This document shows positions 1 to 64,000 of a DNA stretch of 64,000 bases, one piece after another (position 1 is the stretch's first letter; each line of letters starts with the position of its first letter). The stretch comes from Gimesia chilikensis (GTDB lineage Bacteria; Planctomycetota; Planctomycetia; Planctomycetales; Planctomycetaceae): positions 868,001-932,000 of the forward strand of contig NZ_CP036266.1 in NCBI RefSeq assembly GCF_007744075.1, read 5' to 3'. A model generated the notes under the pieces. The model was not told where the DNA came from. It saw only the letters and a program-made list of their open reading frames with translations, and searched no databases. Position numbers and translations under genes: made by a program.

Positions 1-2
1 TG

Positions 3-992
3 ATGATGCCCGCCGGCTTCGCGGGGGGACACGGCACAGCGGCCGCGGTCAGCGAATCCCTGCAGGCAGGTGGCTTCAATGACGCACAAAGCCTGGGCTT
101 CACGTTTGCCACGATTGGTCTGCTGATCGGGATCTTCGGCGGTCTGACGTTGATTAACATCGCTACCCGACGGGGCTGGACGCACCTGGTCTCTTCCGCA
201 CAGGAACTGCCCGAGAGCACCCGCTCCGGTTTTCTCACTCCGGAAGAACAGACCTCAATGGGCACCAGCACTGTCAGTGCCATGTCCCTTGATCCACTTA
301 CCTGGCACTTCGCGATCGTGATGACCGCGTTCGGCGGTGCACACGGAATCGATTACCTGTTTCGACACGTACTCGAATCCAAAATCATTCTGCCCCTGTT
401 CGCAGTGGCGCTGCTGGTCAGTGCGGTGTTACAACTGGTACTCGAACTCTGTCACATCGGCAAGTATGTCGATCGGCAGGTGATGGCCCGCATCGGTTCC
501 TCGGTCTCCGACTACCTGATTGCCTTCGCGGTCGCCTCGATCAAAATCAGCGTAGTCGTTGAATACATGGCCCCGCTGATCGTCATGTCGCTGCTCGGTT
601 TCCTCTACGCGATTGGCATGCTCTGGTTCCTGGGGCGGCACCTGTTTCACAACTTCTGGTTCGAACGCAGCATCTTCGCCTACGGCTGGATGACCGGCGT
701 CGTCGGCATCGGTGTGCTGCTACTGCGGATCGTCGACCCGCAACTCAAATCCAAAACCCTGCAGGACTACGGCCTCGCTTTTGTTGGTATCTCACCTCTG
801 GAGATCCTGCTGATCGTCGTCGTCCCGCCACTCGTCGCCCGACAGATCATTCTCGCGCCTGCAATTGTCATCGTCGTGATCGCTGTTGCCTGTTTCGCCC
901 TCTCCGCATACTTGGTCGGCTGGTACCGCACTCCACCCGGCGAGTTCCGCCCCGGCGAACAGGAAATCATCGACGAATTGAAGTCGCCATGA
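3..992 (+). CDS. Sodium/glutamate symporter (GltS family), 5' end outside window
   Basis: This is the C-terminal part of a polytopic inner-membrane protein. Residues 6-14 (GFAGGHGTA) match the glycine-rich GGHGTA segment of the sodium:glutamate symporter GltS, followed by the expected small-residue membrane segment. About six or seven further hydrophobic segments follow. The 329 visible residues are short of the usual 400-460 for the family and the N-terminal membrane half is missing, so the ATG at position 3 is probably internal and the gene starts before the window. By homology it would import glutamate with sodium; the substrate is inferred. It is read on the plus strand, with a minus-strand gene converging on its 3' end. 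Confidence 0.8.
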   Translation: MMPAGFAGGHGTAAAVSESLQAGGFNDAQSLGFTFATIGLLIGIFGGLTLINIATRRGWTHLVSSAQELPESTRSGFLTPEEQTSMGTSTVSAMSLDPLTWHFAIVMTAFGGAHGIDYLFRHVLESKIILPLFAVALLVSAVLQLVLELCHIGKYVDRQVMARIGSSVSDYLIAFAVASIKISVVVEYMAPLIVMSLLGFLYAIGMLWFLGRHLFHNFWFERSIFAYGWMTGVVGIGVLLLRIVDPQLKSKTLQDYGLAFVGISPLEILLIVVVPPLVARQIILAPAIVIVVIAVACFALSAYLVGWYRTPPGEFRPGEQEIIDELKSP

Positions 993-1019
993 AATCTCGT
1001 TCAATAGACTGGTACTTAA

Positions 1020-1334
1020 TTAAGGTCCATATCTGGTAAATGCGACCATGAGAATCTGAACAGACGCAAAATAGATCAATACTCCTGCAATGAGTACCAG
1101 AAAATGCTGCAGGGTTGAACGATCGTGTTTATTAAACAGGAAAATGAATGCGACTGGAAAGCCCCATAATGAGTACAAGCTCAAAACTGTGAACAGAAAT
1201 GAGTTCAACAAATTGGGGTAGCTTCTGATATTACCAAAGCGAATTTGTAGGCACATCACAGCTGCAAAGAATGCCTGAAGCCAGATCAGCGATCGGACGT
1301 TCGCCGGGAAGCACTTTACGAGAAACCGTTTCAT
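1020..1334 (-). CDS. Small membrane protein of unknown function
   Basis: A 104-residue protein with three hydrophobic segments (about residues 15-35, 42-65 and 75-98) and short charged loops. No family was recognised. The ATG at 1334 was chosen because upstream extension would run through a 28-base dispersed repeat at 1343-1370, which ends only nine bases before this start. No convincing Shine-Dalgarno sequence is visible. It follows the oxidoreductase gene at 1401-2417 on the same strand and could be co-transcribed with it. Confidence 0.5.
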   Translation of the reverse strand: MKRFLVKCFPANVRSLIWLQAFFAAVMCLQIRFGNIRSYPNLLNSFLFTVLSLYSLWGFPVAFIFLFNKHDRSTLQHFLVLIAGVLIYFASVQILMVAFTRYGP

Positions 1335-1342
1335 GAAAAAAT

Positions 1343-1370
1343 TTCGTGTCTTTTGTGCATTTCGTGGTAG
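1343..1370 (+). repeat. 28-base dispersed repeat, copy 1
   Basis: An imperfect copy of a 28-base motif that begins TTCGTGTCTTT and ends TTTCGTGGTAG. Other copies are at 4088-4115, 5059-5086 and 7075-7102. All four are intergenic and all point the same way on the plus strand, regardless of the direction of the neighbouring genes. This copy sits just before the start of the small membrane protein gene. No function is known to me. Confidence 0.8.
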
Positions 1371-1400
1371 CAAAAACGTACTTAATACCACGTTCGTGGT

Positions 1401-2417
1401 TCACTCCCAGCCACTCAGAACAATCTTCCCAATCGTGTGCCCCGCTTCCAGGGTTTGATGCGCCCACCGCAGGTTCTCTGCATTGATCGGCGAGCGGACC
1501 TCGTTCGCCGTACATTGCAGTTTCCCCGAGTCCAGCCACGCTGACACGCGATTCAACAGGTGATGCTGCTCGATCATATCCGGCGTCTGGAACATCGATC
1601 GCGTATACATGAACTCCCAGATCATCGTTGCCGACTTGCGTTTCATCAGCGACTGATCCAGCGGCTGCTTATTATCCACCAGTAGCACAATCTTGCCCTG
1701 TGGGCGCAGCAGGTCGATGGCCTGATCCCAGTGCTGGTCGGTATTGTTGAACAGCGCGATGTGATCGATCTGCGTCAAACCCAGCGTTTCCACCTGCGGA
1801 CGCAGCGGCTCAAAATGATTGATGACATGGTCGGCCCCGAGTTGCTTGACCCACTCGATCGACTCCGGCCGCGACGCGGTGGTGATCACCGTCAGTCCTG
1901 CCAGCTTCGCGAGTTGGATCCCAATCGAACCGACGCCCCCGGCTCCGCCGGTAATCAGAATCGTCTCACCCGCATTCCCTCCTTCCACGTCAATGCCCAG
2001 CCGATCGAAGAATGATTCATACGCGGTGATCGCTGTGAGGGGAATGGCTGCTGCCTGAGAAAAGTCGAGTGATTTCGGCTTCGTACCCACAATTCGCTCG
2101 TCGATCAACTGGTACTCGGCATTGCATCCGGGGCGGGTAATGTCACCTGCATAAAACACTTCATCACCCGGCTGGAACAGTTCCACCTCCGGTCCGACCG
2201 CCTCGACGACTCCCGCCGCATCCCAGCCGAGCACTTTGGGAGCAGGTTCCTCCCCCTCTTTGGGAGCCCGGACTTTGGTATCCACCGGGTTGACAGCAAT
2301 CGCTTTCACCGCAACCAGCAGGTCCCGCCTGCCTGGCTTCGGTTGATCCAACTCAACATCCATTAATGATGCGGGATCCTCAATCGGCAGATAACGGGTC
2401 AAACCAACGGCTTTCAT
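1401..2417 (-). CDS. Zinc-type alcohol dehydrogenase-like / quinone oxidoreductase family
   Basis: A 338-residue medium-chain dehydrogenase/reductase. The N-terminal GroES-like half has the ..VNPVDTKVR.. and GWDAAGVVEAVG segments typical of the zinc-binding alcohol dehydrogenase family 1 and quinone oxidoreductases. The Rossmann half carries the nucleotide loop GGAGGVGS at about residues 157-164, consistent with NADPH binding. The catalytic cysteine/histidine zinc ligands of classical ADH are not evident, which fits the quinone-oxidoreductase branch. It is likely cytoplasmic. The substrate cannot be told. An SDR oxidoreductase gene lies just upstream on the same strand, about 120 bases away. 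Confidence 0.85.
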   Translation of the reverse strand: MKAVGLTRYLPIEDPASLMDVELDQPKPGRRDLLVAVKAIAVNPVDTKVRAPKEGEEPAPKVLGWDAAGVVEAVGPEVELFQPGDEVFYAGDITRPGCNAEYQLIDERIVGTKPKSLDFSQAAAIPLTAITAYESFFDRLGIDVEGGNAGETILITGGAGGVGSIGIQLAKLAGLTVITTASRPESIEWVKQLGADHVINHFEPLRPQVETLGLTQIDHIALFNNTDQHWDQAIDLLRPQGKIVLLVDNKQPLDQSLMKRKSATMIWEFMYTRSMFQTPDMIEQHHLLNRVSAWLDSGKLQCTANEVRSPINAENLRWAHQTLEAGHTIGKIVLSGWE

Positions 2418-2541
2418 ATTTCAGGCTCCTCTCCAGGGACGATGGGATCTCGGGTGATGAATATCATGTCATGTTCTTCGGAATCGAAACAGAAATCAAG
2501 TTCGCTCTCTTCAGTCAGGATCACACGTTGATAGTGAGCGT

Positions 2542-3336
2542 TTAGCCCAGATCATCTACCAGTCCCCCTTCGACGCGGAGCGCTGCTCCGGTGGTGACGG
2601 AAGACAACGGCGATGAGAGCCAGGCGACCATCGAGGCCACCTCTTCCGGTTCGATGAATCGTTCGATCAATGAGTTCGGGCGAAACCGGGGAATGAACTC
2701 CTTGCGCATTTCCTCAGCAGAAATCCCTTCGTCCTCTGCCAGTTGCGCGACGAAATCCGCGACGCCGTCCGTCCAGGTCGGGCCGGGTAGAACGGCGTTG
2801 ACATTCACCCCTGTCCCTTTCAGCGTTTTCGCCAGTCCCCGCATGACTGAGAGTTGTGCTGTTTTGGTCATGCCGTAATGCACCATCTCGGCCGGAATAC
2901 TGATAGACGATTCGCTGCTGATAAACAGGATCCGTCCCCAGCCCCGGTCCTGCATGCCGGTCGCCAGAGCACGACTCAGTCGAACGCCGCTCATGACGTT
3001 GACTTCAAAGAAACGCAGCCACTCTTCGTCGGGAATCTCAAAGAACGGTTGTGGCTGAAAGATGCCGGCATTATTTACGAGGATATCGATCTCACCAACG
3101 GACTTGAGTCGCTCCAGAAATTCTGCAGCACCGTCCGTCGAACCAACATCGCCATGTACCGCGATCGCCCGGCCGGCTCCCTTTATCGATTCCGCTGCGG
3201 CCTGAGTGCGTTCGGCATCGCGACCATTGACGACTACCGTAGCCCCTTCATCGACCAGTGCCTGGGCAATGGCTTTTCCAATACCCGCGGTCGATCCGGT
3301 AACAACAGCTGTTTTTCCTGTAAGTTGCAAGTCCAT
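2542..3336 (-). CDS. SDR family NAD(P)-dependent oxidoreductase
   Basis: A 264-residue short-chain dehydrogenase. The cofactor motif TGSTAGIG is at residues 13-20, NNAG near residue 89, and the catalytic serine and YxxxK (YGMTK) in the middle of the chain. The C-terminal ..VTTGAALRVEGG.. is the usual SDR ending. The ATG at 3336 is preceded by a good GGGAGG ribosome site, so it is preferred over the TTG one codon earlier. The length is normal. The substrate is unknown. The oxidoreductase gene at 1401-2417 follows on the same strand. Confidence 0.88.
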   Translation of the reverse strand: MDLQLTGKTAVVTGSTAGIGKAIAQALVDEGATVVVNGRDAERTQAAAESIKGAGRAIAVHGDVGSTDGAAEFLERLKSVGEIDILVNNAGIFQPQPFFEIPDEEWLRFFEVNVMSGVRLSRALATGMQDRGWGRILFISSESSISIPAEMVHYGMTKTAQLSVMRGLAKTLKGTGVNVNAVLPGPTWTDGVADFVAQLAEDEGISAEEMRKEFIPRFRPNSLIERFIEPEEVASMVAWLSSPLSSVTTGAALRVEGGLVDDLG

Positions 3337-3673
3337 CAAAGCCTCCCGTCACTGTGAATGATTTATCTCAGTCTGCCCGGAATCCATGAGTCAACAATTG
3401 ATCCCAGCGGAATACGTTTCTCTAGAGAGCACTCTCGCATCTTAGACCAGCAACCCGGGATGATCAAATTCCGCCTGCACAACTTCGCCTGCAAGCGGTC
3501 TGCATCGCGTTGCAGCCACCCTCGACACTTCGATTTTCACTCGAACAAACAGGCTCAGACCGTTGTCTTTGATCAGGCGACTCATATGTTAAATCTCGCC
3601 AATCTCTGCTCGCGATCCGGCTGAAACAGGTTACAATCGAGACTGCAGGCACGGTACAGGGGATACCGCATTC
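3337..3673. other. Intergenic stretch without a convincing gene
   Basis: This gap separates divergent genes and probably holds promoters for both. The only coding signal is a 47-codon minus-strand frame from ATG at 3585 to TAA at 3442, which reads as a mildly basic, protein-like sequence but has no clear ribosome site or family. It is left uncalled. No hairpin or repeat of the families seen elsewhere in the window was noticed. Confidence 0.5.
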
Positions 3674-4069
3674 ATGATTTCCGAAAACAAAACAGAACGG
3701 TCTTACAGCCGGCGGCTGATGCAGCTCTCCACGATCCCGTTTCTGCTGCTGATTGCTTACTGGGTCCTGACCTGGTTCTGGGGCACGACGGAGGTGCAAC
3801 AGGATTATGTGAAGTTCAACAGCAAAGGGTTGCCTGCCAGCGCCCGCATTTATAAGGATCGCCGTCCCGCAGATCTGGAGAGCAACTGGTATCTGATCGG
3901 TTATCCCTGTGCCCCCTGTCCGGGCATCGTCAGTCTGGAAGTCGATATGCGACATTGTGATATCTGTCCGGGCCCCGTCCGCCAGTATTTTTTCTGGTGT
4001 CCCGGCTATCATTCAAAAGTCCCCTTCTGGGGCAGACCGGTTGCAGGAACATACGAGGACACCGACTAA
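3674..4069 (+). CDS. Hypothetical single-pass membrane protein
   Basis: 131 residues. A basic N terminus is followed by one hydrophobic segment (about residues 19-36), then a soluble domain with five cysteines in CAPC, CDIC and single contexts. The paired cysteines could bind metal or form disulfides. The topology suggests an anchored protein facing the periplasm. No family was recognised. It stands alone between two minus-strand genes. Confidence 0.6.
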   Translation: MISENKTERSYSRRLMQLSTIPFLLLIAYWVLTWFWGTTEVQQDYVKFNSKGLPASARIYKDRRPADLESNWYLIGYPCAPCPGIVSLEVDMRHCDICPGPVRQYFFWCPGYHSKVPFWGRPVAGTYEDTD

Positions 4070-4087
4070 GATTCAATGCACTCTCTT

Positions 4088-4115
4088 TTCGTGTTTTTAG
4101 TGACTTTCGTGGTAG
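4088..4115 (+). repeat. 28-base dispersed repeat, copy 2
   Basis: The most diverged of the four copies. It lies between the convergent stops of the genes ending at 4069 and 4158, so here it cannot be a promoter for either neighbour. Confidence 0.7.
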
Positions 4116-4157
4116 TATAAAACCGGAACCGACTCTCGTTCGATAGTTGATCCCGGT

Positions 4158-4937
4158 TCAGAGATTGATCCCGATTCCGTTATCTTCCAGACCCATGATT
4201 TCCCGCCAGCGGGCTTCGATCATCGCCGTATAAAGATACATGTCGGCTCCGTAGTTACCCAGCGCATAACAGTCATTCACTTCCACCAGCAACGTTTCGC
4301 CGGTCGAAGTGATTCCCCAGTCCATGCTGCAGGCGATGGGGCAGCTCTCAAACGCATGCAGTGCAGACTGCATCCGCGTTCTGTCCGGGAAAGCCAGCGG
4401 ATCACCCTGGTAGTTTGCAACCGTTTTGATTGCACCGCGAAAAATATACGCGCGCCATTCCGAAATGAATTCCACCACTTCCTGCACCAGGACCTCAATT
4501 TCGCCGTCAACCGCTGCGGAGGGAATCAGGTCTTTGAACTCCTTGAAAACCGTCCCCGTAAATCGTTTATGTTCCCACAGCGGTTTCACGTGCAGTGCCC
4601 GGGTTTCCTCTTCCTTCTCGAATGGTTGGCGCACTTCTTCCAGTGTCGAAATCCAGAATTCGCGACCGATCCACTCTTTCAGACAGTCAGGCAGATCCTG
4701 CAGGTCCGGTAACGGGCGCTGGGCCCGCTTGATCGCAGAACGCACTGTTCCCACGCCACCCGCAATGATGGTTTCATCGGGAAAAGACAGCAACCCTCGA
4801 TCCAGGGCGCCATCAAATAATGTGGGCGCATCAAACCGGGTGACTTCGTAACCCCGTTCCCAAAACGTATACGCGATTCGCTCCAGGTTCAGATAATTCG
4901 GATCCCCCTTTTGTCCCTGTTGCACATACGCCCGCAT
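4158..4937 (-). CDS. ATP-grasp domain-containing protein (DUF4343-like)
   Basis: 259 residues. The C-terminal half has the look of an ATP-grasp fold: WRAYIFRG, then VDGEIEVLVQEVVEF earlier in the chain, and near the end the acidic metal-binding block LLVEVNDCYALGNYG. The last of these resembles the DUF4343 group of ATP-grasp proteins often found in small ligase or modification loci. The predicted chemistry is ATP-dependent carboxylate-amine ligation; the substrate is unknown. The gene is single, with no peptide precursor or partner recognised next to it. Confidence 0.7.
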   Translation of the reverse strand: MRAYVQQGQKGDPNYLNLERIAYTFWERGYEVTRFDAPTLFDGALDRGLLSFPDETIIAGGVGTVRSAIKRAQRPLPDLQDLPDCLKEWIGREFWISTLEEVRQPFEKEEETRALHVKPLWEHKRFTGTVFKEFKDLIPSAAVDGEIEVLVQEVVEFISEWRAYIFRGAIKTVANYQGDPLAFPDRTRMQSALHAFESCPIACSMDWGITSTGETLLVEVNDCYALGNYGADMYLYTAMIEARWREIMGLEDNGIGINL

Positions 4938-5058
4938 TGTGTTCTCCCGGAAACTGATGTTTTGCTGGAAATTGTCTCTCGGAATTTAAAAAGTCATTAA
5001 ATAGGATTGTATGACACCCACGAACATTCTCAGGTTCAAGGCACAAATCTCGACCTGT

Positions 5059-5086
5059 TTCGTGTCTTTCGCGCCTTTCGTGGTAG
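5059..5086 (+). repeat. 28-base dispersed repeat, copy 3
   Basis: A close match to the consensus. It lies in the divergent gap, 37 bases before the start of the DinB gene and in the sense direction relative to it. Confidence 0.8.
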
Positions 5087-5123
5087 AATCAAACAAACTC
5101 CACCCAGACCAGAGAGGCTCGCC

Positions 5124-5660
5124 ATGACCACCGAACTAAAAATCAACCCGCTCCCCGCTGAAACCCCCGAAATCGGCCGCTGGCTCTGGGCTCTCGCTGA
5201 AGTCCGCCAGCGAACACTCCGCCTGGTAGCCAACATCGATCAACGGCTGCTCGACTGGCGCGGCTCCGACGGTGCTGAAAATTCCGTCGGCTCTCTCCTA
5301 TATCACATCGCCCTCGTCGAAATGTCCTGGCTCTATCTTGACCTTCTGCAGCAGGAGTTTCCGCCTGAGGTCAACAATCTGTTCCCCTTTCCGATGGCGG
5401 ATGAAGCCGGCAAAGTCAGTCACGTTCCCGGCGTCACTCTGCAAGAACACCTGCACCGGCTCGCGACCACACGCGAAATCGCACTCTCCCGATTTCAACA
5501 GATGACCCCCGACGAATGGCACCGGCTCCGACCTCCCGCTAATGACCAGCCCTACGAAACCACACCCGAGTGGGCCGTTTTCCACCTCATCGAACACGAA
5601 GCCGGCCACGCGTTCCAGATCTCCTCCCTCAAAGCCCGCTGGCAACGGTTAGATCCATAG
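5124..5660 (+). CDS. DinB-like / damage-inducible family protein
   Basis: A 178-residue four-helix-bundle protein of the DinB/YfiT type. Candidate metal-ligand histidines are in LLYHIALVE near residue 54 and in the HLIEHEAGHAFQI block near the C terminus, which is typical of DinB_2 proteins. Members are putative metal-dependent transferases, often thiol-dependent; the actual reaction is unknown. The ATG at 5124 is preferred because the frame upstream runs through the 28-base repeat at 5059-5086. The predicted location is cytoplasmic. Confidence 0.8.
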   Translation: MTTELKINPLPAETPEIGRWLWALAEVRQRTLRLVANIDQRLLDWRGSDGAENSVGSLLYHIALVEMSWLYLDLLQQEFPPEVNNLFPFPMADEAGKVSHVPGVTLQEHLHRLATTREIALSRFQQMTPDEWHRLRPPANDQPYETTPEWAVFHLIEHEAGHAFQISSLKARWQRLDP

Positions 5661-5666
5661 GCCGCA

Positions 5667-6314
5667 TCATTCCACATCTTCGACCTTACCCAGTGCTGCT
5701 CCCACACCACCTATGATCGCCCCCGCGGTCGCTCCCAGTCCGATCGGCACGCCAAACGCATACAGGGCCACCGGGTGCGTAGTCGTCATGACCTCTTTAT
5801 TCTCCGGTAACAGGGAACCTGCGCGCTGTTCCACCTTCACAGAGGAAGCCCAGCCCGCGGGTGCAAATGGACTGTAAGCGAGCGAGAACCAGAGCAGCAG
5901 CAAAGAGCCTCCCAGCATCAGCCCCGCGAATCCACCGGCGCAACCAAAGAACGCGATCGAAGAAAGCACACCGCTCCGTTTGCCGACGGTCTTCCATTTC
6001 CCCGATTCCGGCCTCGCCAGATCTGCGGACTCTGTAGCGGCGGTCGTCTGCTCACCGACGGTCTTTGTTTGTGTCGCCCGTTTCCGAGTAACCGCCCCTG
6101 TCAGCACGAGGCCTACGCCTACCCACCAGCCGCAATGCATCCACCAGCGATACGGCTCCAGAGAGGCAGCACGCTGATTGTCAGAACCGATTTCCTGAAT
6201 CAGAAAGGCCCCCAGTCCAAACAGATTCGCAAAAACCAGCCCCCCAGCAGCCATCGCCAGCAACAGTCCATAGCCCTGTGCGAGTCGTTTCCCCAGCGTC
6301 AACAGCATCGGCAT
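5667..6314 (-). CDS. Membrane protein, paralogue of the next gene
   Basis: About 215 residues. Two hydrophobic segments lie in the N-terminal third and two or three in the C-terminal half, separated by a polar linker. It aligns with the product of 6406-7035: YRWWMHCGWWVG matches ITWWQYCGWILVG, and SLLLLWFSLAYSPFAP matches SLLLIWYSLTWSPFYP. The two are therefore a tandem duplication. Start codons at 6314 or 6308 are both possible behind an AGGGGAG site. No known family was recognised. It is convergent with the DinB gene, six bases away. Confidence 0.65.
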   Translation of the reverse strand: MPMLLTLGKRLAQGYGLLLAMAAGGLVFANLFGLGAFLIQEIGSDNQRAASLEPYRWWMHCGWWVGVGLVLTGAVTRKRATQTKTVGEQTTAATESADLARPESGKWKTVGKRSGVLSSIAFFGCAGGFAGLMLGGSLLLLWFSLAYSPFAPAGWASSVKVEQRAGSLLPENKEVMTTTHPVALYAFGVPIGLGATAGAIIGGVGAALGKVEDVE

Positions 6315-6405
6315 TTCTCCCCTCAAGAAACAAGAGCAGGGTACGCAAGAGTAGTGTTTTCTACCCTGCTTTCAACAGTACCAACGCGGGAGAGATCCCA
6401 GGAGA

Positions 6406-7035
6406 TCAAAGATTTTCGTGTTCTTCTTGATAACTCTTAAGCCGCTTTTTCATATCCATTTCTTCAATCACATTCGACACAACATACACTACTGCACCAA
6501 ACACGGCTGAGATTCCTAACAGGTACAGAGCCACTGTGAGATTAATGGAAGTAGTATCAGGATCACTGGTCGGATAAAACGGACTCCAGGTCAGGGAGTA
6601 CCAGATCAGTAACAACGAAACTCCCATCAGGAAGCCCAGAAAGCCACCGAGAAAAGCTATCGTACAATACTGAATAAAATCATCATCCTGTTTCGCATGG
6701 ATTTTCTCATTTCGTTCTACGGGAACTTCATCTTCTCTCTCAACATGCTTTTCTTTCAAATTGACCAGCAGGTGACCGGCTTTGCGAGGCAAACTGACAC
6801 GTTCATTACGAATCTGATAAATTCGCATACTCAGAAAAACGCCCCCTACCAGAATCCAGCCACAATACTGCCACCAGGTGATGGAGTCCGTTCGGTCTGC
6901 CGTACCTCCCAATATTCGATAGAATATTTCGGAAGTTTTGGCAAACACGTAAGCACCCGTAAGTCCCCCTACTGCTGTCGCCAATATCACTCCATAAATG
7001 CGGAAGAAATAATGAATTATCCACCAGAACGGCAT
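6406..7035 (-). CDS. Membrane protein, paralogue of the preceding gene
   Basis: 209 residues with hydrophobic segments near residues 10-32, 48-68, 123-147 and 165-190. The linker is highly charged, and the acidic/basic C-terminal tail is rich in Lys and Glu. It shares the WW..CGW and SLL..W(F/Y)SL..SPF signatures with the product of 5667-6314. It lies upstream of its paralogue on the same strand, about 90 bases apart, so the two may be co-transcribed. The function is unknown. Confidence 0.7.
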   Translation of the reverse strand: MPFWWIIHYFFRIYGVILATAVGGLTGAYVFAKTSEIFYRILGGTADRTDSITWWQYCGWILVGGVFLSMRIYQIRNERVSLPRKAGHLLVNLKEKHVEREDEVPVERNEKIHAKQDDDFIQYCTIAFLGGFLGFLMGVSLLLIWYSLTWSPFYPTSDPDTTSINLTVALYLLGISAVFGAVVYVVSNVIEEMDMKKRLKSYQEEHENL

Positions 7036-7074
7036 GTTTCTTCCTCTGTACTGAACTGACTTGAGAAATAAAAA

Positions 7075-7102
7075 TTCGTGTCTTTAGTGCCTTTCGTGGT
7101 AG
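7075..7102 (+). repeat. 28-base dispersed repeat, copy 4
   Basis: A good match to the consensus. It lies between the RNase PH gene and the membrane-protein gene that follows it on the minus strand, about 40 bases before the latter's start and antisense to it. Confidence 0.8.
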
Positions 7103-7124
7103 TAAATACATTTCGCGGTCCCCA

Positions 7125-7865
7125 CTACAGAGGCCAGTCGCCTCCAATGCACTCCCGCTGAATCGCCGTCAGCTGCTCAATTCCCAGCGTCGCCAGTTCC
7201 AGCTGTGCGTCCAGCATTCCCCGATTGAACACCAGGCCTTCCGCCGTTCCCTGAACTTCCACGAAGTCGCCGCCGCCCGTCATCACCACGTTCATATCCA
7301 CGCCAGCGGTGCTGTCTTCCACGTAATCCAGGTCGAGTACCGGCTCGCCCTCTACCACGCCCACGCTCACCGCGGCCACGCTGTTGGTGAATACCTTCTT
7401 GGGATCAAAGACTTCCCCCTCGGCCAGTTCGCACGTTTCCGGAATCGCCAGCACCGTATCCAGCAGCGCCAGGAAACCGCCTGTGATACTCAGCGTTCGC
7501 GTTCCCCCGTCCGCCTGCAGCACATCGCAGTCCACGGTAATCGTCCGCGGCCCCAGTGCGGCGAAGTCGACCACGGCCCGCAGACTCCGACCGATCAGTC
7601 GCTGAATCTCGCTCGAGCGTCCGTCCGCCCGCCGCTGTTTGCGCGGTGACGTACTGCCCGGCAGCATGTTGTATTCCGCGGTCACCCAGCCGCTCGGGTT
7701 CTCGTCGTTCTTCTTCCACGGTGGCACACTGTTATCCAGGCTCGCTGTACAGAGCACGACAGTGTCTCCCGCCGAGATCAGAATGCTGCCGGGGGTCGCT
7801 TTCGTATACCGGCGTTCGACTTTGATGGGACGGAGTTGATCGGTCTGGCGAGAATCGTGGCGCAT
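7125..7865 (-). CDS. rph: Ribonuclease PH
   Basis: A 246-residue phosphorolytic 3'-5' exoribonuclease that trims tRNA 3' ends using phosphate. Diagnostic segments are all present: the N-terminal [36 protein letters not shown], the phosphate-binding area [15 protein letters not shown], and the C-terminal [16 protein letters not shown]. The length is normal for the family. The ATG at 7865 gives the standard N terminus ([14 protein letters not shown]). The enzyme is cytoplasmic and acts as a hexamer in known homologues. It is divergent from queE. Confidence 0.95.
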
Positions 7866-8027
7866 GGAAGAATCCTGTCTGCTTGAAGGTGTCATTGTAA
7901 TCTGTGTTCAGCTTAATTTTTCGCTAAAGTTACCACGCTTTGACCGCAGATTTCAATGCAAGATCTCACGCTTTCCGATAAGATAGACGTCATACTCAAA
8001 CCATGTTCATTTTAGGAAGCGTCTCTC

Positions 8028-8708
8028 TTGCTGATCTCGGAAATTTTTCACTCACCCCAGGGCGAAGGGAAATGGATCGGGGTTCCCTCGATTTTCATTC
8101 GGACCAGTGGCTGCAATCTCCGCTGCTGGTTCTGCGATACCCCGTACACCTCCTGGAATCCCGAGGGCGAAAAAATGTCCGTCGATCAGATCCTGGAACA
8201 CATCAAGCAGTACGACTGCGAACACGTCGTCGTTACCGGCGGCGAACCGATGCTGAGCCACGAAATCGAATCGCTCACCCAAAGGCTCCACGCGGACGGC
8301 AAGATCATCACCATCGAAACCGCAGGCACCATCCTCAGCGATGTCCACGCCGACCTGATGTCGATCAGTCCCAAGCTCTCGAACTCAACACCTGTCGACA
8401 ACCCCGAGTGGGCACACCGTCACGACGCCCGCCGCGATCAGCCTACCGTCATTCACGAACTGATCAAACGCCATCCCTACCAGATCAAGTTCGTCGTCGA
8501 TCACCGGGAAGACCTCAGCGAGATCGAGGATTATCTAAAGCGGTACCCAGAAATCAACCGCGAAAATGTGTACCTGATGCCCCAGGGCACCACCGCCGAG
8601 ATGCTCGCCGAACGCATGCCCTGGATTGAAGAGATCGCGAAACAGCTCGGCTGTCAGGTCACCCGCCGGATGCACATCGAACTCTGGGGCAACGTCCGCG
8701 GGAAATAA
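8028..8708 (+). CDS. queE: 7-carboxy-7-deazaguanine synthase
   Basis: A 226-residue radical-SAM enzyme that converts carboxytetrahydropterin to 7-carboxy-7-deazaguanine in queuosine biosynthesis. The iron-sulfur cluster motif CNLRCWFC (CxxxCxxC) is at residues 30-37, preceded by the QueE hallmark EIFHSPQGEG. The VVTGGEPML block follows. The start is a TTG at 8028, with an AGGAAG site at 8014-8019 and eight bases of spacing. The nearby ATG at 8003 is out of frame. No other queuosine gene is in the window. Confidence 0.93.
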   Translation: MLISEIFHSPQGEGKWIGVPSIFIRTSGCNLRCWFCDTPYTSWNPEGEKMSVDQILEHIKQYDCEHVVVTGGEPMLSHEIESLTQRLHADGKIITIETAGTILSDVHADLMSISPKLSNSTPVDNPEWAHRHDARRDQPTVIHELIKRHPYQIKFVVDHREDLSEIEDYLKRYPEINRENVYLMPQGTTAEMLAERMPWIEEIAKQLGCQVTRRMHIELWGNVRGK

Positions 8709-8725
8709 CTTCCGCACGCACAACT

Positions 8726-9865
8726 TCAACCGTGAAAGATCGCGGCCCGTGCCTGCTTCACCCGTTCGACGGCTGCCTCGGGCGTCTCACCCAGCACCGT
8801 CAGGTGTCCCATCTTGCGACCAATCCTCGATTCCTGTTTGCCGTACAGATGCACTTTCACATCGGGGAACTGTTTTAATGCATTCCAGTCGGGCGGACCC
8901 GGCTCCCAGTGATCGCCCAGCAGGTTCGCCATCGCCGCCGGTCCCAGTGACTGAGTCGAACCCAGCGGCAGTCCGCAAATCGCCCGCACCTGCTGCTCGA
9001 ACTGACACGACACGTGACCGTCAATCGTCAGGTGCCCCGAGTTATGAGGCCGCGGTGCAATCTCGTTGATCATCAACTGCTCGTCTGCGGTCAGAAAGAA
9101 CTCGACGCACAACACGCCCACCACATCCAGCCGCTCAAAGACGGCCCGCGTGATCTCCACGGCCTCCTGATTCACCTTCTCACTCTGCCCCGACGGAAAC
9201 ACCGAGATATCCAGAATGTGATTCGCGTGATCGTTCTTCATCGGACCATACCAGGCGAACTCGCCGTCCAGTCCGCGCACGCCCACCACTGACAGCTCGC
9301 ACGTATAATCGATGAACGCCTCCAGGATCGTCTCGTCTGCACCGACTTCCTTCCACGCCGACTCTGCTTCCTCAGGCGCGTCGATCTTGACTTGCCCCTT
9401 GCCGTCGTAACCCGACGTCGCCGACTTCAGCACCGCCGGACATCCCAGTTCGTCGATCGCGGCTTTCAGTTCCTCCACCGACTTCACCACCTTGAACGGC
9501 GTCACCGGAATCCCCGCGTCCCGCAGGTCCGACTTTTCCCGGATTCGGTTCTGGGCCACATGCAGCACATGCGCGCCCGGACGTACCGGCGCATATTGCG
9601 AAGCGGCGTCGGTCGTCACCGATAGCACGTTCTCGAATTCAAACGAGATCACATCCACGTTCTTCGCGAACTCCGCGACCGCGTCCAGATCGTCATACTC
9701 GGCGACCACTTCCTTATCGGCCACCTGGCCGGTCGGCGTCAGGCGCTCGGGAGAAAAGACGTGCACGTTATAACCCAGTCGGCGGGCTTCGATGGCGAAC
9801 ATCCGGCCCAGCTGGCCGCTGCCCAGCATGCCCAGGGTCGCTCCGGGGGGAATCAGCTCACTCAT
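8726..9865 (-). CDS. purK: 5-(carboxyamino)imidazole ribonucleotide synthase
   Basis: A 379-residue ATP-grasp enzyme of purine biosynthesis that carboxylates AIR with ATP and bicarbonate. It has the N-terminal [26 protein letters not shown] in the ATP-grasp core, and the metal-binding [16 protein letters not shown]. The length is normal. Its ATG overlaps the stop of purE by four bases (ATGA), so the two are translationally coupled in the order purE-purK. The product feeds directly into PurE. It is convergent with queE, 17 bases between stops. Confidence 0.96.
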
Positions 9866-10356
9866 AGTTCTGAATTTTCCAGTACGCTGTCGGTCTGATT
9901 CTGACAGAATTCCTTCATCTTCTCCCGCAGCTCAGGCCGCGAGTTACCCAGGATCCGGATCGCCAACAGCGCCGCGTTCTTCGCCCCCGATTCTCCAATC
10001 GCCAGCGTCCCTACCGGCACGCCTCCCGGCATCTGGACAATCGACAGCAGCGAATCCAGCCCCTGCAGGGCCCGGCTCTTCACCGGCACGCCCAGTACGG
10101 GCAGTACGGTCTGCGCCGCAACCATCCCCGGCAGATGCGCTGCACCCCCGGCACCCGCGATGATCACTTCGATCCCACGCTCCTCCGCGGTCTTGGCGTA
10201 TTCGTTCATCCAGTCGGGCGTTCGATGAGCCGAGACCACGCGGCACTCATGCGCCACGCCGAACTGCTCCAGCAGCGCGGCCCCTTCCCTCATCGTATCC
10301 CAGTCGGATTGACTGCCCATGATCACGCCCACCAGCGGGGGACTCTGTTCTGACAT
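9862..10356 (-). CDS. purE: N5-carboxyaminoimidazole ribonucleotide mutase
   Basis: A 164-residue class I PurE, converting N5-CAIR to CAIR. It shows [13 protein letters not shown], the [14 protein letters not shown] block with the catalytic histidine, and the loop [17 protein letters not shown]. The ATG at 10356 gives the standard N terminus. It is the first gene of the purE-purK operon. The presence of PurK and the bacterial class I motif agree on the two-step CAIR route. Confidence 0.96.
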
Positions 10357-10604
10357 AATGGAACCTTCGTATTCGAGATAGCACGCCACCCACAGGGCAG
10401 CGAATTTCTAAGTAAGCTTGTGTTATTCAGCTTGGAAGTGGTCCCGATAATAATCAATTTTCTCACCCGGTTGGAGTCTGCCATCCCCTTTTTTTACCCC
10501 CTCTTTCCGACAAGTGCGTGTTCGTTTGACTTTCTGACCCCGCTGGTCTAGTGTGAAGAGCGATTAATCCATTCCCAGATGTGACATTTTGAAAGGATCT
10601 TCTT

Positions 10605-11600
<996 letters not shown>

Positions 11601-11635
11601 TACCAGAACAGAGCTTCGGTTAGATCTGCTCAAGC

Positions 11636-11670
11636 AAAACAGGGAGTGCGTCAGTCGTGCTCCCTGTTTT
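11636..11670 (+). terminator. Rho-independent terminator
   Basis: A perfect 11-base-pair stem pairs AAAACAGGGAG at 11636-11646 with CTCCCTGTTTT at 11660-11670. The loop is 13 bases and the descending arm ends in four T. It is 36 bases downstream of the TIM-barrel gene stop. Confidence 0.85.
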
Positions 11671-11712
11671 CGCGCGCATGGAATCATTAAAAACCTCCTG
11701 ACTATCACCGAA

Positions 11713-11745
11713 CACCGGGTGCCACAGTTGGCTTGCCCAACTGTG
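11713..11745 (+). repeat. Hairpin repeat with CACCGGGTGCCA head, copy 1
   Basis: The head CACCGGGTGCCA is followed by a perfect nine-base-pair hairpin, CACAGTTGG/CCAACTGTG, with loop CTTGC. A second copy is at 11949-11982. The stem sequences differ between copies by paired substitutions (T:A to C:G) that keep the pairing, so the folded form seems to be what is conserved. Confidence 0.75.
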
Positions 11746-11767
11746 CTCAGCAACCGCCCACCAACCC

Positions 11768-11845
11768 TGAGCGGCAAGGCGCTAGCCGCCGGTAAAGTTC
11801 TCCAGCGCGGATCCCAATTACCGGTGGCTAGCGCCATTCCGCTCA
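11768..11845. repeat. Inverted pair of TGAGCGG...CGCCGGTAAA repeats
   Basis: Two imperfect copies of a 28-base motif face each other. One is at 11768-11795 (starting TGAGCGGCAAGGCGCTAGCC) and the reverse copy is at 11818-11845, with a 22-base spacer. They could form a long stem. A third copy lies at 52319-52348, where its first three bases are the stop codon of the ada gene. These behave like REP/BIME-type intergenic repeats. Confidence 0.75.
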
Positions 11846-11853
11846 CATCAAAC

Positions 11854-11926
11854 GGGTAGCCCCGAATGCAATTCGGGGTGAGCGCAGCGAACAGGAAACT
11901 GTCAGAGCAAACACCCAAACGCCCCT
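11854..11926 (+). repeat. GGGTAGCCCCGAAT palindromic repeat, copy 1
   Basis: It begins GGGTAGCCCCGAATGCAATT, containing an eight-base-pair palindrome CCCCGAAT/ATTCGGGG with loop GCA. A conserved tail with GAGCGCAGCGAACAGGAAAC follows. Longer copies are at 12775-13003 and 13528-13753, another is at 14445-14510, and diverged inverted relatives are at 52378-52562. Confidence 0.85.
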
Positions 11927-11948
11927 GCCAACCACCCACCCCAACCAC

Positions 11949-11982
11949 CACCGGGTGCCATCTGTCGGCTCGCCCGACAGTG
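11949..11982 (+). repeat. Hairpin repeat with CACCGGGTGCCA head, copy 2
   Basis: Same head as the copy at 11713. The stem is CTGTCGG/CCGACAG around loop CTCGC. The rest of this gap (11983-12387) shows no gene or recognisable repeat. Confidence 0.75.
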
Positions 11983-12387
11983 ACGATCGAATCCACCATT
12001 CCCACATCAAACCACTGAACCTCCCCCACCTCTAAGTGCTCAAACTGACCTTGATCCCCTCTCCCCGTTGAATATTTTATTGCAATTGTGCTTCGCGCGC
12101 GAGGCGGACGATGCGTGCACTGGAACACGACGCTTAAGTGACTCAGATCCACCTGAATCGCCGTCGATTTTTCCCGTTTTTCACCAGAACAAAATGAACC
12201 GGTTCCCGCTGTCCCGTATGATTTCAAATCATTTCGCAGCACTTTCAACCAGACTCGCCACCCACTCACTGCAAACTCACCACCACTCACAGCAAAATCG
12301 AAGCAGAAACCCCTTGACCTCCCCCCGCCATTCACGATGATCTCCTTCATCAGCAACCGCCTCACATTCAAAACGCCTGGTACTTTC

Positions 12388-12434
12388 AACCATGTAGGGG
12401 CGGACCCATGTGTCCGCCCGCCGGTAAAAACACC
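12388..12434 (+). repeat. AACCATGTAGGGGCGGAC hairpin repeat, copy 1
   Basis: Contains the hairpin GGGCGGAC/GTCCGCCC with loop CCATGT, followed by CGCCGGTAAA. Further copies are embedded in the long units near 12888-12932 and 13629-13677. This one ends about 20 bases before the start of the next gene. Confidence 0.75.
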
Positions 12435-12454
12435 ACCAACCCAGGAAAACAAAG

Positions 12455-12757
12455 ATGAACTTAAACATCCTCATACAAACGATAAGCACCCCCCGCATGC
12501 ACCCCATCAATAACCTCGATCAGGAATACCGGTTCCGCATCGAAATCTGGAAAGAGCAGGGGACTTCACAATACTTTGCCACAGTCGAACGATCCTTTTA
12601 TTGCGATCTGCATGTCCTCTCGGCCAACACGACTGCCACCGAGATGATCCGCTCGGTCGAAGAACTGGTAGAGACGGAAGCAGAATTCTTCGACAGCGAA
12701 CAACTCGCCCTGGACAACGCACTCACAAAACTAAGTCACTTTTATGAACCGTTCTAA
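12455..12757 (+). CDS. Small protein of unknown function
   Basis: 100 residues, acidic, with no membrane segment. The ATG at 12455 has an AGGA site eight bases upstream. A second possible start is the methionine at residue 15, which begins the better-looking globular part ([19 protein letters not shown]). The middle has conserved-looking alternating hydrophobics and the C terminus is helical and acidic. No family was recognised. It is the first of three short plus-strand genes that alternate with long repeats. Confidence 0.55.
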
Positions 12758-12774
12758 TCTTCACCAGCAATCAA

Positions 12775-13003
12775 GGGTAGCCCCGAATGCAATTCGGGGT
12801 GAGCACAGCGAACAGGAAACCGTCAGAGCAAACTCCCAAACGTCCTGAAAAGTCCCACCCCCCCCCTCAGTGCTCACAGAACCATGTAGGGGCGGCCCCA
12901 TGTGTCCGCCCGCCAGGGAAAACACTCCCACCACAAAACCAGCCATTCTACCCGATCGCCTCTGCCCCACAGAGATGAAAACTGGTAAGCTGATCAATGA
13001 GCA
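12775..13003 (+). repeat. Long composite repeat unit, copy A
   Basis: About 229 bases in three modules. First is the GGGTAGCCCCGAAT palindrome, then the CATGTAGGGGCGG hairpin, then a tail running from CCAGCCATTC to GGTAAGCTGATCAATGA. It is nearly identical to the unit at 13528-13753, and the two are direct repeats flanking the gene at 13079-13555. It starts 18 bases after the stop of the upstream gene. Confidence 0.9.
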
Positions 13004-13078
13004 GGATACTTTAATGATGATCCCAAACGTGTTGATTCGATTGACTGAATATTAAAAACAACTGAGTGAGGTAGCACC

Positions 13079-13555
13079 GTGATTTACCTATGGGCACTGG
13101 GAGTCATATTTCTCTTTGTAATCCTGGTTCTGGTTTTTGGCATATTGGTAGAAACAGCATGGTCTCTGCTTGTCCGGTTATTTCGGGGCAAGGATCAAAA
13201 ACAGAGACCATTATTCAACCTTTCAATCGTTGAGTTTACTGCGATCTTCTTAATCCTGGGTTTCTTCTTCACGATCCTGTTCGCGGCAGTGAACCAGGCG
13301 AGATATACCGCCAATGAAGAAATACTCCTGCCAGAATTCACTCCCCTTAACCCTGCAAAAGGATGGACACAGGGGATGGCCCTTGGTTTCCCCGCGCTCG
13401 TCAGCATCATTGCTGCTCTAACCTGTATCAGTTTATTGTCACTAATCCGTTACCTGTTGCCTGAAAAGCTGAAGCCATACATTACCTGGAAAAAGTGGAA
13501 GGATAACTCAGTGAAGGAAAAAGTACCGGGTAGCCCCGAATGCAATTCGGGGTGA
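13079..13555 (+). CDS. Small membrane protein whose 3' end lies in a repeat
   Basis: 158 residues. It has one hydrophobic segment at 2-26, a second at 52-72 and a third near 102-125. Between the last two is a loop with ILLPEFTPLNPAKGW. This loop and the flanking membrane segments match the product of 33717-34007 (MILPEFPPFNPSNGW), so the two belong to one family, which I do not recognise. The start is a GTG at 13079 behind a GAGGTAG-like site. The last eight residues (GSPECNSG) and the stop codon are encoded by the repeat unit that begins at 13528, so the repeat appears to have replaced the native C-terminal codons. Confidence 0.65.
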   Translation: MIYLWALGVIFLFVILVLVFGILVETAWSLLVRLFRGKDQKQRPLFNLSIVEFTAIFLILGFFFTILFAAVNQARYTANEEILLPEFTPLNPAKGWTQGMALGFPALVSIIAALTCISLLSLIRYLLPEKLKPYITWKKWKDNSVKEKVPGSPECNSG

Positions 13556-13753
13556 GCGCAGCGAACAGGAAACCGACAGAGCAAACTCCCAAACGCCCTG
13601 AAAAGCCCCATCCCCACAGTGCTCACAGAACCATGTAGCGCGGACCCATGTGTCCGCCCGCCAGGGAAAACACCCCCGATCACAAAACCAGCCATTCTAC
13701 CCGATCGCCTCTGCCCCACAGAGATGAAAACTGGTAAGCTGATCAATGAACAG
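13528..13753 (+). repeat. Long composite repeat unit, copy B
   Basis: Same three modules and order as the unit at 12775-13003, with scattered substitutions and a few length changes. It overlaps the last codons and stop of the upstream membrane-protein gene. Its tail ends about 110 bases before the probable start of the next gene. Confidence 0.9.
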
Positions 13754-13862
13754 GCACTTAAATTCAAAGAACCATATGTCGAACCAGGAGAATCACTTCC
13801 GTGATCAAAAGCGGATGCCTGGCAGGTTATCGCTCCCACAGTTGAAAGCAGGAAATACAGCG

Positions 13863-14399
13863 ATGTATGAGGAAATTAAGCTCAAAATCGAAATGCTCGG
13901 GGGAGATCAGCTTCGAGATTATTTCCCCAATGATTCCTTTTTTGCCAGGTATGACTTTCGTTTCGGAAATTTTCAGTCTGGTCAAAAGCAGCTCCGGTCG
14001 GGGCGAGAGATTTCCATGATGGAGAAAAAAGAAATCCTCGCATCGACGCAACTTTCGGTATTGCGGATCTGTTTTGTGAACCAAAGTGACCGGGCACAAA
14101 AGTTAAACTTTCCATATGGTCCGTTTCGAGTTGACAGGATCGATCCAATCATTTCCGATCTCAACGGGAAACGGATCGAGAGCTGGCAATTCTTTTGGGG
14201 AAAATATAAACGTGCCGATCCGGTGATTAATGAATTACAATCAGACGAACAATTGTGTTTCGATCTGGTGGCATTTATCGATGGGAACAAATTGGTGTTT
14301 CCCTGGTATGAATATGAATTACAGCACGGAACGGAATACCTGATTCAGGTAGGGGACCAGGATATGCGTTCGAATCAGATCGGATGGTGGTTCGCATAA
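13863..14399 (+). CDS. Hypothetical protein, 178 residues
   Basis: A soluble, mixed alpha/beta-looking protein without signal peptide or membrane segment and with many aromatic residues toward the C terminus (FPWYEYEL, IGWWFA). The ATG at 13863 is preferred because AGGAA lies eight bases upstream. The frame stays open further back toward the repeat, and an ATG at 13815 is the alternative. No family was recognised. It is the last of the three small genes in the repeat-rich stretch. Confidence 0.55.
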   Translation: MYEEIKLKIEMLGGDQLRDYFPNDSFFARYDFRFGNFQSGQKQLRSGREISMMEKKEILASTQLSVLRICFVNQSDRAQKLNFPYGPFRVDRIDPIISDLNGKRIESWQFFWGKYKRADPVINELQSDEQLCFDLVAFIDGNKLVFPWYEYELQHGTEYLIQVGDQDMRSNQIGWWFA

Positions 14400-14444
14400 C
14401 AGAAACAGCAATCCGATCAGATCCAGCTCTCTCACATCAATCAA

Positions 14445-14510
14445 GGGTAGCCCCGAATGCAATTCGGGGTGAGCGCAGCGAACAGGAAACTGACAGGGCA
14501 CTCATCCGAA
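14445..14510 (+). repeat. GGGTAGCCCCGAAT palindromic repeat, copy 4
   Basis: Palindrome plus GAGCGCAGCGAACAGGAAAC tail, without the later modules. It starts 45 bases after the stop of the gene at 13863-14399 and lies in the leader of the LVIVD gene. Confidence 0.85.
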
Positions 14511-14628
14511 CGCTCCCTTGAAAGTCCCCACCTCCAGCCAAATTGACAAACCCTGCACAGCGAAACATAATCGAAAGTTGATTCCTGTGACCAGTCACTT
14601 TGAAAACCCTCCCGCAGAGCACACACTC

Positions 14629-16644
14629 ATGCCCACACGCCTCGCACTCCTCATCTGCCTCCTGGTCATCACCGCCCCCAACTCCCTCCCCGCTGCACCA
14701 ACAGAAACCTACGGCCCCGCATTAACTCCCCGGAAGGTCAACGGCATCGACGCCTGCCAGGCCGTCGCCGTGGTCGGCAACCGGCTCTATGCCACCGGTC
14801 GCGGCAAGTTCCACGTGCTCGACATCACCCAACCCGAAAAACCGGTCCCGCTCGGCGAACTCTCCGGCCTGGGCAACACCCGCCAGCTCTTTATCAAAGA
14901 CAACATCGCCTATATCACCGCCCGCCAGGATGGACTCTGGCTCGTCGATATCTCCGCTGCGAACAAACCACAACTGCTGAGCCACTACGACACCGTCGAA
15001 ATGGCCACCGGCATCAGTGTCTCCGGCTCCCTGGCCTTCGTCGCCACGCGACAGTACGGCGTCGAGATCATCGACGTCTCCAACCCCCGCGCCCCGCAAC
15101 ATGTCAGCATGCTGAAAACGGGCGAAGCCCAGTCCTGCTGGTCCCGCGACGGCATCCTCTATATCGGCGACTGGGCGCCCCGGAAACTCGTCATCGCCGA
15201 CGTCCGCAACCCGCGCCAGCCCACGATCATCAGCGAAGCCCCCCTCGACGGTTTTGGTGACGGCGGCTGCCTCCGCGGCAACTATTGCTTCGCCGCCACC
15301 GGACACCATTCACGGGGGAGCCGCGATGACGGCAAAGGGCACGGACTCGAAATCTTCAATGTCACCGATCCCGAAAAGCCGACGTTCGTCTCCCGCGTCA
15401 AGTTCCCGGCCTCCTATCACATCTCGAACGACATGTGGACCGCCCGCGTCGCCGGCGATCACTGTGTCGTCGCCGACACCTGGAACGGACTCTTCGTCGT
15501 CAACATTCACGATATGAAGCAACCGCGAATCGTCGCCCACGCTGTCCTGCCACCCAAATCAAAGAGTGACCACACCCCCGACCCCGTCGGCGGCATCGCC
15601 CTCGGCAAGGGAGTGATCTACGCCGCCGGCATCTTCACCGGACTCTACGTCGTCCCCGCGCCCGGCCTCGCCACTCCGGACGTTCCCGAACAGGACCGGG
15701 CACCCGAACTGAAACCCGCTCAAGGCAAAACCGGCGATCCCCGTTTCCTCAGCTACCAGCCCGGCGGTCAGGTCCGCTCTGCCACCGTCGTGGGCGACAT
15801 CGCCTGGGCCGCCTGCGGCAGTGCCGGAATTCATGCGGTGCAGCTCGGCAAAACCCTGGAGCCGGTCAGCGTGACCAAAGGGAAAGGCGAGGTCATGCAC
15901 TTGGCCGTCTCCGGTTCGCGACTCTACGCCGCCGAGAACGACGCCGGTCTCGCCATCTACGACATCGGCCCCGAATGGAAACTGACCGAAATCGGTCGCC
16001 TCCAGTTGAAGAACCGCAATGTGAAACAGGTCGCCTGTCCCGCCCCCGGTCGGTTCGCCTTATACCACTGGGGCAGCTCCGCCGTGGAGATCGCCGACGT
16101 CCAGGATCCCGCGCACCCTAAAGTGGTCTTGAAAGATTCCCAGGTCGGCCTGTTCTACGGCGATCAGCTGGTCCCCGAACTGCTGGGAGGCCGATACCTG
16201 GTCGCCTACTGGCACCGCAGCGGACCGGCCTGGTACGACGTCACCGGCGAGAAACCCGTTTACCAGGGCAACACACCCGACGAGCGGCGCTACAGCTTTA
16301 CCGACGGCGTCTGTCTACTGGATGACAAACTGCTGCTCATCAAACACGGCAAGCTGCAACTGTTAAACCCCGGCGACCAGCGCGAAGTCAGCCAACTCCC
16401 CGCCATCACAGTCCCCGGCCATCGTCTCCGCGGCCGCCCGACCACCGACGGCAAACAACTGGCCCTCTCCCGCCGCCCCGATCAACGTGTAGAACTCTAT
16501 GACATCACCGACATCCAGCACCCCAAACCGATCCGCGAATATGATCTTAAGGGACACCCCGGCGCCTGCCGCTTCTGGAACAGCCAACTCCTGATCCCCG
16601 CCGGGTATCAGGGTTTGTTGCTGGAACGGAAGACGGAGCACTGA
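14629..16644 (+). CDS. Secreted LVIVD-repeat beta-propeller protein
   Basis: 671 residues. The N-terminal signal peptide MPTRLALLICLLVITAPNSL is followed by about a dozen degenerate repeats of the LVIVD type, for example HVLDITQPEKP, WLVDISAANKP, EIIDVSNPRAP, EIFNVTDPEKP and ELYDITDIQHP. Such repeats fold into beta-propeller blades in surface or periplasmic proteins of marine bacteria. No catalytic motif was seen, so a binding or scaffold role is likely. The ATG at 14629 was chosen because it begins the signal peptide. Confidence 0.8.
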   Translation: MPTRLALLICLLVITAPNSLPAAPTETYGPALTPRKVNGIDACQAVAVVGNRLYATGRGKFHVLDITQPEKPVPLGELSGLGNTRQLFIKDNIAYITARQDGLWLVDISAANKPQLLSHYDTVEMATGISVSGSLAFVATRQYGVEIIDVSNPRAPQHVSMLKTGEAQSCWSRDGILYIGDWAPRKLVIADVRNPRQPTIISEAPLDGFGDGGCLRGNYCFAATGHHSRGSRDDGKGHGLEIFNVTDPEKPTFVSRVKFPASYHISNDMWTARVAGDHCVVADTWNGLFVVNIHDMKQPRIVAHAVLPPKSKSDHTPDPVGGIALGKGVIYAAGIFTGLYVVPAPGLATPDVPEQDRAPELKPAQGKTGDPRFLSYQPGGQVRSATVVGDIAWAACGSAGIHAVQLGKTLEPVSVTKGKGEVMHLAVSGSRLYAAENDAGLAIYDIGPEWKLTEIGRLQLKNRNVKQVACPAPGRFALYHWGSSAVEIADVQDPAHPKVVLKDSQVGLFYGDQLVPELLGGRYLVAYWHRSGPAWYDVTGEKPVYQGNTPDERRYSFTDGVCLLDDKLLLIKHGKLQLLNPGDQREVSQLPAITVPGHRLRGRPTTDGKQLALSRRPDQRVELYDITDIQHPKPIREYDLKGHPGACRFWNSQLLIPAGYQGLLLERKTEH

Positions 16645-16825
16645 GTATGACAAGATGAACCACAGCACGTAGGCGTGCAACTGCTCTGACACAAGGATAG
16701 GAAAACTGGTAACATGATGGATCGATTATTGCCAGCGAAATAGATTGATATATTAGCCCCTGATCATTTTCCTTCTGAGACTTTGAATTATTTTTAAATC
16801 AGATTTATCTAGCAGGTAAACAATT

Positions 16826-17671
16826 ATGTCTAACCCAAGAGAGGAGATCGAAAGATTTAATGAGGAACGTCGTGATTATTCAAATCGGTGGGGGGCAGAA
16901 AATGCACCAAATTTGGTGAATCAAGATAGTTATTCTTGGATGGCTAGCTTTATCGAAAGTCAGAAAAATGTGCTCGATATTGGATGTGGTGATGGGAGTG
17001 GAATTATTGAACTTGCTGAACGTGGTCATTCGGTAATTTCGATCGAAGAAAATCCATATTGTATCGAACAGGCAAGGCAGAACTGTATCAAAAGTAACAT
17101 AAAGGTAAATACCGTCTTACGTGGGGAAGTATCGTTGAAAGAAGGTATAACGAAGGTTTCTTATTCACCTGTAGGTTCTATAGCACAACCATTACCTGGT
17201 GAGGTACTTATTATAGAAGGAGATATTCTCAATGACGATGTTCTACTTCACTGGCTAATGACAGCTAATCTATTTAATGCAGTTACATGTTGGTGCATAG
17301 GAACATATGTAAAGAGATTGCATTCAACAAACGGGGCAAGAAATTACCGTCTATATATGGAAAATGCGGCGTATAATTTAGCCGATAAAGTGCTTCTCCC
17401 AGGGGGAGTTCTTCACTTTGTCCATCGAGTATTTTCACGTGGAGAGGAATTTAGTGTTGATGATAGAAATGATGAACTTAGGGCGAATAAAGAGATGGCA
17501 GAAGTCACATCGCTGATTGTAGATGAAGACTCGTTGATTTACCGTGATTTTTCACTTCCAAGAAATGAAAATGGTATTCCTCTTAGCCAAAGTATGGGTA
17601 CTAATTCTGGAGCTAGTCAAAGTAGTGGCTCCAAAAGTCAATTAGAGTCAATACAAGCCAGGAAACCTTAA
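16826..17671 (+). CDS. Class I SAM-dependent methyltransferase, AT-rich
   Basis: 281 residues. Motif I is VLDIGCGDGSG at about residues 49-59, followed by an acidic motif II (ISIEENP). The central region with ALLxPGGVLHFVHRVFSR-like spacing is typical of small-molecule or protein methyltransferases, and no DNA-methylase NPPY/DPPY motif is visible. The last 40 residues are low-complexity (Ser, Gln). Base composition and codon use are much more AT-rich than the flanks, as in the two genes that converge on it with a 37-base gap. Membership in the neighbouring defence-like module is possible but unproven. Confidence 0.75.
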   Translation: MSNPREEIERFNEERRDYSNRWGAENAPNLVNQDSYSWMASFIESQKNVLDIGCGDGSGIIELAERGHSVISIEENPYCIEQARQNCIKSNIKVNTVLRGEVSLKEGITKVSYSPVGSIAQPLPGEVLIIEGDILNDDVLLHWLMTANLFNAVTCWCIGTYVKRLHSTNGARNYRLYMENAAYNLADKVLLPGGVLHFVHRVFSRGEEFSVDDRNDELRANKEMAEVTSLIVDEDSLIYRDFSLPRNENGIPLSQSMGTNSGASQSSGSKSQLESIQARKP

Positions 17672-17708
17672 TCAAAAGCGGACCTCTTTACTTCGAAAAC
17701 TAAACCTT

Positions 17709-19406
17709 TCAATTTGTGAAACTGGCATCAATAAATGGTCGGATACGCTTGGCAATTTGATCATAAGAATCCTTTTGAAGTAATTGCCGATGGTCTGAGA
17801 GAGTGATTATGCCTCCCCCAAGGTCTATGTCAGAGTCATCAACTAATCCAATAATCAGTTGACTGGATGGAGGTCGGTGATCGCGAATGAATTCCAGCAT
17901 TATCTTCCAATTATCAGGGTCTTGATCTTGTTGTTTGGGGGAATCAAGAATAATTGGACAAAAGGCCGCAGAGGAATATTTTTCAATGGTCTTAAGGATA
18001 GCAAAATAATAAGCCAATAATGCACGTGGGAGATCACTGCCAGTTTCTTTGATCTTTGAATCGATTTTTTTGAAATCTTTTTCCTTTAGAGCTGTAACAT
18101 TTAAAAGTTGAAGAAAATGCTTCATGCGATCACAATAAAACTCTCTGATTTCCTTCATTCTTTTACGGTTTGTAAATTTTTTCATTTCCAATTCAGCATC
18201 TTCTATTTTTTCATCTGCCTCACCAATTTTTAGGTTCAACTCGTCTTTTTCTTCTCTTAAAACCTTTCTGACTTCTTTCTTACCCTCACTCTGAAGAATA
18301 TCCTTCAATCGTACTTCACCTTGTTTGATCTCAAGTATTTCAGAGATATTCATGATTTTATCGGAGACTTTGTCTTTAGATAATATGGTGTTATCTAGTT
18401 TTGAGTCCCACTTAGTAAGTTCGTCTCTCAAATCTATCAAAAGGGATCTAAGACCATCCTCGTCAGCAGCAATCCCAAAGCGTTCTCCGAACGAGTTGTG
18501 GTACTCAGCACCACAAAGTGGGCATTCTACTTCATCATCAAAATTTTCAGCTAAAAATTTAAAATCTAAATTTAATTCACCCGCAGCTGCTTCAGTAACC
18601 TCAATTTGACGTCGAATTAAAGCTCGTTGACTTTCAATTTGCCGAAGCTCGTCACGAATATTCTCCTCTTTTTGTTTTAGACGATTACATTCGCTTAATA
18701 ATAATTTGATTTCCTTTTGGTAGTTTTCAATGTCGAAATCAAATTGAGCCTCTTTCATCAAAATTTCTAATTTATCCAATACCCGAGTGAGGACTGCACG
18801 CTCATCTCTCAATCCCTTTCGAGTGTCTTCATATTGTTGCTTTTCAGCCTTGGCAAGATACCATTCATTCGGTTTTAACCCTGAGTGATAAGCTGCAATC
18901 TCAGCTCTGCTTTTTTTGAATTGTCTAAGAGATTCAAAGGATGACCAGTTTTCAATCCATCCTCGATCTTGATCAATGTAGTAGGGAAGGAAAAGAAATG
19001 CCGGAGTAGCCTGTTGGGTTTCATTGTTGCTTGAATTTATCAACTGAAGATGAAAATCAAATAAATCGGCTAATGCAGGTCCAAGCTCTCGAGTAACATT
19101 AGCAAATGAATGGATATGATTGTCTTCAGAATCAAATAAACTATATTGATCTCCTGCTTTTAGAATACTGTATCTTGAGTCATCCACGCTGAAAAACAGG
19201 AGCAAGGTTACATCTAGTTCTTTCCAACTAGGGTGGACATTGTAAGGAGTAGCTCCAAAAGCCATGTATAGAGATTTGAGGAGGCACGATTTGCCATAAT
19301 CATTCTCCGCTTTTATCACGGTCACGTCTTCGAAAAACTTGACGCTCCTCGCGCTCCTCTCCGTCTCGGACAGAAGTAAGAGTTCGTGAAATAGTAACTT
19401 TTTCAT
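17709..19406 (-). CDS. DUF3732-like SMC/Rad50-type ATPase
   Basis: 565 residues. The N-terminal ATPase lobe has a Walker A, AENDYGKS, at residues 33-40. Two coiled-coil stretches (about 185-270 and 330-450) flank a CPLC zinc hook at residues 295-298. The C-terminal lobe has a Walker B-like IILDSP at 485-490. The layout is that of a short Rad50/SMC protein; FLFLPYYIDQDRGW and the LDSPKQQ segment resemble DUF3732 proteins. Its ATG overlaps the stop of the upstream nuclease gene by four bases, so the pair is one operon. By analogy with LmuB of Lamassu it would sense or bind DNA ends and control the nuclease. The gene is AT-rich and probably acquired. Confidence 0.85.
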   Translation of the reverse strand: MKKLLFHELLLLSETERSARSVKFFEDVTVIKAENDYGKSCLLKSLYMAFGATPYNVHPSWKELDVTLLLFFSVDDSRYSILKAGDQYSLFDSEDNHIHSFANVTRELGPALADLFDFHLQLINSSNNETQQATPAFLFLPYYIDQDRGWIENWSSFESLRQFKKSRAEIAAYHSGLKPNEWYLAKAEKQQYEDTRKGLRDERAVLTRVLDKLEILMKEAQFDFDIENYQKEIKLLLSECNRLKQKEENIRDELRQIESQRALIRRQIEVTEAAAGELNLDFKFLAENFDDEVECPLCGAEYHNSFGERFGIAADEDGLRSLLIDLRDELTKWDSKLDNTILSKDKVSDKIMNISEILEIKQGEVRLKDILQSEGKKEVRKVLREEKDELNLKIGEADEKIEDAELEMKKFTNRKRMKEIREFYCDRMKHFLQLLNVTALKEKDFKKIDSKIKETGSDLPRALLAYYFAILKTIEKYSSAAFCPIILDSPKQQDQDPDNWKIMLEFIRDHRPPSSQLIIGLVDDSDIDLGGGIITLSDHRQLLQKDSYDQIAKRIRPFIDASFTN

Positions 19407-20578
19407 GAACTTTTTTCCTCATGTTCCGAATCAGTCTTCGAAGGTTTCTGCTCATAAATTAGCACCAAAAACATAGCGTTAAGGAAATCTTGAGAGTAAT
19501 TAGTACGAATGAAATCAAATTCTTTTTCATCTAGAGTGGCAAGATATAAGATTGCGGAATCTAGAGGGGTATCACCATCGAATATCTGGTTGTCCATTTG
19601 CTGTATTAGTTGCACTGCTTTTTGGGAAGCATCTACGATTAGAAGGTTTGTCTGATCAAGACGTTCCCGAAAGAATTCTCTTACAGACTGCATCAAAGAA
19701 TTTCTTTCAAAGAAATTCATCTTTTCTGCTTCAAGCTGACTTCGTATTGTGTCATATAAGTCATTTTGTTTAATTATAGATTGTGCGCTATTAATCATTC
19801 CCTTTAAATCTGCCCTAGAAATTCCTCTGTGCCGAATCATATCTTGAGGTGAAGCAGCAATAGACTCACGATTGTTTCTTATTTGAACTTCAGATCTTAA
19901 TGCTTGATGGAAAGGCCGTGGCAGAATTGAACCATCTGTCTCTTTTTCAAGAAATTCAGATATAATTCCTTCAGTGTGTCTTTGGTGATCAGGCACACTA
20001 AGAGGAGTTCTTTCTAATTGAAATAGTTCGAGCCCTTCGGGTTCCGATTTCAATTGGTGTTCATCCATAAGAATATCTTTTATTTTTAATAATGAACTAT
20101 CATCCAATTCTTTAAGAGAAATCAATTCCAAATCAGTACTCGTTATTTCAGATTTCAGCTCTATTTTGAAAGCAGCATCAGATACAAACACCATTTTTTT
20201 TGCGTATGACTCAAACCTTAAATATTGTGCGTAAAGTTTTCCTAAAATAGATGATAACTTTTGCTCCTTCGCATCTGTTTTGCGACTAAGCAAGTTGGTC
20301 AAACTCCATGTTCCTGAGCTCTTTTTTCCTGGGGTCTTTGTTTTTACTTGGTAGAAGTATGCTTCTGTTGGATTAGTGGAGTGATTCAATAAAACCACAT
20401 CATCATGCACTTCAAATAATATGCAGTAATCATCTTTCGATTCCTGATGAACCCGCAACATCAAGCATATTCCCCATGAGTGCTGGAATGCAAAACGGTT
20501 GCTTGCTCGAGCCCCGTCTATCTCGCGTGGTGGAGTTGATACTAGTAGATCAAAGAGTGGCGACTGGTGTGTGTTCAT
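19403..20578 (-). CDS. DUF4297/Cap4-like nuclease-domain protein
   Basis: 391 residues. The N-terminal domain resembles the Cap4/DUF4297 dsDNA endonuclease of the PD-(D/E)xK type. It has the GARASNRFAFQHSW entry motif at residues 22-35, E56 and D59/D60 in LFEVHDDVVLL, and QVK at 77-79 as the catalytic strand. The C-terminal 200 residues are helical and unrecognised, and may be a fused middle or sensor domain, because no separate third gene is present. It is the first gene of an operon with the SMC-like ATPase, overlapping it by four bases. The combination suggests an abortive anti-phage system in which DNA sensing by the ATPase releases nuclease activity; this is inferred. Confidence 0.8.
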   Translation of the reverse strand: MNTHQSPLFDLLVSTPPREIDGARASNRFAFQHSWGICLMLRVHQESKDDYCILFEVHDDVVLLNHSTNPTEAYFYQVKTKTPGKKSSGTWSLTNLLSRKTDAKEQKLSSILGKLYAQYLRFESYAKKMVFVSDAAFKIELKSEITSTDLELISLKELDDSSLLKIKDILMDEHQLKSEPEGLELFQLERTPLSVPDHQRHTEGIISEFLEKETDGSILPRPFHQALRSEVQIRNNRESIAASPQDMIRHRGISRADLKGMINSAQSIIKQNDLYDTIRSQLEAEKMNFFERNSLMQSVREFFRERLDQTNLLIVDASQKAVQLIQQMDNQIFDGDTPLDSAILYLATLDEKEFDFIRTNYSQDFLNAMFLVLIYEQKPSKTDSEHEEKSS

Positions 20579-20733
20579 TTAGTCATTATTATCGTCGGCC
20601 GTACATTTAGTCAAATGGCAGATTGCTCTGAAAAGATTTATTCTCCGCATGTACATAAAAGTTGTCAGTTACATTATTTATTGATCCTCAGATCTTTATC
20701 CACTCCACAAACCCGATTCAAATATCTTACCAG

Positions 20734-21099
20734 CCACCCTGGTTCATTAATTCCCCCACGATTTCCCACCACACAGTTGCCCCCAACACCAAATTCGATT
20801 CTCATAGAATCACAGGCACAGTAATTCCCCCCAGTCAGAAACCACGTGGCGACTTCCTGCTCCGTGCGCCTCTGTCTGCCCCCCTGTTAATCGATGCGCC
20901 TAGAGGAACCTCCTGATACAGCTGTTACGGTCCACGTTGATCCTGTCTGGCCCTGGTCGCCTGCAGTTCAAACCTCTTCGCACAGCAAACCGCAAAGTTC
21001 GCCCCGGTGAAACCCGCCGGCGATCCGGCCACCTGCGGTGCGAACATTCAGCGGACCATGACACTGCTGGCCACCAGCACCGCGTGATGTGTCAGGCTC
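20734..21099 (+). pseudogene. Truncated, decayed copy of SGNH hydrolase leader and 5' end (copy 1)
   Basis: About 365 bases matching the upstream region and first 56 codons of the SGNH hydrolase gene at 28912. The start codon is changed to ATA (20916), and a two-base deletion in the signal-peptide region shifts the frame, so nothing is translated as in the parent. The 3' junction is the same as in the copy at 22488-22836: after CTGGCCACCAGCAC both continue with CG and a TGA, ending in CAGGCTC. The copy abuts the right edge of the AT-rich island. Beyond it, around 21112-21160, a diverged piece of the CCAGCCATT...CTCTGCC repeat tail is visible. Confidence 0.8.
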
Positions 21100-21195
21100 T
21101 ACCCGCCGGTAAAAAAAGAGCACCAGCCATTTCCCAGAACGGCTCTGCCACGCGGAATTGACAACGGGTTCCGGACTATGATTCCTCTCGTCCGT

Positions 21196-21636
21196 CTAAC
21201 TGTTTACCGACCCGGGCAGCGATTGATCTGCGAGCATTTTCTCAATCTGAGTAATCGCCTTAGAGCGGTTTGAGCCTTTGATCAGCCATTGAGGGAGTGC
21301 ATACAGCGCCGCCTGGTTTCGGTCTGTGTTGCCTGTCAGGACATCCTGGATCCGTCGCAGCCGGCTTTCATTCTCGGCCCACAGCACGTGCTCACCAATG
21401 CGGATTCGGTACCAGAACCGATGCTCAAGTGATGCGCCCGATTTGAGTTCACCCACAACGCCACATTGGGAGCACAGGATGCGTTTGACACAATACCCGA
21501 TGTACGGGTTAAGGTAGGTGCCACGCACACCGCGCGAGTACGTTTTCCCGACGCAACGACCTCCGCATGACGGGCAGACAAGGTCGTAGTCAGGACCGTC
21601 CTGACCATAAAATGGTGTTTCTGTGTCAAACCACAT
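21196..21636 (-). CDS. Zinc-ribbon-like hypothetical protein
   Basis: 146 residues. The N-terminal half has paired cysteines CPSCGGRC near residue 20 and CVKRILCSQCG near 48-58, which suggest a treble-clef or zinc-ribbon fold. The C-terminal half is helical and basic (SRLRRIQDVL, KAITQIEKML). No family was assigned. It could bind nucleic acid or protein. It lies between copy 1 of the SGNH fragment and a lipoprotein gene. Confidence 0.6.
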   Translation of the reverse strand: MWFDTETPFYGQDGPDYDLVCPSCGGRCVGKTYSRGVRGTYLNPYIGYCVKRILCSQCGVVGELKSGASLEHRFWYRIRIGEHVLWAENESRLRRIQDVLTGNTDRNQAALYALPQWLIKGSNRSKAITQIEKMLADQSLPGSVNS

Positions 21637-21734
21637 GGTGCCGGTTAACCTTCGAGAGATAGAATTACAAACAGACTCACTGTCGAAGCTTTCCTGGAAA
21701 CGATCGCAGTTATTACCTTCGGAAAATGAAGGAT

Positions 21735-22301
21735 TTAATTGATCGGTTCGTCAGTCTTTAACGACTTTAAGTACTTGAAAAACTGTTTATCACTAATACT
21801 GCGTGCGTTCTCATATTCTGCTTCTTCCCCTCTCAGTCCTACTGAGGAGCCTCCATAAAAAATGGCGCCTCTCAGACCGACAGCCAATTCTAACTCTGTG
21901 TCGTCTGGCTTAATGTCTTTAGTGACCTCGTTTGCGACATACCAGGATAATTGATTCAGAGCATCTCTGACTTCACCTTTATACCCCTTTAACTGAGGTA
22001 CATGGACCAGGAATAAAATAGAGTCATCGTTGATCTTGCAATAAGTCAGGAATTCTTCTTTTGTTAAAGATATGATACGATCCTCTTTCCCGCCCGTGAA
22101 AAACTCTTTTTGCAGTGATTTCATGCTGGTCGAAAATGTTTGAGCTAATTCTTTTTCCTCTTTAGTTGCTCCGTAGGCGATTCCACCTCTGGATGAAGCA
22201 ATTTTCTTATTGGCAGCATCAAAAGCAATTTCCTCTGGGGTTTTTGGTTTTTGTTCACATCCCACGAATAACAGGCAGAGTACGACGGGCAGGTATTTCA
22301 T
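21735..22301 (-). CDS. Hypothetical lipoprotein
   Basis: 188 residues. A short signal ends in the lipobox FVGC, with the cysteine at residue 15, so a lipid-anchored periplasmic or surface protein is predicted. The rest is charged and soluble, with a KPDDTELELAVGLRGAIF segment. No homologous family was recognised. It has the same strand as the zinc-ribbon-like gene downstream, about 100 bases apart. Confidence 0.65.
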   Translation of the reverse strand: MKYLPVVLCLLFVGCEQKPKTPEEIAFDAANKKIASSRGGIAYGATKEEKELAQTFSTSMKSLQKEFFTGGKEDRIISLTKEEFLTYCKINDDSILFLVHVPQLKGYKGEVRDALNQLSWYVANEVTKDIKPDDTELELAVGLRGAIFYGGSSVGLRGEEAEYENARSISDKQFFKYLKSLKTDEPIN

Positions 22302-22487
22302 GTTTCCCTTATTGTATATTTAGACTGACAGATGTTGTTCAAAAGTTCATTCTGTCTAATTTATCAGTGTTTCTATCTGTTTTCAATCGACGTTACGAGG
22401 ATAAAATTCGTGCCTGGTTCTTTACTCACTGATGCTCACTTCTTTCTCTCCTCCTGAAGCTCGATTTAATTATCCCACCAAAGCATT

Positions 22488-22836
22488 CTGGTTCCCACTG
22501 TTTTTCAACCCCACAGTTGCCCCCAACACCAAATTCGATTCTCATAGAACCACAGACACAGTAATTCCCCCAGCCAGAGACCACGTGGCGACTTCCTGCT
22601 CCGTGCGTCTCTGCACCCCTGTTAATCGACGCGCCTTGAGGAACAATCTGATGCAACTGTTACGGTCCACGTTGATTCTGTCTCTGGCCCTGGTCGCCTG
22701 CAGTTCTGACCTGTCTGCACAACAAGCCGCAAAAATTTCCCCGGTGAAACCCGCCGGCGATCCGGCCACCTTCGGGGCGAACATTCAGCGAACCATGACA
22801 CTGCTGGCCACCAGCACCGCATGATATGACAGGCTC
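22488..22836 (+). repeat. SGNH hydrolase leader and 5' end duplication (copy 2)
   Basis: About 350 bases closely matching the SGNH hydrolase leader and first 56 codons (parent at 28738-29078). Unlike copy 1, the reading frame is intact from ATG 22651 to a TGA at 22822-22824. The 3' junction is shared with copy 1, which indicates that one truncated element was copied rather than two independent truncations. Confidence 0.85.
22651..22824 (+). CDS. 57-residue exported mini-protein, truncated SGNH hydrolase copy
   Basis: The frame encodes MQLLRSTLILSLALVACSS, a signal sequence with a lipobox-like LVAC. About 38 residues ending TMTLLATSTA follow, then a stop. Residues 1-56 match the N terminus of the SGNH hydrolase at 28912, including the ribosome site (GAGGAAC) and leader. 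No catalytic block is present, so it cannot be an esterase. It may be expressed as a small exported peptide or be a pseudogene remnant. The intact frame with several synonymous-looking changes keeps both options open. Confidence 0.4.
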   Translation: MQLLRSTLILSLALVACSSDLSAQQAAKISPVKPAGDPATFGANIQRTMTLLATSTA

Positions 22837-22884
22837 CTTTTCGGAAACCAGCTTCGCGTGTCGTCAGCGAAAAAGGCAATCAGC

Positions 22885-23109
22885 ATGACCAACAAAAAGT
22901 TCCACCTGCAACAGTATCCAGGTGCCGCCTGTCTGAAATTGCCGGACTTTCCCGAACAGCGGGATCCCGGTGAGATCGCCATTGCAAATTCGATTGATAT
23001 TCACAGTCTGATCGCAGACGACGATGGTCCCCGTCTCTGTTAGGACTTTGATCAGGCAGGTCGACCCAGCGGAATCGAGATTGTCTATTCCGGCGATGAG
23101 TACGACTGA
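22885..23109 (+). pseudogene. DUF2283-like small protein gene with internal TAG
   Basis: The frame starts at ATG 22885 (MTNKKFHLQQYPGAACLKLP) and is stopped by TAG at 23041-23043. It continues in the same frame as DFDQAGRPSGIEIVYSGDEYD to TGA at 23107-23109. The second half resembles the DUF2283 signature D.D..G...GIEI, and the spacing fits a protein of about 75 residues. It is most simply a pseudogene by nonsense mutation. TAG is used as an ordinary stop by other genes here, so readthrough is not implied. A diverged repeat tail (CCATTTACCAG...CTGGTAAG) follows at about 23190-23233. Confidence 0.5.
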
Positions 23110-23271
23110 GATGGTTTGCAGTCATCTACCAGTCCGCCTCTGCCCATCAGCCGCCGGTAAATGGCAGCCACACCAGAAACTTCACCCATTTACCAGGACG
23201 GCACTGCCACGTAGCGAGAAAAGCTGGTAAGTGGAATCAGATTCTCAGGCTCTGTCTGAGCCAGATCCGTG

Positions 23272-25860
23272 TTACTGCTCTGTTTCCGGATCTGACTTCG
23301 GCTTTGCTTCATCCGGTTCCAAAACGAGGTTCGAGGGGACGTTGATCAGATGCAAATCACGTTGCGGGAAGGGCACACCAATCTTTGCGTCTTCCAGTGC
23401 CTGCTGGATGGCCACCGCAAGCTCGCTGCGCATGGCGAGGTGGGTATTTGAAAAACTACCGTCGGAAACATTGATCCAGGCCCGGAGCTTGAAGTCGAGG
23501 GAGCTGTCGCCGAAGTTATCGAAGAAGGCATGTGGCGCAGGATCGGACAGTACTTTCGGATTGGCCTGCGCCACTTCGACTAATAAATCGATGACGCGTT
23601 GGGCAGGTGTTCCGTATTCGACACCCACCGACATGGTAATGCGTCGTCGCCGGTCCGAGAGCGTCCAGTTGATCACTCTGTCAGAAATGAGCATCCCGTT
23701 GGGGACAATGACTTCGGCTCCGTCAAACGTGCGGATGATACTGGCGCGGATACCGATGCGTTTCATGATTCCCGAAGTGTCGGTCAAATCGATCGTATCC
23801 CCGACGTCGATCGGCCGCTCAAACAACAGGATCAGACCTGATACGAAATTATTAACGACGTTCTGCAGGCCGAATCCGATGCCCACGCCCAGCCCGCCTG
23901 CAATGACGGCCAGCTTCGTGATTTCGACACCAGCCGCCGACAGGCCGAACATGAAGCCGATAAAGATCACCGTGTATCGCGCGAGGTTCGAGATCGCGTT
24001 CGGTAAACCGCGTGCCATCCGGACCCGCGTGAACACGTCTTCCTGCAGAATGACTTGTACAAACCGGGCAAGCAGGAATGAGAACCAGATGGTCAGGACA
24101 AATACCAGTACATCGGCCACAGAGACTGAGAGCGCACCCGTGGTAATACTGGCGTTGAGTATCAGCTTGAAGAGATCTGTTAAAGGTGCCAGCAGGCCGA
24201 CTTGCCCACACACAACTGCGGCCCACAGGCACACAGCCAGCACGCTCAATATTCGTTCAAGCGTGTGATCCACGAACTCTCGATGATTTGAGATCGCCCG
24301 GATGAACCGCAGAGGCCGGATCACAATCGCAAAAGTTACCAGGCCATAGAACACTTTGAGCAGTACGAAGACCAGCAGGCCCAGATAGCCACTCCGCAAA
24401 GCGATGCCTCCCAGCAGGACCGCCAGGTCACTCCAGCCGGCCAGATCAGCCAGAATCGCTAACATCACGAGGCCAGCGCCCGCGCGCATCGCAATGTGGA
24501 TCAGTCGGACAAAGGGATGATTCCGCCAGTCTTCTGGCAGCCTGGCGATCTGGCTGGGACGCAGTAACCAGACCAGCAAGCTGAGCCCACCCACCAACTC
24601 GCCCAGGAAAACGAGGCGTTCCAGAGTAGGCGTTGTGTCCAGCAGGTCGCGCCCCCGATCGATTGTAAACAGGATCGCGAATCCCCAGACTAACGGGGCC
24701 ATGGCGGAGGGGATGAAACGCAGAATAATTCGTATTGCCGCTATCGCCATTATTGCGGCGGCGATGAGGCCTGTAGTACGCGGAGATGTTACGTGGAGTG
24801 GGATCGTCAGAGTAGCCGTTATTAAGACCGACATTGCCCAGGGGTGCTCAAATACCAACTGGGCATGGGCCTGTCGTCGGTGTTGGGCATCGACAATCCT
24901 TGCTCGGGTGCGGTTGCGGAGCCATCGCAGACTCAGACCGAGCGCCACAAACAAGATTACCTGGAACCCAAGCGTCCGCGTGTCTTGCCTGTTCTCATTA
25001 AAACGCTGCAACAACTGCTGTGGCCCAAGGGTGCGCCACTCCTTGCGGATTGACTCTCGCACGAGCGGGCTCCATAACGGCGGGTGGTCAGCCTGGAAGA
25101 TTCCCTCAACCCTGGCATCCACTTCACTTTGCAACTTATCGGCACCTTCGCTGAGCGCGACGCTCGGATTCACCAGTTTGTCTCGTAATGCCAATACATC
25201 GTTGCGCCGCTTGACGATGACCGATCTCGCTTCTGCAATCTCAGCACGCACAGCTTTGATACGGGTGATCGTCGTTACTTCGGCGCCCTCTTGAGTTTTT
25301 GCAAGGTCGTCCGTCGCCTGCCAGACTGCCGAGATTCGGTCCACCTGGGAGAGTGAATCACTCAAGTCCTCGAGCTGGTCTTCCAGATCCTCTGCGAGGG
25401 ACTGCAAGTCCTTCAGCATTTCATTTAATTTGGACTGAAACCTTTGCAGGACGCGGATATTCGGCTGACCGACGAGCGTATTCGGTGTCTTTGCCAGATA
25501 AGTCTTGATTTCTTTCAGCGTACGATCAGTTTCAGAACTGATCTGCTCGAGAAGCTTTCGGGAATTCTCGCGAGGCAGGAGTAGATCCAGCTCGATACCG
25601 ATGGTTTCAGCGCGATTCGAGACTTGATCCAGCGGAATCGGCTGATTGATCGGTGCAGCCTGCTGAGGATTGGCGAGGGGCGCTGCGGGAGTTGTTAGAT
25701 TCTCTTGTGTTGCCGATGTCGGCTCCTGCGCCCACGCGAGCGGGGCAGGAAACAGCAGTGCGAAACCTGTCAGTAGGAATTTCAGAGCCCGGGATAATCC
25801 AGGACAGGAAAGGATAAAGTCAGTGTATTGTTTGGCAATTTTGCTCATGAACAACTTCAT
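23272..25860 (-). CDS. Large mechanosensitive channel, MscS family (MscK/MscM-like)
   Basis: 862 residues. The chain begins with a signal peptide ending near PAPLAWAQ, then a long periplasmic helical domain (about residues 70-290). About nine or ten membrane segments follow, then the MscS core with the pore-helix and beta-domain signature GLGVGIGFGLQNVVNNFVSG and FERPIDVGDTIDL. The C-terminal alpha/beta domain follows. The size and architecture resemble MscK, MscM and YbiO. It sits in the inner membrane and would release solutes on hypo-osmotic shock. It ends with a Glu/Lys-rich tail. It stands alone and is divergent from the DUF1254 remnant. Confidence 0.9.
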   Translation of the reverse strand: MKLFMSKIAKQYTDFILSCPGLSRALKFLLTGFALLFPAPLAWAQEPTSATQENLTTPAAPLANPQQAAPINQPIPLDQVSNRAETIGIELDLLLPRENSRKLLEQISSETDRTLKEIKTYLAKTPNTLVGQPNIRVLQRFQSKLNEMLKDLQSLAEDLEDQLEDLSDSLSQVDRISAVWQATDDLAKTQEGAEVTTITRIKAVRAEIAEARSVIVKRRNDVLALRDKLVNPSVALSEGADKLQSEVDARVEGIFQADHPPLWSPLVRESIRKEWRTLGPQQLLQRFNENRQDTRTLGFQVILFVALGLSLRWLRNRTRARIVDAQHRRQAHAQLVFEHPWAMSVLITATLTIPLHVTSPRTTGLIAAAIMAIAAIRIILRFIPSAMAPLVWGFAILFTIDRGRDLLDTTPTLERLVFLGELVGGLSLLVWLLRPSQIARLPEDWRNHPFVRLIHIAMRAGAGLVMLAILADLAGWSDLAVLLGGIALRSGYLGLLVFVLLKVFYGLVTFAIVIRPLRFIRAISNHREFVDHTLERILSVLAVCLWAAVVCGQVGLLAPLTDLFKLILNASITTGALSVSVADVLVFVLTIWFSFLLARFVQVILQEDVFTRVRMARGLPNAISNLARYTVIFIGFMFGLSAAGVEITKLAVIAGGLGVGIGFGLQNVVNNFVSGLILLFERPIDVGDTIDLTDTSGIMKRIGIRASIIRTFDGAEVIVPNGMLISDRVINWTLSDRRRRITMSVGVEYGTPAQRVIDLLVEVAQANPKVLSDPAPHAFFDNFGDSSLDFKLRAWINVSDGSFSNTHLAMRSELAVAIQQALEDAKIGVPFPQRDLHLINVPSNLVLEPDEAKPKSDPETEQ

Positions 25861-26362
25861 CTGCAGTTGAGAAAAAGAGAGGGCGCGATCTGAAGCAGGC
25901 GATGATCTCGCTCACAGACTGGTGAGAAAAGAAAGCCCCCGAAAACTCTCAACGTTTTCTTGGAGATGACTGTGTACGCAGTCCCATAAGGCTACGCGGG
26001 GAAGATTTAGAGCAATCGTACTAAAATGTCCGAAAAGATACAATTGCACGAGTCCGCTCGGGCGAAGTAACGGCCCAATCATCTGACATTGTTCAGCAGT
26101 TCTGCATGTTCAGTCTGATGTACGTTTCAGGCAGAATTGTTAAGACAAATTTTTAATCATTGAGTCGGGCTCCCCTGCTCAATCTCGGGATAACGGATTT
26201 TCCGCAGTTTCTGTCCCGGAAAACACAGCAACACGACAGCGTTTGCCGAAAAGCCGGAGTTCAGACTCGCTGAGACTACTTTATTCTTCACTGACATGTT
26301 ATTATAACGAGGTTCTCTTCTTTCGGTACTCGAGCCAGTTCTCTAAGGAGTCTGTTGTTGCT
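25861..26362. other. Intergenic region, no gene recognised
   Basis: Divergent gap between the MscS gene and the DUF1254 remnant. No ORF with family resemblance, no hairpin of the repeat families described elsewhere and no RNA gene was seen. The last 20 bases contain AAGGAG at 26345-26350, the likely ribosome site of the remnant. Confidence 0.5.
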
Positions 26363-26807
26363 TTGACTCGATTCGCAATGGTCCTGCTCATCTGCCTCAT
26401 GCCGACCGCCCTGAAAGGTGGCGAAACGGTCAATGTTCTGAACTACATTAGCGCTGAGACCGACCTGCAGTTCAAGGACTATGCCGCCTTGGCGGGCGGC
26501 GTCGGTAAGCTTTTGAATGTTCGCGAAGTGTACTCGGTCAAGAACCAGACGACCATCCACGGCAATCGGGATATATTGTACTCATTTGGCGTGTACGATT
26601 TGGCCAGCCCCGTGACGGTCATCAAGCCAGCAGCACCAGACCGGTTCCAGTCTCTGATCGTGCCAGTCTCTGATCGTGCCAGTCTCTGATCGTGCCAGTC
26701 TCTGATCGTGCCAGTCTCTGATCGTGATCGACCAGGACTAGTACAACCCCGTACTAAAGAATGGTGCGGGCAAGATAACACTTATAACATGTTTCGACAC
26801 TGACTGA
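26363..26807 (+). pseudogene. DUF1254-family protein remnant broken by tandem repeat
   Basis: After a signal-like start (TTG 26363 or ATG 26378), the frame reads through the DUF1254 N-terminal signature: [19 protein letters not shown], then [20 protein letters not shown] and [15 protein letters not shown]. Five tandem copies of a 16-base unit follow at 26647-26726. One copy alone would give RFQSLIVIDQD, exactly the family motif. The four extra copies (64 bases) shift the frame, and a premature stop follows. The unshifted frame continues IDQD, TAG (26739-26741), YNPVLKNGAGKITL, then stops. DUF1254 proteins are normally several hundred residues, so most of the gene is gone. The unrelated frame 26818-26904 (28 codons) may be a scrap of another gene. 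Confidence 0.75.
26647..26726 (+). repeat. Five tandem copies of a 16-base unit
   Basis: The unit CCAGTCTCTGATCGTG is repeated five times without a mismatch, inside the DUF1254 remnant. The first unit is the native coding sequence. A 16-base unit is not a multiple of three, so each added copy changes the frame. Perfect identity of all five points to recent slippage. Confidence 0.95.
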
Positions 26808-26949
26808 TCTTCTCATCATGGAACCGTGGCTCGCGCGGCTTCCTGAAATCAATGCTATTCGCCGTGATCTGGTGAACATCGACGTTATGCGTTTTAAGGA
26901 CTAATATGCTGAACCAACCAGCCTCTATTAACTTCACAGGAAAAACAAT

Positions 26950-28662
26950 ATGAAATCAATCGTACGAGTTTTGGCAGTCTTTGCTGCCATCGCCATAACC
27001 GGCATGGCACAAGGACAAGACAAGAAGCCCAACATTCTGTTCATCATGGGGGACGACATCGGCTTTATGCAGCCAGGTTGTTACCACCGGGGTCTGATGG
27101 TTGGTGAAACGCCAAACATTGATCGCCTCGCTCGAGAGGGCGGACAGTTCATGGATTATTACGCCATGCAGAGTTGCACATCCGGTCGCTGTGCGTTCTT
27201 TACCGGGATTTATCCGGTCCGCTGTGGACTGACCGTGCCACAGCTTCCGGGCAGCCCTGCCTGGTTGCGTCCTGGCACTCCGACGCTGGCGAAAACCTTG
27301 CTCAACCTTGGTTACACGACGGGCCAGTTCGGAAAGAACCACTTGGGCGACCACGCTGAGTCACTACCAACGGCGCAGGGCTTCCAGGAATACTGGGGTT
27401 ACTTGTATCACCTCGATGCGATGCAACAGGTAAGCTTCCCTGACATTAACAGCTCGCCGGAAACGCAGGCCATCGCGCCTCCAGCCAAGAACTCACCGAT
27501 CCCGGGGCTGACGGACCCCCCAGGCTCGGTTGATATGAAGACTACAATCAGTATGATCCCGCCGCGACCGATTCTCTCATGCAGTTCCATCGACGGTACG
27601 CAAGCGAATCAAAAAGTCACCAGCGCCGGTCCTTTGACGCTGGAACGTTCCAAGACGATCGACGAGGAAATTTCCGCCAAAGTCATCGACTGGCTCGACC
27701 GCAACGATCCCGACAAGACCGACAAACCGTTCTTTTGCTGGTACAACCCGGCGCGGATGCACATCACGACGGTCCTCTCGCCCAAGTACGAAGCCATGCT
27801 GGGCACGAAGGGCGGCAAGGACTGGGGCGTCAACGAGGCCGGCATGAAGCAGATGGACGACAACATTGGCTACGTGTTCCAGAAGCTCGAAGAAATGGGC
27901 GAGTTGGACAACACGATCATCGTTTTCACCACCGACAACGGCGCCGAAGCGATTACGTTCCCCGACGGCGGCGTCACTCCGTTCAAGGGCCAGAAGGGTC
28001 AAGCCTGGGAAGGCGGTTACCGCGCTCCTTGCGTTATTCGCTGGCCGGGTCACATCAAACCGGGTACGATCTATAGGGAGATGTTCGCGTCGTTCGACTG
28101 GATGCCGACGTTGACCGAGATTGCCGGGGGCCCGAAGGGGGACGGCCTGAAGCGGCAGATTATGGCCGGCAAGTACCCCGGCTTCGTCAAGACCCACCTC
28201 GATGGCATCAACCAGATCGACTACCTCACGGGCAAGACCGACAAGTCGGCACGGGAGTACTTCATCTACTATTCCGGCGCGACACTCTCTGCAGTGCGCT
28301 ACAAGAACTGGAAGATGTACTATTCGATGGCGGGCCCCGGCGCGGAGGGCTGGCTCTATCCCCTGATTAATTACGCCTGGACCCAGGTTCAGAACATCAA
28401 GCGTGATCCATTCGAGCAGGCAGTCGGGTCCGATGTGAAGACCGCCATGAACATGGGCGGTGCGATTGCCGCGCCGATGACCGCGTACCAATACGACTGG
28501 AATATGCTCCCGATCGGCCAGCTGATTGCGCTGCGTCACCTGGAGACATTTGAGGAGTTTCCGCCGATGCAGGCACCTCCTTCTTATAACCTGACCCAGG
28601 TCATGGAGCAGATCCAAGCCCAGAAGCGGGCAATTCACAACTCCGGTCATCCGAGCGACTAG
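26950..28662 (+). CDS. Secreted arylsulfatase-family enzyme
   Basis: 570 residues with a signal peptide ending near GMAQGQ. The N-terminal alkaline-phosphatase-like core has NILFIMGDDIG with metal-binding Asp residues. The active-site segment QSCTSGRCAFFTG gives C-T-S-G-R where C-x-P-S-R is canonical; the CTxGR form is seen in a branch of bacterial arylsulfatases. GKNHLGD and FTTDNGAE supply further metal and substrate residues. The cysteine needs conversion to formylglycine by a maturase that is not in this window. The substrate is unknown. The DUF1254 remnant lies upstream on the same strand. Confidence 0.88.
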   Translation: MKSIVRVLAVFAAIAITGMAQGQDKKPNILFIMGDDIGFMQPGCYHRGLMVGETPNIDRLAREGGQFMDYYAMQSCTSGRCAFFTGIYPVRCGLTVPQLPGSPAWLRPGTPTLAKTLLNLGYTTGQFGKNHLGDHAESLPTAQGFQEYWGYLYHLDAMQQVSFPDINSSPETQAIAPPAKNSPIPGLTDPPGSVDMKTTISMIPPRPILSCSSIDGTQANQKVTSAGPLTLERSKTIDEEISAKVIDWLDRNDPDKTDKPFFCWYNPARMHITTVLSPKYEAMLGTKGGKDWGVNEAGMKQMDDNIGYVFQKLEEMGELDNTIIVFTTDNGAEAITFPDGGVTPFKGQKGQAWEGGYRAPCVIRWPGHIKPGTIYREMFASFDWMPTLTEIAGGPKGDGLKRQIMAGKYPGFVKTHLDGINQIDYLTGKTDKSAREYFIYYSGATLSAVRYKNWKMYYSMAGPGAEGWLYPLINYAWTQVQNIKRDPFEQAVGSDVKTAMNMGGAIAAPMTAYQYDWNMLPIGQLIALRHLETFEEFPPMQAPPSYNLTQVMEQIQAQKRAIHNSGHPSD

Positions 28663-28686
28663 GTTTCGCGTGATCGCTTTTGAAAC

Positions 28687-28718
28687 GCGCGGGCCGTCGT
28701 TCATTCGCCGGCCCGCGC
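28687..28718 (+). terminator. Strong GC hairpin after the sulfatase gene
   Basis: A perfect nine-base-pair stem, GCGCGGGCC/GGCCCGCGC, with a 14-base loop, 24 bases after the sulfatase stop. There is no T-tract, so it may act as a terminator or as a 3'-end protecting hairpin. Confidence 0.5.
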
Positions 28719-28737
28719 TGTCACCACACCACCCGCC

Positions 28738-29078
28738 CTGGTTCATTAATTCCCCCACGATTTCCCTCCCCACAGTTGCCACCAGTCTCAAATTCGATTC
28801 TCATAGAACCACAGACACAGTGATTTCCCCAGCCAGAGACCATGTGGCGACTTCCTGCTTCTTGCGTCTCTGTCTGCCCCTGTTAATCGACGCGCCTTGA
28901 GGAACATTCTGATGCAGCTGTTACGGTCCACGTTGATTCTGTCTCTGACCCTGGTCGCCTGCAGTTCAAACCTCTTCGCACAGAAAGCCCCGAACTTCGC
29001 TCCGGTGAAACCCGCCGGCGATCCGGCGACCTGCGGTGCGAACATTCAGCGGACCATGACGCTGCTGGCCACCAGCAC
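28738..29078 (+). repeat. SGNH hydrolase leader and 5' end, parental copy (copy 3)
   Basis: The region shared with the truncated copies at 20734-21099 and 22488-22836. It includes about 175 bases of leader and the first 56 codons of the SGNH gene. Similarity stops at CTGGCCACCAGCAC, after which this copy continues into the full gene. Confidence 0.85.
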
Positions 29079-30357
29079 GCCGGAAAAACGCAATCGGGTC
29101 CGCATCCTGTTCTACGGCCAGTCCGTTACCCGCAATCCGTGGTGGGAAGACGTGGCGAATGACCTCCGCCAACGGTTTCCGCACGCCGACCTCGAAATCG
29201 AAAATCGTGCCATCGGCGGCTATGGCGGACCGGTCCTGATCAACACCGCCGAATTTGATCTCTACCCCTTCTACCCGGATCTGGTAATCTTTCACGTCTG
29301 GTCCGGGGCGGAAACCGGCCACCAGGAAAATATCATCCGCCGCATCCGTGAGCGGACCACCGCCGAGGTCCTGCTCTGGACCAGTAACCTCCGCTGGCCG
29401 AGTACCGTCCCGCCGGACGGCGACCCGCAACACCCCGACGTGCTGGCCAAAGACGCGCAGGATCAGGCGATTTCCGATCTCTACTTTCGCCTGGGCCGCG
29501 AACTCAATTGTGAAGTGGCCGACGTCCGCACCGGTATGCAACGTTATCTGAAAGAAAATAACCTTGTCGTGAAAGACACCCTCCGCGACACGGTGCACCC
29601 AAACAAATTAGGGAACTTCCTCATCGCCGAACTGGTCAAACCGCATCTGCGCTATGATCCCAGCTTCCCCGATGACAAATGGAAAGACCTCGTTACCGAT
29701 GTCCCCGTGAATGACCCGCGGGTTCAGCACAAAGACGACGGCTCCCTGACGCTGAACTTCAAGGGCAACCGCATCGACGTGATCGCAGCTTCTGGAGACG
29801 CAGCCAAAGCCGACGTGCTCCTGGACGGGAAATCCCCCTCCCAATTCCCGGAGCTCTACTATCACACGCGTCCCAGCCCCACGCCCGTCGCAGGACGCCC
29901 GGCCTTCAATCGCATCGATCATCAGAGTCCGCTGCAGGTGGAAACCTGGACCGCCCGCATCCTCGAATGCGATCTGGAAAAGGATGTGCTGCGGTATGAA
30001 ATCAGCGGTTCCAAAACGGGCCCCGACGGCACCGGCGATCACAAACAGCGTTTCGTTTCCCACTCCGGTCGCGTGGTGATCGAACCCCGGATGTGGATGG
30101 TCAACTGGTCCCTGCGGTATCGCAAACAGAGTCTGCCGAAAGACTACAAAGTCACCTGGGAAACCAGACCGCTCTTCGTAGACGTCTGGCAATCCCCGGC
30201 GGTCACAGACTCATCCAAAGAATATCCCACGGTCCTCGCCCAAGGCATGAAAAACGGCGACCACAGCCTGACCCTCAACCCACAGACCCCAGGCAAACTC
30301 CCCGTCAAAGCCTTCCGGATCTACCGCCCGCCATTGAAAGTTTCCGCTGAAGAATAA
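28912..30357 (+). CDS. Exported SGNH/GDSL hydrolase-like protein
   Basis: 481 residues. The N-terminal signal has a lipobox-like LVAC at residues 14-17. The SGNH domain follows: block I reads FYGQSVTRN (GQS instead of GDS, serine retained), then the glycine-rich GGYGG, and block V DTVHPNKLG with the Asp and His of the catalytic triad. A C-terminal beta-rich domain of about 200 residues is unassigned. It probably deacylates carbohydrates or similar esters outside the cytoplasm. The ATG at 28912 has GAGGAAC upstream. Its 5' end is duplicated twice in the window. Confidence 0.8.
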   Translation: MQLLRSTLILSLTLVACSSNLFAQKAPNFAPVKPAGDPATCGANIQRTMTLLATSTPEKRNRVRILFYGQSVTRNPWWEDVANDLRQRFPHADLEIENRAIGGYGGPVLINTAEFDLYPFYPDLVIFHVWSGAETGHQENIIRRIRERTTAEVLLWTSNLRWPSTVPPDGDPQHPDVLAKDAQDQAISDLYFRLGRELNCEVADVRTGMQRYLKENNLVVKDTLRDTVHPNKLGNFLIAELVKPHLRYDPSFPDDKWKDLVTDVPVNDPRVQHKDDGSLTLNFKGNRIDVIAASGDAAKADVLLDGKSPSQFPELYYHTRPSPTPVAGRPAFNRIDHQSPLQVETWTARILECDLEKDVLRYEISGSKTGPDGTGDHKQRFVSHSGRVVIEPRMWMVNWSLRYRKQSLPKDYKVTWETRPLFVDVWQSPAVTDSSKEYPTVLAQGMKNGDHSLTLNPQTPGKLPVKAFRIYRPPLKVSAEE

Positions 30358-30411
30358 AAGGGGGGAAGAAAGCGCTTTCAATAAAAGATTTGAATTCTCT
30401 GGTTCTTTTGT

Positions 30412-30557
30412 TGTCACAGTTGCCCTCCGCACTGATTTCGAGTCTCATGGAATCGCAGGCACAGTAATGATCAATGACGGGGCTCACGTTGCGCTTTGAG
30501 GGAAGTGCGCCTCTGTCCGCTCGCATGACTATCGCACCAGCATGAGGAATTCCCATG
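30412..30557 (+). promoter_or_regulatory. Leader-only relative of the SGNH duplication (copy 4)
   Basis: Diverged but recognisable. It shares CACAGTTGCC, ATTTCGA.TCTCAT.GAATC and CAGGCACAGTAAT with the SGNH leader, plus the CGCCTCTGTC segment and a GAGGAA ribosome site. The spacing to the start codon (about 140 bases) is the same as before the SGNH gene, although the downstream gene is unrelated. This points to a shared promoter or 5' regulatory leader. Confidence 0.5.
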
Positions 30558-30836
30558 ATGCATGAGTTACTGTCCCTGTTGATCCTGGCCCAGGAAGAGA
30601 AAACCGAGAGTGTTGCCATTCACGCGATCGTTCCATTTGTGGTGGGGACCGTTTTAATCCTGATGGGCCGCCATAATATTGTCAATCGGACAGCTCAGGG
30701 CAAAAAAACAATCGGCGGCAAGATGCTGGGAATCAAGACCGACTACGAAGGCACCTCAGCCGTCCAAATGGGCTGGATCCGCATTCTGTGCGGGCTGTTT
30801 GTGATCGGCGTGGGTATCTATCTCATTATGAAATAG
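30555..30836 (+). CDS. Small two-pass membrane protein
   Basis: 93 residues with two hydrophobic segments (about 24-39 and 74-92) and a polar loop between. No family was recognised. The ATG at 30555 or 30558 follows a GAGGAA site. Its leader is related to that of the SGNH hydrolase gene. The ADP-ribosylglycohydrolase gene follows 92 bases later on the same strand and may be co-transcribed. Confidence 0.6.
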   Translation: MMHELLSLLILAQEEKTESVAIHAIVPFVVGTVLILMGRHNIVNRTAQGKKTIGGKMLGIKTDYEGTSAVQMGWIRILCGLFVIGVGIYLIMK

Positions 30837-30928
30837 CCACGGACGGTGCAGGATTGAAATGCCCGTTGCTGCTAGCTTCTAAGATTACGGTTACAGTCAG
30901 AGATACTAATCTTATCATCGGAGAAAAC

Positions 30929-31723
30929 ATGCTGGGTGCGATCGCGGGTGACATCATCGGTTCCGTTTACGAAGGACGGAAACAGTGGATGCTCGAGCGG
31001 CATACTGACTTTGAACCGCTGTTCGCACGGAAGGCCCGCTTTACGGACGATACCGTGCTGACGGTCGCGGTCGCAGATTATCTGCTCAACGGCGGCAACC
31101 TCGTGAAAACGCTCAAGTCTTACACGCAGACCTATCCCCGTGCCGGCTACGGGAAAGCCTATCTGGAATGGGCCTTCGGCGAGGATGAATTGCCCTACAA
31201 CAGCTTCGGCAACGGTTCCGCGATGCGCGTCAGCCCGGTCGCCTGGGCGTACTCTTCACTGGACGAAGTGCTGCACTATGCCCGAGAGACGGCAGCCGTC
31301 ACACACAATCATCCCGAGGGCATCAAGGGAGCCCAGGCCGTGGCCGCCAGTATCTTCCTCGCACGCACCGGTTCGACAAAACAGGAGATCGCGCACTTTA
31401 TCTCCGGGCGGTTCAACTACCATCTGGACGACACCATCGAACGCATCCGCTGGACCTACACCTTCGATTCGTCCTGCCAGGGCTCCGTCCCCCAGGCGAT
31501 CCTCGCTGCCCTGGAATCAACCGACTTCGAAAACGCGGTCCGCCTCGCCGTCTCTCTCGGCGGAGACTGTGACACGCTGGCCTCAATCGCCGGTGCCATC
31601 GCGGAAGCCCTGTACCACGGCGTTCCCGCAACAATCGCCACGCAGGCCCTCGCACACCTGGACGATGATCTGACACACGTGCTGGATTCTTTTAATGCGA
31701 CTTACCTCCAGAACCGGAATTGA
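30929..31723 (+). CDS. ADP-ribosylglycohydrolase family protein
   Basis: 264 residues. The dimagnesium hydrolase fold is marked by GAIAGDIIGSVYEG at residues 3-16, RFTDDTVLT near 38-46, and the C-terminal GGDCDTLASIAGAIAEA. The metal-binding Thr-Asp-Asp and Asp-x-Asp residues are present. Family members remove ADP-ribose from proteins or nucleic acids (DraG/ARH type) or open ADP-ribose derivatives; the target here is unknown. The ATG at 30929 has a GGAG site upstream and begins the conserved domain directly. Confidence 0.88.
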   Translation: MLGAIAGDIIGSVYEGRKQWMLERHTDFEPLFARKARFTDDTVLTVAVADYLLNGGNLVKTLKSYTQTYPRAGYGKAYLEWAFGEDELPYNSFGNGSAMRVSPVAWAYSSLDEVLHYARETAAVTHNHPEGIKGAQAVAASIFLARTGSTKQEIAHFISGRFNYHLDDTIERIRWTYTFDSSCQGSVPQAILAALESTDFENAVRLAVSLGGDCDTLASIAGAIAEALYHGVPATIATQALAHLDDDLTHVLDSFNATYLQNRN

Positions 31724-31819
31724 CCGGATCACGGGGTGGTATGATAGAACAGAATGAAGCATTAGAAATTTCGAGGAGTCTGTTTACAGAGCCTGACTGA
31801 GGGAAAACCTGGAAATCAC

Positions 31820-32335
31820 ATGATTCAAAATAAACGGCAACTGGCTGACGCAATCAAGGCGGCAGGACTGCCACAAAATTTACTGAGAATCTGGGACGGA
31901 GACGTGCCGGCACAATTGCGTTACACCTTACAGGATCCCTCTTCTTTCTTTGAAGCTTTCCTGATGCACCCTGAAGGAATTCCCTCGCCGGATGAACTCG
32001 TCATTCTCTGGCAGACCAATGGCGAATCGATCGTGGGCTATCTGTCTGTCACGGGAATATTTATCCGCAACTACCTGGAAGATGGCCCCGACGATTACGA
32101 TGTGCTCGGTTCCACGTATCAGCAAATGTTGGGCGAGCTGTTCTCGAAACTCATCATGCGCGAAGTACCAGATCAGGAACTGGCCGAGTGTGTTGATTTC
32201 CTGGACTTTCGATATTTACCTCAACTGCAGGGATTTATGGCTCACAATCCCGACTGGGAAACCAACACAATCCCGTTCATTGCCGGATTAGAAGCCTCTG
32301 CCTCCCCACCTGATTCTGATTCAACATCCGGCTGA
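31820..32335 (+). CDS. Hypothetical protein, 171 residues
   Basis: An acidic soluble protein with no signal or membrane segment and a helical C-terminal half rich in Leu and Glu. It looks like the small single-domain proteins of polymorphic toxin/immunity loci in composition only. No motif supports that role. The next gene starts 11 bases after its stop on the same strand, so the two form a pair. Confidence 0.6.
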   Translation: MIQNKRQLADAIKAAGLPQNLLRIWDGDVPAQLRYTLQDPSSFFEAFLMHPEGIPSPDELVILWQTNGESIVGYLSVTGIFIRNYLEDGPDDYDVLGSTYQQMLGELFSKLIMREVPDQELAECVDFLDFRYLPQLQGFMAHNPDWETNTIPFIAGLEASASPPDSDSTSG

Positions 32336-32346
32336 AAGAACTTTTA

Positions 32347-32961
32347 ATGGATATTCCAGAAATCTCACAAGAAATCAGAGAGCTGATTAATCAGTCCTTC
32401 TGGACTTCATCCAGTCTGGAACTCGCTGAACTGGTTGAGAACCGCACACAACAAGTTGATCCGCTTGAGTTTCTCGCTTTTAACTGTCTGAATTCTGCCC
32501 GGGGTACCATCGCGCAGTTGTTTTATCTTTCCTCACATCTCTGGCAGCATTTTGATGCCGCTGCGGTGATCCAGCTGATTTCGCAGGTTCATCCCCGTCC
32601 GATGCCGGTCTGGGCCTGGGATGGTGGAGAATATGGTGACGTAGCTTTCTTTGTGAGAGATATGAACCTCAATATTTTCAAATGGACCACAAGACCGGAA
32701 CTGGACCCGCATGATGCAGAGCAAATTCTGGAATATGGCAGAATCAACGCAGCACTACTGGTTCCCAGGCCGGATTGGGATGACGAAGAAGATGCTGATG
32801 AGGAAGATCCCTACGAGGAATTGTGTATGCAGCGACGTCAGGTATTGCGCCATCGAATACTAAGCGAATTTCCGGATCTCGACACAGAAAGCTGGGGCGA
32901 ACCGGAATTGTCAGAATCGATCGACATGATCATCCGCGACAGGGGTAGTCGTCCGAATTAA
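32347..32961 (+). CDS. Hypothetical acidic protein, 204 residues
   Basis: A soluble protein with an aromatic-rich middle (MPVWAWDGGEYGDVAFF) and a very acidic patch (DWDDEEDADEEDPYEE) near residues 142-157. No family was recognised. It probably forms an operon with the preceding gene (11-base gap). Confidence 0.6.
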   Translation: MDIPEISQEIRELINQSFWTSSSLELAELVENRTQQVDPLEFLAFNCLNSARGTIAQLFYLSSHLWQHFDAAAVIQLISQVHPRPMPVWAWDGGEYGDVAFFVRDMNLNIFKWTTRPELDPHDAEQILEYGRINAALLVPRPDWDDEEDADEEDPYEELCMQRRQVLRHRILSEFPDLDTESWGEPELSESIDMIIRDRGSRPN

Positions 32962-33085
32962 GCAAGCAGCATTTCAGAAGACATCGGAGTTTCTGGCTGT
33001 CTGAAAACTCGTCTTCCTGTGCAATCAACAACCTTCTTCAATTCCCGAGAGAGCTGCTGTGTCAAAGTCACTGGGAAGAAGATTT

Positions 33086-33712
33086 CTAGCTTCGCTCTAA
33101 ATCATCCTCAAAATACCATTTCCGAGACACCGATTGATTTATCAGTAATTGGTAAACCGTGCAGTTCCGTTCGTGGTGGTGCCAACTGGACCAGACCCAG
33201 CCTGTTCGTTCCGTGTTAACGTTCTCGCCGAGAACCGTTCTGACATATTCTCCTGTTTTGAACTTCGCATATTCGTTGGATTTCATACCCAGTGATTGAG
33301 CCCAGAAAGCTGTTATCGATTGGGAGAAATGATGGCAGCAGTGAATCAGGATTTTTGTTTGCAACTTCGAAAGTGCTTCTAGAATATGCCCTGTCCGGAC
33401 AGGAACCGGTTGTTGAAGCCCCGCTTCCGTCTGCAACAGGCAGAAGATCACGCCGTTCTCTTCAGTCGATTTCCAGTTGACAGTAAGAGGCTGGCCATTA
33501 GTCGAGAGATCATACTCCCTATATGGCTTGTCCCACGAAAAGGACTCTAGAGTACCGAGAAGAAAACGTGCGAGCCGATTTGCACAAATGCCTGGATTAC
33601 TCCATCGAGTACAATGTTTTCTTACAGACAGAGTAATATCTGACTCAAGTGATCTTCCCTCGTCAGAAAACAGAAGCTCATGCAACTGGATCTCAAAATT
33701 TTCTGTTTGCAT
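33086..33712 (-). CDS. Hypothetical protein, 208 residues
   Basis: A soluble protein starting MQTENFEIQLHELLF at 33712. It contains several His and Trp residues toward the C terminus (WVWSSWHHHERNC). No family was assigned. The start lies four bases after the stop of the small membrane protein gene at 33717-34007, so the two are almost certainly one transcript. Confidence 0.6.
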   Translation of the reverse strand: MQTENFEIQLHELLFSDEGRSLESDITLSVRKHCTRWSNPGICANRLARFLLGTLESFSWDKPYREYDLSTNGQPLTVNWKSTEENGVIFCLLQTEAGLQQPVPVRTGHILEALSKLQTKILIHCCHHFSQSITAFWAQSLGMKSNEYAKFKTGEYVRTVLGENVNTERTGWVWSSWHHHERNCTVYQLLINQSVSRKWYFEDDLERS

Positions 33713-33716
33713 GAAT

Positions 33717-34007
33717 TTACCTGCGGACCAGCCAGAAAGAGAATGCACCTGCACTGGCAGCAATCAAACCTGAAAGAGGAACAAAGCCAATTCTCGCCCA
33801 CTGAGGCCAGCCGTTGGAGGGATTAAAGGGTGGGAATTCAGGGAGAATCATTTCCGCTTCCTTACCAGCATCGGATCGGATCTGATTGATGACCGGAAAC
33901 AGAAGGGATGACAGGAACGCGGCGATAAAGAAAATTACCGCAACTTCGACCAGCGTGAAAATAGATTTCTGTTTCTTGAGGTTCATTCCTGTATTGTACT
34001 CGGTCAT
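33717..34007 (-). CDS. Small membrane protein, paralogue of the 13079 gene product
   Basis: About 96 residues from ATG 34007 (a start at 33986 is equally possible). Two hydrophobic segments flank a loop with MILPEFPPFNPSNGW. This loop and both segments align with the protein encoded at 13079-13555. The first membrane segment of that longer homologue is absent here. The function is unknown. It is the first gene of a pair with 33086-33712. Confidence 0.6.
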   Translation of the reverse strand: MTEYNTGMNLKKQKSIFTLVEVAVIFFIAAFLSSLLFPVINQIRSDAGKEAEMILPEFPPFNPSNGWPQWARIGFVPLSGLIAASAGAFSFWLVRR

Positions 34008-34151
34008 CCAGCGGAAAATACAGTTATTTCGAGAACCTTCAGTTCGCTTGAGGACCACCAAAGCCGCGCTCTTTTGCATTTCCGGGCAAATCATTCATAA
34101 TGCATCAACAAACTCACAACGGCCCTCGCAACCATCAACGAAAACGCGCCC

Positions 34152-35579
34152 ATGCTCTCCGAACTCAAACTCCTCGACGCCACACTCTATCGCACGGACA
34201 CGCAGACCCGCATGCCCTTTCGGTTCGGCATCGCCGTCATGACCGCGGCCCCGCACGTCTTCCTCAAGTGCCGCTATGAAATCGGCGGGCAGGTCGTCAC
34301 CGGCATCGCCGCCGAGGGACTGTTGCCCCGCTGGTTCGACAAGTCGCCCGAAAAACAGGCCGATCAGGAAATCGACGAAATGCTGCAGGTCATCCGGCAG
34401 GCCGTCGCGTTCGCCCGCCAGGCGGCACCCGCGCCCACGTTTGACTTCTGGCGACAGGTCTACCAGTCACAGGTCGCCTGGGCCGCGGAGCAGGGCTTCC
34501 CTTCATTATTGGCCCAGTTCGGCGTCACGATGGTCGAACGAACGCTGCTCGACGCACTCGCCCGGGCCGAACAATGTAACCTGGCCACGCTGCTGCGGGA
34601 GAATCGCGTCGGCCTCGATCTGGCTACCATCCATCCCGAACTGAAAGGCCGCATGCCGGGTGAGTTCCTCCCCGCACAGCCACTCACGAAAATCATCGCC
34701 CGCCACACTGTCGGACTTTCCGATCCCCTGACTGCCGCTGACCTCACTCCCGAAAACCGCATCGACGACGGCCTGCCACAAACGCTGGAAGACTGCATCC
34801 GCGCCTACGGACTCAGGCACTTCAAACTCAAGGCCCAGGGGGATGTCGACCTCGATCTGGACCGGCTCCGCGCCGTCGCTCAGGTCATCATCGCGCATTG
34901 CGGCAACAATTACGCCTTCACGCTGGACGGCAACGAGCAGTACCGCGAGTTCCCCCGCTTCGTCGAACTCTGGGACGGCATCCAGGCCGACGCGGCTCTG
35001 TCTGCTTTCTTCGAAAACCTGATCTTCATCGAGCAGCCCCTGCATCGCAGTGTGGCTCTCGACCCGGCCATCGCGCACATTGCCGACTGGGAAAACGGGC
35101 CGCCGGTGATCATCGACGAATCCGACGCCGAACTCAGCGCACTCGAACAGGCACTCCAGCTCGGCTACGCGGGGACGAGCCACAAGAACTGCAAAGGCAT
35201 TATGAAGGCGACCGCCCATCGCTGCCTGATCAACCATCGCAACACCACCGAAAACACAAACCGCTACCAGATGAGCGGCGAAGACCTGGTGAATATCGGC
35301 CCCGTCGCCCTGCTGCAGGACCTCGCCGCCCAGGCAGCCCTGGGCATTACCTCCGTCGAACGCAACGGCCACCACTACTTCCATGGTCTGACCCCATTCC
35401 CCCAACAGATCAGCCAGCTGATGCTCGCCCAGCACGGCGACCTCTACACCGAAATGGACAACGGCTTCGCCCGCGTCAACATCACGAACGGCGAACTCAA
35501 CCTGACCTCGATTAATGCCGCCCCGTTCGGCGTCGGTGTGGAAGTACCCCTGGACGGCTTTGAGGAATTGTTACTCTGA
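34152..35579 (+). CDS. Mandelate racemase/muconate lactonizing enzyme-like protein
   Basis: 475 residues of the enolase superfamily. The N-terminal capping domain is followed by a TIM barrel with metal-binding acids in FTLDGNEQYREF and FIEQPLHR, and VIIDESDAEL as the third ligand. A late lysine lies in TSHKNCKGIMKA. The length is a little above the usual 360-420. The reaction is probably abstraction of a proton next to a carboxylate; the substrate is unknown. It is encoded alone, in GC-rich native-looking codons. Confidence 0.8.
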   Translation: MLSELKLLDATLYRTDTQTRMPFRFGIAVMTAAPHVFLKCRYEIGGQVVTGIAAEGLLPRWFDKSPEKQADQEIDEMLQVIRQAVAFARQAAPAPTFDFWRQVYQSQVAWAAEQGFPSLLAQFGVTMVERTLLDALARAEQCNLATLLRENRVGLDLATIHPELKGRMPGEFLPAQPLTKIIARHTVGLSDPLTAADLTPENRIDDGLPQTLEDCIRAYGLRHFKLKAQGDVDLDLDRLRAVAQVIIAHCGNNYAFTLDGNEQYREFPRFVELWDGIQADAALSAFFENLIFIEQPLHRSVALDPAIAHIADWENGPPVIIDESDAELSALEQALQLGYAGTSHKNCKGIMKATAHRCLINHRNTTENTNRYQMSGEDLVNIGPVALLQDLAAQAALGITSVERNGHHYFHGLTPFPQQISQLMLAQHGDLYTEMDNGFARVNITNGELNLTSINAAPFGVGVEVPLDGFEELLL

Positions 35580-35682
35580 ATTATAAACCGCTTAACCTAC
35601 TAAATTGAGAATGATTTTCTACATACAGCTTCAATAAATGATTCTTGATTTGCCAAGCGTTCAACGTGTTTTTTATTCCACT

Positions 35683-37131
35683 TCATTTTTCGAGGAGATT
35701 TGGAAGTCGAAATTCAAATTTCGGATAAATCACATCAAGAGAATCGAGAATTCGGTTTAGTACTCGAAACAAATCCGGAACTACAGAAGGGAAGTTTCGT
35801 GGATAAACTCGCGGAACTCGTTGTAATCGATGAAATGGATTCAAATCCCACGTAGTACCCACTGATGCAACTCCCAGCCAGTCTCCGTGAAGAATGCTAG
35901 ACGAATAATCATAATATGAATCATAGAGATCCTTTGTGCCACCTTTTTCAGCTCGGGATCGAATATTCTCTCCCGACCAATCACCTAATTCGATATCTGT
36001 GAAATACTTTGCTTGTTCTTCCTGTAAATAAGCGTTAATCCAATCACTATCCACACAATGCGTATTTGCTAATTCATGCTCTAACTTCTCTGAAATTAGG
36101 TGTGCTTGTCCACTGCCGTACTGTCGAAATTTGTACCACAGGGCTGGTTCATTTTTCTTTGTTAAGAATGACATGTTAATTGCACATTCGGTAACAGATC
36201 TAAGCACAGCAAGCCCACTGAATCGATTATGGGACCGTAACTCAACAACTTCGTAGGCCAATGCTGTCGCGGCGAATACTAGCCCAAATGCAGTTTCATG
36301 AATTCGATCTGCACTACCTTGTCGGGTTTCCCAAAAATGCTCGTTGAGTACTCCAGTCAATGTCGTCAATTGATATGCGATACCTAAATCGTTGTCGCTA
36401 AGATATTGATCTTCTGGTGGAGCGGGGGCAGGGTGTAATTTACGAAAAACATCATTCCAAAACTGTTCAGGCCAATTTGTTGAAATGATTCGATTACTTC
36501 CGGCGGTGCATCGAAAGAATCCTCCAGCCATTTCAAGATTTGTCGGATATTCATCATGCATTCTGTCAAAGTCTGGCGGGACTGTCATTTGCCCCGTGGC
36601 CGAACCGACTTGACTGATAAACCAGCAAATATGTGTTGCATATTTCGATTGGAAATCGTTGCACCTTTGGATGGCATGTCCTAAAGCAAACCATTGTTCA
36701 AGTGTCTCTTCAGAAAGAAATTCATTTGACCATGATTTTAAGGCAGGAAGATTCGATAGATTACAGAGGGGGGCAAAAATATCTTTCTCGAATTCATTTG
36801 ATAAAGAATTAAGTAGGTTTTTTCGTTCAATTTGAGGCAGTGCAGCAATTGCAGAGTGCGAGCCCGGTTGAACTTCATGATTCTCAAGACACGAATGACT
36901 TGGCCATGCAGAGACAATACGGCGTAGACGTACTAAAGCCTCATCCTCTTCGATCGAAGAGAAAACTAATGCAACCCACAGATATTCGGGTAACTGGATA
37001 TCTTGCCAACTAGATTTTTCGAATGGGATTGATGAGCTCTCCGAGATAGTTGTCATCGGTGCTTTTAGCGTCTTCTTGTCTCTCTTAAATGCGGAGAATG
37101 GTTTTGACTTCTTCTTTCTCTTTTTAGCCAT
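35683..37131 (-). CDS. DUF5677-like protein, AT-rich singleton
   Basis: 482 residues. A lysine-rich N terminus (MAKKRKKKSK) is followed by an unassigned helical region. A C-terminal all-helical domain around residues 280-440 resembles DUF5677, with VLRSVTECAINMSFL and YYDYSSSILHGDW; this group often accompanies HEPN-like or defence genes. Composition is far more AT-rich than the genes on both sides, and AT-rich noncoding DNA flanks it, so recent acquisition is likely. No partner gene is present. Confidence 0.65.
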   Translation of the reverse strand: MAKKRKKKSKPFSAFKRDKKTLKAPMTTISESSSIPFEKSSWQDIQLPEYLWVALVFSSIEEDEALVRLRRIVSAWPSHSCLENHEVQPGSHSAIAALPQIERKNLLNSLSNEFEKDIFAPLCNLSNLPALKSWSNEFLSEETLEQWFALGHAIQRCNDFQSKYATHICWFISQVGSATGQMTVPPDFDRMHDEYPTNLEMAGGFFRCTAGSNRIISTNWPEQFWNDVFRKLHPAPAPPEDQYLSDNDLGIAYQLTTLTGVLNEHFWETRQGSADRIHETAFGLVFAATALAYEVVELRSHNRFSGLAVLRSVTECAINMSFLTKKNEPALWYKFRQYGSGQAHLISEKLEHELANTHCVDSDWINAYLQEEQAKYFTDIELGDWSGENIRSRAEKGGTKDLYDSYYDYSSSILHGDWLGVASVGTTWDLNPFHRLQRVPRVYPRNFPSVVPDLFRVLNRILDSLDVIYPKFEFRLPNLLEK

Positions 37132-37498
37132 TGATGAACCTTTTTTACCAACTTATAGTAATTTATTACCTGTCTTAGTGATTGGTGAACTCAACTTTCA
37201 GACCTATCTATTATCTGCCTCAAGAGGTGAGATTCTGATTTATGATAGGTGATACGTATATTCTTTAAGTGGATATGTGGTTCATTATTTCAATGTATCT
37301 TCGATAAGTCATTCTTAAGTTCACAATAATTTTATGTGCTCTAGGGCTAGTAGGCACTATATTAGACTATTTTATGACTAATAAGGTTCGACCAATAAAA
37401 GAATTCAGGTACAGAGTGGCGCCCGTTTCTATTACATGGTAGAAAAAAGAACTTTTTATCCTACTGGCAGTCGCTCCGCATCATAATGAACCCCGTCG
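37132..37498. other. AT-rich noncoding stretch
   Basis: It separates the AT-rich DUF5677-like gene from the GC-rich methyltransferase gene. No ORF, RNA gene or repeat was seen. Composition matches the DUF5677-like gene rather than the genome, so the right boundary of the acquired segment is probably near 37440. Confidence 0.5.
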
Positions 37499-38248
37499 AT
37501 GACCACCGACTATAACAAAATCGCCGAGCAGTACCGCGAAGTCAAAGGACGCCCCTGGCGGTCGCTGGTCGAAGAGTATTCGATGCTCCAACTGATCGGC
37601 TCCGTGGCCGGCCTGAAGGTCGTCGACCTCGCCTGTGGCGAAGGCTTCTTCACCCGCAAACTCAGGCAACTGGGCGCCGCCTCAATCGTCGGTACCGATG
37701 TCTCCCAGGAGATGATCAAACTGGCGACCGAGCGGGAACAAGCTGAACCGCTGGGCATCGACTACCTCGTCGAAGACGTGCGGGCAGAGGGCCCCCGGCT
37801 CGACCATGATCTCGCAGTCGCTGCCTGGTTACTCGTCTACGCTCACGATCGGGAGGAACTGGCTGCCATGTGCCGGGGCCTCGCGCGTCAGCTCAGGCCC
37901 GGAGGGCGGCTCGTCACGCTGACCACCAATCCGCAGCTCTATTTCTTCCCAGAGTTCGATTACCAGAAGTACGGCTTCCAGATTCATCTCGAAGATCAGG
38001 CCCGCGAAGGCGCCCTGATCCGCTGGACGGGCCGTCTCAAAGATGGCTCCCAGCTCGAAGTCATTAACTACTACCTCCCCGAGGAAGCGTATGCCTCCGC
38101 CCTGGAATCGGCCGGCTTTCAAGACATTACCTTTTATCCGCTCAGCCTTTCACCGGAAGCAGCCGACGAAGCAGATTACTGGGCCGACATGATCAACCAG
38201 CCCCCGGCCATCATGATCGAAGCCATCCGGGCAGAGGACGCGATCTGA
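37499..38248 (+). CDS. Class I SAM-dependent methyltransferase
   Basis: 249 residues. It has motif I VVDLACGEGFFTRKL at about residues 41-55 and an acidic end of strand 2 (GTDVSQEM). LRPGGRLVTLT follows. It resembles UbiE/small-molecule methyltransferases. The substrate is unknown. GC-rich native codons. The D-lactate dehydrogenase-like gene follows about 100 bases later on the same strand. Confidence 0.8.
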   Translation: MTTDYNKIAEQYREVKGRPWRSLVEEYSMLQLIGSVAGLKVVDLACGEGFFTRKLRQLGAASIVGTDVSQEMIKLATEREQAEPLGIDYLVEDVRAEGPRLDHDLAVAAWLLVYAHDREELAAMCRGLARQLRPGGRLVTLTTNPQLYFFPEFDYQKYGFQIHLEDQAREGALIRWTGRLKDGSQLEVINYYLPEEAYASALESAGFQDITFYPLSLSPEAADEADYWADMINQPPAIMIEAIRAEDAI

Positions 38249-38346
38249 ATTCCAGCAGTCCAGCGGTCAATGTTCAGAACTGCCGCATTGTTCTATAATC
38301 GTATCTGGCGCGCAGAGTTCACGCAGTAGTCAGAGTAAGGGAAAGG

Positions 38347-39501
38347 ATGTCAGCAGTGACAGACAGGAATGATCGGGAACGGCTTGAGGATTTCATCGCA
38401 CAGTTACAGTCGCAGTCGGGCCTCAATCCGCTGAAGTACGAACGCATGCTGGCTGAGTTGCACGCAACTCAGCCGTTGGACGGGCACGACGCAGAGGGCC
38501 GCCGACAGATTGCTTTTTTCGATGCGAAGCAGTATGACCTCCATTCATTTTCCGCTAGAAACGACGACAGCTTCCAGCTGATCGCCATCGAATCGCCCCT
38601 CAATGAACAGACCGCCTCCGCTGCTGCCGGCTGCAAGGTGGTCTGCATCTTCGTCAATGATGAAGCGCACGAGTCGGTCATCGCGCGGCTCGCGGAACTG
38701 GGCGTGGAACTGATCGCCCTCCGCTGTGCCGGCTTCAATAATGTCGATCTCGAAGCCTGCCGGAAATACGGCATCAGTGTCGTGCGGGTGCCCGCCTATT
38801 CGCCGCATGCGGTCGCCGAACATACCGTGGCGTTGATGCTCATGCTCAACCGACATCTGCACCAGGCGTACCTGCGGAACCGGGCTGGGGCGTTCATTCT
38901 GGATGGACTGACCGGCTTCGACATGCACGGTAAAACCGTCGGCGTCATCGGCACCGGGAAGATCGGCCAGTGCGTCGTCGAGATTCTCACCGGCTTCGGC
39001 TGTCGCGTGCTGGCCTATGACGTACAAGAAAATCCTGAAGTCGCCAGCCTGCCACAGACAAAGTATGTCGACCTGGATGAACTGCTCTCTCAGTCCGATG
39101 TCATCACACTGCACGTGCCACTCTTCGAAGAGACCTATCACCTGATTAACCAGGAAACCATCGCCCGCATGAAACCGGGGGTCATGCTGATCAACACCTC
39201 GCGGGGCGGCCTGGTCGAAACGGTCTCGCTGATCGACGGCTTAAAGACCGGCCAGATCGGCTACGCCGGCCTGGATGTCTATGAAGAAGAGGCGGGCATT
39301 TTCTTCCACGATATCTCAAATCAGGTTCTCGACGACGACGTACTGGCCCGACTGATGACATTCAACAATGTCGTTATCACTTCGCATCAGGCATTCCTGA
39401 CGAATGAGGCCCTGGATAACATCGCTGAAACCACCTACGCCAACATCGATGAATTTTTCGCCGGCAAACGAGGCGCCGAGCTGACGCACCACGTCGGGTA
39501 A
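38347..39501 (+). CDS. D-lactate dehydrogenase-like 2-hydroxyacid dehydrogenase
   Basis: 384 residues. The catalytic arginine is in LRCAGFNNVDL, the NAD-binding loop in VGVIGTGKIGQ, the catalytic Glu in the GLDVYEEEAGIFF segment, and the catalytic His in TSHQAFLTNEA. These are the D-LDH (LdhA) signatures. The first 50 or so residues form an extra helical extension not typical of the 330-residue family. NADH-dependent reduction of pyruvate to D-lactate is the likely reaction. Location is cytoplasmic. Confidence 0.85.
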   Translation: MSAVTDRNDRERLEDFIAQLQSQSGLNPLKYERMLAELHATQPLDGHDAEGRRQIAFFDAKQYDLHSFSARNDDSFQLIAIESPLNEQTASAAAGCKVVCIFVNDEAHESVIARLAELGVELIALRCAGFNNVDLEACRKYGISVVRVPAYSPHAVAEHTVALMLMLNRHLHQAYLRNRAGAFILDGLTGFDMHGKTVGVIGTGKIGQCVVEILTGFGCRVLAYDVQENPEVASLPQTKYVDLDELLSQSDVITLHVPLFEETYHLINQETIARMKPGVMLINTSRGGLVETVSLIDGLKTGQIGYAGLDVYEEEAGIFFHDISNQVLDDDVLARLMTFNNVVITSHQAFLTNEALDNIAETTYANIDEFFAGKRGAELTHHVG

Positions 39502-39530
39502 CAGAGTGAAGTTGATCCAGCGTCGACACA

Positions 39531-40169
39531 TTAACCGGTGTGCCGCACCTCATTCCCGAAAAATTCCACCGACCACACGCTGCCATACTCGCTGATCACA
39601 TCTATAAACCAGTATCCCGTCTCGGGTTCGACCGTTATTTTATCCAAGGTGACCGGACGCGAATCCTGGTGGGGGACGTTATGCAGGTAGTAAGCCAGGT
39701 TGTGTAGAATGCGAAAGGCGACGCAGAGCGCTTCATCATCGACGCCAGTCTCACCTCCCGGCAGCACGAGGTCAATATCATCGACCTGAATCCACGCATC
39801 GGCTAACTCCGGCGGACGCCAGATAGGAGCCAGGTTTTCGGTGTATCCATACCACCAGTCGCCTTCCAGATCGCCGGCCGACTCTGTCAGTCCCATGTCA
39901 AACAGAGTGTTGAGTTGATACAGGACCCAGAGCGCATAATTCCTTGGGGTATTGACCGTGCATAGTAACTCCAGCCACTTTCGTTCCCCCAGGAAGACTA
40001 TGCCGTACCGTTTCTCAAAACCGATCAGTTCCCGGATCCGACTGTTGACTTTATCCGACGACAAATTACTTTTACCAATCAGCGATTCCTGTCCGATCTC
40101 CTGTTCGAGCTTGCGATATTCAGACCACGGCAAGTAACGCCTTTGATCAGCGGAGAAGGGGGAATCCAT
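39531..40169 (-). CDS. Hypothetical protein, 212 residues
   Basis: A soluble acidic protein rich in Trp and Tyr, with WWYGYTENLAPIWRPPE in the middle. No signal peptide or known domain was found. Its 3' end is 29 bases from the convergent D-LDH gene. The secreted decarboxylase gene upstream on the same strand is about 90 bases away. Confidence 0.6.
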   Translation of the reverse strand: MDSPFSADQRRYLPWSEYRKLEQEIGQESLIGKSNLSSDKVNSRIRELIGFEKRYGIVFLGERKWLELLCTVNTPRNYALWVLYQLNTLFDMGLTESAGDLEGDWWYGYTENLAPIWRPPELADAWIQVDDIDLVLPGGETGVDDEALCVAFRILHNLAYYLHNVPHQDSRPVTLDKITVEPETGYWFIDVISEYGSVWSVEFFGNEVRHTG

Positions 40170-40262
40170 GCAGTAACATTTCCAGCTAAGTAAATCGACG
40201 AGACACAGGCGGGATCACGTTCCTCCCGCCCGATTTCAGGACGACTCCAGTCTCGCGGATTC

Positions 40263-41021
40263 TCACTTTTCAGGCAACAGCAATGTCGCGCCGGGAGCAA
40301 CGGTCAACTTCTCCACATGTCCCGTGTGCATTTCTCCGGACTTCGTATCCTGAAACAGCAGGTGCATGTGCACCGAAGTGCCCGGGTGGGTTATGTTGCC
40401 GGCTGCATCTTTGGCGAACACCCCAACCAGCTTGCCACTGACTTTAGGCAGATCCGCCTCATAAGGCCGCTTGCCGACGGGCAGCGCCTCTTTTCGCATC
40501 CGGGCTCGAATCGGACAGGCGCCGTTAATCACATGGAACTCGACATTTTGAAAATCGCCCTCAATCACAAACACGAACGGCCCTTTGATATTCAGACCTG
40601 ACTGGCGGGCATCCTGTTCAAACAGAGAGTTCAACTCGTCCGAAGAGACCGCCTGTGAAAGTGGATGTTTCGACCAGTCGGTCACATACCCGCCAACCAA
40701 TAGGGCAGCCTGGGTCCGGGGCGTCAGCTTGAGCGTCTGCAGTTTCCCATCCGACTTCACCTGCGTGAGTGTCACTTTGCCGTCAAGGATCGTCGCCTCA
40801 CCTCCCAGCGATTCCAGTGCGCCGACCCCATAAAAGTGCGGCTGCTTTACCAGCTCCGCAAATTTAACGCGTCCCTGGTGCTGCTGCTGGCCGATCACTT
40901 CGTGCATCTTGCCATACTGCACGAACCGTTCCCCCTCAGGCTTCGCAGCCAGTGTACTGCTGAAGCTCCCCAGCACGACTGCCAGACCACCGAGACCACT
41001 CACAAACGCAGACCATTTCAT
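40263..41021 (-). CDS. Exported acetolactate decarboxylase-like protein
   Basis: 252 residues with a signal peptide ending near SSTLAAK. The mature part matches alpha-acetolactate decarboxylase: GVGALESLGGEATILDGK near the start of the domain, GVFAKDAAGNITHPG, and the zinc-binding HMHLLF and TGHV histidines. The enzyme converts acetolactate to acetoin. An exported location is known for some Bacillus enzymes. No acetolactate synthase gene is adjacent, so its physiological role is unclear. The ATG at 41021 begins the signal peptide. Confidence 0.8.
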   Translation of the reverse strand: MKWSAFVSGLGGLAVVLGSFSSTLAAKPEGERFVQYGKMHEVIGQQQHQGRVKFAELVKQPHFYGVGALESLGGEATILDGKVTLTQVKSDGKLQTLKLTPRTQAALLVGGYVTDWSKHPLSQAVSSDELNSLFEQDARQSGLNIKGPFVFVIEGDFQNVEFHVINGACPIRARMRKEALPVGKRPYEADLPKVSGKLVGVFAKDAAGNITHPGTSVHMHLLFQDTKSGEMHTGHVEKLTVAPGATLLLPEK

Positions 41022-41269
41022 CAAATCATCTCCCCGACTGCTAAATTGATAAATTACCAGTCCTGCACAGCGGGAATTATACGCATCCTGGAGGCAGGGG
41101 AACAGCAGGAGAATCGCGGGGCGATCAACCTTCATGGCACTTTCATCATCGACTCAATGAAACTGCCTCGCGCAGCAGAGTGTATTGACATGGGAACCAG
41201 GGAGGGTATTCTCAATCTGTATCCTGCCCATCTCGACTGTTTCCGGTCTGGTATCAAAAGGAGAGTTCC

Positions 41270-41785
41270 ATGGATCTGCCCCCACAAGTTCAGAATCTGA
41301 TAGACGCCGTCTCGGCCCTGCCCGGGGTGGCCGGCTGTTTCTGCACTCCCCAGCCCCTGGATGAGATCGACGTCGATATGCTCTCACTCCCCGGCGATTT
41401 CGGCAGTCTGCCTCAGGCCGCCCTGATCCGCACGCAGGGGGGACGCGGAGATGAAGTGCTGATCCAGACCGAAGTGATTTTCGATCGTTCTCCCGGTGCC
41501 TGGCTCAGCCTCGAATTCCTGGCCTGGTGGGTGCGGGACTGGGGACGCAGCGGTCGCGAAATCCAGATGCGGCCCATGGCCTTGCCTCCCCAAGGCTACG
41601 AAATCCAGTTGGGCCGAACCCTGAAGTTCTTCATCGAGTACTTCGTCATCGAAACTGAGAACGACTACGGTGATACACTGAAAGTCGTCCAGGAGATGGC
41701 CGATTCGATCGCTGAGAATTTCCAAAGTTACCAGGAGTGCTTTGAGAACCCGGCGGAGTTCACCGGCGATATCGAAAGCATCTGA
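41270..41785 (+). CDS. Hypothetical protein, 171 residues
   Basis: An acidic soluble protein with a Trp-rich centre (LSLEFLAWWVRDWGRSG) and an acidic helical C terminus. No recognised domain. The ATG at 41270 follows AGGAGAG. It is convergent with the FecR-domain gene, 46 bases between stops. Confidence 0.6.
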   Translation: MDLPPQVQNLIDAVSALPGVAGCFCTPQPLDEIDVDMLSLPGDFGSLPQAALIRTQGGRGDEVLIQTEVIFDRSPGAWLSLEFLAWWVRDWGRSGREIQMRPMALPPQGYEIQLGRTLKFFIEYFVIETENDYGDTLKVVQEMADSIAENFQSYQECFENPAEFTGDIESI

Positions 41786-41831
41786 TACGCTTTTGTCTGG
41801 GGCTGCCGGGCAACATGATTGCTTCCCGGGG

Positions 41832-43496
41832 TCACTCCTGTTCGAGTACCAGTCGGGGCAGATTGGGATCGACGACCGATGACCAGGTACTGCCGATGCG
41901 TAATTCATCGAACAGGTAAGTACTGTTTTTGCCGACATGGAAACGGGCTACGTCAAACTCGTGTGAGGATTCGAAGGGAGTGGTGACGCAGGTCCAGACA
42001 GCCGGTTCCTGATCCGGAATGGTTTCTGCTTCCGCAAACGCACGCATAAAGACCTGGTCCAGGGCTTTTTCACTGGCGACTATTTTCGCGACAAACAGAT
42101 ATGTCTCCCCGCTTTGCAGAGGGGGCGCTCTTTCAATGATCTGCAGATCGGCCTGCAGGATCGCATAATCGTTTATACTCATTCCCATGCGGATTTTGGG
42201 GGGATCTTCCTGCTGGCCGGAAGGAAACAGGGCGAAATTTCCATACTGGTTAGATTGACTTTTTTGATCCGTTTTGACTTTCTGCATGTAGAAACTGACG
42301 TAATAGATCGCGTTGATATCCAGGCGAACTGGCTGCTTCAATTTGCGAAAGAAAGAAATTCCTCCCCGGAGTTCGAGCAGCCCCAACTGGCTGGGGGCCA
42401 CCTCGGTTCGAGCCAGTGATTCACGGGGATGGCTGAATGACTGGTTCACTCTGCCGCCGGCTTTCGAGGTTCGCCAGGGATTCACCCAGCCGATTCCGGA
42501 GTTCTGCCACGGGGAAGACTGCTCGGGATCCAGAATTTCCGGCGGATGAAAACTGTCATAGGCCCGCAGTTCCTGGCGCTGTGCCTGTAAATTCTCTGGG
42601 GTTCCCGGAACTTCTCTTTTGAAGAGTTTCGGCTCCAGTTGAATATCTTCAATCTGCCTGTCATTCAGATGCCGGGCCTGGCCTTCTTCGATGATCACCG
42701 ATTCTGAAAACTGGTCGTTCTTCTGATTGGGGTCGACCCGCACGGCTCCTTCAAACACGTGCAAATCGACTTCACCGTCCTGATGAATCTGCGCGCCGTA
42801 TTCGGTGCCGATATCATGCAAGGTGAGCAGGGGAGTGATCAGCGAAAATTCCGGCGCCGGTTCATAGCCGTGCAGAACGATTTTGCCGTAATCCAGTTTC
42901 GCGCGGCTGGATGTCACCAGGTTGATTTTGGTTGGCCCTTCGATAATCAAACGCACGCCTGTATCAAAGCGAAATTCAGCGACTCCCCGTTCCAGGACCA
43001 GATCCTCCGACATCAGCCTCTGACCGGAGAACTCAGGCGGAGACTCGCTGCCCCAGACGCAATCCGTAGAACGCGTGAGTGTGGCTAAATAAGTCCGATC
43101 CTCTTTCACGGACTGCGGATCGGGGGCACGGTTCCCCGGGAAATATCCCGCGAAACTCCAGGCCAGCAGCAGTCCCAACAGCAGCGAGCAACTGGCCACG
43201 ACAGAATAACGCAGAAACGCCGCCCGCCTGGGGACCACCGGCTGCGGGGCAGCCTGCGGTTGCTGTGCGTGGTGCGTCTTGAATGTCTGTTCCAGCGCCT
43301 CCAGGCGGGCCTGCATATCACTCTGCAGTCCCAGGTTGATGTCCAGGTAATCAAAGTAGTACTGCATTGCCTCGGGATTGTTCGACAGATAAGCCTGGAA
43401 CTGGTCGAACTCGGATTGCGAAATCTCTTCGGCCGGACTGTCCAGCAGCCGGTTCAGCAACGGTTCAAATTCGGGGGGGAGATCCTGGATTGACAT
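41832..43496 (-). CDS. FecR-domain transmembrane anti-sigma factor-like protein
   Basis: 554 residues. The N-terminal 85 residues are cytoplasmic and resemble an anti-sigma region (SEFDQFQAYLSNNPEAMQYY). One membrane segment follows near residues 91-113. The periplasmic FecR-type domain (about 170-290) contains GVAEFRFDTGVRLIIEGP and HDIGTEYGAQI. The C-terminal 250 residues look like a jelly-roll carbohydrate-binding domain. It is six bases downstream of the sigma factor gene and forms an operon with it. It would hold or activate that sigma factor in response to an outside signal. Confidence 0.85.
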   Translation of the reverse strand: MSIQDLPPEFEPLLNRLLDSPAEEISQSEFDQFQAYLSNNPEAMQYYFDYLDINLGLQSDMQARLEALEQTFKTHHAQQPQAAPQPVVPRRAAFLRYSVVASCSLLLGLLLAWSFAGYFPGNRAPDPQSVKEDRTYLATLTRSTDCVWGSESPPEFSGQRLMSEDLVLERGVAEFRFDTGVRLIIEGPTKINLVTSSRAKLDYGKIVLHGYEPAPEFSLITPLLTLHDIGTEYGAQIHQDGEVDLHVFEGAVRVDPNQKNDQFSESVIIEEGQARHLNDRQIEDIQLEPKLFKREVPGTPENLQAQRQELRAYDSFHPPEILDPEQSSPWQNSGIGWVNPWRTSKAGGRVNQSFSHPRESLARTEVAPSQLGLLELRGGISFFRKLKQPVRLDINAIYYVSFYMQKVKTDQKSQSNQYGNFALFPSGQQEDPPKIRMGMSINDYAILQADLQIIERAPPLQSGETYLFVAKIVASEKALDQVFMRAFAEAETIPDQEPAVWTCVTTPFESSHEFDVARFHVGKNSTYLFDELRIGSTWSSVVDPNLPRLVLEQE

Positions 43497-43501
43497 TCTG
43501 C

Positions 43502-44023
43502 CTACTGCTCATTCTGCAGTTTACGTGAAATACACGCTGCCAGTTCCCGTCGGAGAAATGACATGCGATTATAAAGCGTCTGGATTGATTTCTCAGTTGT
43601 TTTGGCGATCTCCGGGATGGACTGTTTTTCATAAACCGCGTCCTGCAGCAACTTCTGATCGGACGAGGTCAGGGAGCTTAAACATTCATGGAGATAATCG
43701 ATCCGACAGTTGTAGTTAGCTAAATGCTGCTCCCGTTTTCGAGACATGGTTTCCATCAGGTCCTGATCGAAATAATGTCGATCGTGGCGCAGGCTTCTAT
43801 GGTGATTCCGTGCGGTATAAAATGCAATCCCACAAGCCCAGGGAAAGAAGTCTCGATCCCGATCGAACTCTTCAAACTTCTTCCAGAGAGTCAGGCAGAC
43901 GCGTTGATAAACATCTTCAGCATCAGAATTATGAGGAATCAATGACCGAATAAAACTGAAAATCCGCATTCGATCTTTGCTTAACAGTGCTGTAAACAGG
44001 CTGTTCGTTTTTGATTGCGGCAT
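43502..44023 (-). CDS. ECF sigma factor, Planctomycetes/Verrucomicrobia type
   Basis: 173 residues. Region 2 has IRSLIPHNSDAEDVYQRVCLTLW and DFFPWACGIAFYTARNH. Region 4 holds the helix-turn-helix around SIPEIAKTTEKSIQTLYNRM. The style matches the sigma-70 subfamily found paired with FecR proteins in Rhodopirellula and Verrucomicrobium relatives. It directs RNA polymerase to a small regulon, probably including this operon. It is the first gene of the pair. Confidence 0.9.
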   Translation of the reverse strand: MPQSKTNSLFTALLSKDRMRIFSFIRSLIPHNSDAEDVYQRVCLTLWKKFEEFDRDRDFFPWACGIAFYTARNHHRSLRHDRHYFDQDLMETMSRKREQHLANYNCRIDYLHECLSSLTSSDQKLLQDAVYEKQSIPEIAKTTEKSIQTLYNRMSFLRRELAACISRKLQNEQ

Positions 44024-44330
44024 CTACGTTGAAACTCCGTTTAACCAAAACGAGAAACAGGCAGCCATTCAATGCGGTGCTCAGACGCAGCTTCGCAACT
44101 TCAGGCAGACAAAACTGTTCCGGACGGAAACAATCACAGATTCTACCTCTGATAGAATACATGTGGTGAGTGTGCTTGCAAGCGAAAAGTTCTTTCAGTC
44201 CCGGCAATTGTGCGTACCAGAACCTCGAATTCGAATTTCGGATTGAGCAAAAAAGTCAGATTACAGGCGAATTACTCCTCTCCGAACCAGAAGGATGATC
44301 CGGTGGGGGGAATTCCATTTTGGGGGCTGG
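44024..44330. other. Intergenic region upstream of the sigma factor gene
   Basis: It should hold the promoter of the sigma/FecR operon, which reads away to the left. No gene, repeat or hairpin was recognised. Short frames on both strands lack family resemblance and ribosome sites. Confidence 0.45.
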
Positions 44331-44831
44331 CTATTCATCTTTTTCCGAGGTGGTTGTCAACAGCTTCCCGGTTGCCAGATCAACGCCCGACCATTCAAGC
44401 GAATTTTTGCTGAACAGGTAATACTCAGTCGTGCCTGTTTCGTTTTCAATCTGGGCGAATACGAAATTATCGCCGACACTGTAGCTGAATTTGGCTTCTT
44501 CCGGCACACGCAGTCGGCTCCAGTTCCCGGATGCAGACGAATACGCATAGAGATCACGTCCAACCGGGCAGATCCCCATTGCAGACGAGACCGTGGGTTG
44601 AAGTTTCGCCAGTGCCTCTGCAGAAGGTTTGCCTGCGACTTTCGTCTGCGACCAGTCACCGGATTCCATGCTGAAGGCCAATAGTTTGTCCCGAGACTGA
44701 GGAACGATCAGTATGAATTCACGGGTTTGGAGCACAATCGGTTTCGCCCGAGGCGTCTTCTCTGCTCCCTTGACAGGAGACAGGCTGACACACAACAGAA
44801 ACACTGACAGCAGCGAGGCGAACAGTCGCAT
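44331..44831 (-). CDS. Exported hypothetical protein
   Basis: 166 residues with a signal peptide ending near SPVKGAE. The mature part is beta-rich with three propeller-blade-like repeats, such as DKLLAFSMESGDWSQTKVAG, RDLYAYSSASGNWSRLRV and TEYYLFSKNSLEWSGVDL. This suggests a partial or small propeller. No catalytic motif was found. It is preceded by its own promoter gap and ends shortly before the sigma-operon upstream region. Confidence 0.65.
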   Translation of the reverse strand: MRLFASLLSVFLLCVSLSPVKGAEKTPRAKPIVLQTREFILIVPQSRDKLLAFSMESGDWSQTKVAGKPSAEALAKLQPTVSSAMGICPVGRDLYAYSSASGNWSRLRVPEEAKFSYSVGDNFVFAQIENETGTTEYYLFSKNSLEWSGVDLATGKLLTTTSEKDE

Positions 44832-44978
44832 GATGGACTTCCTTTCTGAATGACGAGACGCAGGTCCTGAATCGGAATCGATTCAAATTCGGAGAAGGGG
44901 AACACCCTGATCTTAAGTGGTCAAGTGTGAATAGTCGAGGATTGATTTCAGAATCGCACAGTCACAGAACGAATGGGT

Positions 44979-46472
44979 TTAACCACCCGCACGAAACGTA
45001 AACAGGTCGGCCTCTTTGAAAAAGATTTCCAGCCGGATCTTCTGGCCGGTGAGCGACTCGATCGACTTGCCTTTCCAGCGCACTTGATGTCGCACACTGT
45101 CAGAATCCAGGGGAACGCAGTCGTCATAATCAAAGCCCTCCAGTACCCGGCGTTTCGTATCCGAGAGACGCACCTTGATTTCACCTCCGCTCGCATCCGC
45201 ATTCAACAGCAGCTTGCCACCCGGCCACTGGATCTGTCGCGTGATCACCACACCCCCGCCGCGCGGGCCATGCAGGGAAATCAGGCGTTCTTTTTTGATC
45301 GTCGCCACGCCGATGCCCGGCTGCCGCGCCGTCGGATCGCCGTGTGGGCCATCAAAGCCGGAGTAATAAAACCACCACTCATCGCCCACTTCGGTCCAGT
45401 TGTTGCCGAACACCATGCCGTCATCCCACTGGCCATCCTCTCCCAGATCCAGCAGCCGGGGCCGTGCAGGAAGCCGCTCGAACCGCACGCCGTCTCTGCT
45501 GAAAGCCAGTTCGGTCACCACGTCGGTATTCATCTTGAACGGCCACAAACTTCCCCAGAAGATTCCCGCGTGGTAACGCACGGGCATGCCATAAAAGAAG
45601 TTGAACTGCTTTGCACTGTCCAGCTCATCCGGAATCAGAATGTTCTGTGGCTCACTCGTCCATTCTTCCCAGAGCGAAGGCCCCGTCATGCGGGCCACCC
45701 GCCGCGAGGCACCCGTATCCAGAATATCACCACGAAATGTACGATAGATATGTTTGGCCCGGCAGTACATCACATACTGTTTCTCAACCGGATCATACAC
45801 CATGCTGTTCAAGGTATCGCTGTGCAGTTCTGCCAGCAGGGAGTCGCTCGCTTTGTCCCAGTGAATGCCATCCTGCGACCCAACCACGCGGATGCCGTTC
45901 ATCCCTTTTTTCACGCCCCCCGTGTGGTAGGACATGATATAACGATATCCCCGCCGATCCGCTTCAGGGGCCTCAATCAGACACGGGCCGCTGGCACGCT
46001 GGTCCGTGATCCCTTTATAGACGATGTTATTTTCTTTTGTTCCCTTCCACTCCAGCAGTCCCAGTTCGGGACGCTCCCAGTTCAGTCCGTCCGTGGATTC
46101 GGCATAGGCAATCGCATAATTCGACCCCTTGTGCTTTCCCTGGGCATCCAGCCGGGGTGTATGCGTCTGATACCACATCTGGAACAGACCAGTTTCAGGA
46201 TTACGCTTCACTGTGACGTAGCCACCCTCACCGGAGATCAGCGGATTGCGGGCATGCTTCTTGGGCGGATGAAATACCCGCTCCACCGCCTGCTGCTTGT
46301 ATTTCAAGGCATAATGGTTGTCGACAATAAAGCCGTCGTACACGAATTGGGGCTCAGAGCCAATCTCCACCGGCTCAGCAGGCAGGCTCCGCGACTGGGC
46401 ATCAGCCGTCACAGACAGCAACAGGGCCGTGACCAGGGGAAGTGTCGTCGTCAGAATCTTTCGCAAAGACAT
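44979..46472 (-). CDS. Exported glycoside-hydrolase-like beta-propeller protein (Sec)
   Basis: 497 residues with a Sec signal peptide ending near VTADAQS. The body resembles the five-bladed propeller fold of GH32/GH43/GH130-like enzymes, with repeating blade motifs such as AYAESTDGLNWERPELGL and AFSRDGVRFERLPARP. The C-terminal module (about residues 400-497) matches the same part of the product of 48183-49733. The catalytic acids cannot be named from sequence alone. The ATG at 46472 begins the signal peptide. Related genes are abundant in planctomycetes and probably act on polysaccharides. Confidence 0.7.
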   Translation of the reverse strand: MSLRKILTTTLPLVTALLLSVTADAQSRSLPAEPVEIGSEPQFVYDGFIVDNHYALKYKQQAVERVFHPPKKHARNPLISGEGGYVTVKRNPETGLFQMWYQTHTPRLDAQGKHKGSNYAIAYAESTDGLNWERPELGLLEWKGTKENNIVYKGITDQRASGPCLIEAPEADRRGYRYIMSYHTGGVKKGMNGIRVVGSQDGIHWDKASDSLLAELHSDTLNSMVYDPVEKQYVMYCRAKHIYRTFRGDILDTGASRRVARMTGPSLWEEWTSEPQNILIPDELDSAKQFNFFYGMPVRYHAGIFWGSLWPFKMNTDVVTELAFSRDGVRFERLPARPRLLDLGEDGQWDDGMVFGNNWTEVGDEWWFYYSGFDGPHGDPTARQPGIGVATIKKERLISLHGPRGGGVVITRQIQWPGGKLLLNADASGGEIKVRLSDTKRRVLEGFDYDDCVPLDSDSVRHQVRWKGKSIESLTGQKIRLEIFFKEADLFTFRAGG

Positions 46473-46636
46473 GGCACACCTGTTATATTCATCCAGAGGT
46501 TTCCGAATCAATGGCATCAGCAACAGCATAACAGGGAACAATCCGGGAGACGAATCTTTTGCAACCATTCCAGCTCGAAATTCAGACTTTCGTTCTCCGG
46601 TAGATGCTTAACTCAAATAGAGGCGGTAGAGCGTTC

Positions 46637-48070
46637 TCAAACCTGCTTCTCTGGTTTGACCCAGGACACATGACATTCCGGCAGCTGAGCTTTCAACTCC
46701 TCAAGTAGTTCCATGGGGACCCCGGGGAGATTAAGACCCAGGTAGCGGAGTTGTGTCAGCCGCCCCAATTCTCGAACTCCCGCTGCATCGACCGGCACCT
46801 CAATCAGTGTTAGTTGCTTCAGTTCCGGCAGATCTGCGAAGACGCGAATTCCTGTTGCCGTTACTCGCGGGGGCGAATCCTCACCTGTGTGACGCAGGCT
46901 CATCTGCCACAGTTGCTTCAATCCACGCAGGTGAGCGAGATCCTGATCTCGCAGCGTAGCGACCTCCAGGGCCAGTCCCTCCAGCCGGAATAGCTGTCCC
47001 ACAATTGCCAGAAGATCACCGGTCACCTGGGGCATCGCTGACAGCCCCAGGAACGTCAACTGTTCCAGTGCCGCGAGTTCCTGCAGCCCCTCATTCACGG
47101 GAACACAATGCAGGTTCAGCGTCGTCAGGTTCTGCAGGTACGCCAGCTGTCGAAAGCCGGCGTCGCTCAGTGGTGTATCCCGGAATCTGAGGTATCGCAG
47201 TCCGTGCAGCTCACCCATCGCCGCCAGCGCAGTATCGTCCAACTCCATATCATCTATCCAGAGCTTCGTCAGCTGGGGAATGAAAGTCAGGTACTGAAAC
47301 GCCGAACCGGGCGTCGATGTATTTCGCAGATGCAAATCCTGCAGTCGCGGTAGCCCCGCCAGAGTTGCCAGCCCCCGTTTCGTCAGTGGCGCGTTCTGGA
47401 TCGAAAGATTCGCGAGCGGAATCAATTCACGCATGCTTTCCCACAGATGATCAGTCTCATCCATATCAAGGATACAAAGGTGGAAATTCAGCGCGCCCTG
47501 TTTGATGCCCGCAGAAATCCGCACCCCTGCCTTGCACAACCACTCCACGGCTTCCCGCAGCCGGGGAGGCAGGAGGAGATCATCGAAATCAATCGCCCCA
47601 TCCAACAGCATGTGTTGCCGGGCAGTGAGTGTTCTGAGACGTCGCTGATTCTCCGGGTCCTCATCATCTTGCACAGACAGTTGTCCCAAGGCCAGTGAAT
47701 TCAGGTAGTCCGCGATCGTGCGCACGGTCTCAAAATCGATCGGTACCTTTATTTTCAGGTGGACCCGGGAAGCAGACACCAGTCCTTCGATTTCATCCCC
47801 CCGATCATTCAGGGGAATCGAAATATTCCGGGCAAGACCGAGTCTGCGTTCGTTTCGGTCTATATCGGCTTCCACGCGATCCTTGATAATCCAGGGCCTG
47901 CCTGCGGCAGCTTCAGCGGCTGCGAAGTCCCGAATCACTTTTCGCCGCTGCGCATGAAAATCTTCCACCGTCACGCGGGTGCCGGGAAACCGCTCGGTCA
48001 GATCAGCAATGATGCTGTCGGGATCCAGCAGATGACGCTGATCGGGCGTTTCCAGGCGGATCGTAATCAT
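46637..48070 (-). CDS. Leucine-rich-repeat protein
   Basis: 477 residues starting MITIRLETPDQRHLLDPDSI. The first half is an unassigned domain. The second half (about residues 210-460) has roughly ten ribonuclease-inhibitor-like LRRs with L..L..L.L..T.. spacing, such as LRYLRFRDTPLSDAGFRQLA. No signal peptide or membrane segment, so it is probably cytoplasmic and a binding protein. It lies between the two homologous propeller genes on the same strand. Confidence 0.75.
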   Translation of the reverse strand: MITIRLETPDQRHLLDPDSIIADLTERFPGTRVTVEDFHAQRRKVIRDFAAAEAAAGRPWIIKDRVEADIDRNERRLGLARNISIPLNDRGDEIEGLVSASRVHLKIKVPIDFETVRTIADYLNSLALGQLSVQDDEDPENQRRLRTLTARQHMLLDGAIDFDDLLLPPRLREAVEWLCKAGVRISAGIKQGALNFHLCILDMDETDHLWESMRELIPLANLSIQNAPLTKRGLATLAGLPRLQDLHLRNTSTPGSAFQYLTFIPQLTKLWIDDMELDDTALAAMGELHGLRYLRFRDTPLSDAGFRQLAYLQNLTTLNLHCVPVNEGLQELAALEQLTFLGLSAMPQVTGDLLAIVGQLFRLEGLALEVATLRDQDLAHLRGLKQLWQMSLRHTGEDSPPRVTATGIRVFADLPELKQLTLIEVPVDAAGVRELGRLTQLRYLGLNLPGVPMELLEELKAQLPECHVSWVKPEKQV

Positions 48071-48182
48071 AGGCGTTGAAAACCCACGAGACAGGAAAGA
48101 AAGGACCAACAGATCGTCAAACCGACTTTAGCTATTATATCAGCCACAGATCTACAAGAGAACACCCTGACCAGTCCACGCG

Positions 48183-49733
48183 TCACCCCGCTTCACCAAA
48201 CTCAAACGCAAACAGCCGCGCGTTCCGCATGGTAAATTCCACACGTACCGGCTGCCCCGCCAGTACGCTCAGATCACTGCCGGACTTCCATTCCACCCGG
48301 TGATCGATCTCGTCCGCATTGATCCACGCACAATCCTCGCGGCCAAAACCGGGCAGGGGAGTCCCTTCAAGATCCAGCAGCGCCACCCGCACACCTCCCG
48401 CGCCGGCGGTGCTCAGATTGACCCGCAGGGAATCGCCGGTAAATCGTAGCGGCTTTGTCGTGACCACGCCGCCGGGATAACCAGCGTCCAGCGAGACAAA
48501 ACCGTCCACGCGCTGCGTCGCCCGATAGATGCCTCCCAGATCCTTCTTCAGCCACGCGGCCCGGTCTTTGAGATCGCGATCCCAGACTACGGGCCGGCCA
48601 TGCGTGTGCGGCCAGCCGACAAAATACTGATGCAGTTCCCGGCCCCGGCGGATCAGCCCCTGTCCCATGCTCACCAGCCGCAGGTCCAGTCCGTCGTAAA
48701 AGCCCGCGGGCATATAAGGCGTACGCCAGCGGTGCCAGTTGACGCCGTCGCGGCTCGCGGCAAACTGCACATCAAACGTCCCGTCATTGCCGTTCAGCGC
48801 GCGGTCCTGCCAGTCCGGCCCTTTGAATGTCTGGTAGGCGGCGGGAAAGGCGAGATACACGTGCGGGGCGAAGGGATACTTCACCGCCGCACTCGTATAC
48901 AGCTGCACGCCCGGCGGATCGTCATCGTCGCGGGCCATCACCGTTGCCAGTTCACGACTCAACGTGGGAACCTTCTGTTTGCCCCAGACATGCAGCGGCG
49001 GAACGGACGCGTCATAAGGCCAGGGCGTTTCGAGGTCCTTCACCGCCACCCGCGCCACGGCCCGCACCGGATTCCAGCAGCGGGTATAGATCACATACTT
49101 CTGTAACGCTTCGTCCCACAGGCCGCAATGCTGACTGTCGGGCACGAAGGGGAGCATCCGCGTTTCCGATTCACTCCAGTGCACCCCGTCCGGCGACGAA
49201 GCCACATACACGCCCGCCTTCTGGGGATCGGGCCAGTACCGGGAATACAGCAGCCGATACCGCTTCTCCGCCGGGGCACGCGGATCGAGGAACACACTCG
49301 CTTCCACCGCCTCGACCGGCAGCAGGTTATTCTCCCGGCTCCCCTGATATTCCTTCAGCCCCAGTTGTGGACGTTCCCAGTGAATGCCGTCTTCGCTGGT
49401 CGCCAGGGCGAAATGTTTCTTCTTCTCCGCGTCATAACTCCCATGAAACAGTTTCGCAGTCCCGTTATCATCCACGACGCTGCAGTAAAAGATAAACCCC
49501 AGCGCTTCAGAAGGCTGCTCCGGTTTCAAAACCCGCTCAAACGCAGTCGGCGAATTCAACCGCCGCGTCACGCCGCGGGTCCGCCCGGTATCCACGAGCA
49601 GATCATCCAGAAACAGCTGCCATTCAGAACCGACAGAGGAAATTTCCGAATCCGCAGCCCTCACCACTGCAGGCAGGGCAGTGGCTACAGCTGTAGCTTG
49701 CAGAAACTGACGGCGTGTGAGAGTGGGATCCAT
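48183..49733 (-). CDS. Exported glycoside-hydrolase-like beta-propeller protein (Tat)
   Basis: 516 residues. The N terminus is a twin-arginine signal (TLTRRQFLQATAVATALPAV), so export is by Tat in folded form. The body and C-terminal module are homologous to the product of 44979-46472: SEDGIHWERPQLGLKEYQG corresponds to STDGLNWERPELGLLEWKG. A Tat signal on one paralogue and Sec on the other suggests that this one folds or binds a cofactor before export. The substrate is unknown. Confidence 0.7.
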   Translation of the reverse strand: MDPTLTRRQFLQATAVATALPAVVRAADSEISSVGSEWQLFLDDLLVDTGRTRGVTRRLNSPTAFERVLKPEQPSEALGFIFYCSVVDDNGTAKLFHGSYDAEKKKHFALATSEDGIHWERPQLGLKEYQGSRENNLLPVEAVEASVFLDPRAPAEKRYRLLYSRYWPDPQKAGVYVASSPDGVHWSESETRMLPFVPDSQHCGLWDEALQKYVIYTRCWNPVRAVARVAVKDLETPWPYDASVPPLHVWGKQKVPTLSRELATVMARDDDDPPGVQLYTSAAVKYPFAPHVYLAFPAAYQTFKGPDWQDRALNGNDGTFDVQFAASRDGVNWHRWRTPYMPAGFYDGLDLRLVSMGQGLIRRGRELHQYFVGWPHTHGRPVVWDRDLKDRAAWLKKDLGGIYRATQRVDGFVSLDAGYPGGVVTTKPLRFTGDSLRVNLSTAGAGGVRVALLDLEGTPLPGFGREDCAWINADEIDHRVEWKSGSDLSVLAGQPVRVEFTMRNARLFAFEFGEAG

Positions 49734-49822
49734 GAATTAACCTTGCTTTCAGACTTTTATTTTAAGTAAAGACCGGTATGATTAACTTCTGTGCGCTTAC
49801 TGGTTGTGTTGCATGTTGATAC

Positions 49823-49920
49823 TTAATCGATGATCCATGTTACCCCATCTTCTTCTAGAGTCGGTGCTCTTTCAAGCACTCAATAGATTTCCAGTCTTCA
49901 TCGTATTCAGAGAGCTGATT
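49823..49920 (-). pseudogene. Possible C-terminal remnant of a lost gene
   Basis: On the minus strand one frame reads LNQLSEYDEDWKSIECLKE. After a one-base shift the next frame reads ERAPTLEEDGVTWIID followed by TAA. Together they look like the end of an acidic protein with a frameshift. It is too short for a family assignment and could be chance. Confidence 0.25.
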
Positions 49921-49924
49921 TAGA

Positions 49925-51040
49925 ATGATCGTTCCTGCTGACTCCCGACACGAGAGGCGACAAGTTTATTTTCGGTGTGTTCCGTTCTTAGTCGCAATTG
50001 CATTGATGACTGTGCGCTTTCCTCCAGAAGTTTTCGCTGCTCCTCTCCCTCAGTCAGATCCATTTGAATCTGAAGTATCTCCACAGTTTTCGGAAATTAG
50101 AGAGGCGATCGACGAGGATGACTACGAGCAGGCGTTGAGACTGCTTACGGAAAAACGTGTTATTGCAGTGAAGGTGAAAAACCAGTTCTTACTCCAGGAG
50201 ATTCTGGCGGAAATCAAAGAGGTGAATCGTCTTAAACGGGAGTTTTCCAAAGTCCGTGAAAAAGCGGAGACTCTGAAAACGAAACCGGGCGATCCCGAGG
50301 CAAACGAAAAAGTGGGCCTGTTCTATTGTGCTGAGAAAGGGGATTGGATTGCCGGATTGAACATGCTTTCCAAATCAGGGGATTCCGGTCTTCGGCAGGC
50401 AGCCCTCGATGATCTCAAACAGCCCGAGACGCCTGCCCATCGGATGAAACTGGCAGATGCCTGGTGGGAACAGGCAGAGAAAGAAAAAGATCAGATTCGC
50501 AAGGCTTTCTTGTTACGTGGACGTTACTGGTACTTGTCAGCACGTCCCGGATTAACAGAATTGGAACGTTTCGAGCGAGATAAACAATTAGAACAGATCG
50601 TTTTGGAAGCAGATAAGATTGTGGTCTGGAATATGCATGGTTCGACTTTGGATCATGGCACAGACGAATGTGTGCTCACACTTTTCTTGAAAGGGAAAGC
50701 CGTCTGGCGTCAGAAAGTAGTGGTTCCCTGGAAAGCCAAAGCACCCGCGGGGCAAATTGTGTATCCACCCCGCGTCCGTTTCGATCAGATCCGGGTAGAT
50801 ATCACAAAGTATCGTGGGTTTGGTGGCGGGCTGGGTGAAATTGAAGTCTTTGATGGAACGATTAATGTTGCCCGCAACTGTTCGGCCGTCGCCAGCAGCT
50901 ATTGGAGATCGAATCGGAACCATCATCCCGATCTCATAACCGATGGGGACAAATCGGGACTCACGGGAATCTGGTTATTAAACGACGGGCAAAAAGGCTG
51001 GGTACTGGTTGACATGAAAAAGTATCTACAGCAACCCTGA
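49925..51040 (+). CDS. Exported hypothetical protein with discoidin-like C terminus
   Basis: 371 residues. A signal peptide (hydrophobic about residues 19-38) is followed by a charged helical region resembling TPR-like bundles (about 50-215). The C-terminal half is beta-rich: VRFDQIRVDITKYRGFGGGLGEIEVFDG, then a NVARNCSAVASS start typical of F5/8-type discoidin folds. It is likely periplasmic or surface-bound and may bind carbohydrate. No catalytic motif. It is encoded alone. Confidence 0.65.
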   Translation: MIVPADSRHERRQVYFRCVPFLVAIALMTVRFPPEVFAAPLPQSDPFESEVSPQFSEIREAIDEDDYEQALRLLTEKRVIAVKVKNQFLLQEILAEIKEVNRLKREFSKVREKAETLKTKPGDPEANEKVGLFYCAEKGDWIAGLNMLSKSGDSGLRQAALDDLKQPETPAHRMKLADAWWEQAEKEKDQIRKAFLLRGRYWYLSARPGLTELERFERDKQLEQIVLEADKIVVWNMHGSTLDHGTDECVLTLFLKGKAVWRQKVVVPWKAKAPAGQIVYPPRVRFDQIRVDITKYRGFGGGLGEIEVFDGTINVARNCSAVASSYWRSNRNHHPDLITDGDKSGLTGIWLLNDGQKGWVLVDMKKYLQQP

Positions 51041-51193
51041 AGGACAGAGAGAGTCGATCAGACAGTCTCTGGCAGGATAAAATAAGCGACGCTGGAAAGG
51101 GGAATAGATCGCTTTCCATTCATCTCTCTATTCCCCCACAAATCCCAATTCCCTGTTCATTTCCCGGTTGTCACGCTCTGGTGAACCGATACC

Positions 51194-52321
51194 ATGATAG
51201 CACAGTCACCAGATATTGCAGGACTTCCCGAGATGAAACAGACAGAGCAACCAGTTACCGAAACCGAATCGCTGCCGGACCGGGAGACGATGTACGCCGC
51301 CCTGGTCCAGCGGGACAGCAGCTTTGAAGGCGTCTTCGTTGCTGCCATCCGCACCACCGGAATTTTCTGCCGGCCCTCCTGTTCGGCCCGCAAACCCAGG
51401 CCGGAGAATGTCGAATACTTCGCCGATGCGAAAACCGCCCTCGCGCACGGCTACCGGGAATGCAAGGTCTGTCGCCCGCTGGTCTCACTCGGCTCCACCC
51501 CCGACTGGCTGCAGCCGTTGATTGAAGAAGTCGATCAGGATGCCACCCTCCGCCTGACCGCTGACGACCTGCGGGAACGGGGCCTCGACCCGGTCCGCGT
51601 CCGTCGCTGGTTTCAGAAGCTGCACGGTATGAGCTTCGCCTCCTACCTGCGGATGCGGCGGATCAATCAGGCCTTCAGCCAGCTGCAACACAAATCCACG
51701 GTAACCGCCGCTGCCCTCGACAGCGGCTACGAATCGCTGAGCGGGTTCGGCGAGAGCTTCAAGAAAGCGATGGGCAACGCGCCCGCCAGAAGTAATGACC
51801 AGCAGGTGATCAACGTCAGTCGCCTACTGACCCCCCTGGGACCGATGCTGGCCGGCGCGACAGAGCAGGGGATCTGCCTGCTCGAATTCACCGATCGCCG
51901 GATGCTCGAAACGCAGCTCAACCGCCTGCAGAAACGGCTCAACGCCCGCGCACTCCCCGGCGACAGCCCCTGGTTCCCGCAACTCGACGGCCAGCTTCAG
52001 GCTTACTTCGCCGGGAAACGGACCGACTTCGATCTCCCCCTGGTCCTGGCGGGCACCGAGTTTCAGGAACGAGTCTGGAACGCCCTGCGGACCATTCCGT
52101 GTGGCACCACCCGTTCCTATTCCGAACAGGCCGAGATCATCGGACAGCCCACCGCAGTCAGAGCCGTCGCCCGCGCCAACGGCGACAACCGCATCGCGAT
52201 TCTGATCCCCTGCCACCGCGTCATCGGAGCCGACGGCACGCTCACCGGTTACGGCGGCGGCCTCTGGCGCAAAAAACGCCTGCTGGAAATCGAACAGGGA
52301 ACAGACGCCCCAACCAAGTGA
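51194..52321 (+). CDS. ada: Bifunctional Ada: methylphosphotriester sensor and O6-alkylguanine-DNA methyltransferase
   Basis: 375 residues. The N-terminal zinc domain has the four cysteines CRPSC..CKVCR that take methyl groups from phosphotriesters. An AraC-type helix-turn-helix follows (FQKLHGMSFASYLRMRRI). The C-terminal O6-methylguanine methyltransferase has the active-site IPCHRVIG. It repairs alkylated DNA and activates its own regulon after methylation. The stop codon TGA at 52319-52321 is also the first three bases of a TGAGCGG repeat. No alkA or alkB gene is adjacent. Confidence 0.93.
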   Translation: MIAQSPDIAGLPEMKQTEQPVTETESLPDRETMYAALVQRDSSFEGVFVAAIRTTGIFCRPSCSARKPRPENVEYFADAKTALAHGYRECKVCRPLVSLGSTPDWLQPLIEEVDQDATLRLTADDLRERGLDPVRVRRWFQKLHGMSFASYLRMRRINQAFSQLQHKSTVTAAALDSGYESLSGFGESFKKAMGNAPARSNDQQVINVSRLLTPLGPMLAGATEQGICLLEFTDRRMLETQLNRLQKRLNARALPGDSPWFPQLDGQLQAYFAGKRTDFDLPLVLAGTEFQERVWNALRTIPCGTTRSYSEQAEIIGQPTAVRAVARANGDNRIAILIPCHRVIGADGTLTGYGGGLWRKKRLLEIEQGTDAPTK

Positions 52322-52348
52322 GCGGAATGGCACTCGCCACCGGTAAAA
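52319..52348 (+). repeat. TGAGCGG...CACCGGTAAA repeat, third copy
   Basis: Matches the inverted pair at 11768-11845, with TGAGCGGAATGGCACTCGCC followed by ACCGGTAAAA. It begins with the stop codon of ada. Confidence 0.8.
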
Positions 52349-52377
52349 TGTAAAACGCGGTTTCCAGAACCAGCAGC

Positions 52378-52562
52378 GGGTGGCCGCGAATGAAATTCGT
52401 GGTTGTCGCAGACAACAGGAGGTTGCGTAGTGAGCGAAGACCGGTTCTGTATTGCGCCTGAATCTGTTTCCGTTCAACATGGAAAATCGGTTTTGAGGTT
52501 CGACGCGGAAACTGCGACCTCCTGCTCGCTGCGCTCGGCCCGAATTACATTCGAGCCCACCC
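52378..52562. repeat. Inverted pair of GGGTGGCC...GAAT palindromic repeats
   Basis: One copy reads rightward at 52378-52430 and a second reads leftward at 52514-52562. Both are diverged relatives of the GGGTAGCCCCGAAT family of 11854-14510. The 83 bases between them show no gene. Two opposed palindromic units make a BIME-like structure between ada and the convergent DUF1572 gene. Confidence 0.75.
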
Positions 52563-52627
52563 ATTCTTCTTCGTGGTTTGTTGCTCTCTAAAATCTGAGC
52601 AGTACGAGGAGCGCAAGCCCATGCAGA

Positions 52628-53170
52628 TTATTTCCCCGGCTTTCCCTCTCCCCAGCGTTCCCGATTAAACTGTTCCGACTGTCCCCGGGGAATCGTCAGT
52701 GTGTTCCATTCATCATCGGCCTGAATCCGGGCCACCTGCACGATCTGCCCCACGTGATAACAGGTATGCCCCAGGGAACGCTGGATCGCCAGCGGCACGG
52801 TGTGGGCATCGCCGCGAATATAGACGGTCGTCTTCAGGTCCTCGGGCCCCAGACTGTTGAGGGATTCAAACAGCACACTCCAGCCCCGCTCCCAGTAGGC
52901 CAGCAGTTCTTCCCGGGTTGAGAACGTATCCACAAATTCGTCGTCCCGGTTCCGGTCCGGCTTCTCGCCGTCGGTCGTCAGGAAATCGGTCCATCGCGAA
53001 ATCAGGTTCCCGGCGACATGTTTCATGATCACCGCAATCGAGTTCGTATGCGCGTCGAGAGCCGTGCGGAGCCCCTCATCAGACACCTGTGCCACCGCCC
53101 GTTCCGCCATCTGCTTCTGAGCCTCGAAAACATTGAGTGTCGCCGACATGAATTGAGAGAAATGTTCCAT
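52628..53170 (-). CDS. DUF1572 (DinB-like) family protein
   Basis: 180 residues forming a four-helix DinB-like bundle. It has IMKHVAGNLISRW near residues 48-60 and the C-terminal LGHTCYHVGQIVQVAR histidine motif, which is the DUF1572 signature. It is a putative metal-dependent enzyme, cytoplasmic. A 65-base copy of its first codons is found at 54931-54995, beyond the LRR gene. Its start is 138 bases from the divergent LRR gene. Confidence 0.8.
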   Translation of the reverse strand: MEHFSQFMSATLNVFEAQKQMAERAVAQVSDEGLRTALDAHTNSIAVIMKHVAGNLISRWTDFLTTDGEKPDRNRDDEFVDTFSTREELLAYWERGWSVLFESLNSLGPEDLKTTVYIRGDAHTVPLAIQRSLGHTCYHVGQIVQVARIQADDEWNTLTIPRGQSEQFNRERWGEGKPGK

Positions 53171-53308
53171 CTAAAATCCCTTTCCGCGTGAGTTGTCTGT
53201 ATCAGTCTCAGTCTGAAGATTAAATCGGCTTTTCGCAAGCGACCGGCCTGGAGGAAATTCTGGTAAGCAGGCTGTCTTCTGCTCTGGTTGATCAATTATG
53301 ATAGAGTG

Positions 53309-54874
53309 ATGCGTAAACCCGCCCGAAAATTTCTCGTGCTGCTGACCCTCTGTATGACAGCCGTCTGCGCTGCCTATGTCTGGCACCGCGCTCCCGAAGT
53401 CAAAACCCCCGTGGTACAGCAGCAGGAACCGCCTCCAGCGCCGACGTCTCAGGCAACTCTGGACAAACTGAAACAGCTGGGAGCTGGCTGGAAGCAGAAT
53501 CAGCAGGGGCAGGTCTACTGGCTGTTCCTGAAGCGGCTCCCCCTGGCCGATGAAGATCTGACCGTTCTGAAAGAACTGCCCGAAGTGCAGACGCTGACGC
53601 TGCGGGGCGTGCATACGATTAAGGGAAACCGCTTCACCGATGACGGCCTGCGTCATCTGGTGCATTTGAAAAAACTGCGTTATCTCGACCTGAGTGTGAA
53701 TTACCAGCTGACCGATGCAGGGCTGCGTCACCTGGAGCCTTTGAAAAAATTAGAACATCTCGATCTGAGCGGCAATTTTAAATTTACCGATGCCTGCGGA
53801 GAGTCGCTGGCGCAGTTGACCAGCCTGCAGAGGCTCAACCTGAGTCAGACATCTTTGACCGCCGCCCTCCTGCCCGACTTGAGTCGGTTATCACGATTGA
53901 AGAGCCTGTCGGCTGAACGGATGGTGCTGGATGATAATACGATTGGTGAATTTGAAAAGCTTCCCCTGCAGGAACTAAAGGGAGTTCAGATTGATGATGC
54001 CGACCTCCGCTTATTGCCACGCTTGAAATCGCTGCAGAAACCACCGTTTCCAGATTACCGGTGGATTGAAGATCGTCACCTGATTTATCTGACTCATTTT
54101 AAAAAGATCCGGGAAGTGGATGTGACTCTCACACGCGGAATCAGCGATACCTCGCAACTGAAACACCTGCAGGCGCTGCCTGAACTGGAGATTCTCGCGA
54201 TCGGTATCGGGAAAAACTCTGAAGCTCCGCTCGACCGATCGGGGTTGCTTGCCCTGGCAAAGGTTCCCACTCTGAACGAATTGAGGGTGGGGCCCATCAA
54301 TGCGCCAGCTCTGGAAGCAATCAGCCATTGTGCCCAGGTCGATCAGCTGTATCTCAGTGGAGATCCCAGTCAGCTTCAGCCAGCCGACCTGGCATGTCTG
54401 AAAAATATGAGCAGCCTCAAGAAAATCACTCTGCAGGTGGATCTCGTTTCGGATGATCTCTGGGCTGCACTGGGGAACGTGACATCACTCGAAGAAATTT
54501 CGTTTAACAGGGGGTGGCCGCCACAAACCGAAAAGCCACAGTTTTCCATGACCAGCCTGAAACGGCTCCAGAACTTACCGCATCTCAAGGGGCTGGACCT
54601 GAATGGTTTTCCTGTGACCGATGAGGGACTGGGTTACCTCGGTCAATGTCGAACTCTCGAAAGACTGGAGCTGAATAATGCGCCGATTACGAATGCGGGA
54701 CTGCTGCAGTTACGCCATTTGTCTCACCTGAAGAAGCTCAGTTTTTATGGCAGCAAAATTGACATGGACACCGCTGTAGAACTGCATCGATTCATTCCCC
54801 AGTGTCGCATTGAAGATAACTGGTGCTGTGGCTGTATGACCATTGATGCCGATCGAAGTGTCACTCAGAAATAA
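53309..54874 (+). CDS. Membrane-anchored leucine-rich-repeat protein
   Basis: 521 residues. An N-terminal signal or anchor (MRKPARKFLVLLTLCMTAV) is followed by a proline-rich linker. About 16 LRR-type repeats of the ribonuclease-inhibitor kind come next, for example LRYLDLSVNYQLTDAGL and LEHLDLSGNFKFTDACG. It is probably anchored in the membrane with the repeats outside the cytoplasm. A GTG three bases upstream is an alternative start. It is bracketed by the DUF1572 gene and a displaced fragment of that gene. Confidence 0.75.
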   Translation: MRKPARKFLVLLTLCMTAVCAAYVWHRAPEVKTPVVQQQEPPPAPTSQATLDKLKQLGAGWKQNQQGQVYWLFLKRLPLADEDLTVLKELPEVQTLTLRGVHTIKGNRFTDDGLRHLVHLKKLRYLDLSVNYQLTDAGLRHLEPLKKLEHLDLSGNFKFTDACGESLAQLTSLQRLNLSQTSLTAALLPDLSRLSRLKSLSAERMVLDDNTIGEFEKLPLQELKGVQIDDADLRLLPRLKSLQKPPFPDYRWIEDRHLIYLTHFKKIREVDVTLTRGISDTSQLKHLQALPELEILAIGIGKNSEAPLDRSGLLALAKVPTLNELRVGPINAPALEAISHCAQVDQLYLSGDPSQLQPADLACLKNMSSLKKITLQVDLVSDDLWAALGNVTSLEEISFNRGWPPQTEKPQFSMTSLKRLQNLPHLKGLDLNGFPVTDEGLGYLGQCRTLERLELNNAPITNAGLLQLRHLSHLKKLSFYGSKIDMDTAVELHRFIPQCRIEDNWCCGCMTIDADRSVTQK

Positions 54875-54930
54875 AGCAGATCAAGCAGCTTTGAAAGCAG
54901 GCACGCTCACCGCTGATAATCGGCCACGAT

Positions 54931-54995
54931 GCCATCTGCTTCTGAGCCTCGAAAACATTGAGCGTCGCCGACATGAATTGTGTGAAAGGGTCCAT
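54931..54995 (-). pseudogene. Displaced 5' fragment of the DUF1572 gene
   Basis: About 65 bases, minus strand, encoding MDPFTQFMSATLNVFEAQKQ before losing similarity. It is nearly identical to the first 22 codons of the DUF1572 gene at 53170 and includes its start codon. The fragment faces the same way as the parent and lies on the other side of the LRR gene, as if duplication accompanied the arrival of that gene or a tandem copy was mostly deleted. Confidence 0.8.
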
Positions 54996-55046
54996 TGATC
55001 TATATCCCTGGAAATTAGTTATTTATTTTTCAGTGCAACAGAAACA

Positions 55047-55814
55047 TCAGTGGCGTACTCTGTCTTCCATCTCTTTCACCGCCGCAATCGCTTCGCTGTA
55101 GCGGGCCAGTGCTTCCGTTTTCTGTGCGGCCGTGAGCTTATCATTCGCAGCCACCTGTTCCTGTTGGTCTTCCAGATAGAGTAACGCAAACTTTTTGCGC
55201 AAAACCTGGAATAGTAACTTGGCCATGTAGTAGCGGTTTTCTTTCTCCTGTTCCTGGCCAATTTTTCTTAAAGTGGCATGGACTACATTGGGCCCCATAT
55301 AGCAGAGGGCATGATAGGCCGGGCGTTGTTCACGACAGAACAGTTTGTATCTCTTTGAAGGAAAATAATAGGTTTTTTGTTTCTGGTTGATTTTATCCAG
55401 CAGTGCTTCGATCAATTCTCCGATTCTATTTCCTGAATGCATATACCCGAGAAGCATAATCATCGCATCTTCATTTTTGACCGGGGGATTTAACGGCCCG
55501 GAACCCAGACCAGAAAACCCCGGGGCCTGATATTTTCTGAGCATACTCCAGTTTGTTGAATCGAACTGATTCAGGGCTCGATGATACTCACTTGAAATAT
55601 CCACAGCCTCTTTCCAGGAAACCTCATTAAAAAACGTCAGCGGTTTAATAAAGCATTCTTGCTCGGGTCGTGTCTTCTTCGGCTCAGCCTCATCGGTCCG
55701 GGCAGTCTGCAGGCCAGCTGTGAAGACACACGTTAACAGAATTAGAACCGCGCATGGAAAATGCAAGCCACGGAAGGTATTTCGCTCTGGAAAAAGACAT
55801 CGCTTGATTGCCAT
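55047..55814 (-). CDS. Exported hypothetical protein
   Basis: 255 residues with a hydrophobic signal (about residues 18-36). The mature part is helical and charged with several Tyr-rich stretches and a Lys/Glu-rich C-terminal helix. No domain was recognised. It is read divergently from the next gene, about 170 bases away. Confidence 0.6.
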   Translation of the reverse strand: MAIKRCLFPERNTFRGLHFPCAVLILLTCVFTAGLQTARTDEAEPKKTRPEQECFIKPLTFFNEVSWKEAVDISSEYHRALNQFDSTNWSMLRKYQAPGFSGLGSGPLNPPVKNEDAMIMLLGYMHSGNRIGELIEALLDKINQKQKTYYFPSKRYKLFCREQRPAYHALCYMGPNVVHATLRKIGQEQEKENRYYMAKLLFQVLRKKFALLYLEDQQEQVAANDKLTAAQKTEALARYSEAIAAVKEMEDRVRH

Positions 55815-55984
55815 CGAACAGAATCTCCATATTCATGTTTCACGGGCAGGCGGATCACAGTTTCGGCTGTATCACACTGCGTCAGGCTGTTATCATAGCT
55901 GGTATGTAACATGCGTTCAATTGGCTGTTTCTGATTGAGTAGCCCGTCCGGAAGTAAACTGCTGCAATTCGAAAGGTTTGACCC

Positions 55985-56242
55985 ATGCAAAGAATGAACC
56001 CCTGGATGCCTACTATTTTCGCGCTGTTATTCTCAGCACTTGCAGTCTTTGAAAGTTTCACCGAGGGTAATAAGTTGTATTTCTTCTTTTTTGCCAACGT
56101 ACCCTGGATCTTTATGTTTGTCTCGTTCAGTCTCTCACAACTGCAGAAAGAAAACGACGAACTCCGCACCCGGCTGGAAGCACTCGAAGGTCATGCGCCA
56201 GCGACAGACCTGCCTGAAAATGGGGCAGTCGCGCATGGTTGA
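55985..56242 (+). CDS. Small two-pass membrane protein
   Basis: 85 residues. Two hydrophobic segments (about 8-25 and 32-50) are followed by a short coiled-coil-like tail (LQKENDELRTRLEALE). No family was recognised. The next gene starts 15 bases after its stop, so the two are probably one operon. Confidence 0.6.
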   Translation: MQRMNPWMPTIFALLFSALAVFESFTEGNKLYFFFFANVPWIFMFVSFSLSQLQKENDELRTRLEALEGHAPATDLPENGAVAHG

Positions 56243-56257
56243 GGGGGGCTTTGAAGA

Positions 56258-56719
56258 ATGATGGTTGACCAAACGATGTCCCATTTCAGAAAAAATAGAC
56301 TCAAATATCTGCTGCTGACGCCGATCCTGCTCCTACTGATTTATCAATATTTTGAAAATCCGACCTCGGCTGATTTTTCCTCGCTCCCTGAGTTATACAA
56401 GCATCGCGATCTGGGAGACCGACTGATAAATTTACCCTGCGCAGGAACCATCCGACTGACGCAGCCGCATCCATATACCTCCAACTTCTGCATTCAAGGT
56501 ACGTTTCAAGATACTGATGCATATTTAAAGTGGCGGTTTGGAGAGGTACATCTGAAAGATGCTGTGGAATTTGTGGAAGCGGCACACAGCATGTCGGATG
56601 AGCAACAGCCCGATGATATGTACTGGAAAGACAGTTTTTATTCTGGAAGGTACGCGCATGAAATATACCTGTTCAAAGATGGTAGATTCTACGATCAGGT
56701 CAGATTACTTAGAGAATAA
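56258..56719 (+). CDS. Hypothetical single-pass membrane protein
   Basis: 153 residues with one N-terminal membrane anchor (about residues 17-31) and a soluble, aromatic-rich domain behind it. Start at 56258 or 56276. No motif was recognised. It follows the small membrane protein gene closely and ends 46 bases before the convergent potassium channel gene. Confidence 0.6.
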   Translation: MMVDQTMSHFRKNRLKYLLLTPILLLLIYQYFENPTSADFSSLPELYKHRDLGDRLINLPCAGTIRLTQPHPYTSNFCIQGTFQDTDAYLKWRFGEVHLKDAVEFVEAAHSMSDEQQPDDMYWKDSFYSGRYAHEIYLFKDGRFYDQVRLLRE

Positions 56720-56765
56720 CACCAGACAGTAGAATCTCTGCCAAGAGGGAACTTTTGTAATAAAC

Positions 56766-57884
56766 TTAAATCTCCGCGGTCGCACCTCGATAGCGGATCT
56801 TGATTCCCTTCGAAGCGAACTTCTCCGTCATGCGAGGCACGTCGGTATCGTGGACTAAAACGATCACGGTATCCCCTTCCAGCAGGGTTGTATCCGGCGT
56901 GAGATCTTTTTCTACATCGCCGTTGGCCCGGCGGATCGCGACCACCAGGTAGCCCCGTTCGCTGCGGACCTCAATCTTTTCCAGCGTCTTATTCACAAAC
57001 GCGGAACCGGCGGTGACCTGGAGTTCTTCAAACTGGAGACCGAAGTGCCCCAGTTCATCTTTGATGGCGCCTTCGCTGGTCAGTTCTTCCAGCATGTTTT
57101 CCGCGGTGGGTCGCATGATCAGTTGCGCAACCTTGCTCGCCCCGATCGCGGTGGGCAGTACGACCCGGTTGGCACCACAGCCCAGCAGTTTCTTTTCCGT
57201 TTTGGGATTTTCTCCCCGCGCGATAATCATCAGGTCCGCATTCATCTCGCGGGCGGTGATCGTCACGAATACGTTGGTCGCATCTTCTGAGAGCACCGTC
57301 GCCAGCACCGCAGCCCGAGCGATGCCCGCCTGTTCCAGAGTCGTTTCTTCCGAAGCGTCGCCGTAGATGACCCAGTAACCCTGTTCCTCAGCCGCCTTGA
57401 GACGACGTTCGTCACAGTCGATCACCACAAATGGTTTTCCCGCGGCGAACAGGTTTCTGGCCAGAATCGAACCCATGCGACCGATGCCGCAGATGATCGT
57501 ATGGCCCTGCATACGCTCAATTTCTTTCGCCATTTTTCTCGCTCCCAGTGCCCGGTTGATTTCACCGTCAATCAGCATCTGCATGAAACCGCCGATCGTA
57601 TAGATCACCGCGCCATAGCCGGCAATGATCACCATGATGGTCAACGCGCGCAGTGCCGACGATTCCACCGGTTGTACTTCGCCGTAGCCGACGCCGAAGA
57701 TCGTGATGATCACCATGTAGATTGAGTCTTCGAGTTTCCAGCCTGCAGCAACATAGCCGATGACAGCAATCAGACAGATTGCGAAGAACAGCGAGATCCC
57801 CGTGATGATTTTGCGGAACGGACCCGAGTGTCGAGGTCGGCGCTGATTCCCTGCGGTCGAGATATGTGATTCAGGTTCCGTCAT
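56766..57884 (-). CDS. Two-transmembrane potassium channel with TrkA-N (RCK) domain
   Basis: 372 residues. An N-terminal membrane helix at about 23-45 is followed by a pore loop with the filter GVGYG in TIFGVGYGEVQP, then the second helix. The cytoplasmic RCK/TrkA-N domain starts with the NAD-binding HTIICGIGRMGSILARN. A TrkA-C domain ends the chain with LLEGDTVIVLVH. The filter context F-GVGYG differs by one residue from the common TVGYG. The ATG at 57884 is preferred over a TTG six codons earlier. Potassium flux gated by ligand binding is likely. Confidence 0.88.
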   Translation of the reverse strand: MTEPESHISTAGNQRRPRHSGPFRKIITGISLFFAICLIAVIGYVAAGWKLEDSIYMVIITIFGVGYGEVQPVESSALRALTIMVIIAGYGAVIYTIGGFMQMLIDGEINRALGARKMAKEIERMQGHTIICGIGRMGSILARNLFAAGKPFVVIDCDERRLKAAEEQGYWVIYGDASEETTLEQAGIARAAVLATVLSEDATNVFVTITAREMNADLMIIARGENPKTEKKLLGCGANRVVLPTAIGASKVAQLIMRPTAENMLEELTSEGAIKDELGHFGLQFEELQVTAGSAFVNKTLEKIEVRSERGYLVVAIRRANGDVEKDLTPDTTLLEGDTVIVLVHDTDVPRMTEKFASKGIKIRYRGATAEI

Positions 57885-58008
57885 GGCTCGTCTGCTCGTC
57901 AACGCGCGGGAAGGAATCGAAGGCGGTGGCTCAAATAGGAACGGAGCCGCACCAGCACTGTGCCGGTCGGCTCCTGTTCCGAAAAATCCAGCTTATTCAT
58001 CAAGACGA

Positions 58009-60252
58009 TTATTTGATGAACAGCATTTCCTGGTAGGTTGGCAGCGGCCACAGATCGTCGGCCACAATACCTTCCAGTTCGTCTGCATATTCGCGGACTT
58101 TGTTCATCAGCGGCAGAATCGTATGGCAGTAGTAGTTCGCTTCGGCCAGCAGATCTTCCGATCCGTTTTCGGCACCAGCGGCTTCCAGTTCGCCAATACT
58201 GTCCTGCAGGGCTTTCACCAGTGCAGTTACCTTGTCGAGGGTCTTGGTGTCGAACTCGTAGTCCAGCATTTTCAGGCTGGCACAGTTGGAAACCAGTTCG
58301 CCCTGGTAACGGATGACGGCCGGGAAGATCATGGTCTTGGCCATCTTCAGTGTCAGGTTATACTCGACCTTGATCGACATGACGTACTGCTCAAGGTAAA
58401 TTTCCAGACGGCTTTCCAGTTCGCGTTCCGACAGGACGCTGTACTTGGTAAACAGTTCTTTGACTTCTTCTGTCTGCAGAATCGGCAGAGCATCTGCGGT
58501 GGTTTTGAGGTTCAACAGACCCCGTTTTTCCGCTTCAGCGTGCCATTCGTCACTGTAACCGTCGCCGTTGAAGATGACGGCACCATGCTCATTGATGATC
58601 TCGGTCAGCAGAGTTTGCAGGGCAGAGTTCAGTTTGGCAGGGTCGCCACCGGTGGCTTCTTCCAGTTTGGTCGCACAGTAATCCAGTGATTCAGCGACGA
58701 TGGTGTTCATCGCAACCAGCGGACCGGCGATAGACTGGTTAGAACCGACAGCTCGGAATTCAAACCGGTTACCGGTGAAAGCGAACGGGCTGGTTCGGTT
58801 ACGGTCGCCCGCATCTTTCGGCAGCGGAGGCAGTACGTCGACACCGACGGTCAGTGTGCCCTTTGGAATCGAAGAGTTAGCACCACCGGCTTTAATCTGT
58901 TCGAAGACGTCAGTCAACTGATCACCCAGGAAGACCGAGATGATCGCTGGAGGTGCTTCGTTGGCACCCAGACGATGGTCGTTACTGGCAGATGCGACGA
59001 CGGATCGCAGCAGACCCTGGAACTTGTGAACCGCACGGATGACGGCACCACAGAACAGCAGGAACTGGGCGTTTTCATGAGGCGTATCGCCAGGATCAAG
59101 CAGGTTGCCCTGAGAGGAACTACCCATTGACCAGTTGACGTGTTTCCCTGAACCGTTCACGCCAGCGAAAGGCTTTTCGTGTGTCAGACAGACCATGCCA
59201 TGTTTTTCTGCAGTGCGTCGCAGCGTGGTCATCAGCAACTGCTGATGGTCGGTTGCGATGTTCGCAGATTCAAACAGCGGAGCAATTTCGAACTGACCCG
59301 GAGCCACTTCGTTGTGACGGGTTTTAACGGGAATCCCCAGTTTGAAGAGTTCGCGTTCTGCTTCAAACATGAAAGACAGAACACGGTCGGGGATGGCACC
59401 GAAGTAGTGATCGTCAAATTCCTGTCCCTTGGGAGGCTTGGCGCCAAACAGGGTACGACCGGCGTTGAGCAGGTCGGGACGGGCATAGTAGAAGTTCTTG
59501 TCGACCAGGAAGTATTCCTGTTCGGGACCGGCGGTTGAAGAAACCAAGCTGCCGTCAGTGTGACCGAACAACTTCAGAATTCGCTGTGCCTGGGTGTTCA
59601 GAGCCTGCATCGAACGCAGCACGGGAGTTTTCTTGTCGAGAGCTTCTCCGGTCCAGGAAACGAATGCGGTCGGAATGCACAGAGTGGTTCCGTTGGTGTT
59701 TTCCAGAATGTAAGCGGGGCTGGTGACGTCCCAGATGGTGTAACCGCGGGCTTCGAATGTCACGCGGATACCACCGGTCGGGAAGCTCGAACCATCGGGC
59801 TCACCCTGGATCAGCTGTGAACCGCTGAATTCAGCAATCGCACCGCCGTCTCCATCGGGAGAGAGGAAACTGTCGTGCTTTTCTGCGGTGGAACCGGTCA
59901 GGGGGTAGAAAACGTGTGCGTAGTGAGTGGCACCTTTTTCGATGGCCCAGTCTTTGATTGCGGAAGCAACAACGTCTGCAGTTGAGCAGTCCAGTTTCTC
60001 ACCAGCTTCGATGGTTTTGACCAGCTTCTTGTAGACTTCTTTCGGCAGTCGTTTTTTCATAACTGACTTGGAGAAGACGTTGGCATTGAAAAGCTGTGCG
60101 GTGGGTTCTTCTTTGTAGTTCATCGGAGGATAACTTGGCTTGTAGCTGGTGACTGCGGCGATGGCGGCGGAACGGGTTGAACCAACGGTGGTTTTGGTGC
60201 CATTGCTGCCACCGGAATACGAAGTGGACGCACTCGAAGTTGCTGTGTTCAC
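58009..60252 (-). CDS. glnN: Glutamine synthetase type III
   Basis: 747 residues, the size of GSIII rather than the 450-470 of GSI. It has the GSIII block [32 protein letters not shown] with metal ligands, and [19 protein letters not shown] in the ATP/glutamate region. It assimilates ammonium into glutamine as a dodecamer in known homologues. The start is a GTG at 60252 with AAGG eight bases upstream. The first 30 residues are Ser/Thr/Gly-rich and poorly conserved. A long leader lies upstream (60253-60889). Confidence 0.95.
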
Positions 60253-60889
60253 TGTTTTGACCTTTTCATAGGGCGATTAATACGACTGACAAAACAACCG
60301 GCCGATACCACTCATACGTGAAGCGCATCACCGGTGAAACGGAGATTCATCCAGGATAATCAAGAGTGCGGGCCTGGCGGCCTGATCCGTTCACGTCGCC
60401 GGGCAGTCATTGCCACGTGCCGCTCCAGGGAACCCGCATCCGGAGATTCTGAGTGAGGTTATATCTAATTGTATTTATGTGATTGATTTCGAAACTGGAG
60501 TCGATCGGCGGGTGATTCGCCCGCGAGCTTACACCAGATTGGCTCAGAACTTCCTGTGAAGAAGAATGATTCTTAACAATAGCAGAAGGTGTGCCAAACC
60601 GCAGCTGATAACCCGATTTACTGTCACAATCGGCTCCCCGCTGACCCCGCAAAGGATGTTGTCGACTCCCGGAAGCAGAGGGACGGGATTTTCACCACTT
60701 ATTCCCCCCGAAATAGAGCCCTTCCGACCTTGCACCCGGCGGACGCCCAATCTGGAGAAAATTGTCTGCTGCTGGAAAGACAACCAGCAAGCTATGCCAG
60801 TCTGGAGAGCATGTGCCGAGAATGCGCGCAAATCATGCACGGAAAAAAGGCAGAGTGCTTGGCCATGCAGTAAGTGTTCGTATGTCAAT
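60253..60889. other. Long upstream region of the glutamine synthetase gene
   Basis: More than 600 bases without a credible gene; frames on both strands lack family resemblance. A five-base-pair hairpin GCGGG/CCCGC is at 60508-60524. I did not recognise a glutamine or other riboswitch, nor a clear sigma-54 promoter. The region probably contains the glnN promoter and possibly nitrogen-control sites. Confidence 0.45.
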
Positions 60890-61906
60890 TCAGTTCGGTA
60901 GCAGGTCTGCGATCACGGCCCGGTGGTCCGTATCTTCGGCTCGCTGGGCTTCGACGCGGACCGGCTGATAGTGAGTGTCGCACCGGATCTGGTCAATCCG
61001 CAGGAAGGGAACCGCGTTGGTAATCGTGCAGCCCCAGCCCGCTCCTGCGCTCATAAAAGCATCACGCAGCCGTGGAGGCAGTTCCCTGAAGATCGGATCC
61101 CGCGGGTTGACGTTGAAGTCCCCACCCACGATCAATGGCAGGTCTGCAGGCAGCTCTGTTAGTCGGCGACTGAGTGTACGCAGTTCGTCCCGCTGCAGAA
61201 TCCGTTGATCACGATACGCACGCCAGCATTCCGGGTTCCACAGATCCGACCGGAATGGAGGCGGTGTCAGTCGCAGCGAAACCACGGCGATCTCGCGACC
61301 GGTCTGCAGGCGCACTTTGCCGATCACAAAGCTGACCGTCGACGCCAGCGGCTGAATTGGCGTGCGACTCAAAATCGAAGAATCAACCCCCGCCAGCAGG
61401 CCTGCATCCTCTCCCAGGAGTGGCTGGCTGATGTCGCGGAGTTGAATCACACTCGGCGTTTCCTGGATCAGAATCAGGTCCGCCTCATATTGTTCGAGTG
61501 CCGCCACCGCGCGACTGCTGCCATGTGCATTGAGTGAGATAACCCGCAATGGAACCCGCTCTCCCGCCTGTGTGCGCCAGGCCGGATCAGCACTCTTCCA
61601 CAGCCCCCGCCAGAGACTGAGCGGCGTATCCGCAAACACCACCAGGAACAGCAACCAGAGCCCGATCGAAGCCAGGGCGAAACGTCTGCGATTCGCCCGT
61701 AACAATATCAGCGCCAGTCCCACACCACAGCCAAACCAGCACCAGCTCGGATAAACCGTCACCGCAGCACACGCATCCGGCTGCCACGCATAACAGACAC
61801 TGAGTCCGATCCACAACAGTACCGTGATGGCAGCGGTGATCCGCGCGACAACCCGATCCAACCTGCTGTCAGGGCGGGAATCGGATTGGTGCGTAGTCTC
61901 GGTCAT
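60890..61906 (-). CDS. Membrane-anchored endonuclease/exonuclease/phosphatase family protein
   Basis: 338 residues. Three hydrophobic segments occupy the first 100 residues. The EEP domain follows, with VISLNAHGS, the catalytic VGGDFNVNPRD and the terminal TDHRAVIADL. The domain probably faces the periplasm and hydrolyses phosphodiesters or phosphomonoesters. A similar membrane-plus-EEP arrangement is common in bacteria; the substrate is unknown. It is encoded singly, upstream of the glnN leader and reading toward it. Confidence 0.83.
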   Translation of the reverse strand: MTETTHQSDSRPDSRLDRVVARITAAITVLLWIGLSVCYAWQPDACAAVTVYPSWCWFGCGVGLALILLRANRRRFALASIGLWLLFLVVFADTPLSLWRGLWKSADPAWRTQAGERVPLRVISLNAHGSSRAVAALEQYEADLILIQETPSVIQLRDISQPLLGEDAGLLAGVDSSILSRTPIQPLASTVSFVIGKVRLQTGREIAVVSLRLTPPPFRSDLWNPECWRAYRDQRILQRDELRTLSRRLTELPADLPLIVGGDFNVNPRDPIFRELPPRLRDAFMSAGAGWGCTITNAVPFLRIDQIRCDTHYQPVRVEAQRAEDTDHRAVIADLLPN

Positions 61907-62036
61907 ATTGGGACAGACTTGATTTCAGCAGAGACAGAAGACGGAAGAAGCAGTCTCTGAAATTATAAAGCCTGCAGTCATCAACGTCAGTAGGGAATGA
62001 AGAGTTTTCGTGCATACTTCAATTCCGTTGCTCTAC

Positions 62037-63518
62037 CTACTCCTCCACCGGCGGTGCCTGATCCTCGAACACGTTTTTCCCCGCTTTATCTTTGGTAATC
62101 GTGAATTGATCGTACAACTTGCCAGTCACCGTTTTGGCCTGATAGACCAGGCGATCCTGCTCGACGGTAATCACCTGGTACAACTGCTTGCCCTGGGTGC
62201 GGCGGCGGAAGGGATCTGTCTGAATCGCTTCGGCGGGGTACTGCTTTAATTCATACATCTTCGGGCCACTGACGGAGACCACATACACCGGGCCGCCCGA
62301 CTGATCCGCCACCCGCAGGCCGGTCGCCACGTTCTCTTCGGTTTCGAGTTGACGACTCAGTTGCAGCGATATCGGTCCGGTCCGTCCGTAGCTGTGATCG
62401 TGTCCCTGCAGCACGAGGTCCACGTGGTACTTTTCATACAGACGCTGCCACGTCTTGCGGAGTTCGGGATTATCGCGTTTCACGCTGGAGGAATAGATCG
62501 GGTGATGATGCGTCAGAATCGTCCAGCGATTCGGGTTGTTGCTTAAGACTTTCTTCAGCCACTCGGTCTGGGCTTCAATCTCCCGGTTCGAATCCAGGCC
62601 GATGATCCGCACGCCCTGTACGTCGACGTAGAAAATATTTTCTGTAGAACCCTTGGGCCCGTTGTCGGGAAACTCAAAGCGTTGTCCCCAGCGACGGCTG
62701 AGTGTTTTGGGCAGCGATTCCTCCCCCTCAGGTTTCTCCGCAAACGGATCGCGCGCATATTCGTGATTGCCGGGGACCGCCAGTTGGGGGATCGCAGAAA
62801 AGATGCCACTACCGGCGTAAAACCATTCGCCCCATTCCTGGTCGTGATTGCCATGATTTACCAGATCGCCGGCATGCAGCATGAAAGTCATCCGCGGGGC
62901 ATCGCGGTACGATTCCCGAATCAGTCGCGACCAGTGGCTTTTTACGTCATTTTGAGCATCACCGACATACACGAAACTGACCGGTGCGACTACGTCTCCC
63001 TCGGATTCCTGCGCGGTGCGATACTGAATCCATTCACTCCAGGCGTACTCCGCAGTCAGCGGCTCCACGTCTTCCTGATCTGCTTTGGAAAGCGGAACCG
63101 TTCTGCGGCTACCCACGCGATAGACGTATAACGTGTTCGGCTTTAAATCCTCAAAAGTCGCCGCATGCATGTGCACGGTTCCCAGGTTCGTTTTGAGAGG
63201 CGACGTTTCACCCGGGATGAGACGGGCCTGCTTGACGAACTGCGGCCCCGTTTCGGCTGGCGCAATTTCAGCAACCGCATCGGCTCCCGCTTTACTCCGC
63301 CAGGTGACGGAAAAGGAACGGGCAGGGTCCTGCTTCCACGAAAGCAGAATCCGGTCCGGTACATCGGTGGCGACCGGCAGCGTCGGCTCGACAATCATCT
63401 TCTCGTAGTTTTTCTTATGTTCCCAGCGGGATTTCTCTTCACCCAGGACGGGAAGAGTCAGACTGCAGCAGACTGTCAACAGACACAGGCAGGAAGTCAA
63501 TTTCAACACGGGACGCAT
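62037..63518 (-). CDS. Secreted purple-acid-phosphatase-like metallophosphoesterase
   Basis: 493 residues with a signal peptide ending near LPVLGE. An N-terminal fibronectin-like domain (about residues 45-150) is followed by the phosphoesterase core. Metal-binding motifs in order are VYVGDAQ, LHAGDLV, PGNHEY, THHHP and GHDHSYGR, as in purple acid phosphatases. It should hydrolyse phosphate esters outside the cytoplasm. It lies upstream of the EEP gene on the same strand and may join it in phosphorus scavenging. Confidence 0.88.
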
Positions 63519-63750
63519 CTTTCTGATTTCGAATCAACGGGTTCGCTTATGCAGGTACGATTTGAATTCCGGGCGGGAAACGATCCAGGATTGAAAACCA
63601 GTCAACCGATGCTGAATCGTTCAGAATCAGTCGAGTGTAACAGATCGGGAGACGGGAATAATGAAGCTTGTGTTATAAATCGGCAGAGATCTGCTATTAT
63701 GATTGCGATCTCTGTTCCCCCAGTCCAGCAACAGCGCACAGGATGACTGC

Positions 63751-64000
63751 ATGACCCGCAATGACGATATCGAGCAACTGTTGAAACAGGCGGACGCCTG
63801 CATCGCCGGCGGACAGTCGGACGAAATGATCGCAGCCGCTGAGGACCGGCTGGGAGTCACCTTTCCCGCTTCCTTCCGCGCGTACCTGTCGCAGTGGGGG
63901 AATCTGAGTTTTAACGGCTACGAATACTACGGTCTGACGCCGAATGCTGATTTCGATCACTCCGGCATTCCCAACTGTGTCTGGTTTACCTTACGCAAAC
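63751..64000 (+). CDS. SMI1/KNR4 (SUKH) family protein, 3' end outside window
   Basis: The first 83 residues are visible. The signature EDRLGVTFPASFRAYLSQWGN at about residues 31-51 and the following NGYEYYGLTP are typical of the SMI1/KNR4 fold. SUKH proteins often serve as immunity proteins against contact-dependent or polymorphic toxins, but many have no toxin partner. The ATG at 63751 is chosen; the ATG at 63743 is out of frame. The stop lies beyond the window. Confidence 0.7.
   Translation, partial: MTRNDDIEQLLKQADACIAGGQSDEMIAAAEDRLGVTFPASFRAYLSQWGNLSFNGYEYYGLTPNADFDHSGIPNCVWFTLRK

Follow-up and report, generated by a model that had tools for sequence, protein, structure and literature searches.

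A block of three AT-rich genes in the chromosome of Gimesia chilikensis, in which a nuclease gene overlaps an ATPase gene and a methyltransferase gene converges on the pair, raises the question of which kind of system is encoded here and whether the methyltransferase is part of it. We analysed this block within a stretch of 64,000 nucleotides (contig NZ_CP036266.1), which is called the window below. Our data indicate that the locus is very probably a type I Lamassu (LmuAB) anti-phage or anti-plasmid system, which reached a variable slot of the chromosome as cargo by horizontal transfer. This assignment was made by comparison and rests on both protein families, the gene order, the lack of an intervening gene and a slot of variable content.

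Gene arrangement and base composition

The Cap4-type nuclease effector is encoded by lmuA (19403..20578, minus strand, 391 amino acids) and the SMC/Rad50-like sensor ATPase by lmuB (17709..19406, minus strand, 565 amino acids), and the stop of lmuA overlaps the start of lmuB by four bases (19403..19406, minus strand). The third open reading frame (16826..17671, plus strand, 281 amino acids) encodes a class I SAM-dependent methyltransferase, is convergent with lmuAB and ends 37 bases from the lmuB stop. The predicted fold of this 37-base gap was not better than those of shuffled sequences (z 0.91). The GC content was 39.1% for the methyltransferase gene, 37.9% for lmuB and 37.4% for lmuA compared with 53.4% for the whole window, and at third codon positions it was 28-33% in the three genes versus 64-78% in four measured neighbours. 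The preliminary description had reported the overlap, the AT-richness of the block and a methyltransferase of like composition at close distance, and all three observations hold.

LmuA and LmuB carry the family motifs

LmuA matched the Cap4_nuclease family (8e-29) and LmuB matched the PADLOC LmuB profile PDLC00249 over residues 1-562 of 565 (3e-202). Because of the first of these values and the 671 bits of the LmuB profile, both family matches are beyond chance. Thus, the earlier recognition of a Lamassu-type pair, consisting of a Cap4-type PD-(D/E)xK-like nuclease and a Rad50/SMC-like ATPase in a block of foreign composition, was correct.

The nuclease motifs that had been pointed out in LmuA (E56, D59/60 and QVK at 77-79) are present and conserved. 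In all 20 aligned LmuA proteins positions 56 and 59 are occupied by Asp or Glu, and D60, Q77 and K79 are invariant (20/20). An alternative start at residue 40 is possible and the database copy of the protein (P0001) involves 352 amino acids, but the 391-residue form is favoured since the sequence upstream of residue 40 is kept in most homologues. The structural comparison with PD-(D/E)xK nucleases, which had been named beforehand as the point at which this reading might fail, yielded matches of the LmuA nuclease domain to Cap4, HamA and DUF4297; this fold is common to LmuA and the nucleases of CBASS (Cap4), Hachiman (HamA) and HerA-DUF4297. The LmuA model could also be aligned, with large rmsd, to the LmuA subunits of solved Lamassu complexes (residues 29-378 to 9ux7_C, 21-382 to 9nxx_B and 21-385 to 9hr5_A).

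For LmuB, the SMC-type motifs described before were found again: Walker A at residues 33-40, the hook CPLCG at 295-299 (CPLC at 295-298) and Walker B at 485-490 with S489 following the aspartate. N35, G38, K39 and S40 of Walker A, C295, P296, C298 and G299 of the hook (CPxCG) and D488 of Walker B are invariant in 29/29 aligned LmuB proteins; a zinc hook of this kind is shared by many Lamassu members. The LmuB profile also matched the LmuB of the PDB (9ux7_A, 1e-31). The residue following D488 is Ser in 27 sequences, Ala in one and Thr in one, it is acidic in none of the 29, and the aligned 9ux7 LmuB likewise carries Ser. Judged from these sequences, the lack of an acidic residue at this position suggests that LmuB would hydrolyse ATP slowly or not at all, as this is the position of the catalytic Glu in Walker B. 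The consistently non-acidic residue (29/29) agrees with the review PMC10586767, in which the catalytic Glu of the Lamassu Walker B is described as replaced by Gln and weak hydrolysis is remarked.

The two-gene layout is the ordinary one

The preliminary description had considered the locus as a compact two-gene variant that lacks the third Lamassu component. The first part of this statement stands, as there is no gene between lmuA and lmuB, but the layout is that of an ordinary type I system. LmuC is the exception: it occurs in about 10.2% of Lamassu systems (371), named type II (PMC8565338), and some systems lack it (PMC10586767). Together with a solved structure titled LmuAB-DNA complex (PDB entry 9ux7), this makes the two-gene form ordinary. 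When the methyltransferase and two small open reading frames at 21196 and 21735 were scanned with PADLOC, no LmuC-named match was obtained. The original Lamassu of 2018 is also said to consist of two genes.

The alternative proposal, fusion of the third component to the C-terminal helical half of the nuclease (residues about 214-391), was set aside as unlikely. Such a fusion is unneeded since type I Lamassu systems have no LmuC, and the alignments to the LmuA subunits of the three solved complexes span this half, albeit with large rmsd.

LmuB was used as query for related loci because an LmuA-based search of genome contigs gave no confirmed relative. Of 193 confirmed genome loci the best 80 were kept, and together with 23 loci on viral contigs they form a set of 103. 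LmuA is located immediately upstream of LmuB in 79 of these 80 genome loci, the exception (L048) being a contig end at which the LmuB start is missing. The gap between the two genes did not exceed 60 bases in 77 of the 79 and the identical four-base overlap was seen in 13. Two wider gaps (209 bases in L062, 287 in L081) result from a late start or a split frame of LmuB, since the tblastn match of LmuB starts 44-52 bases past LmuA there. In viral contigs, LmuA was detected by profile in 19 of the 23 loci; there was no match to the profile in four distant ones (L133-L136).

Properties of the neighbouring methyltransferase

The methyltransferase matched PF13847 (3e-8), and in structure its predicted model is similar to many methyltransferases of small molecules and of RNA. 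Among PADLOC profiles there was a weak match to MTase_II (5e-4). Its best relative besides itself is 56% identical, and no relative was confirmed in viral contigs. Three plasmid records carry relatives of 25-29% identity, and in both plasmid regions inspected an S8 peptidase lies near the relative. The family is rare, and two of its members (P0156, P0157) are listed with PF02810 (SEC-C) and have a cysteine-rich N-terminus.

A slot of variable content

The locus lies in a slot (14518-30357) between a propeller-like gene (14518..16644, plus strand), which we named after the appearance of its repeats, and a gene for a GDSL-like hydrolase (28897..30357, plus strand); both genes are conserved. The GDSL-like orthologue in L105 matched PF13472 with 4.7e-7 and 30.9 bits, which is below the cut-off of 32.9. 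Left of the slot (12775-14533), there are three copies of an 88-base repeat, two of which share 94% and 75% identity with the first, as well as further direct repeats at about 750-base spacing.

The same-genus genome G001 lacks the segment 16630..23255 at the corresponding junction, a comparison that fits an insertion here as well as a deletion there. blastn matches to G001 stop at window position 16629 and restart at 23256, and these two points are 11 bases apart in G001, where, judged by the match ends, the propeller-like gene is followed after 11 bases by a presumably MscS-like gene. Of the 16 other genomes of the genus, just G001 and G011 carry a close relative of the latter (81-85%), and because of this confinement the junction is visible in one genome.

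A match to the propeller-like gene was present in 12 of 17 genus genomes. Three (G003, G004, G011), in which the best match is just a 40-41% paralogue, were set aside and nine, including the own genome, were left. In 9/9 the GDSL-like gene follows the propeller orthologue (at least 87% identical) on the same side, and the cargo in between varies. It is Lamassu here and a Shango set in G009 (PADLOC: SngA 2e-66, SngB 1e-169, SngC 3e-244). G005 carries a weak SIR2-like protein and a HEPN protein, G010 a Mutator-type transposase, G001 the MscS-like gene and others, and G008, G014 and G016 mainly proteins with no family, one of which, judged by the look of its start, is common to G014 and G016. In G013 (L108:4409-9175) a small, weakly matched methyltransferase adjoins a protein of the 2OG-Fe(II) oxygenase family, and the cargo also includes a RES-domain protein. 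When 23 cargo proteins from other genomes were scanned with PADLOC (E<=1e-3), 7 were matched, 3 of which form the Shango set, and 16 gave no match. Taken together, clear defence systems occupy the slot in 2 of 9 genomes, as scored on selected open reading frames, and the remaining cargo is suggestive.

Inside the slot there are two truncated copies of the GDSL-like 5' end (20762-21099 and 22502-22836) in addition to the whole gene, and the stretch they contain matches the GDSL 5' end in the eight other genomes. These copies are perhaps scars of successive insertions.

Discussion

The preliminary description had proposed the methyltransferase as a possible third member, and a three-gene system in which it labels the host's own DNA or controls LmuA in some other way would fit the low GC content common to all three genes and the 37-base spacing to lmuB. 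PADLOC also matched residues 38-204 partially to mad2 of the MADS system (3.6e-12), and the Sinorhizobium plasmid relative (about 25% identity) has a TIR protein and a restriction endonuclease next to it besides the S8 peptidase; both findings point in the same direction. However, the suggested neighbourhood survey went against it: a 9-sequence profile (E<=1e-3) detected a methyltransferase homologue in 0 of 103 LmuB loci (80 genome and 23 viral-contig loci, some of them short-flanked, with LmuB relatives of 55-74% identity outside the set). Moreover, being convergent, the gene is not co-transcribed with lmuAB, its Pfam matches (E<=1) include no DNA-methylase family and belong to class I families of a generic kind, and just 2 of 392 phylum genomes, including the own one, carry a relative (E<=1e-15). 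We therefore consider a three-gene system very unlikely and judge the methyltransferase to be neighbouring cargo rather than a Lamassu component. A variant in which this lineage captured the enzyme together with LmuAB, as an accessory or antidote specific to it that modulates the system, is highly improbable and is not described in those parts of the literature that were found.

A housekeeping Rad50-like repair pair could be suspected since the LmuB profile also picks up the ATPase N-termini of Rad50 (1e-5), but this reading is hardly credible. The matches to Lamassu proteins are full-length, the base composition is foreign, and LmuB is missing (E<=1e-3) from 16 other genus genomes and 42 further relatives, a few of them incomplete. 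There was also no match (E<=1e-20) in the other 391 genomes of a phylum sample that overlaps this 58-genome set. Relatives were found on plasmids, in phage records and in viral contigs. The nearest LmuB relatives share 55-74% identity, and three named ones (P0037, P0052 and P0055, 55-57%) come from Pirellulaceae or Planctomycetaceae MAGs.

For type I Lamassu, a mechanism may be inferred from reviews and from the titles of solved relatives. In these sources LmuB is described as a sensor of DNA ends or hairpins and LmuA as the nuclease that cuts DNA, with oligomerisation as the step by which the effector becomes active (PMC10586767, PMC12904381, PMC12799240). By analogy, LmuB, probably dimerised via its zinc hook, would bind invading DNA at its ends or at hairpin-like structures, with LmuA docked through its C-terminal half and held inactive. 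Upon sensing, LmuA would assemble (in Salmonella as tetramer on DNA) and cut double-stranded DNA, so that the phage is stopped or the cell is killed. As no acidic residue follows the Walker B aspartate and hydrolysis may be slow or lacking, ATP binding could act as a one-way switch.

The locus adds one more type I Lamassu to a known kind of system and corrects the view that its two-gene layout is unusual. The slot between the propeller-like and the GDSL-like genes, with Lamassu here and Shango in G009, holds cargo that varies by genome and could be mined for more defence genes across the genus.

Among known systems, CBASS Cap4, Hachiman HamA and HerA-DUF4297 nucleases work with other partners, and Hachiman needs the HamB helicase, whereas the partner here is the SMC-like LmuB. 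Type II Lamassu, DdmABC and the ABC-three-component systems share LmuA and LmuB with our locus, but type II Lamassu and the ABC-three-component systems have the middle protein LmuC where lmuA and lmuB overlap by four bases here. Type I Lamassu has the same LmuA and LmuB families, the same gene order with no middle gene, a Cap4-type effector, whose enzymatic domain is N-terminal, and an LmuB with the same Walker A, hook and Walker B; we found no substantial difference here.
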